Shown one piece after another: positions 1 to 38,700 of a DNA stretch of 38,700 bases. The stretch's first letter is position 1, and every line of letters begins with the position of its first letter. The notes under the pieces are model-generated. The model saw only the letters and a program-made list of their open reading frames with translations. It did not search any database and had not been told where the DNA came from. Source of the stretch: Caldilineales bacterium (lineage in GTDB: Bacteria > Chloroflexota > Anaerolineae > J102). Position numbers and translations under genes: made by a program. Location: assembly GCA_013360575.1 (NCBI GenBank), contig JABWBG010000005.1:1-38700 (forward strand). The letters run 5' to 3'.

Positions 1-625
1 CGAAGATCTGGGCCAGAGCCGCGCCTTTGTCGGCCCCCGCGACCAGGAAAAGCGAGAACGCGGCGCGGTTGAGCACCGGCAGCGTCAGGGTGACGCGCTG
101 GCGGGGGGGATTCGGGGCCGCGCCCACCGTCGCCAGCCGCCGGCGCTCGGCCAGGGCCGCGCTGCCGGGGAAGAGGGAGGCGGTGTGGCCATCCGCGCCC
201 ATGCCCATGAGCATGAAATCGAAACGGGGCCGCGCCCGCGGGCCGAGGCGAAAAACATGGCGCAACGCCTCTTCATAGCGATCGGCGGCAGCGTCCGGGG
301 GCAGATCGCCGTGGATGCGGTGCAGTTGCGTCACCGCCAAATGCTGGAAAAGCAGGGTGTAGGCCGCGCCGTAATTGCTGTCGTGATGATCGGGGGGGAC
401 GCAGCGCTCATCCACCCACCACACGTGCGTGCGCGCCCAATCGATCCGCGGCTGCCAGGCCGGTTCGGCCAGCAGACGAAACAGGGCACGCGGGGTGGAG
501 CCGCCGGAAAGGGCGATGTGGGCGACCCCGCGCGCGGCCTGGGCCTGGCCGATCTGCCGGGCCAACCAGGCAGCCGCGACCGGAGCCAGAACCTCGGCGG
601 GTAAAATGTCGTATGGCAGAGTCAT
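1..625 (-). CDS. pgl: 6-phosphogluconolactonase, partial (C-terminus beyond window)
   Basis: Hydrolyses 6-phosphogluconolactone to 6-phosphogluconate, the second step of the oxidative pentose phosphate pathway, in the cytosol. The gene is not in the ORF track because it runs off the left edge; I translated it from the ATG at 625. The product begins MTLPYDILPAEVLAP and carries the family's sugar-phosphate-binding block HIALSGGSTPRALF near residue 40, the VWWVDERCVP strand near residue 70, and MGMGADGHTASLFPG near residue 140. It is still open at base 2 after about 208 residues, where a family member of roughly 230-260 residues would be nearly complete. It starts 12 bases after the CBM48 gene stop with only a weak Shine-Dalgarno, so translational coupling is likely. 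A glucose-6-phosphate dehydrogenase gene further left would be expected but is outside the window. Confidence 0.9.
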   Translation of the reverse strand, partial: MTLPYDILPAEVLAPVAAAWLARQIGQAQAARGVAHIALSGGSTPRALFRLLAEPAWQPRIDWARTHVWWVDERCVPPDHHDSNYGAAYTLLFQHLAVTQLHRIHGDLPPDAAADRYEEALRHVFRLGPRARPRFDFMLMGMGADGHTASLFPGSAALAERRRLATVGAAPNPPRQRVTLTLPVLNRAAFSLFLVAGADKGAALAQIF

Positions 626-637
626 AGCCGGTCAGGA

Positions 638-943
638 TCAATGCGTATCGACAACGAAGTTGCTGGTGCCAAACTCGTTGCCCTCGTAGCCATCGGCGTC
701 GCCGTCGTTCATCCAACTGTTGCCATCGCAAAGATAGCGGAATTGATAGCGGCGCGCGGGTTGCAGTTCCAGCGCCAGCACCCAGCCCCCATCATGCGAG
801 CGCAACATGGGATGCGAGGTGTAATGCCAGTCGTTGAAATCTCCCACCAGATAGATTTTGTCGGCGTGGATGCTGGCCGGCAAGTGAAATGTCACCCGCA
901 CCACGCGGACGCCCTCGTGTTCGATGGTCATTTTGCGAATCAT
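638..943 (-). CDS. Single-domain CBM48 / isoamylase N-terminal-like glycogen-binding protein
   Basis: A 101-residue protein that is essentially one early-set carbohydrate-binding domain (CBM48, the module found at the N-terminus of glycogen branching and debranching enzymes and in the AMPK beta subunit). Visible hallmarks are the strand VTFHLPASIHADKIYLVGDF, then NDWHYTSHPM, the aromatic GGWVLALEL strand, YQFRYLCDG and the terminal FGTSNFVV. No catalytic domain is attached. ATG at 943 is preceded by CCAAGG six bases upstream. It lies between pgi and pgl on the same strand, so it is probably co-expressed with glucose-6-phosphate metabolism. Binding to glycogen or another alpha-glucan is inferred from the fold; the biological role is unknown. 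A protein-protein docking role is the main alternative. Confidence 0.8.
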   Translation of the reverse strand: MIRKMTIEHEGVRVVRVTFHLPASIHADKIYLVGDFNDWHYTSHPMLRSHDGGWVLALELQPARRYQFRYLCDGNSWMNDGDADGYEGNEFGTSNFVVDTH

Positions 944-958
944 GGCGCACCTTGGGGA

Positions 959-1003
959 CAGTGGTCAGTATTCAGTGGTCAGTATTCAGTGGTCAGTATT
1001 CAG
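959..1003. repeat. TCAGTATTCAGTGG short tandem array
   Basis: About three units of a 14-base pattern made from the heptamers TCAGTAT and TCAGTGG fill the space between the CBM48 start codon and the end of pgi. The same heptamer family occurs at 3526, 9792, 11671 and, inverted, at 11970. Confidence 0.85.
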
Positions 1004-1018
1004 GGGGCAGGGGCGGTA

Positions 1019-2767
1019 TCAGATGGCGCTGAGTTGGTGCAGGCCGGCGAGCAGGTCGCCCTGGAAGTGGAGGCGGATCAGGCGGCGGCCGGCGGTGGTC
1101 AGGGCCTGACCATCGCCCAGGGCCTGGGAGAGGTTGAGCACGCCGAAGGAGATGCTGCTGGCTTCGGCGCCGGCGTGGTCGGGGATGGCGACATCCTCTT
1201 CAGGGGAGGTGGTGATCTGCACGAACAGGCCGTTGCCGGCGTCTCCCTTGTGCAATTGGCCGGTGGAGTGGAGGAAACGGGGGCCGTAGCCCAGGGTGGT
1301 GGCCAGTTTCAGGCGGTCGCGCAGGCGCCGGCGCAGCTCGGCCAGGGCTGCATCGATGGCGGGTGTGACGGGGGTGTAGGCTTGCAGGGCCAGATAATCG
1401 CCCGGCCGGGCCAGGCGCAGGAACTCGGCCAGGGCGTCGGCGGGCTGTTGCCAGGCGCGGGAGGCGGGCGCAGCAGCGGGCGCAGCAGCGGACGCAGAGG
1501 CGGAGGGCCAGTCGCCGAAGATCTGCACATCCCCGGCGGTGAAGAGGGGTGTGGGCGCGGGCAGGGCGCCGCTGGCTTCGTAGGCTTTCATCATCGACCG
1601 CGCCAGCACTTTGGCGCTCTCCACGTTGGGCTGGTCGAAGGGCTGGATGCCCAGCCGGTGGCCCGCCACGGCGGTGGCCATCTCCCACAGGAAGAACTGG
1701 CCGCCGAGGTCGTAGGGGTCGGCCAGATGCAGGCTTAGGAGGGGATGGCCGGCGGCGGCGAGCTCGTCCAGAGCCGCGTCAGCGCCGGTATCGCCGGCCA
1801 GCCGCAGGTGCACGAACAGGCGGTCGGGGCCGTAGTGGTCGGGCGAGGCCAACGGCTCGCCGACGACAGGCAGGATGCCGACGCCGGCCTTGCCGGTGCT
1901 CTCGGCGATCAGCTGTTCGGCCCAATCGCCGAAGCTGGCCAGGGCGGGGGAGGGGATGAAGGTGACTTTGTCGCGGCCGGCTTTGGCCAGTTCGGCCAGG
2001 ATGGCGCCCAATTGCAAGCCGGGGTTGTCTGCGATCCGGGCGCAGGCCTGGGCCGCGGCCGCGGCGCGGGCCAGAAGCAGGCGCACATCCACCCCGGCCA
2101 GCACCGCGGGCAGCAATCCGAAGAAGGAGAGGGCGGAATACCGCCCGCCGAGGGTGGGATCGTTGAGGAAAATGGCGCGGAAGGCATGCTGGCGGGCCAG
2201 CCGCTCCAGGCTGCTGCCGGGGTCGGTGATGGCGATGAAGCGCGCCGCGGCCTCCTCCGGCCCCAGCGCGGCGCTGGCCCAGTTGTAGAAGTATTTGAAA
2301 AAGGAGAGGGTCTCCACAGTGCCGCCCGATTTGGTGGAGAGGATGAACAGGGTTGTGGCCGGATCGAGGCGCCGGGCCTGGGCCAGGACGTTGGCAGGGT
2401 GGGTGCTGTCCAACACCTGCAAGGCCAGGGCCAGGCCGGCGGGGGGATGGGCTGAATGCAGGCCAAACGTTTTGGCGAAGACTTCGGGCGCGAGGCTGGA
2501 GCCGCCCATGCCCAGCAGCAGCGCCTGCGTGTAGCCTGCAGCGCGGGCCGCGGCTAGCAGCGCCTGCATGCGCTCGACGTTGTAAGGCATGTTTCCCGGC
2601 AGCCGCAGCCAGCCCAGGCGGTCGCTGATCTCGGTGGGCGTCTCGGCCCAGAGGGTGAAATCGTGATCCCACAGGCGGGGGATGAGGTTGGCCGCGGTCA
2701 TCTCGGCCAGGGCGGCGGCGACGGCCTTTTCGTGGCCGTGCAACCTGCTTTCAAAGTGAAAAGACAT
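1019..2767 (-). CDS. pgi: Glucose-6-phosphate isomerase (type usually fused to transaldolase), standalone
   Basis: Interconverts glucose-6-phosphate and fructose-6-phosphate in the cytosol. The 582-residue product shows the phosphosugar isomerase signature FILSTKSGGTVET (about residue 145), the second SIS half with FGDWAEQLIAESTGK (about 280) and the late LHSTGQLHKGDAGNG (about 500), which holds the active-site lysine. The sequence resembles, from memory, the isomerase half of the bifunctional transaldolase/phosphoglucose isomerases of cyanobacteria and Chloroflexota rather than the E. coli-type Pgi. Here the transaldolase half is absent. The first 60 residues (MSFHFESRLHGHEKAV...) look like the linker that joins the halves in fused proteins. 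An Ala-rich insert near residue 415 replaces part of a loop. AGGAG stands seven bases before the ATG. It lies 21 bases downstream of the SDR gene, so the two are probably in one transcript. Confidence 0.92.
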   Translation of the reverse strand: MSFHFESRLHGHEKAVAAALAEMTAANLIPRLWDHDFTLWAETPTEISDRLGWLRLPGNMPYNVERMQALLAAARAAGYTQALLLGMGGSSLAPEVFAKTFGLHSAHPPAGLALALQVLDSTHPANVLAQARRLDPATTLFILSTKSGGTVETLSFFKYFYNWASAALGPEEAAARFIAITDPGSSLERLARQHAFRAIFLNDPTLGGRYSALSFFGLLPAVLAGVDVRLLLARAAAAAQACARIADNPGLQLGAILAELAKAGRDKVTFIPSPALASFGDWAEQLIAESTGKAGVGILPVVGEPLASPDHYGPDRLFVHLRLAGDTGADAALDELAAAGHPLLSLHLADPYDLGGQFFLWEMATAVAGHRLGIQPFDQPNVESAKVLARSMMKAYEASGALPAPTPLFTAGDVQIFGDWPSASASAAAPAAAPASRAWQQPADALAEFLRLARPGDYLALQAYTPVTPAIDAALAELRRRLRDRLKLATTLGYGPRFLHSTGQLHKGDAGNGLFVQITTSPEEDVAIPDHAGAEASSISFGVLNLSQALGDGQALTTAGRRLIRLHFQGDLLAGLHQLSAI

Positions 2768-2788
2768 GGCAGAACTCCTGGAGCGGGG

Positions 2789-3511
2789 CTAACTCAAGCC
2801 ATACGCGGGGATGGCGGCGCCGTGGATGGGCGCGGCCATATCAGAGGCGAGGAAAAGCATGACGCCGGCCAGGGCAGAGGGACTGACCCAGCGATCGAAG
2901 TCGGCGCCGGGCATGTCCTGGCGATTTTGGGGGGTGTCGATGACGCCGGGCAGGATGCAGTTGACGTTGACGCCGTGGGCCTTGGTCTCGGCGGCCAGGC
3001 TCTCGACCAGGCGCAGTAACGCGGCTTTGGAGGCGCTGTACGCGGCAGCGTTGGCGCCGCCGGCCAGCCCGGCCCGCGAAGATACGTGGATGATCTTGCC
3101 GCTGCCCTGGGCGATCATGCCCGGAATCACGGCCCGGCTGAGCAGGAAGGCGGTGCGGGCGTTGAGGTTCATCATGAAATCCCAGTCCGCGGGGGAGGTT
3201 TCGTGCACGGGCGCGCCGGCCCGATAGCCGCCGACGCTGTTGGCCAGCACATCGATGCGGCCAAAACGGGCCTGAGCCGCGGCCACGCCTGCGGCGATGA
3301 TCTCGGGGTCGCTGACGTCGAAGCCGGGCAGGAGGAGATGGCGGGGGTCGGCGGCGAGTTGGGGGAAGCGTTGGGACAGACGGTCTGCCCTGCGGTCGGC
3401 CAGGATGAGATGCGCGCCGGCGGCGGCGAATGCATCGGCGGCAGCCGCACCCAAATTGCCCGTGGCGCCGGTTACAAACACAATTTTATGCGTAAAATCA
3501 AATGTGATCAT
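2789..3511 (-). CDS. SDR family NAD(P)-dependent oxidoreductase
   Basis: A classical short-chain dehydrogenase of 240 residues. The cofactor-binding glycine motif is TGATGNLG (about residues 14-21), the active-site region has HVSSRAGLAGGANAAAYSASK with the catalytic Tyr and Lys in YSASK, and the usual NNAG motif is replaced by ANSVGG. ADRRAD after the second beta strand suggests NAD(H) over NADP(H), because an acidic residue occupies that position; this is inference. The substrate cannot be told from sequence. It sits directly upstream of pgi (21 bases) and downstream of glk, so a sugar or sugar-acid substrate is plausible. No convincing Shine-Dalgarno precedes ATG 3511; the upstream DNA is a repeat array. 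Confidence 0.88.
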   Translation of the reverse strand: MITFDFTHKIVFVTGATGNLGAAAADAFAAAGAHLILADRRADRLSQRFPQLAADPRHLLLPGFDVSDPEIIAAGVAAAQARFGRIDVLANSVGGYRAGAPVHETSPADWDFMMNLNARTAFLLSRAVIPGMIAQGSGKIIHVSSRAGLAGGANAAAYSASKAALLRLVESLAAETKAHGVNVNCILPGVIDTPQNRQDMPGADFDRWVSPSALAGVMLFLASDMAAPIHGAAIPAYGLS

Positions 3512-3525
3512 GATGGGTCGGGGGG

Positions 3526-3650
3526 CAGTATTCAGTGGTCAGTATTCAGTATTCAGTCAGGGGGCAGTATTCAGTATTCAGTATTCAGTATTCAGTATTC
3601 AGTATTCAGTATTCAGTATTCAGTATTCAGTATTCAGTATTCAGTGGTCA
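3526..3650. repeat. TCAGTAT heptamer array
   Basis: About 17 near-perfect CAGTATT heptamers, interrupted by CAGTGGT and CAGTCAGGGGG variants, lie immediately upstream of the SDR gene start. No RBS or promoter can be seen inside it. Confidence 0.9.
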
Positions 3651-3659
3651 GGCATCAGC

Positions 3660-3782
3660 CCGTGAATGAATTCACGGTCTGATATGGGAAACCTGCTAAA
3701 GCAGGTTTTTATAACATGATAACGTGATCAATAACCCGTTTTAACGGGTTTTCTTGTATCAGCCGCCGAATTCATTCGGCGG
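3660..3782. repeat. Cluster of four different short hairpins
   Basis: Four perfect stem-loops of different sequence follow each other in 123 bases: CCGTGAA/TTCACGG (3660-3677), AAACCTGC/GCAGGTTT with a following T-run (3689-3710), AACCCGTT/AACGGGTT (3733-3750) and CCGCCGAAT/ATTCGGCGG (3763-3782). Loops are 2-4 bases. The second and third resemble intrinsic terminators when read on the plus strand, yet the genes on both sides run on the minus strand. The cluster lies between the glk stop and the SDR array. Confidence 0.85.
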
Positions 3783-3818
3783 TTCATTCGGCGGTTCATT
3801 CGGCGGTTCATTCGGCGG
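3771..3818. repeat. Four tandem copies of TTCATTCGGCGG overlapping the glk stop codon
   Basis: The 12-mer TTCATTCGGCGG is repeated four times without error at 3771, 3783, 3795 and 3807. The last copy contains the glk stop codon and its final Ala-Ala-Glu codons. The first copy forms the right arm of the fourth hairpin in the neighbouring cluster, so the array looks like duplication of a hairpin arm together with the gene end. Confidence 0.92.
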
Positions 3819-4824
3819 CAGCAGCCTCCGGCGCCGCCATCATCCACTCCAGGCCGTAGTGGGCGGCGCCGAGCAGGGCAGCGCGCGGGTTGAGAATGAC
3901 ATGCACCGGCACGCGATAGAGCACATCACTGAAGCGGCCCTTACGTAAAAAACTTTGCATGAACCGCTGCTCGCGCAGCGCCGGTAGGATGCGGGGGGGG
4001 ATGCCGCCGCCGACATAGACGCCGGCAGTGGCCAACACTTTCAAGGCCAGGTTGCCTGCCTCGGCCCCCAGAATGGAGACGAAAATCTCCAATGTGGCCG
4101 CGCTGAGCTGGCAGCGCCCCTCCTCGCGCAGGGCCGCGTTGACGATCACCGGGGTGGGATCGGAAGCTGCCACCAACTGCGCGGCCACCGCGGGGCTTTC
4201 CTCGGCCAGGCCGCTATCCTTGAGAAAGGCGTAGATGTTGGGAATGCCCTTGCCAGAACAGACCCACTCATAGCTGACATGATCCATGCGCTGTTGCAGC
4301 CAGCGCAGCATCTCCAGCTCGATGGTGTTGTTCGGCCCAAAGTCGGTGTGCCCCCCCTCCGAGGCGTAAGCGTGGTAGCGGCTGCCATCCCAGGTGAGAT
4401 AAGCCTCGCCCAGGCCTGTGCCGGGGGCGATGACCGCCATGGCCCCGCCCAACACAGGCCGGCCAGCGTTGAGCGTGAACAGATCCTGCGAGACGAGCGC
4501 GGGCACGGCGTTGGCAATGGCCTGCAAGTCATTCATCAGCAGCACCGGCTCCACGCCCAGGGTCTCTTGCAGATTCTGCGTGGTGATCACCCAGGGCAGA
4601 TTGGTGATCTCGGCCTGGCCCTGGATGACGGGGCCGGCGACGCCAAAACAGGCCGCTTCGATCGACTCCGGCTGCTCGGCCAGGAATTCTTGCACGATGC
4701 GGGTGAGGCTGGTGTACTGGCCGCTGGCATAGATGCGCTCGAACAGAGGCTGGCGGGGGCCAGAATCACGCGCGTATAGGGCTAAAATTGTCTTTGTACC
4801 GCCAATATCGCCTGCAAGAAGCAT
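3808..4824 (-). CDS. glk: Glucokinase
   Basis: Phosphorylates glucose with ATP to glucose-6-phosphate in the cytosol. The 338-residue product belongs to the Glk family (hexokinase/actin fold). It has the phosphate-1 loop LLAGDIGGTKT at residues 2-12, the glucose-site strand LLMNDLQAIANAV (about 95), the phosphate-2 motif VIAPGTGLGEA (about 132), EGGHTDFGP (about 156) with the sugar-contacting Glu, and the C-terminal LGAEAGNLALKVLATAGVYVGGGI. These are the E. coli Glk-like motifs rather than those of ROK kinases. ATG 4824 follows GAAGG. It is the first gene of a minus-strand run leading to the SDR gene, pgi and pgl. The C-terminus (PEAAAAE) is partly encoded by the flanking 12-bp repeat. Confidence 0.93.
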   Translation of the reverse strand: MLLAGDIGGTKTILALYARDSGPRQPLFERIYASGQYTSLTRIVQEFLAEQPESIEAACFGVAGPVIQGQAEITNLPWVITTQNLQETLGVEPVLLMNDLQAIANAVPALVSQDLFTLNAGRPVLGGAMAVIAPGTGLGEAYLTWDGSRYHAYASEGGHTDFGPNNTIELEMLRWLQQRMDHVSYEWVCSGKGIPNIYAFLKDSGLAEESPAVAAQLVAASDPTPVIVNAALREEGRCQLSAATLEIFVSILGAEAGNLALKVLATAGVYVGGGIPPRILPALREQRFMQSFLRKGRFSDVLYRVPVHVILNPRAALLGAAHYGLEWMMAAPEAAAAE

Positions 4825-4852
4825 AATCGCCCGCCTTCTTTGAATGTGTAGG

Positions 4853-4887
4853 AAAAACCCTAAAGGCTTCTAAAACCTTTAGGGTTT
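4853..4887 (-). terminator. Intrinsic terminator after heme A synthase
   Basis: Read on the minus strand, AACCCTAAAGG pairs perfectly with CCTTTAGGGTT (11 bp or more), followed by TTTTTCC. It lies 8 bases past the ctaA stop and ends about 28 bases before the glk start, so it should separate the two units. The same CCCTAAAGG stem sequence recurs at 24919 as the outer arm of a larger palindrome. Confidence 0.8.
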
Positions 4888-4894
4888 GATGCGT

Positions 4895-5932
4895 TTAGGG
4901 TTTGGGGCGTGTGAGACGAGTGAGGAAGAGGGCATAGATTGCGGCCATGAACAGGAGCATGGCCGTGGCCTGATGCCACAACGCCAGAGAGATGGGCACG
5001 CCAAAGAGCACCACAGTCACGCCCAGGGTAATCTGTAGCAGGATGATGCCGACGACCAGCAGGGCCGCGCGTTGCAGCCCGACATCCAGGCGCCGGCGCT
5101 GCGCCTCGAAATAAAGGGCCGAGGCCACGATCAGCACCACAAAAGCGAACCAGCGATGCACAAAATGCACGGTCGTGGCGTTGAAGAAAAGATTGGCCCA
5201 CCCGCCCGGCGCCTCAGCCAGGAGGCCGGCGGGAATCCAGCGGCCAAACATCAGCGGCCAGGTGTCGGAGATGTGGCCGGCGCGCATGCCCGCCACCAGG
5301 CCGCCATAGCCGATCTGCAAGACAACGAGCGCCACCAGCCACAGCACCAGGCGCCGCGCGGTGGGTGAAACGCTGCCCGCCACATGCAACGCCCGCGTGC
5401 CGCGCAGCGCCTTCCACAGGGCCAGGGCCAGGATGGTCAACGCCGTGAGCAGGTGCGCTGTCAGCCGGAACTCATCCACCCGCGGGCGGTCGATCAGGCC
5501 GCTGCTGACCATGTACCAACCCAAAAAGGCCTGGAATCCGAACAGAGCCGCGATCAGCAAATACACGCCCGCATGCCGCCAGGGGAGGATCCCCCGCCAC
5601 AAGAAATAGAAGAGGGGCAATACCACCAGCAGCCCGGCCACGCGGCCGATCAGCCGGTGGATGTATTCGAGATAGAAGATGCGCTGGTATTCGGCCAGCG
5701 ACATGCCCCGGTTCACCTTCTGATACTCCGGGGTGAGCTTGTATTTGGCAAACTCCGTCTGCCACGCCTCCTCGCCGATGGGGGGGATGACGCCGGAGAT
5801 GGGCTTCCATTCCACAATGGACAGGCCGGAACGGGTAAGACGCACAAAACCGCCGACGGTGACCATCAGCGCCACCACAAGGGCGACCAGATAGAGCCAG
5901 CGGGTGACAGCACGAGGGGGGACAAAGGCCAT
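4895..5932 (-). CDS. ctaA: COX15/CtaA heme A synthase
   Basis: Oxidises the C8 methyl of heme O to the formyl group of heme A, the cofactor of aa3-type cytochrome oxidases; an integral membrane protein. Eight hydrophobic segments are visible. The N-terminal half has VTVGGFVRLTRSGLSIVEWK and FYLEYIHRLIGRVAG, where Glu and His belong to the conserved E-x-x-H heme-binding motif. The second half repeats this with VHFVHRWFAF and SLALWHQATAMLL. The long first loop with PEYQKVNRGMSLAEY is typical of the COX15 (alpha-proteobacterial/mitochondrial) branch rather than the short Bacillus CtaA. I prefer ATG 5932 over 5938 because GGAG lies 7 bases before the former but 1 base before the latter. It implies an aerobic respiratory chain. 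The protoheme farnesyltransferase gene is not in view. Confidence 0.93.
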   Translation of the reverse strand: MAFVPPRAVTRWLYLVALVVALMVTVGGFVRLTRSGLSIVEWKPISGVIPPIGEEAWQTEFAKYKLTPEYQKVNRGMSLAEYQRIFYLEYIHRLIGRVAGLLVVLPLFYFLWRGILPWRHAGVYLLIAALFGFQAFLGWYMVSSGLIDRPRVDEFRLTAHLLTALTILALALWKALRGTRALHVAGSVSPTARRLVLWLVALVVLQIGYGGLVAGMRAGHISDTWPLMFGRWIPAGLLAEAPGGWANLFFNATTVHFVHRWFAFVVLIVASALYFEAQRRRLDVGLQRAALLVVGIILLQITLGVTVVLFGVPISLALWHQATAMLLFMAAIYALFLTRLTRPKP

Positions 5933-6036
5933 GGGCATGCTCCAGAAAGCTGAATTTCAGGGTGATTTCCCCACAGTATACCCGTTTTGCCCTGCTGGCA
6001 GTAAGTTTGGATCGGTTTGCTGCCGCAAAAGGGCGC

Positions 6037-7596
6037 TCAGGGCCGGATGTCCAGCAGCCACACCTGCGCCTGGCCGCGCCAGACCAAAGGCAGCCACAGG
6101 TGGGCGGCGGGCGGCGGGGAGTCGGTAGGCGTGGGGGTGGGGGTGGGCGTAGGGGTGGAGGAAGGCGAGGGGGTGAGGGTGGGCGTGGTCGTCAGCGTGG
6201 GCGTGGCTGAGGGCGTGGCCGTGGGCGTAGGGGTCGGCGTGGGCGTATCCGAGGGCGTGGGAGTCGGTGTGAGGGTGGGAACGAGAGCGTCGATAGCGAC
6301 GAGCGCGGCCGCGGCCTGCAGCAGGCCATGTCCAAAAGTGGTATCGAATCCGGCCGCGCCCAGATCGAGGGCGGAGGACTGCAAGGCGGCGCGCACTTGC
6401 TGGCGGGTGGCCTGGGGCCGGTGCGCCCGCAGCAGGGCCGCCACGCCGCTGACATGCGCCGCGGCCATGGAGGTGCCCTCGATGTGGTAATACCCCCACC
6501 GGCCCTGCTCGAAGGTCTCCTGCAAAATGCCGCCCTCGCCGGGCAGGCCGTCGCCGTCGAGGTCCTGACGCAAGTCGCCCCCCGGCGCGCTGAGGCCGAG
6601 CGCGCTGCCCTGGCTGGAATACCAGCCGCGGGCGCCGAAGAAATCCACCCCGGCCACGGCGATGGCGTCGGGATGGTTGCCCGGCTGGGCCACCGTGCTC
6701 TCGTTGAAATTGCCCGCGGCCGCCACGATGACGATGTCGGCGGCGGCGGCGGCGGAGAGGGCGGCATTCAGCACACTGCTGGAGCAGGCGGGCCACAGTT
6801 GGCCAAAGCAGCGCCCGCCCAGCGAGAGGTTGATCACCCTGGCGCCGTGGCTGCGCGCCCAGTCGACGCCCTCGGCCACGCCCTGAAAAGTGCCATTGCC
6901 CACCTGGTTCAACACTTTCACCGGCATCAGTTGGGCGGCAAAGGCCAGCCCGGCCACGCCCAGGCCATTGTCGGTGCATTGGGCGATGGTGCCGGCAACA
7001 TGCGTGCCGTGGCCATAGTCATCCACGGCCACGCCCGGCCCTGTCTGCCGGGTGAAGATGTTGTACTCGTGCACAAAGGTATGGCACTGCAGATCCTCTC
7101 CCTTGCTGATGCCGGAATCGACCACCGCCACCGTCACCCCAGCCCCAGCCCCGATCTCCCAGGCCGCCGGCGCCTGGATCAGGGGAAAATGCCACTGTTC
7201 CGGGAAGCGCGGGTCATTGGGCAGAAGCTGGGCCGAGGCCGGCGACGCGGGGGCAGGTCGCGGCTGGAAATCGACGTGCAAGGTGTAATCCAGCTCGACC
7301 AGCGCCACTTCTTCTTGGGCAGCCAGCCGCTGCAGGGCCTGCGCCGGCGCCTCCCCGGCCAATACCGGCAGGCGATACCAATCGCCGAAGAGGTGGGCAG
7401 CCCCAGGCAGGGCCGCGGCCGCCTCCGCGCCCCCGTGCAGGCGCACGCTGACGTGATCCCGGCTGTGGGGGATGCGGGTATCGCTGGCCAGGCCCAGTTT
7501 TGGCGGCCGCGGGGTCGGGGGCGCGCCCACGGACGCGGGAACAGTGGCCAAAAGGAGAAAAAGGATGCTCAGAAAGGTGAAGGAAAGGCGGATCAT
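6037..7596 (-). CDS. Secreted S8 subtilisin-like serine peptidase with Thr/Pro linker
   Basis: An extracellular subtilase. Taking Met at 7596 gives 519 residues starting with a clear signal peptide ([20 protein letters not shown]...). The longer ORF start at 7683 would place 29 non-signal residues in front and is rejected. A propeptide of about 100 residues precedes the catalytic domain. The triad is Asp160 in VAVVDSGIS, His196 in YGHGTHVAG and Ser376 in [11 protein letters not shown]; the oxyanion Asn is in AAAGNFNES (about 296). Residues about 435-490 are a TPTPTP-rich linker, followed by a 25-residue tail with [10 protein letters not shown]. Tails of this LPL type after Thr/Pro linkers recur, in my memory, on secreted Chloroflexota proteins and may be a surface-retention signal; that is inference. 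The substrate is unknown. Confidence 0.9.
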
Positions 7597-7699
7597 GTGG
7601 ACAGAACCTTGGGGGAGAGCACGCGGGCAACCAATCGGCCCGGCGCAGCGGCATACGCTATCGCAAATGGGACGAAGACGCAAGCGCAGACCGTATCAG

Positions 7700-7719
7700 C
7701 GCCCCGCGTGCGTGGGGCG
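7700..7719. other. GC-rich inverted repeat upstream of ilv promoter
   Basis: CGCCCC and GGGGCG arms around an 8-base centre (GCGTGCGT) lie 18 bases upstream of the -35 element at 7737, in the divergent space between the peptidase gene and the ilv leader. It could be an operator or chance in GC-rich DNA. Confidence 0.35.
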
Positions 7720-7736
7720 GGGCTGCAATCTCTGAT

Positions 7737-7765
7737 TTGACAGAACACCCGCCGCCCTGTATACT
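7737..7765 (+). promoter_or_regulatory. Sigma-70-type promoter of the ilv-leu operon
   Basis: TTGACA at 7737-7742 is a perfect -35 hexamer. Exactly 17 bases later TATACT (7760-7765) matches the -10 consensus at five of six positions. A start near 7772 would give an mRNA that begins about 27 bases before the leader ORF. It is the best promoter match I found in the window. Confidence 0.85.
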
Positions 7766-7798
7766 CCCCCACCATTCCCCTGCAAGTGATATATCACC

Positions 7799-7900
7799 AT
7801 GTCTTTCTTCTCCCTCCTTGCCATCGTCATTAGCGAGCTTCTGGTCCTTATTGTGGGCCAGGAGCCCTTGCCGGTTGGAAGAAAGGTTCGCACTTGCTAG
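7799..7900 (+). CDS. Leu/Ile/Val-rich leader peptide of the ilv operon
   Basis: A 33-codon ORF, too short for the ORF track, starts 34 bases after the -10 element. It encodes MSFFSLLAIVISELLVLIVG followed by QEPLPVGRKVRTC and stops at TAG 7898. Fourteen of 33 residues are Leu, Ile or Val, including six in a row (LLVLIV, codons 7838-7855). This is the hallmark of ribosome-mediated attenuation leaders of branched-chain operons. The run stands just before one arm of an antiterminator hairpin (7871-7882), as the mechanism needs: stalling on the run leaves the arm free, while reaching the stop codon covers it. The Shine-Dalgarno is weak (AAGTGAT about 10 bases upstream). I see no sign that the peptide has a function of its own. 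Confidence 0.85.
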   Translation: MSFFSLLAIVISELLVLIVGQEPLPVGRKVRTC

Positions 7901-7944
7901 ACGACGAAGTATAGGCATTTTATGACTAGCCCTCTTCCAACCGG
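7871..7944 (+). promoter_or_regulatory. Antiterminator pairing of the ilv attenuator
   Basis: CCGGTTGGAAGA at 7871-7882 (inside the leader ORF) is the perfect reverse complement of TCTTCCAACCGG at 7933-7944. The right arm overlaps the left stem and loop of the terminator at 7930-7951, so the two structures exclude each other. A further 8-bp pairing of CTTTCTTC (7803-7810) with GAAGAAAG (7878-7885) could act as the 1:2 protector hairpin. All segments of a classical 1-2-3-4 attenuator are therefore present. Confidence 0.82.
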
Positions 7945-7960
7945 AAGGGGGTTTTTGTTT
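7930..7960 (+). terminator. Attenuator terminator upstream of ilvB
   Basis: CCCTCTTCC pairs with GGAAGGGGG (9 bp including one G-T), with loop AACC, followed by TTTTTGTTT. It lies 30 bases after the leader stop codon and 125 bases before the ilvB ATG, so it would stop transcription before the structural genes unless the antiterminator forms. Confidence 0.85.
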
Positions 7961-7985
7961 GCATCTCCCATACCGGGCAGCGTCG

Positions 7986-8033
7986 CCCCCAACCCGCTGG
8001 TGCGCCATGTCGTGTGTTGGGGGTTTTTCTTTT
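7986..8033 (+). terminator. Second intrinsic terminator in the ilvB leader
   Basis: CCCCCAAC (7986-7993) and GTTGGGGG (8016-8023) form a perfect 8-bp stem with a 22-base loop, followed by TTTTTCTTTT. It comes after the attenuator terminator and still before ilvB. How readthrough is allowed here is not obvious. The freed GGGGG of the first terminator could pair with the CCCCC of this one when the antiterminator forms; this is speculative. Confidence 0.7.
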
Positions 8034-8075
8034 CACTTCCCCCTTCTCTTCCTCCCCATCTCAGGAGCTTTCTCC

Positions 8076-9791
<1,716 letters not shown>

Positions 9792-9828
9792 TCAGTGTTC
9801 AGTGTTCAGTAATCAGTGATCAGTGTTC
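9792..9828. repeat. TCAGTGT repeat at ilvB stop
   Basis: ATCAGTGTTCAGTGTTCAGT and variants begin directly after, and partly overlap in pattern with, the ilvB stop codon (TGATCAGTG). Same heptamer family as at 11671. The remaining bases to ilvN are AT-rich. Confidence 0.75.
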
Positions 9829-9874
9829 TCAATGTCTGATAACTAATTAATGAAATTATATAAGGAGAATGGAT

Positions 9875-10426
9875 ATGTATAGCGAAATACAACAAAATGG
9901 TACACATAAGCATACCGTCGTGGCCTGGCTGGAGGATAAGCCGGGGGTGTTGAATCGGGTGGTGGGGCTGTTCCGCCGCCGCGGGTTCAATATCGAGAGT
10001 CTGACGGTGGGACACAGCGAGACGCCCGGCATCAGCCGGCTGACTTTCGTAGTCGATGGCGATGATCGCATGGTGGATCAGGCGGTGAAGCAGCTTTATA
10101 AGTTGGTGAATGTGACGAAGGTCGAGAACATCACCGACCGCCCGGCCATCATCCGCGAGATGGCGCTGATACGGGTGCGTGTGGATACCGCCACCCGCGC
10201 CGAGGTGATGCAGATCGTGGATATCTATCGCGCCCGCATCGTGGATGTGAGCATGGATGCGGTGGTCGTGCAGGCCGTGGGCGCGACGGATCAGGTCGAA
10301 AGCCTGCTGGATCTGCTGGCAAACTACCCTGTGCTGGAAATGGTGCGCACCGGGGCCGTGGCCATGACCCGCGGCCATGTCGGGCGCAATGGCAAATCCA
10401 GCCGCAAACGCAAGGCAGCGTTGTAG
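9875..10426 (+). CDS. ilvN: Acetolactate synthase small (regulatory) subunit
   Basis: Regulatory subunit that binds IlvB, raises its activity and confers feedback inhibition by valine. The product shows an N-terminal ACT domain ([34 protein letters not shown], about residues 13-46) with the effector-site glycine/asparagine pattern, then the second ACT-like domain ([19 protein letters not shown] onward). The Lys/Arg-rich tail is [13 protein letters not shown]. The track starts at 9869, but AAGGAG (9862-9867) is only one base from that ATG and seven from ATG 9875, so the second is the likely start (183 residues). It lies between ilvB and ilvC as in most bacteria. Confidence 0.94.
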
Positions 10427-10428
10427 GT

Positions 10429-10655
<227 letters not shown>

Positions 10656-10669
10656 GGACAAAAACACTT

Positions 10670-11671
10670 ATGGCGACGATTTATTATGACAAAGACGCGG
10701 ACATTGCCCGGCTGCAGGGGCGCAAGATCGCGGTGCTGGGCTATGGCAGCCAGGGCCATGCCCACGCTCTCAGCCTGCAAGATAGCGGCCTGGACGTGCG
10801 CGTGGGCCTGTACAAAGGGTCAGGATCATGGGAAAAAGCGGAAGCAGCCGGGCTGCGGGTCGTCTCTACCACCCAGGCCTGCGCCGAGGCCGACATGATC
10901 ATGGTGCTGGCCCCCGACACGGTGCAGGCCAAAATCTACAAAGAGAGCATCGAGCCGAATCTGAAGCCGGGCAAGACGCTGATGTTCGGACACGGTTTCA
11001 ACATCCGTTTCGGGCAGATCGTGCCGCCCGATTTCGTGGATGTGAGCATGGTGGCCCCGAAGGCGCCCGGTCACCGCGTACGCGAGTTGTTCGTGGAAGG
11101 CACAGGCACGCCGGCGCTGGTGGCCATCTATCAGGATGCCAGCGGCCACGCTCTGGCTGACGCCCTGGCCTATGCCAAGGGCATCGGCTGCACCCGCGCC
11201 GGGGCCTTGCAGACCACCTTCAGCGAGGAAACGGAGACCGATCTGTTCGGCGAGCAGGCGGTGCTGTGCGGCGGCGTCAGCGCCCTGGTCAAGGCCGGGT
11301 TCGAGACGCTGGTCAACGCCGGCTATCAGCCGGAAGTAGCCTATTTCGAGTGCATGCATGAGCTGAAGCTGATCGTGGATTTGTTTTATCGCGGCGGCCT
11401 GGCCTACATGCGCTACAGCGTGTCCGACACTGCCGAGCATGGCGATTACCACGCCGGCGATCGCATCATTACTGCGGAAACGAAGGAGACAATGCGCCAG
11501 ATTTTGAGCGATATCCAGTCTGGAGCCTACGCCGAGGAATGGATCGACGAGAACGCCAACGGTCGCCCCCATTTCAACGCCCGCCGCGCCGCCGAACGCG
11601 AGCATCAGATCGAGCAGGTCGGTAAAGAACTGCGCAGTATGATGCCGTGGTTGAAGCCGGTGGAGGTTTAG
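10670..11671 (+). CDS. ilvC: Ketol-acid reductoisomerase (NADP+)
   Basis: Isomerises and reduces acetolactate or acetohydroxybutyrate to the dihydroxy acid, with Mg2+ and NADPH. At 333 residues it is a class I (short) enzyme. The N-terminal Rossmann domain has [18 protein letters not shown] (about residues 18-35) followed by the KGSGSWEKA loop that sets cofactor specificity. The metal-binding acids are in [17 protein letters not shown] (about 185-200) and [13 protein letters not shown] (about 225). The C-terminal knotted domain ends [24 protein letters not shown] lies 11 bases before the ATG. It is flanked by two large repeat arrays; its TAG stop runs straight into a TCAGTAT array. Confidence 0.96.
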
Positions 11672-11792
11672 TATTCAGTATTCAGTGTTCAGTGTTCAGT
11701 GTTCAGTATTCAGTATTCAGTGTTCAGTGTTCAGTATTCAGTATTCAGTATTCAGTGTTCAGTGTTCAGTAATCAGTATTTGGTAATCAGTG
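11671..11792. repeat. TCAGTAT/TCAGTGT heptamer array
   Basis: About 16 units of TTCAGTA and TTCAGTG start at the last base of the ilvC stop codon. An inverted shorter array (ACTGAATA units) stands at 11970-12017 before leuA, with a palindromic element between them, so the whole ilvC-leuA space (360 bases, no gene) is symmetric. Confidence 0.9.
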
Positions 11793-11825
11793 ACTAGTAG
11801 GTAATCTAGAAGATATTCAGTAAAA

Positions 11826-11955
11826 GTTCACCTAATGTGTCATTGCGAGGGGAGATAGCCCCGAGGCAATCCCCAACGCTGATATGGCATCCATAAAATC
11901 TACGAACCACCTCGGAGATTGCTTCGCTGCGCTCGCAATGACACATTAGGTGAAC
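11826..11955. repeat. Palindromic MITE/REP-like element, copy 1
   Basis: A 130-base element whose ends are a perfect 24-bp inverted repeat beginning GTTCACCTAATGTGTCATTG and ending with its reverse complement. Inner arms (CCCCGAGGCAATCC and the GGAGATTGCTTCG side) are also partly complementary. TCATTGCGAG...CGCAATGAC palindromes of this type are found in many unrelated bacteria. A second diverged copy lies at 24919-25114. There is no transposase ORF inside, so it would be non-autonomous. Confidence 0.85.
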
Positions 11956-11969
11956 TATTACGGTATTCA

Positions 11970-12017
11970 AACTGAACACTGAACACTGAATACTGAATAC
12001 TGAATACTAAATACTAA
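11970..12017. repeat. Inverted TCAGTAT array (ACTGAATA units)
   Basis: About six units of ACTGAAC/ACTGAAT, the reverse complement of the array at 11671, end just before the leuA Shine-Dalgarno (AAGGAG). Confidence 0.85.
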
Positions 12018-12031
12018 AAAAGGAGTTTTCC

Positions 12032-13699
12032 ATGCCCAATCCAAGTAATTATGGTCCCGACAAAGTCCTGATCTTCGATACGACCCTGCGCGATGGCGAG
12101 CAATCGCCAGGGGCGACGCTGAACGCGCAGGAAAAGCTGGACATCGCCCGGCAGTTGGCGCGGCTGGGCGTGGACATCATCGAGGCGGGCTTTCCGGCGG
12201 CCTCGCCCGGCGACCTGGAAGCGGTGCAGCGCATCGCCCAGACCGTGGGCCAGGAGCCACGCATCGACAGGCAGGGCAATCCGGCCGAGCCGCCGGTGAT
12301 CTGCGGGCTGGCGCGGGCCAATCCCCAGGATATCGACGCGGCCTGGGAGGCGGTGCGTCCGGCCAAACACCCCCGCATCCACACCTTTTTGGCCACTTCA
12401 CCCGTACACATGGAATACAAGCTGAAGATGCAGCCGGAAGAGGTGGTAGCGCGAGTGCGAGAGATGGTCGGGTACGCCAAACAGTATTGCGCTGATGTAG
12501 AGTTCAGCCCAGAGGACGCCGGGCGCAGCGACCCCCGCTTCCTCTATCAGGTGCTGACCGCGGCCATTGCGGCCGGCGCCACCACCCTCAACATCCCCGA
12601 CACCGTGGGCTACACCACGCCCGATGAGTTTGGCCGCCTGATCCGCGACATCCGCGAGCACACGCCTGGCGCCAAAGATGTGGTGATCTCGGTGCACTGC
12701 CACAACGACCTGGGGCTGGCCACGGCCAACACCATGGCCGGGGTGCAGAACGGCGCCCGCCAGGTCGAGGTCACCATCAATGGCATCGGCGAGCGGGCGG
12801 GGAACACCAGCCTGGAAGAGGTGGTGATGGCCCTGTACGTGCGCCAGCAGGTCTACGAGACTGAAACCAACATCATCACCCAGGAGATCCACCGTTCCTC
12901 CGACATGGTATCTCGCTACACCGGCATGGTGATCCAGCCAAACAAGGCCATTGTCGGGGCCAACGCCTTCGCCCACGAAGCCGGCATCCACCAGGATGGC
13001 ATGCTGAAGAACAAGCGCACCTACGAGATCATGGACGCGGACACCATCGGCCTCAGCCATTCCAAGCTGGTGCTGGGCAAACATTCCGGGCGGCACGCCT
13101 TCCGCGTGCGCATGGAAGAGATGGGCTATCATCTGGAAGATGAGGAGTTGAACAAGGTGTTCAGGCGCTTCAAAGATCTGGCCGACAAGAAGAAAACGGT
13201 GTCGGATGCCGATCTGGAAGCGCTGGTGGGGGATGAGGTGTACCAACCGAAGGAGACCTGGGAGTTGGTCAATGTGCAGGTGCAGTGCGGCAACAATGTG
13301 GTTCCCACGGCGGTGGTGACGCTGCGCAACACCGATTCGGGCGCCACCGTGACCGACGCCGGCTTTGGCTCTGGCCCGGTGGATGCGGTGTATCAGGGCA
13401 TCAACCGCATTGTGCAGGTTCCCAACGTCCTCACCGAGTTCCTCGTCCAGGCGGTGACCGAAGGCATCGACGCCAACGGTGATGTTACGATCCGCATCGC
13501 CGTGCCCGAAAGCCGGGGCTTCACGCACACCGCCCAGGGCCGGCCCCGCCGCCGCCTGTTCTCAGGCCGCGGCATTGATACCGACATCATCGTGGCCAGC
13601 GCCAAAGCATATATGCAGGCGCTGAACAAGTTGATCGATGCCGAAAGCGCCACGCAATCGACCGTACACATCGCCAATGGCGAACGGAGTGCGGTATAG
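12032..13699 (+). CDS. leuA: 2-isopropylmalate synthase
   Basis: Condenses acetyl-CoA with 2-oxoisovalerate, the first committed step to leucine. The 555-residue product has the N-terminal TIM barrel with [15 protein letters not shown] (residues 10-24), the metal and substrate sites, [18 protein letters not shown] (about 225) and [15 protein letters not shown]. The subunit-linker region contains [11 protein letters not shown] (about 320). The C-terminal leucine-sensing domain starts near 410 ([14 protein letters not shown]) and ends [19 protein letters not shown], so feedback inhibition by leucine is expected. GGAG precedes the ATG by 8 bases. It is distinct from the CimA paralogue at 18124, which has DGTQGEG in the same motif. 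Confidence 0.96.
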
Positions 13700-13701
13700 A
13701 A

Positions 13702-13945
13702 GTTGGTTGGTTGGTTGGTTAGTTAGTTGGTTAGTTGGTTAGTTGGTTGGTTGGTAAATTGGTAAGGATCGCCGCAAAAGTCACCAATCTACCAACTAAC
13801 CAACCAACCAACCAACCAACCAACCAACTAACCAACCAACCAACCAACTAACCAACTAACCAACCAACCAACTAACCAACTAACCAACCAACTAACCAAC
13901 TAACCAACCAACTAACCAACTAACCAACTAACCAACCAACCAACC
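13702..13945. repeat. GGTT array and inverted AACC array, second copy with same core
   Basis: Left arm GGTT/AGTT (13702-13757), core GGTAAGGATCGCCGCAAAA (13761-13779, identical to the ilvN-ilvC copy) and a long right arm of AACC/AACT units to 13945. It starts at the leuA stop and ends 6 bases before the leuC ATG, leaving no space for an ordinary Shine-Dalgarno. Confidence 0.92.
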
Positions 13946-13951
13946 CCCCCT

Positions 13952-15361
13952 ATGACCCAAACACCCAAAACCCTTTTCGATAAAGTGTGGGATGCGCATG
14001 TGGTGAAGCAGGATGCGGGCGCGCCGGCGGTGCTGTATATCGACGCCCATCTCATCCACGAAGTGACTTCGCCGCAGGCTTTTAATATGCTGCGCCAGCG
14101 CGGCCTGCGGGTGCGGCGGCCCGACAAAACCTTCGCCACCATGGATCATGCCATCCCCACCCGGCAGACGGAGATGACCCTATGGCCCGCAGATGCGGCC
14201 CATCAGGTGCGCACGCTGCGCCAAAACTGCGCGGATTTCGGCCTCACGCTGTGGGATATCACAGGCGAGGTGCAGGGCATCGTGCACGTCGTCGGCCCGG
14301 AGATGGGCGTGACCCAGCCGGGCATGACCATCGTCTGCGGCGACAGCCACACCAGCACGCACGGCGCCTTTGGGGCGCTGGCCTTTGGCATCGGCACCAG
14401 CGAAGTGGGGCATGTGCTGGCCACGCAATGCCTGCTGCAAGCCAAGCCCAAGACCTTCGCCATCAATATCGAGGGCGAATTGGCGCACGGCGTCACCGCC
14501 AAAGACATCATCCTCGCCATCATCGCCCAGAATGGCACCGGCGGCGGGGCCGGGCACGTGTTCGAATACCGCGGCAGCGCCATCGCCAAGCTGAGCATGG
14601 CCAACCGCATGACGATCTGCAACATGAGCATCGAGGGCGGCGCCAGGGCCGGCATGATCGCCCCGGACGAGACCACGTTCGCGTACCTGGCGGGCCGGGA
14701 CTATGCCCCCAAAGGTCGGGAGTGGCAGGCGGCGGTGGCGCGCTGGCGCACGCTGCGCAGCGATGAGGGCGCCGTGTTCGACCGGGAAATGACACTCGAC
14801 GCCAACAAGCTGCAACCGATGGTCACCTACGGCACCAACCCCGGCCAGGGCATGCCTGTCAGCGGCCAGATTCCCACGCCCGACCAGCTGGCCGACCCCG
14901 CCGAACGTCGGGCTTTGCTCAGCGCCCTGGAGTACATGGGCCTGAAGCCCGGCCAGCCCATCGCGGGCCAGCCCATCGACATCGTGTTCATCGGCTCCTG
15001 CACCAATGGCCGCATCGAAGACCTGCGCCAGGCCGCGGAGGTGGTCAAGGGCAGGCGGGTTTCAGACAGCGTCTGGGCCATCGTCGTGCCCGGCTCCAAG
15101 GCGGTGAAGGCCCAGGCCGAAGCCGAAGGGCTGGATCGCATCTTCGCCGCCGCTGGGTTCGAGTGGCGCGGGGCCGGGTGCAGCATGTGCCTGGCCATGA
15201 ATGATGACAAGGCCGGCGCCGGGAAATATGTGGCCTCGACCAGCAACCGCAATTTCGAGGGCCGCCAAGGCCCCGGCGCCCGCACCCTGCTCATGAGCCC
15301 GATCATGGCCGCGGCCGCGGCCGTCAATGGAAAAGTTGTTGATGTGCGGGAGATGATTTAA
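13952..15361 (+). CDS. leuC: 3-isopropylmalate dehydratase large subunit
   Basis: With LeuD it isomerises 2-isopropylmalate to 3-isopropylmalate; a [4Fe-4S] aconitase-family enzyme. The 469-residue product has [10 protein letters not shown] at the start, TMDHAIPT (about 70), [24 protein letters not shown] (about 130), and the cluster cysteines in [12 protein letters not shown] (about 350) and [11 protein letters not shown] (about 410). NRNFEGRQG precedes the end. The gene begins 6 bases after the GGTT/AACC array, and the bases before the ATG are CCCCCCCT, so no Shine-Dalgarno is visible. leuD follows after 2 bases. Confidence 0.96.
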
Positions 15362-15363
15362 CC

Positions 15364-15957
15364 ATGAACCCCTTCACCACCCTCACCGCCGCCGCCGCGC
15401 CGCTGCGCGCCGAAAATGTCGACACCGACCAGATCATCCCCGCCCGCTTTCTCACCGCCGTCACCAAGGCGGGCATGGGCGATGGCCTGTTCGCGGCCTG
15501 GCGCTATGATCCGACCGGCCAGCCCCGCCCCGATTTTGTGCTCAATCAGCCGCAATACGCCGCCGCGCAGATCCTGATCGCCGGACGCAATTTCGGCAGC
15601 GGCTCCAGCCGCGAGCACGCGGTATGGGCGCTGACCGAATACGGCTTCCGCGCCGTGATCTCGCCCGGCTTCGCCGACATTTTCTACAACAACGCCCTCA
15701 AAAATGGCCTGCTGCCCGTGCCCCTGCCCGAAGAGGCCGTCCGCCTGCTGCTCGATCTGGTCGAGGAACAGCCGGATGTTCAGATTCAGCTCGATCTTGG
15801 CGCTCAAACCGTAAGCCTGCCCGATGGCCAATCCTATCACTTCGCCATCGATCCCTATCGTAAGGAATGCCTAATCGAAGGTCTCGACGATCTCGGCTAC
15901 CTGCTGGCGCAAGAAGCGGCGATAACCGCATATGAGCATTCAAATACCAAGAATTAA
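15364..15957 (+). CDS. leuD: 3-isopropylmalate dehydratase small subunit
   Basis: Swivelling domain subunit that completes the LeuC active site. The 197-residue product has the family motifs ENVDTDQIIPARFL (about residues 17-30), AGRNFGSGSSREHAVWAL (about 77-94) and PGFADIFYNNALKNGLLPV (about 100-120). It starts two bases after the leuC stop, and a GGAG 13 bases upstream lies in the leuC end, so it is translationally coupled. The C-terminus (AYEHSNTKN) runs into an AT-rich repeat. Confidence 0.95.
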   Translation: MNPFTTLTAAAAPLRAENVDTDQIIPARFLTAVTKAGMGDGLFAAWRYDPTGQPRPDFVLNQPQYAAAQILIAGRNFGSGSSREHAVWALTEYGFRAVISPGFADIFYNNALKNGLLPVPLPEEAVRLLLDLVEEQPDVQIQLDLGAQTVSLPDGQSYHFAIDPYRKECLIEGLDDLGYLLAQEAAITAYEHSNTKN

Positions 15958-15998
15958 TCATTAATTATTAATCATCAATCATCGATCATCGATCATCA
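15952..15998. repeat. AT-rich TTAATCA/ATCATCG array
   Basis: Degenerate 7-base units (ATTAATC, ATCATCA, ATCGATC) overlap the leuD stop codon and end at the Shine-Dalgarno AGAGGA of the next small ORF. Its base composition is quite unlike its neighbours. Confidence 0.8.
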
Positions 15999-16008
15999 GA
16001 GGAACCTC

Positions 16009-16200
16009 ATGACCCCACCCACCCCCCTGCCTACCGCCCCGCGCAACGGCCCGTCCGAACCTCGCCCGAACAACGCGCAGGAGGCCAGGCCGACTGACCC
16101 CACCACACTCCGCCCCGCGGCCGATTTCCTGGAGTTGGATGAGATCTCCCTCGCCTTCTGGGGCGCCGCCGCCCTCCATCGCCACGACGAGCGCCGTTGA
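16009..16200 (+). CDS. Small Pro-rich protein between leuD and leuB
   Basis: A 63-codon ORF in an otherwise canonical leuCDB operon. It has its own Shine-Dalgarno (AGAGGA, 5 bases before ATG) and its stop codon TGA (16198-16200) ends two bases before the leuB ATG at 16203, so it probably delivers ribosomes to leuB, which has no visible Shine-Dalgarno. The first half is Pro/Arg/Thr-rich and probably disordered ([19 protein letters not shown]). The second half looks foldable ([20 protein letters not shown]). I do not recognise a family. It may be a small accessory protein of LeuCD/LeuB or only a translational coupling ORF. Confidence 0.6.
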
Positions 16201-16202
16201 GT

Positions 16203-17324
16203 ATGACCATGCATTATTCCCTTGTTTTGCTGCCCGGCGACGGCATCGGCCCGGAAGTGGTGCGCGAGGCGGAACTGACGCTGGCCGCGCTGGCCCCGGT
16301 GTTCAGGTTCAGCCTGACCTTCGAGACGCATCTCATGGGCGGCTGCGCCATCGACGCCACCGGCCAGCCCCTGCCCGCCGCCACCCTGGCCGCCTGCCGC
16401 TCGGCCGATGCCGTGCTGCTGGGCGCAGTGGGCGGGCCTAAATGGAGCGATCCCGCGGCCAAAGTGCGCCCGGAACAGGGCCTGCTGGCGCTGCGCAAGG
16501 AACTGGGGCTGTACGCCAATCTTCGCCCGGTCAAGATCTTCCCGCAGCTGATCAACGCCTCCAGCCTGAAACCGGAGACCCTGGCGGGCGTGGACATGCT
16601 GGTCGTGCGCGAATTGACCGGCGGCGCCTATTTCGGCCCGCAGAAAGAGGGGGATGACGAGGCCTACGACACCATGCTCTACACCCGCGGCGAGATCGAA
16701 CGCGTGGTGCGGGTGGCAGCGCGGGCCGCACAGACGCGCCGCGGCCATCTCACATCGGTGGACAAGGCCAACGTGCTGGCCTCCTCCCGGCTGTGGCGCA
16801 AGACCACGGCCCAGATCATGGCCGCCGAATTCCCCGACGTGACGCTTGAGCATCAGCTTGTCGACGCCATGGCCATGCACCTCATCCGCCGCCCTGCGGG
16901 CTTCGACGTCATCGTCAGCGAAAACCTGTTCGGCGATATCCTCACCGACGAGGCGGCGATGCTGGCCGGATCCATGGGCATGCTGCCCTCGGCCAGCCTG
17001 GGCGACGGCGCCAACGGCGTCTACGAACCGATCCACGGCTCCGCGCCCGACATTGCCGGGCAGGGCATTGCCAATCCCCTGGCCACCATCCTTTCAGCGG
17101 CGATGATGCTGCGGCACTCGCTTGGGCAAGAAGCTGCGGCTCAGGCTATCGAAACCGCGGTGGAGATGGCGCTCGCCGCCGGCTACCGCACCCCCGATCT
17201 TGCCGGCGTCGCCGCCCCTGATCAGGCCACCGAAGTGGTGGGCACTGCGGCGATGGGCGCGGTGGTGCGGGAGAATCTGAGGATCATCTCCAACTCGAAA
17301 CAGGCAGATATCGCATCAGATTGA
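16203..17324 (+). CDS. leuB: 3-isopropylmalate dehydrogenase
   Basis: NAD-dependent oxidative decarboxylation of 3-isopropylmalate to 2-oxoisocaproate. Start chosen at ATG 16203 (ATG 16209 also possible; the track's TTG at 16197 overlaps the previous ORF). Motifs: [16 protein letters not shown] (about residues 8-23), [15 protein letters not shown] (about 98), the substrate loop [14 protein letters not shown] (about 137), [14 protein letters not shown] (about 185), [20 protein letters not shown] (about 235) and the NAD site [22 protein letters not shown] (about 278). The last 41 bases overlap the remnant of a DUF5615 gene on the other strand. Confidence 0.95.
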
Positions 17325-17657
17325 GATGATCTTCCAACGCTGTCGCCGCCCAAATCGTGGCCAGATCATCGATCAAGTCCCCAAGCAAAAGCATGTCATT
17401 CAGGACGATGATCCCATTGGTCTGCCGCCCCTCTGCCATCCGCTGCTGCAAATGGCCGGGCATGGAGGCGGGTTGTTGGTCACAAGCAAAGCGCCATGCA
17501 CAAAACACCACTCCAGAATGACCGGATCCAGCGATTTGAGGGCCGGCATCCCCGGCTGACCGATTCGCCACACCCTGATTTGACTCCAATGCCGCTACAA
17601 ACCCCGTTGAATCTGGGGATCAATATGCTCATCCAGCAAATATACGATTTCTCTCAT
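17284..17657 (-). pseudogene. DUF5615 PIN-like toxin, broken by a stop codon and a frameshift
   Basis: Translating the minus strand from ATG 17657 gives MREIVYLLDEHIDPQIQRGL, then TAG, then in the same frame RHWSQIRVWRIGQPG...LDPVILEWCFVHGALLVTNN. After TNN the homology continues only in the next frame: ASMPGHLQQRMAEGRQ, GIIVLNDMLLLGDLIDDLATIWAA and the end at 17284. Together this is a whole DUF5615-type protein (PIN-like nuclease fold, with LLDEHI and LLVTNN the conserved Asp motifs). One nonsense codon and one single-base deletion near the TNN motif disable it. Its ATG overlaps the stop of the DUF433 gene (ATGA), the standard arrangement of this antitoxin-toxin pair. The family identification is from memory of the motifs. 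Confidence 0.75.
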
Positions 17658-18043
17658 TCTGTTTCATAGGTAGGCGAAGGCTCGGCAAATATCAACCCAC
17701 GCTGCTCTGCCACGATTCGCGCTGTGTCTTTGCCATATTTCTCTCGCAGCGCCCGCAATCGCAAAATTACTGGATCTGGATTCTTTTCCTGCTCTTCCCG
17801 CATTCTTCGCCCGAACTCGATCAAATCTGTCATGTATTGATGCAAAGCTTCTTTATTGTGCAAATAATACAGGATCGTCGCGTAGACCTGTTCGAGGTTG
17901 ATGCTATAAAAACGCTCGTCGATCTGCTCCGGCGTCTGGCCGCGGTGGATGTATTCGTACAGCACCGATTCGATGCCGACGCGGCTGCCTTTGAGGCGGA
18001 TATCGTTCGGCGCCAGGAAATCAAAATACTCTTCGAGTTGCAT
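17654..18043 (-). CDS. DUF433 domain antitoxin-like protein
   Basis: Start taken at ATG 18043 (129 residues), preceded by GGAGGG, rather than the track's 18079. The N-terminal 75 residues fit the DUF433 winged-helix domain: PNDIRLKGSRVGIESVLYEY, HRGQTPEQIDERF, then INLEQVYATILYYLHNKEAL. The remaining part is a charged helical extension (GRRMREEQEKNPDPVILRLR) that probably contacts the toxin. DUF433 proteins are the putative antitoxins paired with DUF5615 toxins; here the toxin is a pseudogene and the antitoxin reading frame is intact. An extended -10 promoter lies 35 bases upstream. It points away from cimA. Confidence 0.8.
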   Translation of the reverse strand: MQLEEYFDFLAPNDIRLKGSRVGIESVLYEYIHRGQTPEQIDERFYSINLEQVYATILYYLHNKEALHQYMTDLIEFGRRMREEQEKNPDPVILRLRALREKYGKDTARIVAEQRGLIFAEPSPTYETE

Positions 18044-18077
18044 GGTTGCTACCCTCCGATGGGTGGGACCTGCGGCC

Positions 18078-18086
18078 ATTATAGCA
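18078..18086 (-). promoter_or_regulatory. Extended -10 promoter for the DUF433 gene
   Basis: On the minus strand TGCTATAAT is a perfect extended -10 (TGnTATAAT). A start near 18071 would leave a 28-base leader before ATG 18043. The -35 (TAGATT at 17-base spacing) is poor, as is usual for extended -10 promoters. Confidence 0.6.
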
Positions 18087-18123
18087 GCAATCCCCTTCCA
18101 AATCTATCACCAGGATAAACAGG

Positions 18124-19698
18124 ATGACCCTATATCTCTATGACACCACCCTGCGCGACGGCACGCAGGGCGAGGGCGTCAACTTCTCGTCTGGCGACAA
18201 GCTGCGCATCGCCCGCAAGCTCGATGAACTGGGCGTGCATTACATCGAAGGGGGCTGGCCCGGCTCGAATCCCAAAGATATGGAATTCTTCCAGCGGGCC
18301 AGGAGCGATCTGCATCTGCGGCATGCCAAGATCGCTGCCTTTGGTTCCACGCGCAAGGCCAAAACCCCGGTGGCTGAGGATGCGCAGGTGGCGATGTTGT
18401 TGGCTTGTGAGACCCCCGTGGTCACAGTCTTTGGCAAAACCTGGACGCTGCACGTCACCGATGTGCTGCGCACGACCCTGAAAGAGAACGTGGCCATGAT
18501 CGAGGACACGGTGGCGTATCTGAAACAGGCCGGAAAAGAGGTGATCTACGACGCCGAGCACTTTTTCGACGGCTACCGCGCCGACCCGGACTACGCGCTG
18601 AAGACGCTCCACGCCGCGCAGACGGCCGGCGCCGATTGCATCGTGCTGTGCGATACCAACGGCGGAACGATGCCCTGGGAGATCGAGCCGATCATCCAGA
18701 AGATTCGGGCCGGCGGGATCAGGGCGCCGCTGGGCATGCACACGCACAACGATGGCGAATTGGGCGTGGCCAACGCTCTGGCCGGGGTGCGGGCCGGGGC
18801 CGTGCACGTGCAGGGCACGATCAACGGCTATGGCGAGCGCTGCGGCAACAGCAATCTTGTCAGCATCATCGCCAACCTGAATCTGAAAATGGGGGTGCAG
18901 GCGGTGTCGGCGGCGCAATTGCAGCGGCTGACTGAAGTCGCCGCCTTCGTCAGTGAGCTGGCCAACCTGGCCCCGGATGACCACGCCGCCTTCGTGGGCC
19001 GCAGCGCCTTCGCCCACAAAGGGGGGGTGCATGTGAATGCGGTGGTCAAGAATGTGGATTCCTACCAGCACATCGACCCGGCGTTGGTGGGGAACAAGAT
19101 GCGGGTGGTGGTGTCCGACCTGTCAGGGAAGGACAATATCGCGGTCAAACGGGAGCTTTTTGGGCTGGCGGGGGTGACGAAAGAACAAGAACGCACGGTA
19201 TTGGCCCAGATCAAACAAATGGAACATGAGGGCTACGCCTTCGAGGCCGCCGATGCTTCGGTTGAGTTGTTGCTGCGCCGCACCCAACCCACCTATCACG
19301 CTCCCTTCGCGCTGATCGATTTCACCACCGCAGTCGATCACCGCCGCGGGCGGGGGTTGTTCTCCGAGGCCACGGTCAAGGTGGAGATCGGCGGCCAGGT
19401 TTTCCACGAGGTGGCCGAGGGCAACGGCCCCGTCAACGCCCTGAACGAAGCCCTGCGCAAAGCCCTGGAGCGTTTCTATCCCCGCCTGGAATCGGTGCAC
19501 CTGACCGATTACAAAGTCCGCATTTTGAACACGCACATGGCCACCGCCGCCACCACCCGTGTGCTGATCGATTTCAGCGACGGTGATCACCGCTGGACGA
19601 CGGTCGGGGCCAGTTCCAACATCATCGAAGCCAGTTGGCAGGCGCTGGCGGATGGGCTGGAGTATGCGCTGTTGAATGGGGGTGAGCGTAAAACGTAA
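18124..19698 (+). CDS. cimA: (R)-citramalate synthase
   Basis: Condenses pyruvate and acetyl-CoA to citramalate, the entry to the threonine-independent isoleucine route; LeuCD and LeuB then carry citramalate to 2-oxobutyrate. The 524-residue product has the HMGL-like barrel start LYDTTLRDGTQGEGVNFS, HYIEGGWPGSNPKD (about 40), HTHNDGELGVANALAGVRAG (about 205), NGYGERCGNSNL and FAHKGGVHVNAV (about 300). It ends in a LeuA-type dimer/regulatory domain (RVLIDFSDGDHRWTTVGAS). DGTQGEG and EGGWPGSNP distinguish this CimA type from LeuA, which is also present at 12032. Its stop codon is two bases from the stop of the convergent ABC permease gene. Confidence 0.93.
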   Translation: MTLYLYDTTLRDGTQGEGVNFSSGDKLRIARKLDELGVHYIEGGWPGSNPKDMEFFQRARSDLHLRHAKIAAFGSTRKAKTPVAEDAQVAMLLACETPVVTVFGKTWTLHVTDVLRTTLKENVAMIEDTVAYLKQAGKEVIYDAEHFFDGYRADPDYALKTLHAAQTAGADCIVLCDTNGGTMPWEIEPIIQKIRAGGIRAPLGMHTHNDGELGVANALAGVRAGAVHVQGTINGYGERCGNSNLVSIIANLNLKMGVQAVSAAQLQRLTEVAAFVSELANLAPDDHAAFVGRSAFAHKGGVHVNAVVKNVDSYQHIDPALVGNKMRVVVSDLSGKDNIAVKRELFGLAGVTKEQERTVLAQIKQMEHEGYAFEAADASVELLLRRTQPTYHAPFALIDFTTAVDHRRGRGLFSEATVKVEIGGQVFHEVAEGNGPVNALNEALRKALERFYPRLESVHLTDYKVRILNTHMATAATTRVLIDFSDGDHRWTTVGASSNIIEASWQALADGLEYALLNGGERKT

Positions 19699-19700
19699 TA

Positions 19701-20519
19701 CTACCCTTTCAACGCCCCTGTCATCAGGCCGCGCAGGAAGTAGCGGCCCAGGAAGATGTAGACGAGCAGGGTGGGCAGGGCCGCCAGGAAGGACCCGGCC
19801 ATCTGCACATTCCATTCGATGATCTGGCTGCCGGCCATGTTGTTCAAGGCCACCGTCACCGGCCAGTTGGAGGGGCTGGTGATGACCACGGCGAAGAGAA
19901 AATCGTTCCACGCTGCCGTGAACTGCCAGATCAACACCACCACGAAACTGGGGATGGAAAGGGGCAGGAGGATGTGACGATACACCCCCAGCAGGCCCGC
20001 TCCATCCATCCTCGCCGCCTCCACCAGTTCACCGGGCACGCCCGCGTAGTAATTGCGGAAGGTGAGGGTGGTGATGGGGATGCCGTAGATCACATGGGTG
20101 AGGATGAGGCCGGGCACGCCGCCATAGAGATTGATGCGGCGCATGAACTCGACCAGGGGGATGAGGATGCTTTGGTAGGGGATGAACATGCCGAACAACA
20201 GCAAGGGGAAGATAAAATCGGCCCCGCGGAACTTCCAGCGGGCCAGCACAAAGCCGTTGAGTGAGCCGAGGATGGCCGAGATAATGGCCGCGGGCACGAC
20301 CAGGCGCACACTGTTCCACAAGTTCGGCGACAACGCTTTGTACGCGGCGATGAAATTGTCGAAATGGAGGCCGCTGGGCAGCTTCCACATGGTTTTCAGA
20401 CTGACTTCGGCAAAGCTCTTGAAGCCGGTGTTGAGCATGATGAACATCGGCAGCAGATAGAACACCGTCATCAGCAACAGCGGGATGTACAACCAGTAGC
20501 GTGAGCGGCTCTGAATCAT
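19701..20519 (-). CDS. Carbohydrate ABC transporter permease (MalG/UgpE type)
   Basis: Inner-membrane permease of a CUT1-type sugar importer. Start at ATG 20519 (272 residues); the longer ORF in the track is out-of-frame readthrough of the previous gene. Six hydrophobic segments can be seen, and the ATPase-docking EAA loop is GELVEAARMDGAGLLGVYRHILLPLS (about residues 180-205). The C-terminus FLGRYFLRGLMTGALKG is typical of MalG-type subunits. Its ATG overlaps the preceding permease stop (ATGA), showing translational coupling. No ATPase gene follows; a shared MsiK/UgpC-type ATPase elsewhere is expected. The sugar cannot be predicted. Confidence 0.93.
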   Translation of the reverse strand: MIQSRSRYWLYIPLLLMTVFYLLPMFIMLNTGFKSFAEVSLKTMWKLPSGLHFDNFIAAYKALSPNLWNSVRLVVPAAIISAILGSLNGFVLARWKFRGADFIFPLLLFGMFIPYQSILIPLVEFMRRINLYGGVPGLILTHVIYGIPITTLTFRNYYAGVPGELVEAARMDGAGLLGVYRHILLPLSIPSFVVVLIWQFTAAWNDFLFAVVITSPSNWPVTVALNNMAGSQIIEWNVQMAGSFLAALPTLLVYIFLGRYFLRGLMTGALKG

Positions 20520-21403
20520 GCTTCCACCTCCGTGCGCAGGGTGTAATAAAGGTAGGGGATGACGAGCACCGCCACACTGAAGAGAAGGATGATGCCGATG
20601 GCCGCGCCACGGGAGAAGAAGTTGCCGTCGAAGGTCGTCGTCCACATGTAGATGGCGGGCACATCCAGCTTCACCTGCTTGCCGGCCACAGCGATGATCA
20701 GATCGAACACTTTGAGCGAGATGTGGCCGAGGATGATCATGGCTGTGAGGGTGATGGGCTTGAGCATGGGCAAGATGATGCGCCGATACATCTGGATTTC
20801 GCTGGCGCCATCCACCCGCGCCGCTTCTTTCACCGCATCGGGGATGGCGCGCAGGCCGCCGAGATAGAGGGCCATCGTGTACCCCGACATCTGCCAGATG
20901 GCAGGGATGGCAATGGCGGCGATGCCCCAATTCGGCGTGTTGTGCCAGAGATTGATCAGAAAATCGAGGCCGAGGTTATCGAACAGGAGGTTCAGGCCGC
21001 TCATGCGCGAACCCTGAGCCGGGTTCATCAGCCACCGCCACACCACGCCGGTGACGATGAAGGAAATGGCCATCGGAAACAGAAACAGATTGCGGAAGAA
21101 GTTCTCGCCCCGTAAATTTTGGTCGACCAAAATCGCCAACGCCAGGCCCAACAGCAGGCAGCCGCCCACAAACAGCACCGTAAAAATCACGGTGTTGCGG
21201 ATATCGATGTGAAAACGGGGATCGGCGAAAAGATCGGTGTAGTTTTTGAACCCCGCCCACTCATAATTCGGCAGCAAACCCTTCCAATTGCTCAGCGAAA
21301 CCCGCGCCGACCAACCGATGAAGCCATAGACAAAAATGAGCACAGCGAGAATGGAGGGTGATACCAGTGCAAAGGCTAGAATTCGATCCTTCCTGATGCC
21401 CAT
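20516..21403 (-). CDS. Carbohydrate ABC transporter permease (MalF/UgpA type)
   Basis: The partner permease, 295 residues. The N-terminal membrane segment (FALVSPSILAVLIFVYGFIGWSARVSLSNW) is characteristic of MalF/UgpA subunits. The periplasmic loop includes YEWAGFKNYTDLF, and the EAA loop is AVKEAARVDGASEIQMYRRIILPML (about residues 200-224). GAGGAGG seven bases before ATG 21403 is a strong ribosome-binding site. The gene is 78 bases downstream of the binding-protein gene, with a strong hairpin between, and overlaps the next permease by four bases. Confidence 0.93.
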   Translation of the reverse strand: MGIRKDRILAFALVSPSILAVLIFVYGFIGWSARVSLSNWKGLLPNYEWAGFKNYTDLFADPRFHIDIRNTVIFTVLFVGGCLLLGLALAILVDQNLRGENFFRNLFLFPMAISFIVTGVVWRWLMNPAQGSRMSGLNLLFDNLGLDFLINLWHNTPNWGIAAIAIPAIWQMSGYTMALYLGGLRAIPDAVKEAARVDGASEIQMYRRIILPMLKPITLTAMIILGHISLKVFDLIIAVAGKQVKLDVPAIYMWTTTFDGNFFSRGAAIGIILLFSVAVLVIPYLYYTLRTEVEA

Positions 21404-21430
21404 ACGGTTGCCTCCTCGCGGCTTCAGAGA

Positions 21431-21468
21431 CAGAAAAGAGAGAGGCGGGCGGTTGCCCGCCCGCCTCT
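21431..21468 (-). terminator. Hairpin between binding-protein and permease genes
   Basis: On the minus strand AGAGGCGGGCGG pairs perfectly with CCGCCCGCCTCT (12 bp, 4-base loop), followed by CTCTTTTCTG. The position right after the binding-protein stop suggests partial termination or 3'-end protection that keeps the binding protein more abundant than the permeases, as in many importer operons. Confidence 0.75.
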
Positions 21469-21481
21469 GTGCAGGGTTGTG

Positions 21482-22810
21482 TTATTGGCAGGCGCCGGAG
21501 GAGGCGCAGGCCGCGGCCAGGGCCGCCTGCAAGCCTTCGGCGTTGCCATCGACCAGGAACAAGCCCAGGCCGGTGTCAATCTCCGACTTCCACGAGTCAT
21601 TCGCCACCACGCCATGGGTGAGCGAGCCGACCACACGGTCGCTGGCCCAGTCATCCATCGCCGATTGCAGATACTCGTCGTACAGCGCCCGGTCGCCATC
21701 AGAGCGGGCCGGGATCGAGCCTTTCACCGGGTTGAAGGCATCCTGCCCTTCCTTCGAGCCGGCCACCGTCAGCCAGGCAATCGCCGCATCCCGGTTCGGC
21801 GCGCCCACCGGCAGCACAAAGCTGTCCGACAGGAACTGGAAGTTGCCGCCTGTCCCAGGCACCGGCGCCCAGCCAAAGCCTTCGCGCGGGGTCAGACCGA
21901 GTTCTTTGTAGAATCCCTCGGCCCAGTCGCCCATGATGTTGAAGGCGGCGTCGCCATCCACCACCAGTTGCGAAGCATCCTGCCAGCTCAGGGCCGAAGA
22001 ATCGGCGTTGGCGTAGGTCAGCAGCTTCTGGAAATCGGCAATCGCCTGCCCAACCTCAGGCCCGGCCCAGTCGGTCGCGCCATCCCACAGGCCGTTGTAC
22101 GCATCCGGCCCCATCGACGCCAGCAAGATCGTCTCGAACAGGTGCATCACCGTCCACTGCTCGCCCAAGGCCAGCGGCGCTTCCATGCCCGCCGCTTGCA
22201 ACGCATCCAACGCCGCGAAGAAGTCGGCCAGCGATTCTGGCACTTCCACGTTGTTCGCAGCCAGCACCGCCGGGTTGTACCACAACACATTCGCCCGATG
22301 GATGTTCACCGGCACCGAGTAGATGTTGTCACCCTCGGAGATCAGCGGGATCAGCGTTTCCGGCATCACCGCCAGCCAGCCGTTCTGCTCGAACAGGAAG
22401 TTCACCGGCTCCAACTGGCCCGCGGCCACGTACGTGCCGATCAATTCTTGCCCGGCATGGCCCTGCCAGCTATCCGGCGCATCCCCCGCCTGCAAGCGCG
22501 TGGCCAACACCGCACGGGCGTTCGTGCCCGCGCCGCCGGCCACCGCCGCATTGATGAACTCGATGTCCGGATACTTCTGCCCAAACACCTCGATCATCGC
22601 ATTCAACCCCGCAGCCTCGCCGCCCCCCGTCCACCACGAAAATACCTCCACCGCGCCGGCAGCCGGGGCTTGCTCACCGGTGCTGGGCGGGGCGGGGGCA
22701 GTGGTGGGTGCGGGCGCCGGCGCGGGCGTGGCTGTGGTCGCGCATCCCGCGACCAGCAACGCCAGCAGCGCCAGGGCCGCCAAACTGAACCACAACGATT
22801 TGCGTGACAT
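21482..22810 (-). CDS. Extracellular sugar-binding lipoprotein of ABC transporter (family 1)
   Basis: Captures a carbohydrate outside the membrane for the two permeases downstream. The 442-residue product starts with a lipoprotein signal (MSRKSLWFSLAALALL...LVAGC, lipidated Cys23), then an Ala/Pro/Thr-rich linker. The mature domain begins VEVFSWWTGGGEAAGLNAMIEVF, the usual start of family 1 solute-binding proteins. Other features are YPDIEFINAAV (about 83), WYNPAVLAANNVEVPES (about 180), GDWAEGFYKELGL (about 300) and several tryptophans expected in a sugar site. The C-terminal pair of cysteines (CASSGACQ) may form a disulphide. AAGGAGG with 8-base spacing is an ideal RBS. A candidate operator palindrome lies at 22872. 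Confidence 0.93.
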   Translation of the reverse strand: MSRKSLWFSLAALALLALLVAGCATTATPAPAPAPTTAPAPPSTGEQAPAAGAVEVFSWWTGGGEAAGLNAMIEVFGQKYPDIEFINAAVAGGAGTNARAVLATRLQAGDAPDSWQGHAGQELIGTYVAAGQLEPVNFLFEQNGWLAVMPETLIPLISEGDNIYSVPVNIHRANVLWYNPAVLAANNVEVPESLADFFAALDALQAAGMEAPLALGEQWTVMHLFETILLASMGPDAYNGLWDGATDWAGPEVGQAIADFQKLLTYANADSSALSWQDASQLVVDGDAAFNIMGDWAEGFYKELGLTPREGFGWAPVPGTGGNFQFLSDSFVLPVGAPNRDAAIAWLTVAGSKEGQDAFNPVKGSIPARSDGDRALYDEYLQSAMDDWASDRVVGSLTHGVVANDSWKSEIDTGLGLFLVDGNAEGLQAALAAACASSGACQ

Positions 22811-22871
22811 ACGTGAATCCTCCTTGATTCGTCTGAAACAACATATTTCCTGGAATAACGTGCAGCCAGAT

Positions 22872-22883
22872 CAACACGTGTTG
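22872..22883. promoter_or_regulatory. CAACACGTGTTG palindrome, candidate operator of the sugar importer
   Basis: A perfect 12-bp palindrome with a central CG, the format used by LacI-family regulators, lies 62 bases upstream of the binding-protein start codon. No regulator gene is adjacent and I could not find a clear -35/-10 pair around it, so the role is inference. Confidence 0.4.
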
Positions 22884-23020
22884 GCACGAATCCAGTTGGT
22901 TTGGATGCGAAAGACAAGAGAACCCGAGATCGGCTCTGGCCGGTTCGACCTCGAATTGGGCGCGCCCCAATCACACCCAAGTGTACTTGCGAACGCCGGT
23001 AAAGTCAATGCATCTTCTAG

Positions 23021-23069
23021 CCCCCTGCCCCCTGCCCCCCGCTCCCTGTTCCCTGTTCCCTGCCCCCCT
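23021..23069. repeat. CCCTGCC/CCCTGTT pyrimidine-rich array
   Basis: Heptamer-like units CCCTGCC, CCCTGTT and CCCGCTC occupy part of the 347-base space between the divergent binding-protein and phosphatase genes. The rest of this space holds the palindrome at 22872 and the promoter at 23079; I see no gene in it. Confidence 0.75.
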
Positions 23070-23078
23070 CGCGCCGGC

Positions 23079-23107
23079 TTGTGAGATGTAGGCGCGGTTG
23101 GTATAGT
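23079..23107 (+). promoter_or_regulatory. Promoter of the phosphatase-superfamily gene
   Basis: TTGTGA (23079-23084), a 17-base spacer and TATAGT (23102-23107) form a good sigma-70-type promoter 51 bases before ATG 23158. Confidence 0.6.
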
Positions 23108-23157
23108 TCAGTACCCCATACCCAATATCCAGCACGCACATCCCCCATCCACCCTCT

Positions 23158-24381
23158 ATGATTACTCCTGCCTACGCCGACCGCAATTTTGCCCACCTGC
23201 CGGGCCTGTTTCAAGCTCTCCTGCGGGGCGGAGAGTCGCCCCTGCGCAACCTGCTGGGTGACAGCCTGCCCGCCCAAGTCAATCAGGTCATCTTCCTGTT
23301 CGTCGATGCCTTTGGCTGGCGCTTCTTCGAACGCTTCAGCGACCATCCCACCCTGCAACAACTGCGCCGGGAGGGAAGCGTGGCCCGCATCACCTCGCAA
23401 TTCCCCTCCACCACCGCCGCGCACATGACCACCATGACCACCGGTAAGGTGGTAGGCCAGCACGGCGTGTTCGAATGGCAATACTACGAACCTCAGGTGG
23501 ACGCGGTGATCATGCCGATGCTGAACGCGTTCGCCGGCGACGCCTATCCGGAAACGCTGAAAATGGCCGGGATCGACGCCGCCGCGTTCCTGCCGCAGCG
23601 CACCCTCTTCCAAGATCTGGCCGCCGGCGGCATCACCACCCACGCCATCCTGCCCAAAGAGGTGCTCCCCTCCACCTACAACCAGGCGCTGAGCCGCGGG
23701 GCCATCATCCACCCCTACAAAACCATCCCCGAAGCCCTGATCAGCCTCAGCCGCCTGGTGCAACAGGAAAAAGGCCCCGCCATCCACTTCCTGTACTACG
23801 GCGACCACGACACCATCTGCCACAGCTATGGCCCGGACGCGGACCAAACCGCGGCGGAGCTGGATGCTTTCTGGCACGCGGTCGACCGCTACCTGCTGCG
23901 CCAACTGGCGGGCAAGGTCAGCGACACCCTGCTGCTCATCTCCGCCGATCATGGCCAGACCGCGGTGGACCCGGCCACGACCGTTTACCTGAATCTGCAC
24001 CCCGATTTCGCCCAACTGCACCCCCTGCTGCGGCGCAGCGCCCGCGGCAAACTGCTCACGCCCGGCGGCTCCCCTCGCGATGCTTTTCTTTATGTCAACT
24101 CAGGACAGGTGGAAGAGGCGGCGGCGCTGCTGCGGCAGATGTTGGCCGGCCGGGCCGAAGTGCATCGCACCGCCGACCTGATCGCAGCGGGTCTATTCGG
24201 GCCAGAGCCGCACGCGCCCGCCCTCTCCGCCCGCGTCGGCGACCTCTGCCTCCTGCCGCACGCGCACGAAACGGTGTGGTGGTACGAGAAGGATCGCTTC
24301 GAGCAGAAATTCCGCGGCCACCATGGCGGCCTCAGCGCCGATGAGATGGAGATCCCGCTGCTGGCCGCGGCGCTGGATTGA
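23158..24381 (+). CDS. Alkaline phosphatase superfamily hydrolase (type I phosphodiesterase/nucleotide pyrophosphatase-like)
   Basis: A two-zinc hydrolase of 407 residues. Visible metal and nucleophile motifs are VIFLFVDAFGWRFF (Asp, about residue 50), SQFPSTTAAHMTTM with the nucleophilic Thr (about 85), YYGDHDTICHSYGP (Asp/His, about 222), LLISADHGQTAVDP (Asp-His, about 263) and a late His in FRGHHGGLSADEME (about 390). It has no signal peptide, so it is probably cytosolic; the substrate may be a nucleotide, phosphonate or sugar phosphate. No Shine-Dalgarno is seen before ATG 23158. It is followed after 13 bases by the YbaK-like gene, suggesting an operon. The exact subfamily is not resolved. 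Confidence 0.85.
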   Translation: MITPAYADRNFAHLPGLFQALLRGGESPLRNLLGDSLPAQVNQVIFLFVDAFGWRFFERFSDHPTLQQLRREGSVARITSQFPSTTAAHMTTMTTGKVVGQHGVFEWQYYEPQVDAVIMPMLNAFAGDAYPETLKMAGIDAAAFLPQRTLFQDLAAGGITTHAILPKEVLPSTYNQALSRGAIIHPYKTIPEALISLSRLVQQEKGPAIHFLYYGDHDTICHSYGPDADQTAAELDAFWHAVDRYLLRQLAGKVSDTLLLISADHGQTAVDPATTVYLNLHPDFAQLHPLLRRSARGKLLTPGGSPRDAFLYVNSGQVEEAAALLRQMLAGRAEVHRTADLIAAGLFGPEPHAPALSARVGDLCLLPHAHETVWWYEKDRFEQKFRGHHGGLSADEMEIPLLAAALD

Positions 24382-24394
24382 AGGAGGCTGAGCG

Positions 24395-24892
24395 ATGCAA
24401 CCCGCCACCCACCCCACCGCCCAACGCGTGCAGGCCGCGGCCACAGTCCTGGGCCTGGATGTCCAGATCGTCGAGTTCAGCGAAACCACCCGCACCGCCG
24501 CAGACGCGGCTGCCGCGGCCGGCTGCACCGTCGGCCAGATCGTCAAATCCCTGGTCTTCGTCGTGGCCGGGCAGCCGGTGATCTGTCTGGTTTCGGGCAG
24601 CAACCGCCTGGATGAGCGCAAATTGGCCGCCTGGGCGGGCGTGAGCCGCAAGCAGGTGCAGCGTGCCGAGGCCGAAACCGTGCGCGCGGCCACCGGCTAC
24701 GCCATCGGCGGAGTCGCGCCCTTTGGCTACCCCGCCCCCCTGCCGGTGCTGTGCGATGCCGATCTGCTGCCATACGACATCGTCTGGGCCGCGGCGGGCA
24801 CGCCCAATGCCGTGTTCGCGGTCAAACCCTCTGCTCTGGTCGCGGCCACCTCCGCGCAGGTGACCGATCTGCGGGCCGCGGACGGGGCATGA
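24395..24892 (+). CDS. YbaK/EbsC (prolyl-tRNA editing domain) protein
   Basis: A free-standing trans-editing domain of 165 residues, related to YbaK/ProX proteins that deacylate mischarged tRNA. The sequence shows VGQIVKSLVFVV with the conserved Lys51 needed for editing, VICLVSGSNRLDERKLA, and the YAIGGVAPFGYP loop (about 106-117) with the conserved Gly-Gly-Val-x-Pro-Phe-Gly pattern. It ends near FAVKPSALVAAT. AGGAGG lies 12 bases before the ATG, in the region that follows the phosphatase stop. The tRNA and misacylated amino acid (Cys, Ala or other on tRNA-Pro) cannot be assigned. Confidence 0.9.
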   Translation: MQPATHPTAQRVQAAATVLGLDVQIVEFSETTRTAADAAAAAGCTVGQIVKSLVFVVAGQPVICLVSGSNRLDERKLAAWAGVSRKQVQRAEAETVRAATGYAIGGVAPFGYPAPLPVLCDADLLPYDIVWAAAGTPNAVFAVKPSALVAATSAQVTDLRAADGA

Positions 24893-24918
24893 GGCCCTGG
24901 CAGCCATCCGAGCAAAAA

Positions 24919-25114
24919 AACCCTAAAGGTTTTAAAAACCGTAACGATTCACCTTATTTTGTCATTGCGAGGGGCGATAGCCCCGAAGCAATCCCCAACG
25001 TTGCTTGAATCCCCAAAAAATGACGAGCTACCTTGGGGATTGCTTCGCCATGCGACCTGCGGTCGCCCTCGCAATGACACATCAGGTAAACTGTTACTAA
25101 AAATCTTTAGGGTT
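24919..25114. repeat. Palindromic MITE/REP-like element, copy 2, nested in a CCCTAAAG palindrome
   Basis: Arms GTCATTGCGAGGG and CCCTCGCAATGAC with flanking similarity to the 11826 element (ATTCACCTTATTTT against ACATCAGGTAAAC). Outside these, AACCCTAAAG (24919) and CTTTAGGGTT (25105-25114) form another inverted pair related to the terminator at 4853. It occupies most of the 295-base gap between the YbaK and HicB genes. Confidence 0.8.
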
Positions 25115-25187
25115 GGGGGCTTCTGCCCCAAGCGATTGAATAGATACCAAACTTGTACAAAAACAACAAGAATGGCAGGAGCTATAT

Positions 25188-25553
25188 ATGAAATTCAATT
25201 CTGTCGAAGAGTATCTAACGCTTCCCTATACCATTGAGATTCAGCGGGATGATTCTGCGGACGAAACGGGCTGGGTGGCCAGCGTTGCCGAACTTCCGGG
25301 CTGTCTTACGCAGGCCGATACCTTCGAAGAACTGGAAGAGATGGTTCGGGACGCCATGCGCGGTTGGATCGAAACAGCGCTGGAGGATGGACAACCGGTG
25401 CCAATTCCCCGCCCGATTGCGGATTACAGCGGCAAATTCGTCGTCCGCGTGCCCAAGTCACTGCACCGGCAACTCGCCATTGCCGCCCAAAAAGATGGCG
25501 TCAGCCTCAACACATTCGTCAACGCCGCACTCGGGCGAGCGTTGGCCTCCTGA
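25188..25553 (+). CDS. HicB-like antitoxin, apparently without HicA
   Basis: A 121-residue protein with the HicB partial RNase-H-like fold: YTIEIQRDDSADETGWVASV then ELPGCLTQADTFEELEEMVRDAMRGWIETALEDGQPVP, followed by a C-terminal ribbon-helix-helix (GKFVVRVPKSLHRQLAIAAQKDGVSLNTFVNAAL, about residues 82-115). This RHH would bind the promoter DNA. HicA toxins are small proteins of about 60-80 residues usually encoded next to hicB; none is seen on either side. CAGGAG is 6 bases before the ATG. It may be a solitary regulator or a relic of a toxin-antitoxin locus. Confidence 0.85.
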   Translation: MKFNSVEEYLTLPYTIEIQRDDSADETGWVASVAELPGCLTQADTFEELEEMVRDAMRGWIETALEDGQPVPIPRPIADYSGKFVVRVPKSLHRQLAIAAQKDGVSLNTFVNAALGRALAS

Positions 25554-25688
25554 ACTCAAGCCACTTTGAAAACATCCGTTCCGCTTGTGATTTGACGGCG
25601 GCCGATGGCAATCCCTCCACTCAAGCGATCTGCTTCATCCCTTCTCCTCCGCCTCCCATCCTCCATCCAAACTCATTAAGGCGCTCCC

Positions 25689-27383
25689 ATGTCATCATCA
25701 GCTCACCCCCGTCCCCTCCGCTCGGACATCATCAAAAAAGGCATCGAACGCGCCCCGCACCGCAGCTTGCTGCGCGCCACCGGCGTCACCGATGAAGATT
25801 TCGCCAAGCCTTTCATCGCCATCGCCAACAGCTACATCGACATCATCCCCGGCCATGTGCATCTCGACAAGTTCGGGCAGATGGTGAAGGAGGCGGTGCG
25901 TGAGGCCGGCGGCGTGCCCTTCCTCTTCAACACCATCGGCGTGGATGACGGCATCGCCATGGGCCATTTCGGTATGAAATACAGCCTGCCCAGCCGCGAG
26001 ATCATCGCCGACAGCGTGGAAACGGTGGTGCAGGCGCACCAATTCGACGCCCTCGTCTGCATCCCCAACTGCGATAAGATCGTGCCCGGCATGCTGATGG
26101 CGGCCATGCGCTGCAATATCCCCACCATCTTCATCTCTGGCGGGCCGATGTACGCCGGGCAGTTGGATGACGGCACCACCGTGGATTTGATCTCGGTGTT
26201 CGAGGCCGTGGGATCGGTTTCAGCAGGAAACATGAGCGAAGAACGGCTGCGGGAGATCGAGCGCGTGGCCTGTCCCACCTGCGGCTCCTGCTCCGGCATG
26301 TTCACGGCCAACAGCATGAACTGCCTGTGCGAGGCCCTGGGCATGGCCCTGCCCGGCAATGGCACGGCCATGGCCCTCAGCCCCGAACGGGAGGCGCTGG
26401 CCCGGCAGGCGGCGCAGCAGATCATGGTTTTGCTGGAAAAGGACATCCGTCCGCTGGACATCGTCACCGTCGAGAGCATCGACAACGCCATCGCCCTGGA
26501 TGTGGCCATGGGCGGCAGCACGAACACGGTGTTGCACACGCTGGCCATCGCCCACGAGGCCGGCATCGATTACCCGATCAGCCGCATCGATGAAATCTCG
26601 CGGCGCACGCCCAACATCTGCAAAGTCTCGCCCAGCAGCCATTACCATCTGCAGGATGTGGCTCAGGCCGGCGGGATCAGCGCGATTTTGTATGAATTGA
26701 GCCAAAAACCGGGGGCGCTGCAGCTGGATCGCATCACCGTCAGCGGGCGCACGCTGGGCGAGAATATCGCCGATCACCCCAGCCAGGACGCGGACTGCAT
26801 CCGCCCCCTGGCCAATGCCTACAGCGCGGATGGCGGGCTGGCGATCCTGTTCGGCAATCTGGCGCCGGAGGGGGGTGTGGTGAAGACAGCGGGCGTGAAG
26901 CCGGAGATGCTGACGCACCGCGGGCCAGCCCGCATCTATGAAAGCCAGGAGGAGGCGCTGGCCGGGATCATGGCCCGCGAGGTGCAGGCCGGCGACGTGG
27001 TCGTCATCCGCTACGAGGGGCCGAAGGGGGGGCCGGGCATGCAGGAGATGCTCTCGCCCACCAGCCTGATCATGGGGCAGGGCCTGGGCAACAGCGTGGC
27101 CCTGATCACCGATGGCCGCTTCAGCGGCGGCACGCGCGGGGCCTGCGTCGGCCACATCAGCCCGGAGGCAGCCGCGGGCGGGCCGATTGCCCTGATCGAG
27201 CCGGGCGACCTGATCACTGTCGACATCCCCCACCGCAGCCTGACCCTGCACGTGGCCGAGGCCGAACTGGCGCGGCGCCAGGCGAACTGGCAGCCGCTCG
27301 TGCGCGGCACCCTGCCCCGCACCCTCAGCAAATATGCCAGCATGGTGACGAGCGGCAGCCAGGGGGCGGTGTTGGAGTGGTGA
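25689..27383 (+). CDS. ilvD: Dihydroxy-acid dehydratase
   Basis: Dehydrates the dihydroxy acids made by IlvC to 2-oxoisovalerate and 2-oxo-3-methylvalerate; an Fe-S enzyme. The 564-residue product has [21 protein letters not shown] (start), [20 protein letters not shown] (about 40), the Fe-S cysteines in [14 protein letters not shown] (about 120) and [20 protein letters not shown] (about 193), [21 protein letters not shown] (about 276) and [20 protein letters not shown] (about 478). AAGG lies 8 bases before the ATG. It stands alone, 6 kb from cimA, and the 135 bases upstream hold no attenuator or T-box that I can see. It completes the common pathway with ilvBNC. Confidence 0.96.
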
Positions 27384-27525
27384 TCCGTTGTTGTGATACA
27401 CTGTTCCCCTGGATTTGTTGCGCCAATAGTTGGCAGTCTGTCGATTGCGTCAGCAACACCCAGTGATGAGCGAAATCGGAACGCTGCGCGTCGGCAGGAG
27501 CCGGGATACCGACGCCTAAAACACC

Positions 27526-27558
27526 ATGACCCTCACCGTCGATAACCCCATCCTCAAC
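27526..27558. repeat. Left copy of a 33-bp direct repeat flanking the nucleotidyltransferase module
   Basis: ATGACCCTCACCGTCGATAA and the following 13 bases match 28451-28483 at 32 of 33 positions. In frame both begin an ORF encoding MT-[LP]-TVDNPILN; this copy stops after 19 codons. The remaining bases from 27384 to 27607 hold no other convincing gene. Confidence 0.85.
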
Positions 27559-27607
27559 GGCCCTTTCGTTGCAAACAGCAAATGATACGGATACCGGAGC
27601 TATGCTC

Positions 27608-27853
27608 ATGAACGCTAGTACGCCATCCTCGCGTGAGCGCATGCGAAAACTGATCGCCGGCGCCGTGGCCGAAATCGACCCGGCGCAAATGGCGATCACG
27701 CGCAAACTCACGCCCGCCCAGCGTTTTCAACAGATGCTGTCCATGATCGACTTTGTGGAAGGCGTGGCGGCCCATCGCTTGCAGCAGCGCCGGCCAGAAT
27801 TGAGCAAGATAGAGGCGCTGCGCATCATCAGGAGGCGCAATGCAGACCTCTGA
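27608..27853 (+). CDS. Small helical protein paired with the nucleotidyltransferase
   Basis: A protein of 81 residues if started at ATG 27608, which has GGAG eight bases upstream; the ATGs at 27569 and 27602 have poorer spacing. It is charged and helical (SSRERMRKLIAGAVAEID, LTPAQRFQQMLSMIDFVEGV, LSKIEALRIIRRRNADL). I recognise no named family. It overlaps the following nucleotidyltransferase gene by 14 bases. That overlap and its size fit a small antitoxin or partner subunit of a two-gene module. Confidence 0.65.
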   Translation: MNASTPSSRERMRKLIAGAVAEIDPAQMAITRKLTPAQRFQQMLSMIDFVEGVAAHRLQQRRPELSKIEALRIIRRRNADL

Positions 27854-28454
27854 TACTGACTCATTCCATGCCTTTGTGCAACGTGTTCTCGACGCGCTTG
27901 CAGCCGCCGACATCACCTATCTCATCGGCGGGGCTGTGGCGCTGGCGGCCTGGGGCGACCCGCGCACAACCCGGGATCTCAACCTCGTGATCGAATTGCC
28001 ATTCGAATCGATGACCGCCCTCTCCCGTGAACTGGCGCAGCGAGGGATGCTGGTTCCGGTCGAAAATATGGTCGATTTGATGATCGAACACCGCGCCGAC
28101 TTGCCGCTCAATGCCATCGATATGCACAGCGGCTACAAAGCCGAGTTCTTCTTGCTCAAACCCGGCGACGTTTTCCGCGCCTCCAGCCTGGCCCGCCGCC
28201 GGCTTGTCGACCTGGGGCCGGCGCTGGGTGAAGTCTATATTCATGCCCCCGAAGACCTGATCCTCAACAAACTGCACTATTTCCAGATCAGCCAGCAGCC
28301 CAAGCACACACGCGACATCGCCGGCATCGTGCTGAATCTTGGTCAGGAATTGGATTACGATTATATCGACCGTTGGGTGCAACCACTTGGCTTATTCGAC
28401 ACCTGGCAGGACATGCAAAAACACATCGTACAACTCCGCGATCAGCGCTCATGA
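27840..28454 (+). CDS. Nucleotidyltransferase-fold protein (MNT/AbiEii/DUF6036-like)
   Basis: A 204-residue protein with the minimal nucleotidyltransferase start ITYLIGGAVALAAWGDPRTTRDLNLVIEL (about residues 20-48). The Gly-Gly pair is normal, but the metal-binding D-x-D after the Arg reads Asp-Leu-Asn, so the second carboxylate is missing. Later regions, VDLMIEHRADLP, KPGDVFRASSLARRRLVDLG and APEDLILNKLHYFQISQQPKHTRDIAGIV (about 140-168), match the usual layout of these proteins, where the last block carries the E-D-x-x-x-x-K motif. With the small upstream ORF it resembles a toxin-antitoxin or abortive-infection pair. The DxN change may mean loss of catalysis. Confidence 0.8.
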   Translation: MQTSDTDSFHAFVQRVLDALAAADITYLIGGAVALAAWGDPRTTRDLNLVIELPFESMTALSRELAQRGMLVPVENMVDLMIEHRADLPLNAIDMHSGYKAEFFLLKPGDVFRASSLARRRLVDLGPALGEVYIHAPEDLILNKLHYFQISQQPKHTRDIAGIVLNLGQELDYDYIDRWVQPLGLFDTWQDMQKHIVQLRDQRS

Positions 28455-28483
28455 CCCCCACCGTCGATAACCCCATCCTCAAC
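28451..28483. repeat. Right copy of the 33-bp direct repeat
   Basis: Overlaps the last four bases of the nucleotidyltransferase gene (ATGA) and repeats 27526-27558 with one mismatch. The ORF that starts here continues for 46 codons (TVDNPILNPPDRKPAAF...) and overlaps the MFS gene start out of frame. Confidence 0.85.
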
Positions 28484-28542
28484 CCGCCCGATCGGAAGCC
28501 GGCCGCCTTCTTCAAGCTGAAGTCCCCCTTGACGCCCCTGCC

Positions 28543-29826
28543 ATGTCCCACCGCCACACTGCCCAACGCCTGGTCGAATTCCTGGGCCTGAAGAAAAACA
28601 TCGTCGCCCTGCTGGCCATGGTCATCCTGGTTGGCCTGGGCGAGAAGATGGCCGAGCGCTTTCTGCCCCTGTATCTGCTGGCCCTGGGCGGCGGCGCCTT
28701 CTCCATCGGCCTGCTCAACGGCCTGGATAACCTGCTCAGCGCCCTCTATTCCTTTCCCGGCGGCTACGCCAGCGATAAGCTGGGCGTCAAACGGGCACTG
28801 GCCCTGTTCAATCTGATCGCCATGGCCGGCTATGCCGTGGTGATCCTGGCGCCCACCTGGCAAGCGGTGATCCTCGGCGCCATCCTCTTCGTGTCGTGGA
28901 CCGCCATCTCCCTGCCGGCGACGATGGCGCTGGTGGCCACGGCGCTGCCCAAAAACAAGCGCACCATGGGCGTCTCGGTGCATTCCCTGGTGCGGCGCGT
29001 GCCCATGGCTCTGGGCCCGCTGATCGGCGGCGCCCTGATCGGCGTGTTCGGCGAGGTGCGGGGCATACGCCTGGCCTTCATCACTGCCTTCGTGCTGGCC
29101 GGCCTCTCCCTGGCCCTGCAACAGGGGTTGATCAGCGAGGACAAGGCCGCGCCCGCCGGCCAGGCCCCCCGCCGCGCCTACGGCCTCAGTCTGATCCAGG
29201 GCCCCCTGCGCAACCTGCTCGTTTCCGACATCCTCATCCGCTTCGCCGAGCAAATTCCCTACGCTTTCGTGGTGATCTGGTGCGTCAGCATCCACAAAAT
29301 CACGCCCTTGCAATTCGGCGTGTTGACCACAATCGAGATGATCACAGCCATGCTCGTTTATATCCCGGTAGCCTATCTGGCGGATAAGAGCACAAAAAAG
29401 CCCTTTGTGGTGATTACTTTTGGGTTTTTCACGCTTTTTCCGCTCGTTTTACTGTTCGCGCAGTCTTTCTGGCTGATGGCCATTGCCTTTGTGATCCGGG
29501 GACTGAAGGAATTTGGCGAGCCGACGCGCAAGGCGTTGATCATGGATCTGGCGGCAGAGGATCGCAAAGCCGCCACTTTCGGCCTCTATTACCTGATCCG
29601 TGATGTGGTCGTGTCGCTGGCCGCGTTCGGGGGCGCGCTGCTGTGGGACGCCTCCACCGCCCAGGTGATCAGCGACGCGCTGGGCCGGGGCCAGGCGCTG
29701 CTGCCCTTCTTCCAGCGCGTTGCCTCGCCGACCACCAATTTCCTGGTCGCGTTCGGCTGCGGTCTGGCCGGAACGATCTATTTCGTCCTGTTCGGGCGCG
29801 ATCTGGGCCGGGCGGAACATGCTTGA
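28543..29826 (+). CDS. Major facilitator superfamily transporter
   Basis: A 427-residue integral membrane protein with about twelve hydrophobic segments. The loop between segments 2 and 3 carries the MFS signature variant GGYASDKLGVKRALAL (about residues 72-87), and the matching loop in the second half is YLADKSTKKPFVV (about 285). A central hydrophilic loop (ISEDKAAPAGQAPRRAYG) separates the halves. GVFGEVRGIRLAFI and IRGLKEFGEPTRKALIMDL resemble drug/metabolite exporters of the TetA-like group, but the substrate is not predictable. The gene ends overlapping the 4'-phosphopantetheinyl transferase gene by eight bases. No good RBS is seen before ATG 28543. Confidence 0.9.
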   Translation: MSHRHTAQRLVEFLGLKKNIVALLAMVILVGLGEKMAERFLPLYLLALGGGAFSIGLLNGLDNLLSALYSFPGGYASDKLGVKRALALFNLIAMAGYAVVILAPTWQAVILGAILFVSWTAISLPATMALVATALPKNKRTMGVSVHSLVRRVPMALGPLIGGALIGVFGEVRGIRLAFITAFVLAGLSLALQQGLISEDKAAPAGQAPRRAYGLSLIQGPLRNLLVSDILIRFAEQIPYAFVVIWCVSIHKITPLQFGVLTTIEMITAMLVYIPVAYLADKSTKKPFVVITFGFFTLFPLVLLFAQSFWLMAIAFVIRGLKEFGEPTRKALIMDLAAEDRKAATFGLYYLIRDVVVSLAAFGGALLWDASTAQVISDALGRGQALLPFFQRVASPTTNFLVAFGCGLAGTIYFVLFGRDLGRAEHA

Positions 29827-30565
29827 TCTGCCTCGCCATCTCCTGCAATCCACCGCGGCCGCGGCAGAGATGGCCGCGGGCCAGCCGCCGGCGGGGCTGC
29901 TCCATCCCTTGGAAGAGACGCAGCTGGCAGAATTGCGCCTGCCCCGCCGCCGTCGCCACTGGCTGATCGGGCGGTGGGCCGCCAAACACCTGCTGCATAC
30001 TTATCTGGCCGAGACCCTGGCCGCGGCGCCGGCGTTATCGCAGATCCTGATCGCCAATGACCCAAGGGGCGCACCCTACGCGGCCCTGGCCGCGGCGCAG
30101 CCCGCGTTCCCGCCCCAGCGCCTGCCCCTCTCCCTCTCGATCAGCCACACCGGGCATTGGGGGCTGGCCGCGCTCTGCCCGCAGCAAACCGCCGCGGTGG
30201 GGGCCGACATCGAGCAGGTCACACGGCTGGAGCCGCGGCTGGTCGAAGCCATCTGCACGCCGGGAGAGCTGGCGCAGGTGCGCGCCCGGCCCCACGATCA
30301 ACAGGATCTGCTGATCACCGCGCTGTGGAGCGGCAAAGAAGCGGCGCTGAAGGCCCTGGGCGCGGGCCTGAGCGGGGGCATTCGCCAGATCGATTGCACC
30401 CTGCCGGCAGAGCCGCCCGCGGGGGAATGGGCGGAGCTGGGCCTGGACGCGGCCAGGGATCTGCTGGCCGGGCTGGCCGGGGCCCGATTCCGGGCCTGGC
30501 AGCGGCTGGAGGGGGAGTTTGTGATCACGTTGGCGCTGCTGGCAACGGCCGAGACCGGCGCGTAG
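29819..30565 (+). CDS. 4'-phosphopantetheinyl transferase superfamily protein
   Basis: Transfers phosphopantetheine from CoA to the serine of a carrier protein (ACP/PCP). I place the start at ATG 29819, overlapping the MFS stop by 8 bases, giving 248 residues; the track's start at 29720 lies inside the MFS gene. The protein has the two halves of the Sfp/Gsp type: RWAAKHLL (about 53), SLSISHTGHWGLAAL (about 105-119), the Mg2+ motif GADIEQV (Asp130, Glu132) and WSGKEAALKALG (170-181). Carrier-protein targets (fatty-acid or polyketide/peptide synthases) are not in the window. Tight overlap with an exporter gene suggests a link to a secreted metabolite, which is inference. Confidence 0.9.
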   Translation: MLDLPRHLLQSTAAAAEMAAGQPPAGLLHPLEETQLAELRLPRRRRHWLIGRWAAKHLLHTYLAETLAAAPALSQILIANDPRGAPYAALAAAQPAFPPQRLPLSLSISHTGHWGLAALCPQQTAAVGADIEQVTRLEPRLVEAICTPGELAQVRARPHDQQDLLITALWSGKEAALKALGAGLSGGIRQIDCTLPAEPPAGEWAELGLDAARDLLAGLAGARFRAWQRLEGEFVITLALLATAETGA

Positions 30566-30570
30566 GGAAC

Positions 30571-30847
30571 CGGGTGGGTGGGTGGGTGGTTTGTTTGTTG
30601 GTTGGTTGGTTGGTTGGTTAGTTGGTTGGTTGGTGCGCGAGACTACACAAATTTACCAAATCTACCAACCACCTAACCAACCACCTAACCAACCACCTAA
30701 CCAACCACCTAACCAACTAACCAACTAACTAACCACCTAACCAACCACCTAACCAACTAACCAACTAACTAACCACCTAACCAACCAACTAACCAACTAA
30801 CCAACTAACTAACCACCTAACCAACCACCCAACTAACCAACCACCTA
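30571..30847. repeat. GGTT array and inverted AACC/ACCT array, third copy
   Basis: A left arm (GGTGGGT then GGTT units, 30571-30634), a different core (GCGCGAGACTACACAAATTT) and a long right arm of AACC, AACT and ACCT units reach the stop codon of the aminotransferase gene, so the gene's last codons abut the array. It fills the 279-base space between convergent genes. Confidence 0.9.
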
Positions 30848-32161
30848 CCCCCCTCCCAACACCCGATCCAGGATATCAAGGCCTTCGGCCAGTTGGGATT
30901 CGGTGATCACCAGGGGCGGGGCAGAGAAGAGGTAGTTCCAGCGCACCACCGTGTAGAGGCCGGCCCCGCGCAGGGCCGCGGCGATGGCGGCCATGGCCGG
31001 GGAAAGCGGGCGATGGAAGGGGCTGAGCGGTTCACGGGTCTCACGATCGCGCACCAGCTCCAGCACATGATGCAGCCCGACCCCGCGGGCCTCGCCCACA
31101 CAGGCGTGGCGCCGGGCCAGATCGGCCAACCCCGCGGCCAGCGCCTCGCCCATGAGCGCGGCCCGCTCGATCAAACCCTCCTGGCGGTAAACCTCGATCG
31201 TAGCGATGGCCGCGGCGCAGCTGAGCGGATGCGCGTGCAGCGTCAGCCCTGCCCACAGCGTGTGATCCTCGAAAAACGTGGCGATGGCGTCGGAGACGAC
31301 GACCGCGCCCAGGGGCGCGTAGCCACTGGTCAGGCCCTTGGCCAGGGCCAGGATGTCGGGACGGAGGCCGGGATAGTGATCGATGCCGAACCAGCGGCCC
31401 GTGCGCCCGAACCCGCTCAACACCTCATCCACGATCAACAGGATGCCGTAGCGGTGGCAGAGGGTCTGCACCCCGCGCCAGAAAGTCTCACCCCCCTGAA
31501 TGGCGCCATTGGCCCCGCTGTACCCCTCCAGCAGAATGCCGGCGATCTGATCCGGGCCTTCGAACTCGATTGTTTCGGCGATCTGGTCGACCAGGGCCTG
31601 ATCGCCCTCCTCTGGCGTACGCCCGCGGTAAAGGGGACTGCGATAGGCGTAGGGGTCATGGATGTGCACGATCCAGGGCACGCCCGGCTCGTTGGCCAGC
31701 CGGCGGGGATCGCCGCCCGCGCTCATGGCCGCGAAGGTGGCCCCGTGGTAGGCGCGATAGCGGCTGAGGATCTTCTGACGCCCGGTGTAGAGCCGGGCGA
31801 TCTTGAGGGCATTTTCCACGGCCTCGGCCCCGCCCAGCGTGAAAAAGCTCTTGCGCATGTGCGGCGGGGTGATCTCGGCCAACAGCTCGCCCAGGCGGGC
31901 GCGCGGCGCGTGGGCCAGACCGGGCGAAGCGCTGCACAGCGTCGCGGCCTGCCGCTGGATGGCCGCGATCACGTGCGGGTGGCCGTGGCCGATGTTGACA
32001 TTGAACGCCTGAGAAGACCAGTCCAGATAGCGGCGGCCATCCGCATCCCAAAAGATGGCGCCCTGCCCGCGGGCGATGCTGATCGGCTGCCATGCGGCCT
32101 GCGCGGCCCAGCTTCCCAAGTTATAGGCTTTGGTTTTGGCGACAAGTTGTTCGTGGTTCAT
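30845..32161 (-). CDS. Class III pyridoxal-phosphate aminotransferase
   Basis: A fold-type I omega-aminotransferase of 438 residues, starting at ATG 32161; the first 42 residues of the track ORF look non-coding. Motifs are GAIFWDADGRRYLDWSSQAFNVNIGHGHP (about 33-61), FFTLGGAEAVENALKIAR (about 100-117), YHGATFAAMSAGG, LIVDEVLSGFGRTG (about 240) and LALAKGLTSGYAPLGAVVV with the PLP-binding Lys275. The C-terminal domain contains RWNYLFSAPPLVIT. The substrate is unknown; an amine or beta/gamma-amino acid with pyruvate or 2-oxoglutarate is usual. It is divergent from the mreB operon, and no clear RBS is seen. Confidence 0.9.
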   Translation of the reverse strand: MNHEQLVAKTKAYNLGSWAAQAAWQPISIARGQGAIFWDADGRRYLDWSSQAFNVNIGHGHPHVIAAIQRQAATLCSASPGLAHAPRARLGELLAEITPPHMRKSFFTLGGAEAVENALKIARLYTGRQKILSRYRAYHGATFAAMSAGGDPRRLANEPGVPWIVHIHDPYAYRSPLYRGRTPEEGDQALVDQIAETIEFEGPDQIAGILLEGYSGANGAIQGGETFWRGVQTLCHRYGILLIVDEVLSGFGRTGRWFGIDHYPGLRPDILALAKGLTSGYAPLGAVVVSDAIATFFEDHTLWAGLTLHAHPLSCAAAIATIEVYRQEGLIERAALMGEALAAGLADLARRHACVGEARGVGLHHVLELVRDRETREPLSPFHRPLSPAMAAIAAALRGAGLYTVVRWNYLFSAPPLVITESQLAEGLDILDRVLGGG

Positions 32162-32307
32162 GGCAGAATCGACAGGTGTCAGGCGTGCGCCGGTGGGGGA
32201 TCTGCGCCGATTGTATATGGGGAGGGGGGATCCGGCCAGTTTGGGCGGCCGGACATGAGAGGATCGGCCATTCTGCCGGCCCGCCAATCTACCATTCTGC
32301 CGATTTG

Positions 32308-32316
32308 TGATATAAT
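32308..32316 (+). promoter_or_regulatory. Extended -10 promoter of the mre operon
   Basis: TGATATAAT is a perfect extended -10 element, with a start expected near 32323. There is no -35 match at the usual distance. It lies 60 bases before the mreB GTG. Confidence 0.7.
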
Positions 32317-32323
32317 CTCCCTT

Positions 32324-32346
32324 CGTGCGGCGAAACCCACCGCACG
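32324..32346 (+). other. 5'-end hairpin in the mreB leader
   Basis: CGTGCGG and CCGCACG (7 bp) enclose CGAAACCCA. The stem begins at the expected transcription start, so the mRNA would carry a hairpin at its very 5' end, which usually protects against decay. Confidence 0.55.
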
Positions 32347-32375
32347 ACCTGCATGATCTTCAGGAGAACTCCCGC

Positions 32376-33437
32376 GTGTTCAACCCCCTCGACTGGCTGC
32401 TCGGCCTGTTTTCCCTTGACATCGGCATCGACCTCGGCACCGCCAACACCCTCGTCAACGTCCGCAACCGCGGCGTGGTCATCAACGAACCTTCGGTCGT
32501 CGCCATCGAACAAAAAAGCAAAAAAGTCCTGGCCATCGGCTCCGAGGCCAAAGAGATGGTGGGGCGCACCCCCGCCAATATCGTTGCCATCCGCCCCCTG
32601 CGCGACGGCGTCATCTCCGATTTCGATGTGACGGAGAAGATGCTGGAATACTTCATCAGCAAGGTGCATGACAAGGTATTCATGCTCATCCCCCGCCCGC
32701 GGGTGGTGGTGGGCCTGCCCTCTGGCGTGACCGAGGTGGAAAAACGGGCGGTGTACGACGCCACCCTCAACGCCGGCGCCCGCGAAGCTTATCTGATCGA
32801 AGAACCGATGGCCGCGGCCATTGGCGCGGGGCTGGATGTGACCAGCGCCAAAGGCAGCATGGTCATCGACATCGGCGGCGGCACCACCGAGGTGGCGGTG
32901 ATCGCCTTGGGCGGCATTGTCGTCGCCCGCTCGGTGCGCGTGGCCGGCGACGAGATGGACGAGGACATCATCAACTACGCCCGCCAAAAGTACAACCTGC
33001 TGATCGGCGAGCGCACTGCCGAGGATGCAAAGATCGCGGCCGGCTCTGCCTATCCCCTGGCCGAAGAGATTTTGCACCCTCTGCGCGGGCGCAATCTGGT
33101 CTCCGGCCTGCCGGAGGAGGTGGAAATAAGCTCGGTGGAGATCCGCGAGGCCCTGGCCAACTCGGTGAACATCATCATCGACACTGTGCGCAGCGCCGTG
33201 GATGACACCCCGCCCGAACTGATCGCCGACTTGATGCAGGATGGCATCGCCCTGGCCGGGGGCGGCGCCCTGCTGCGCGGCCTGGCCGAACGGTTGAGCG
33301 AAGAGACCCGCATGCGCGTCTATGTGGCGCACGAACCCCTCACCTGCGTGGCCAAGGGCGCCGAGCAGGTGCTGGAAAACCTGGGTCTGCTGCGCAAGGT
33401 GCTGAGCAATACGGATCGGGGCAGCACGCTGCACTGA
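32376..33437 (+). CDS. mreB: Rod shape-determining protein MreB
   Basis: Actin-like ATPase that forms membrane-bound filaments guiding lateral wall synthesis. I choose GTG 32376 (353 residues, VFNPLDWLLGLFSLDIGIDL...) because AGGAG lies nine bases upstream and family homology starts there; the track's ATG at 32325 would sit in the leader hairpin. Motifs: phosphate-1 DIGIDLGTANTLV, PLRDGVISDFDVTEKML, RVVVGLPSGVTEVEKRAV, LIEEPMAAAIGAG, phosphate-2 VIDIGGGTTEVAVIALGGIV, and the adenosine site IALAGGGALLRGL. The N-terminal FNPLDWLLGLF is amphipathic and may anchor the filament. It leads the operon mreB-mreC-mreD-mrdA-rodA. Confidence 0.97.
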   Translation: MFNPLDWLLGLFSLDIGIDLGTANTLVNVRNRGVVINEPSVVAIEQKSKKVLAIGSEAKEMVGRTPANIVAIRPLRDGVISDFDVTEKMLEYFISKVHDKVFMLIPRPRVVVGLPSGVTEVEKRAVYDATLNAGAREAYLIEEPMAAAIGAGLDVTSAKGSMVIDIGGGTTEVAVIALGGIVVARSVRVAGDEMDEDIINYARQKYNLLIGERTAEDAKIAAGSAYPLAEEILHPLRGRNLVSGLPEEVEISSVEIREALANSVNIIIDTVRSAVDDTPPELIADLMQDGIALAGGGALLRGLAERLSEETRMRVYVAHEPLTCVAKGAEQVLENLGLLRKVLSNTDRGSTLH

Positions 33438-33448
33438 CAGGCGGCCCT

Positions 33449-34330
33449 ATGCTACGCCAACGCTCTCGCCCCCTCCTGCTGGTGTTTGTGCTGGTGGGGG
33501 CGTTCGCGATCATGCTGCTGGATAGCAGCGGTTTGCTGGCCCCGGCGCAGAATCTGATCCACGGGCTGCTGCGCCCGCTCAGCACCACCCTGACCGATCT
33601 GCGCAGCAGCGGGGCGGAACTGATCGAGACGGTGCGCGATCTGCGCACCCTGCGCCAGCGCAACACCGAACTGGAGGCGCTGATCGACCGCCTGAGCGTG
33701 GAGAACCTGGAGCTTGCCGAGGTGGCGGCGGAGAATGAACAACTGCGTTCGCTGCTGGCTTTTGCCCAGACCAACCCCACCTTCGACTTCCGCGGGGGGC
33801 AGATCATTGCGCGCATCATCGGCGGCCCGGCCAGTACTTACCTCGATCTGATCGAGATCGATCTGGGCAACAGCCACGGGCTGGCGCAAGGCATGCCGGT
33901 GGTCACCGACCGTGGTTTTGTGGGCCGCATTGTGCGCGTGTTCGACCGCAGCAGCGAGGTGCTGCTGCTCACCGACCCTTCCAGCGCCGTCAATGTGATG
34001 ACGCAGGGGTCGCGGGCGCCGGGCGTGCTGCGGGGGCGGGCCGGGCAACTGCCCCGCATGGAGTTGATCCCGCCCGATGTCGAACTGGCCATCGGCGATA
34101 TTGTCATGACTTCCGGCCTGGGCAGGCAGTTTCCCAAGGGTCTGGTCGTCGGCCAGATCATCGCCATTGACAAAAATGATAACCGCCCCTTCCAACAGGC
34201 CATCATCCAGCCCACGGTCGATTTCGACCGCCTGGAACTGGCGCTGGTGATCACCACCTTCCCCCCCTCGCCGCCGGAGGAGGAGGAGGAGGAGACGCCG
34301 GGATTGATCGAGCCCACCCCCACGCCTTGA
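33449..34330 (+). CDS. mreC: Rod shape-determining protein MreC
   Basis: Bitopic membrane scaffold that links MreB to PBP2. The 293-residue product has one N-terminal membrane segment (PLLLVFVLVGAFAIMLLD), a coiled coil (LRTLRQRNTELEALIDRLSVENLELAEVAAENEQL, about residues 66-100), then the beta-barrel domain with RIIGGPASTYLDLIEIDLG (about 127) and TSGLGRQFPKGLVVGQIIAI (about 214-233). The tail is Pro/Glu-rich (PPSPPEEEEEETPGLIEPTPTP). It starts 11 bases after the mreB stop. The acidic tail looks variable rather than conserved. Confidence 0.95.
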   Translation: MLRQRSRPLLLVFVLVGAFAIMLLDSSGLLAPAQNLIHGLLRPLSTTLTDLRSSGAELIETVRDLRTLRQRNTELEALIDRLSVENLELAEVAAENEQLRSLLAFAQTNPTFDFRGGQIIARIIGGPASTYLDLIEIDLGNSHGLAQGMPVVTDRGFVGRIVRVFDRSSEVLLLTDPSSAVNVMTQGSRAPGVLRGRAGQLPRMELIPPDVELAIGDIVMTSGLGRQFPKGLVVGQIIAIDKNDNRPFQQAIIQPTVDFDRLELALVITTFPPSPPEEEEEETPGLIEPTPTP

Positions 34331-34362
34331 ACCGCAGTCATTATGACAAGCGATGGCAAGAT

Positions 34363-34419
34363 CATCCCTCTTCGTCCTTCGTCCCTTTTCCTCCTTCGTC
34401 CCCTCGTCCCTCTTCCCAC
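34363..34419. repeat. TTCGTCC pyrimidine-rich array before mreD
   Basis: Units TTCGTCC, CTTCGTC and CCTCTTC lie in the 107-base space between mreC and mreD. They replace any ordinary Shine-Dalgarno there, apart from a weak AGACGAGA just before mreD. Confidence 0.7.
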
Positions 34420-34437
34420 GTAACTTTAGACGAGATC

Positions 34438-34941
34438 ATGTCTTCCTCTCTGTTTCTGCTCCTGCCTCTGGCCCTGGGCCTGGCCGCGGTGCAAGCTGCA
34501 TGGATCGGGCGCATCAGCCTGTGGGGGGGGCGCGCGGATCTGGTGCTGGTGGGATTGTTGCTGCTGGCCACGCAAACCGGGCGGGCGCGGGCCTCGCTGC
34601 TGGCGCTGATCGTGGCGCCTTTCGCGGATAGCGCCGCCGGCCTGCCCCTGGGCGCGTCGATCTTGCCTCTGCTGGCAGCGATCTACCTGACCGGGCTGGG
34701 GGAACGGGTGCTGTTTGGCTTTCGCCTGGGCTGGCCGATCCTGGTCACCCTGATCGCCACCCTGCTGGCGGGGACGATCACGCTGGCGCAGTTGCAGTTG
34801 CTGGGCTGGCCGGTGGCTTGGGGAGATCGCTTACTGCACAACCTGCTGCCTTCGGCTTTGCTGAATGGGATGCTGATGCTGGCGCTGTTTTTACTGCTCA
34901 ACCTGCTGGGCCGCCGCCGCCTACGGGATTTCACGACCTGA
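34438..34941 (+). CDS. mreD: Rod shape-determining protein MreD
   Basis: Integral membrane member of the elongasome. Start at ATG 34438 (167 residues), since the track's 37 upstream residues are encoded by the TTCGTCC repeat. Five hydrophobic segments can be counted (FLLLPLALGLAAVQAAWI, ADLVLVGLLLLATQ, SLLALIVAPFADSAAG, ILVTLIATLLAGTITL, LLNGMLMLALFLLLNLL). APFADSAAGLPLG is the usual MreD loop pattern. It ends 3 bases before mrdA. Identification rests on topology and position in the operon more than on sequence. Confidence 0.88.
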   Translation: MSSSLFLLLPLALGLAAVQAAWIGRISLWGGRADLVLVGLLLLATQTGRARASLLALIVAPFADSAAGLPLGASILPLLAAIYLTGLGERVLFGFRLGWPILVTLIATLLAGTITLAQLQLLGWPVAWGDRLLHNLLPSALLNGMLMLALFLLLNLLGRRRLRDFTT

Positions 34942-34944
34942 CCG

Positions 34945-37023
34945 ATGTCTGATCGCCAACCTGACGCCCTGTTCCGCCTTTATCTGTTGCGCCTGATCAC
35001 CGTGGTCATCTTTGCCACCCTGGGGGTGCGATTGGCCGCGCTGCAATTTCGCAGCGGCGCGCAGTATCAGGAGCGGGCCATCTTCAACCGGGTGCGCGAG
35101 GTGCGGCCAGAGGGAGAACGCGGGGTGATCTATGATCGGGATGGCCGCATCCTGGCCCGCAACATCGCGGCCTATGCTGTGGCGCTGACTCCGGCCGACC
35201 TGCCGGATGACCCCGATTATGCGGCGTCGCAGGCCAAACGGATGGCGGTCTACGAGGCTTTGACCGCACTGATCGAGCAAGGGATGGCCGAGTTTGCCGC
35301 CCAACCGCGCGCGACGCCGATCGCCCTGCCCGCGGGCGTGGACAGCGAGTTCATCGCCGGGCACCACGAGCCGCCGCCGACGACGCTGCTGACCGTGGCG
35401 GAGATCGATACGCTGGTTCTGCGCCGGGAGTTGGGCAGCGCCTTCCAGCCGGTGCTGGTGGCCCAGAATCTGCCGCGCGAGGTGGCGCTGCGGGTGGAGG
35501 AGGAGCGGTATCGCTTCCCCGGCGTCAGCATCCTGCTGCAACCGCGGCGCCAGTATGCGGCCGGCGCGGACACCGCCCACATCCTGGGCTATATGGGCCC
35601 TATCCCCGCGGAAGCCAGCAAAAGCTATCGCGAGCGGGGGTACAATGCCGATGCCTGGGTGGGGTGGACCGGTTTGGAGATGACCTTCGAAGAGCTGTTG
35701 CGCGGCCAGTTGGGCCGCCGCGTGATCGAAGTGGATGTGAATGGCCGGGAGCAGGCGGTAATCGGGGAGCCGATCGCGGCGCAGCCGGGCCAGAATCTGA
35801 TCCTGAGCCTGGATTTGGAGTTGCAGCAGGCGATGCGTGAGGCCCTGTTGGCGGGAGTGAATCCGCTGCGTTCGCACAGCGCCGCGGCGGTGGCGATCGA
35901 TCCGCGCACCGGCTTCATTTTGGGCATGGTCAGCCTGCCCACGTACGATAACAACATCTTCGCCGACGGCGTGACAGATGGAGAGTACGCGGATATCACC
36001 AGCAAGCCGGGCAAGGCGCTGCTGAACCATGCTATCAGCGGCATTTATCCGCCCGGCTCGGTGTTCAAGCTGGTGCCGGCAGCCGCGGGTTTGCAAGAGG
36101 GGGTGATCACCAGCCGCACCCTGCTGAACGCGCCCGGCATCATCTACCTGCCCAACCGCTTTTTCCCCGATAATCCGGCCCTGGCCCAGCCTTTCGTCTG
36201 CTGGGTCTACAAATTGGGGGGGTATCATGGCGATATCACTGTGCGCGAGGCGCTGGCGCACTCTTGCGATATCTTTTTCTACAAATTGGGCGGGGGCTGG
36301 TACGCCAACGAGTTCGAGGGGCTGGGGATCGAAACCCTGGCCGCGTATGCGCGGCTGTTCGGCTACGGGGAAACGAGCGGCATCGATCTGCCGGCGGAGA
36401 ATCCGGGGCTGGTGCCCGATACGCGCTGGAAGCGCATCGCCAAGGGAGAGCGGTGGGTGACGGGCGATACCTACAATCTCAGCATCGGCCAGGGGGATTT
36501 GCTGGCCACGCCCCTGCAAGTGACGATGATGACCGCGGCGGTGGCCAATGATGGCGCGGTGTATCGCCCGCAGTTGGTGGCCGCGATCACCGATGCAGAG
36601 AGTCGCCTGCTGGCGGTGCGTCAGCCGGAGTTGATCCGGCAGGTGCCGGTCGAGCCTAAACACCTGGCCGTGACGCGGGAGGGGATGTGGATGGTGGTGA
36701 ACGCGGCGGGGGGCACCGCGCTGAACGCGGCCCTGCTCGATGTGGCGATCGCGGGCAAGACCGGCACGGCCGAGTTCTATGACCCGGAATTCCCGCGCGA
36801 TGGGCGGGGAAACCTGCCCACGCATGCCTGGTTCACGGCGTTTGCGCCCTACGATGCCCCTGAAATCGCGCTGACGGTGTTCGTGTACAATGGCGGCGAA
36901 GGTTCGGAGCGGGCGGCGCCAATCGCCCGTGAGATTTTGCGCAGCTATTTCGATATCCAGGCCCGCGATCTGGCGGCGGGCAGCCAATCGCTGCTGCAGC
37001 AGGTGCAGGAGGCGGGGCCATGA
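34945..37023 (+). CDS. mrdA: Penicillin-binding protein 2 (elongasome transpeptidase)
   Basis: Class B PBP that cross-links lateral wall peptidoglycan. The 692-residue product has one N-terminal membrane anchor (LLRLITVVIFATLGVRLAAL), the dimerisation domain with RGVIYDRDGRILARN (about 63-77), and the transpeptidase domain with Ser372 in PPGSVFKL (SxxK), SCD at 440-442 and KTGTAE at 605-610. The KTG motif reads normally, so it should be active and beta-lactam sensitive. It follows mreD by 3 bases and its last four bases overlap rodA (ATGA), so PBP2 and RodA are translated together, matching their function as a polymerase-transpeptidase pair. Confidence 0.96.
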   Translation: MSDRQPDALFRLYLLRLITVVIFATLGVRLAALQFRSGAQYQERAIFNRVREVRPEGERGVIYDRDGRILARNIAAYAVALTPADLPDDPDYAASQAKRMAVYEALTALIEQGMAEFAAQPRATPIALPAGVDSEFIAGHHEPPPTTLLTVAEIDTLVLRRELGSAFQPVLVAQNLPREVALRVEEERYRFPGVSILLQPRRQYAAGADTAHILGYMGPIPAEASKSYRERGYNADAWVGWTGLEMTFEELLRGQLGRRVIEVDVNGREQAVIGEPIAAQPGQNLILSLDLELQQAMREALLAGVNPLRSHSAAAVAIDPRTGFILGMVSLPTYDNNIFADGVTDGEYADITSKPGKALLNHAISGIYPPGSVFKLVPAAAGLQEGVITSRTLLNAPGIIYLPNRFFPDNPALAQPFVCWVYKLGGYHGDITVREALAHSCDIFFYKLGGGWYANEFEGLGIETLAAYARLFGYGETSGIDLPAENPGLVPDTRWKRIAKGERWVTGDTYNLSIGQGDLLATPLQVTMMTAAVANDGAVYRPQLVAAITDAESRLLAVRQPELIRQVPVEPKHLAVTREGMWMVVNAAGGTALNAALLDVAIAGKTGTAEFYDPEFPRDGRGNLPTHAWFTAFAPYDAPEIALTVFVYNGGEGSERAAPIAREILRSYFDIQARDLAAGSQSLLQQVQEAGP

Positions 37024-38114
37024 CGCGGCGGAACTGGCGGCGCTTCGATTGGCCGTTGCTGCTGGCAATCATATTGCTGAGCACGTACGGCATTTTCATG
37101 ATCGCCAGCGCGGTGCAGGGCGACCCGGAGTTGCTGGGCTATCCGCAGCGGCAGATCGGGTATCTGGTAGCGGGGATGGCGCTGATGTTTGTGGTGGCCA
37201 GCTTCGATTACGCGCTGTTGGGCAGTTTCACGGCGGTGTTCTATGCCGGCGTGTTGGTGTTGTTGGCCCTGGTGGGGCTGATCGGCCAGAATTTGTTTGG
37301 CGCGCAGAGTTGGATCCTTTTCCTCGGCCTCTTCCCGATCCAGCCTTCGGAGTTGGCGAAGGTGGCGCTGGCCCTGGCGTTGGCGCAGTATCTGGCGGCG
37401 CGGCAGGAGCAGATGGGGGATGTGCGCACGATCTTGGCGGCGCTGGCGATCATGGCGCCGGTGCTGGTATTGGTGTTTTTGGAGCCGGATCTGGGCACGG
37501 CGATCGTGCTGGCGGTGCAGGGGGGGATCCTATTTTTGGCTGCGGGGCTGCGGGTGCGGCATCTGCTGGCGGGCGGGGTAGCGGGGCTGGCGTTGGGGCC
37601 CTTGTTCTGGCAGTTGTTGGCGGACCACCAGCGCACGCGGCTGCTGATCTTTTTGGATCCGACTGCGGATCCGGACAGCTATTTCAATGTGGATCAGGCG
37701 CTGGTGAGTGTGGGATCGGGGGGATTGTTGGGCAAGGGCTATGGCATGGGCACGCAGAGCCAGTTGCATTTCTTGCGTGTGCGGCACACCGACTTCATCT
37801 TCTCGGTAACGGCGGAGGAATTGGGGTTTGTGGGGGCGTTGGTGATGGTGGCATTGTTGTTGTTCATCATCCTGCGGTTGTGGCGCATTGCCGAGCAAGC
37901 GCGTGATCCCTTTGGGCGGCTGTTGGCTGCGGCGATTGCCGGCATCCTACTCTTCCAGACCGCGGTAAACATTGGCATGAACATGGGGTTGGTGCCTGTG
38001 ACCGGGTTGCCGCTGCCTTTTGTCAGCTATGGGGGCAACGCCATGCTCTCCCTCTTTTTGCTGGTCGGCCTGGCGCAGAGCGTGGCGATGCGGAAGAAGA
38101 AGATTGAGTTTTGA
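37020..38114 (+). CDS. rodA: Rod shape-determining protein RodA (SEDS glycosyltransferase)
   Basis: SEDS-family peptidoglycan polymerase that works with PBP2. The 364-residue product has ten hydrophobic segments. Conserved blocks are GAQSWILFLGLFPIQPSELAKVALALALAQYL (about 98-130), LEPDLGTAIVLAVQGGILF (about 158-176, with the catalytic Asp expected nearby), SGGLLGKGYGMGTQSQLHFLRVRHTDFIFSVTAEELGF (about 233-270) and GMNMGLVPVTGLPLPFVSYGGNAML (about 318-342). It overlaps mrdA by four bases. No terminator follows directly; the first strong one is at 38388. RodA versus FtsW is decided by the mre context. Confidence 0.95.
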   Translation: MTRRNWRRFDWPLLLAIILLSTYGIFMIASAVQGDPELLGYPQRQIGYLVAGMALMFVVASFDYALLGSFTAVFYAGVLVLLALVGLIGQNLFGAQSWILFLGLFPIQPSELAKVALALALAQYLAARQEQMGDVRTILAALAIMAPVLVLVFLEPDLGTAIVLAVQGGILFLAAGLRVRHLLAGGVAGLALGPLFWQLLADHQRTRLLIFLDPTADPDSYFNVDQALVSVGSGGLLGKGYGMGTQSQLHFLRVRHTDFIFSVTAEELGFVGALVMVALLLFIILRLWRIAEQARDPFGRLLAAAIAGILLFQTAVNIGMNMGLVPVTGLPLPFVSYGGNAMLSLFLLVGLAQSVAMRKKKIEF

Positions 38115-38246
38115 GGGTGGGGACTGCGCTATCGGGGCAGAAGAATAGGGGGCCCAGCAGGGACAAATCGTCGAGAGAGGGGGGTCTATGGCAGTTGCGC
38201 CAAGAGCGACGGGGGCGCCGGCGTACCCGCGTCGTCGGATGTGTGG

Positions 38247-38321
38247 CTACCAGGGTGGGTCGCCTGGTTCGTCGTGTGCGAACAGCAGACCCAGCAGCCA
38301 CAGCAACTGCCAGATGGACAT
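38247..38321 (-). CDS. Tiny Trp/Leu-rich hydrophobic peptide with perfect Shine-Dalgarno
   Basis: A 24-codon ORF, too short for the track, begins with AAGGAGG, an 8-base spacer and ATG 38321, one of the best ribosome-binding sites in the window. It encodes MSIWQLLWLLGLLFA followed by HDEPGDPPW and TAG. Four Trp and seven Leu in 24 residues suggest a small single-span membrane peptide or a leader peptide. No gene follows on the same strand; rodA converges from the other side. Its SD-start region pairs with a sequence 39 bases upstream. I do not recognise a family. Confidence 0.5.
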   Translation of the reverse strand: MSIWQLLWLLGLLFAHDEPGDPPW

Positions 38322-38380
38322 GGCGAACACCTCCTTACGAGAGATGCACGCAGCAGAGCGCTCATTGGCGTGTTCGCCAT
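38320..38380 (-). promoter_or_regulatory. Hairpin sequestering the start codon of the tiny ORF
   Basis: On the minus strand ATGGCGAACAC (38380-38370) is the exact reverse complement of GTGTTCGCCAT (38330-38320), which contains the last SD base, the spacer and the first two start-codon bases. The 39-base loop contains the rest of the AAGGAGG motif. Such a stem would block translation unless opened. Confidence 0.55.
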
Positions 38381-38387
38381 ATACAAT

Positions 38388-38430
38388 AAAAAGCCTCCCT
38401 GCGAAGCTTACACTTCGGGGGAGGCTTTTT
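38388..38430. terminator. Bidirectional intrinsic terminator
   Basis: AAAAAGCCTCCC and GGGAGGCTTTTT form a 12-bp outer stem with a further CGAAG/CTTCG inner stem. T-runs are present for both strands. On the plus strand it can end the mre-rodA transcript; on the minus strand it can stop transcripts coming from the transposase side. Confidence 0.85.
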
Positions 38431-38462
38431 GGGGTGAGGGAGTGGGTTGGGTGGGGTGAGGG
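38431..38462 (+). other. G-quadruplex-forming sequence
   Basis: Six runs of three or four G (GGGG TGA GGG AGT GGG TT GGG T GGGG TGA GGG) with loops of 1-3 bases directly follow the terminator. From there to 38540 I see no gene. Confidence 0.7.
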
Positions 38463-38540
38463 CTAGAGGAATCAGGGGCAAGGGGCCTGGCGCCAATCTA
38501 CCACAGCACGGCGGGGTTCGGCGTTGGGATATTCTATTCT

Positions 38541-38700
38541 CTACCGGACATTTTCATGAAGGATTAGCTCGGGAGGTAAATCGAAGCGAACAGGCAAAGT
38601 GCAGCCGACCTTGAGATGATGCTTGAACCAGTCAAGACCGAGGCGAAAAAGGCTCTTGTCACGACGATGCGTGCGATCAACCAGACCTTGCATCCCGTCA
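38541..38700 (-). CDS. Transposase C-terminus, partial (gene continues beyond window)
   Basis: Reading the minus strand from the window end gives an open frame of 52 residues ending at TAG 38541: DGMQGLVDRTHRRDKSLFRL then GLDWFKHHLKVGCTLPVRF. The R-D-K-S-x-F-x-L-G-x-x-W pattern resembles the C-terminal end of IS4-type DDE transposases, from memory. Only this 3' end is visible, so neither its completeness nor its terminal repeats can be judged. Confidence 0.5.
   Translation of the reverse strand, partial: DGMQGLVDRTHRRDKSLFRLGLDWFKHHLKVGCTLPVRFDLPPELILHENVR

What the first reader, a model, noticed from the sequence alone, without database searches (positions are those of the whole stretch)
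38247..38380. Tiny Trp/Leu-rich ORF under a start-codon-sequestering hairpin
A 24-codon ORF with AAGGAGG at ideal spacing lies opposite the end of the rodA operon. Its start region pairs perfectly (11 bp) with an upstream ATGGCGAACAC. A strong RBS plus a masking stem is the pattern of regulated small membrane proteins, type I toxins or leader peptides; no downstream gene needs a leader here, so a free-standing small protein or a dual-function RNA is the more likely reading.
Basis: partly seen in the sequence, partly recalled or inferred. Interest (0 to 1): 0.62.

Follow-up and report, generated by a model that had tools for sequence, protein, structure and literature searches.

The report
Hidden micropeptide gene partnering protease-sigma operon
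A 24-amino-acid gene that annotation would miss turns out to be a real, conserved gene in a family of uncultured Anaerolineae bacteria, found only in genomes that also carry a sigma factor / anti-sigma / caspase-like protease operon, so it probably encodes a peptide that this protease switch senses or acts with.

Summary
The ORF is real. Six homologous micropeptide genes (23-26 aa, hydrophobic N-terminus, no Lys/Arg, C-terminus like DEPGDPPW) lie in 5 of 20 genomes of the window's family and were not detected elsewhere in the class. Substitutions favour third codon positions. rodA is incidental. In all four other genomes the ORF is convergent with an operon: ECF-like sigma, H-x3-C-x2-C (ZAS-like) anti-sigma, TPR-CHAT caspase-like protease. 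The window genome has that operon on another contig. All 5 ORF genomes are among the 8/20 operon genomes (p=0.004). Best reading (inferred): the peptide is a ligand of the TPR-CHAT protease, which would cleave the anti-sigma and free sigma, as Csx29-Csx30-CASP-sigma does, with peptide input as in Rgg/SHP. Toxin, sigma-output and inhibitor readings remain open.

The parts
38247..38321 (-). micropeptide ORF, 24 codons + TAG, MSIWQLLWLLGLLFAHDEPGDPPW
   Evidence: homologues in G002, G009, G011, G015 (two tandem copies), profile E 1e-11 to 1e-14; third-position bias 139/87/185 over codon positions 1/2/3 in pairwise comparisons; no hit in Pfam, NCBIfam, PHROGs
38330..38336 (-). Shine-Dalgarno AAGGAGG, 8 nt before the ATG
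   Evidence: sequence; GGAG present in all six copies
38323..38351 (-). local SD-sequestering hairpin GCGUGCAUCUCU-CGUAA-GGAGGUGUUCGC
   Evidence: z = -4.6 in window, -4.1 G011, -6.2 G002, -2.3 G009; absent in G015a/b
38346..38373 (-). conserved dyad ACACG-n5-GAGCGCTC-n5-CGTG in the leader
   Evidence: pattern search of 20 family genomes finds it upstream of the ORF in all 5 ORF-bearing genomes; the only 2 other hits lie inside apparent coding sequence; reversed-pattern control gives 3 hits. The second, tandem copy G015b has a degenerate left arm
   Evidence: not conserved in G002, G009, G011
38388..38430 (.). bidirectional terminator-like hairpin AAAAAGCCTCC..GTAAG loop..GGAGGCTTTTT
   Evidence: z = -7.0; same position and (T/C)GTAAG loop in G009, G015a, G002, not seen in other terminator-like hairpins of the fetched loci; not clear in G011 or G015b
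38204..38236 (-). 3' hairpin with GCCGGC in the loop, no U-tract
   Evidence: GCCGGC-loop hairpins with different stem sequences at the same place in G011, G002, G015a, G015b and after the CHAT stop in G013; weak by z-score in the window itself (-0.7); G009 has a strong hairpin with another loop
37020..38114 (+). rodA, convergent neighbour in the window only; not part of the system
   Evidence: relatives' rodA loci lack the ORF; in G001 an ORF that reads as glutaminyl-tRNA synthetase follows rodA

Best explanation
A conserved micropeptide gene that belongs functionally to an ECF-like sigma / ZAS-type anti-sigma / TPR-CHAT protease operon. Shown: homology, coding selection, the leader dyad, SD masking (predicted) in most copies, convergent linkage in 4/4 genomes where the flank is visible, and restriction to genomes with the operon. 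Inferred: the 23-26 aa peptide, through its conserved acidic/proline C-terminus ending in Trp, is a ligand (activator or inhibitor) of the TPR superhelix of the TPR-CHAT protease. The protease, when released, would cleave the anti-sigma and free the sigma factor. Peptide output is held low by the masked SD, probably by regulation through the leader dyad, and possibly by antisense read-through of the convergent operon up to the two-way terminator. In the window genome the peptide gene has become separated from the operon and would act in trans.
For: Homologues and coding selection. Dyad specific to these ORFs. Convergent with sigma-ZAS-TPR-CHAT in G002, G009, G011, G015. Pfam/NCBIfam: CHAT E 1e-37 to 1e-46, TPRs, sigma70-ECF. 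H-x3-C-x2-C is invariant in the middle protein of all six aligned genomes. Catalytic His/Cys invariant in CHAT. Operon present in the window genome on C187, cut by the contig end. ORF in 5/20, operon in 8/20, ORF never without operon, Fisher p = 0.0036. The three operon genomes lacking the ORF all have contigs that end before the place where it would lie. TPR matches include peptide-bound pheromone receptors of the Rap type. A TPR-CHAT cleaving a sigma inhibitor is established for Csx29-Csx30-CASP-sigma (PMC10028731). SHP pheromone genes lie next to, and in group III convergent with, their TPR receptor gene (PMC13361665). PapR's C-terminal ADLPFEF (acid, Pro, aromatic) binds a TPR (PMC5007282). 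Tandem propeptides, compare G015, are known for RRNPPA pheromones (PMC11343458 abstract).
Against: No direct evidence that the peptide is made or binds anything. TPR matches are generic: non-pheromone TPR proteins score equally. The peptides have no Lys/Arg, so the Lys-Lys export signal of RRNPPA propeptides (PMC9765709) is absent; the peptide may stay inside the cell. The N-terminus is hydrophobic enough for a simple membrane peptide. SD masking is not found in G015. Only six copies, in metagenome-assembled genomes. In the window the gene is not linked to the operon. Anti-sigma function and cleavage are inferred from motif and gene order.
Confidence: 0.4

Rival explanations
1. Type I toxin-like or stress effector: a short hydrophobic peptide that damages the membrane, held off by SD masking and by antisense read-through from the convergent operon, released when the operon is silent or the leader refolds.
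For: Size, hydrophobic stretch, masked SD, structured leader and 3' end, tandem copies in G015, possible full coverage by a convergent transcript up to the two-way terminator (inferred).
Against: Acidic, no basic residue in any copy; the C-terminal acidic/proline part is as conserved as the hydrophobic part; linked to a protease-sigma operon rather than to a dedicated antisense gene; no promoter for a short antisense RNA found.
Confidence: 0.2
2. Output gene: the micropeptide is a target or effector of the sigma factor (for example a membrane adaptor), not its input.
For: Dyad occurs almost only before these ORFs; the ORF keeps the dyad when unlinked in the window; only in operon genomes.
Against: The dyad does not look like an ECF -35/-10 pair (spacing about 19-21 nt and variable) and was not seen upstream of the sigma operons.
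Confidence: 0.2
3. Membrane-bound partner or decoy substrate: the peptide anchors or blocks the anti-sigma or the CHAT active site (securin-like), keeping the switch off.
For: Hydrophobic N-terminus with a soluble acidic tail; CHAT is separase-like and separase is held by the inhibitor securin (PMC9729208).
Against: Separate, convergent transcription with its own masked SD does not suit a stoichiometric inhibitor.
Confidence: 0.13
4. Chance ORF or passenger of a mobile repeat.
For: Transposase remnants near the window and G002 copies; one copy per genome, two in G015.
Against: Frame, SD, C-terminus and dyad conserved at about 38-77% peptide identity with third-position bias; no repeat family in the genome.
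Confidence: 0.03

Closest known systems
CASP / Craspase: Cas7-11, TPR-CHAT protease Csx29, Csx30, CASP-sigma (PMC10028731, PMC9729208)
   Same: TPR-CHAT protease with intact His/Cys dyad encoded with an ECF-type sigma and a candidate sigma inhibitor.
   Different: No CRISPR genes seen beside the operons (neighbours scanned are rho, methylmalonyl-CoA mutase, lgt, MauG-like, gcvT); inhibitor is a ZAS-motif protein, not Csx30; the Csx29 model scores far below its cut-off (36 vs 300 bits); a micropeptide sits where an input would be needed.
RRNPPA quorum sensing, especially Rgg/SHP group III and PlcR/PapR (PMC13361665, PMC5007282, PMC9765709)
   Same: Short hydrophobic peptide gene beside and convergent with a TPR protein gene; conserved C-terminus with acid, proline and aromatic; tandem peptide genes in one genome.
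   Different: The TPR protein carries a protease, not an HTH or phosphatase; Chloroflexota, not Bacilli; no Lys-Lys export signal; no binding shown; lies roughly 50-150 nt away without overlapping the TPR gene.
Type I toxin peptides (Fst/Ldr, TimP)
   Same: Short, hydrophobic, structured mRNA.
   Different: No basic residues, no dedicated antitoxin RNA identified, linkage to a protease-sigma operon.

Membership tests
CASP (Csx29-Csx30-CASP-sigma) | TPR-CHAT with catalytic His/Cys | tested here: met
   Pfam CHAT E 1e-37 to 1e-46, TPRs; His and Cys invariant
CASP (Csx29-Csx30-CASP-sigma) | ECF sigma in the same operon | tested here: met
   TIGR02937 above cut-off for G009 and G015; Sigma70_r4_2 in all four tested, just below cut-off in G002
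CASP (Csx29-Csx30-CASP-sigma) | Cas7-11 and CRISPR array at the locus | tested here: not met
   no cas gene among the five flanking proteins scanned in L101, L103, L104, none recognised by inspection elsewhere; arrays not searched specifically
ZAS anti-sigma factors | H-x3-C-x2-C motif next to a sigma gene | tested here: met
   invariant in six genomes; no Pfam anti-sigma model hit
RRNPPA receptor/pheromone pairs | peptide gene adjacent to a TPR receptor gene | tested here: met
   4/4 genomes with a visible flank; not in the window
RRNPPA receptor/pheromone pairs | Sec-type export signal with Lys-Lys in the propeptide | tested here: not met
   no Lys/Arg in any copy (sequences)
RRNPPA receptor/pheromone pairs | peptide binds the TPR domain | not testable with these tools
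   only generic TPR similarity
Type I toxin-antitoxin | antisense RNA antitoxin overlapping the toxin mRNA | tested here: inconclusive
   convergent read-through possible; no antisense promoter found in the window region
Type I toxin-antitoxin | toxicity on expression | not testable with these tools
   needs an experiment
Leader peptide / attenuator | regulated gene downstream on the same strand | tested here: not met
   a convergent gene follows in all loci; only the tandem copy in G015 has anything downstream on the same strand

The most novel reading that the evidence does not exclude
A peptide-sensing caspase-like protease: a Chloroflexota micropeptide read by the TPR domain of a CHAT protease that degrades an anti-sigma factor, i.e. 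peptide signalling coupled to regulated proteolysis instead of to an HTH regulator, with the RNA-guided input of CASP replaced by a peptide.
Probability: 0.3. Interest if true: 0.85.

Novelty: new variant of a known kind. Interest (0 to 1): 0.6.

Why it matters
The best-described way to switch on a bacterial TPR-CHAT protease is an RNA-guided complex. A conserved micropeptide tied to a sigma / anti-sigma / TPR-CHAT operon offers a simple, testable second kind of input and suggests what CASP-like switches may look like outside CRISPR. It also shows that 24-codon genes absent from every family library tested (Pfam, NCBIfam, PHROGs) can be recovered by combining a leader motif, a C-terminal motif and gene-neighbour evidence.

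Tried and rejected
Repeat or MITE: one copy in the genome. Known RNA family: no Rfam match. Conservation 3' of rodA: none. Homologues outside the family: the weak hits inspected (L036-L060) lie mostly inside other frames with no SD; only L056 was real; 396 class genomes gave no further clear hit. Phage origin: no match. The inverted repeat in viral contigs: none. Dyad as an ECF promoter: spacing about 19-21 nt and variable, not seen upstream of the sigma operons. Leader dyad as a stable RNA hairpin: z between 0 and -2, not supported. AlphaFold model of TPR-CHAT: TPR part confident, CHAT part poor with four sequences, so fold matches speak only for the TPR part. Literature: no paper found on the peptide or, beyond the CASP paper, on CHAT domains with ECF and anti-sigma factors.

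Full report
Observation. On the minus strand the window holds AAGGAGG (38336-38330), an ATG at 38321 and 24 codons to a TAG ending at 38247, as described. The 11-bp inverted repeat 38320-38330 / 38370-38380 is exact. Repeats of that length are expected about once per window by chance, so the repeat alone proves nothing.

The ORF is a gene. A search of 298 relatives with the 24-aa peptide found weak but real matches. With a profile the set is six copies in five of the twenty genomes of the window's family: G000 (window), G011, G009, G002 and two tandem copies in G015, E 1e-11 to 1e-14 in the class search. The peptides are MSIWQLLWLLGLLFAHDEPGDPPW, MLSIMQLLWLLAVLFSEPGDPPW, MLSILQLLWLLGAIWNDEPGTEPW, MFTLFHLFWLFGALWSDDPGDPSW, MITLVWLWALLGAISTGGDEPGNPPW and MITFVWLWALLGAISTGDDEPISDPW. 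All have an SD. All end in Trp after an acidic, proline-rich stretch. None has Lys or Arg. Substitutions by codon position are 139, 87 and 185 over all (non-independent) pairwise comparisons, the pattern of coding selection. The peptides match no model in Pfam (window copy tested), NCBIfam or PHROGs, and no further clear copy was found among 396 class genomes.

The surroundings of the ORF. Four features recur. First, a 26-28 bp dyad ACACG-GRGCGCYC-CGTG in the leader; in twenty genomes the pattern finds every ORF-bearing genome and two chance sites inside apparent coding sequence. Its arm spacing varies by one base and it does not fold well as RNA, so a protein-bound operator is as likely as an RNA element. 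Second, a hairpin that masks the SD using a pyrimidine tract just upstream: z -4.6, -4.1, -6.2 and -2.3 in window, G011, G002 and G009, and absent in both G015 copies. Third, a terminator-like hairpin with a (T/C)GTAAG loop before the leader in window, G009, G015a and G002. Fourth, a 3' hairpin with GCCGGC in the loop and changing stem sequences in window, G011, G002 and G015, and also just after the CHAT gene of G013; G009 has a different loop.

The partner. In G002, G009, G011 and G015 the ORF is convergent, about 50-150 nt apart, with a three-gene operon. The first gene encodes an ECF-like sigma factor. The second encodes a protein of about 240 aa with an invariant H-x3-C-x2-C, the ZAS motif of anti-sigma factors (motif recognised from general knowledge of that family). 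The third encodes a TPR-CHAT protein of about 1000 aa with an intact His/Cys dyad. Strong matches to the second protein occur in exactly eight of the twenty family genomes, including the window's own (C187). In the window genome, G003 and G012 the TPR-CHAT gene runs off its contig; in G013 the contig ends about 61 bp after it, in the GCCGGC hairpin. Thus the ORF is present in 4/4 cases where the flank can be seen. All five ORF genomes are among the eight operon genomes (Fisher p 0.0036; relatedness of genomes not corrected for). G009 and G015, which share the longer leader type, are also the closest pair in sigma and nearly so in anti-sigma, as expected for joint inheritance. In the window the ORF stands beside rodA and is unlinked to the operon, so rodA is incidental.

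Mechanism. Proteolysis of a sigma inhibitor by a TPR-CHAT protease is established in CASP (PMC10028731), where a guided RNA complex gives the input. These loci lack that input and have a micropeptide gene instead. Peptide pheromone genes that lie beside, and in one group convergent with, a TPR receptor gene are known from Rgg/SHP (PMC13361665). A TPR receptor reads the C-terminal acid/proline/aromatic peptide of PapR (PMC5007282). Sequence and fold searches with the TPR part return Rap-type pheromone receptors among other TPR proteins, which is suggestive but not specific. I therefore favour the peptide as a ligand of the TPR-CHAT protease, at 0.4. Against secretion, there is no basic export signal. 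Toxin, sigma-output and inhibitor readings share most of the rest.

Novelty. The peptide family is undescribed in the libraries and papers searched. The operon resembles CASP without CRISPR. I call the whole a new variant of a protease-controlled sigma switch; it would be a new kind of peptide sensing if binding were shown. Names from genome contigs place the relatives in Anaerolineae / Caldilineales metagenome-assembled genomes.

Noticed in passing
window 10430-10654, 13701-13945, 30575-30847: Long intergenic arrays of TTGG / AACCAACC-type units, and CAGTATT heptamer arrays at 959-1003, 3526-3645 and 11670-11792. They account for several of the window's inverted repeats; function unknown.
   Followed up: no
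window 38114 onward versus L003 2703-4091: In G001 rodA is followed by an ORF that reads as glutaminyl-tRNA synthetase; the window differs, with the micropeptide element and a transposase-like remnant (38541-38693) at the contig end, suggesting an IS-linked rearrangement.
   Followed up: partly
L138 (G000:C187), L139 (G003:C136), L140 (G012:C216), L141 (G013:C440): Four assemblies break inside or just after the TPR-CHAT gene, which may mean a repeat or a hard-to-assemble structure at the CHAT / micropeptide junction.
   Followed up: partly
L104 6709-7110: Tandem duplicated micropeptide genes in G015; the second copy has lost the left arm of the dyad and the upstream terminator hairpin and has a TATAAT about 67 nt before its ATG.
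   Followed up: partly
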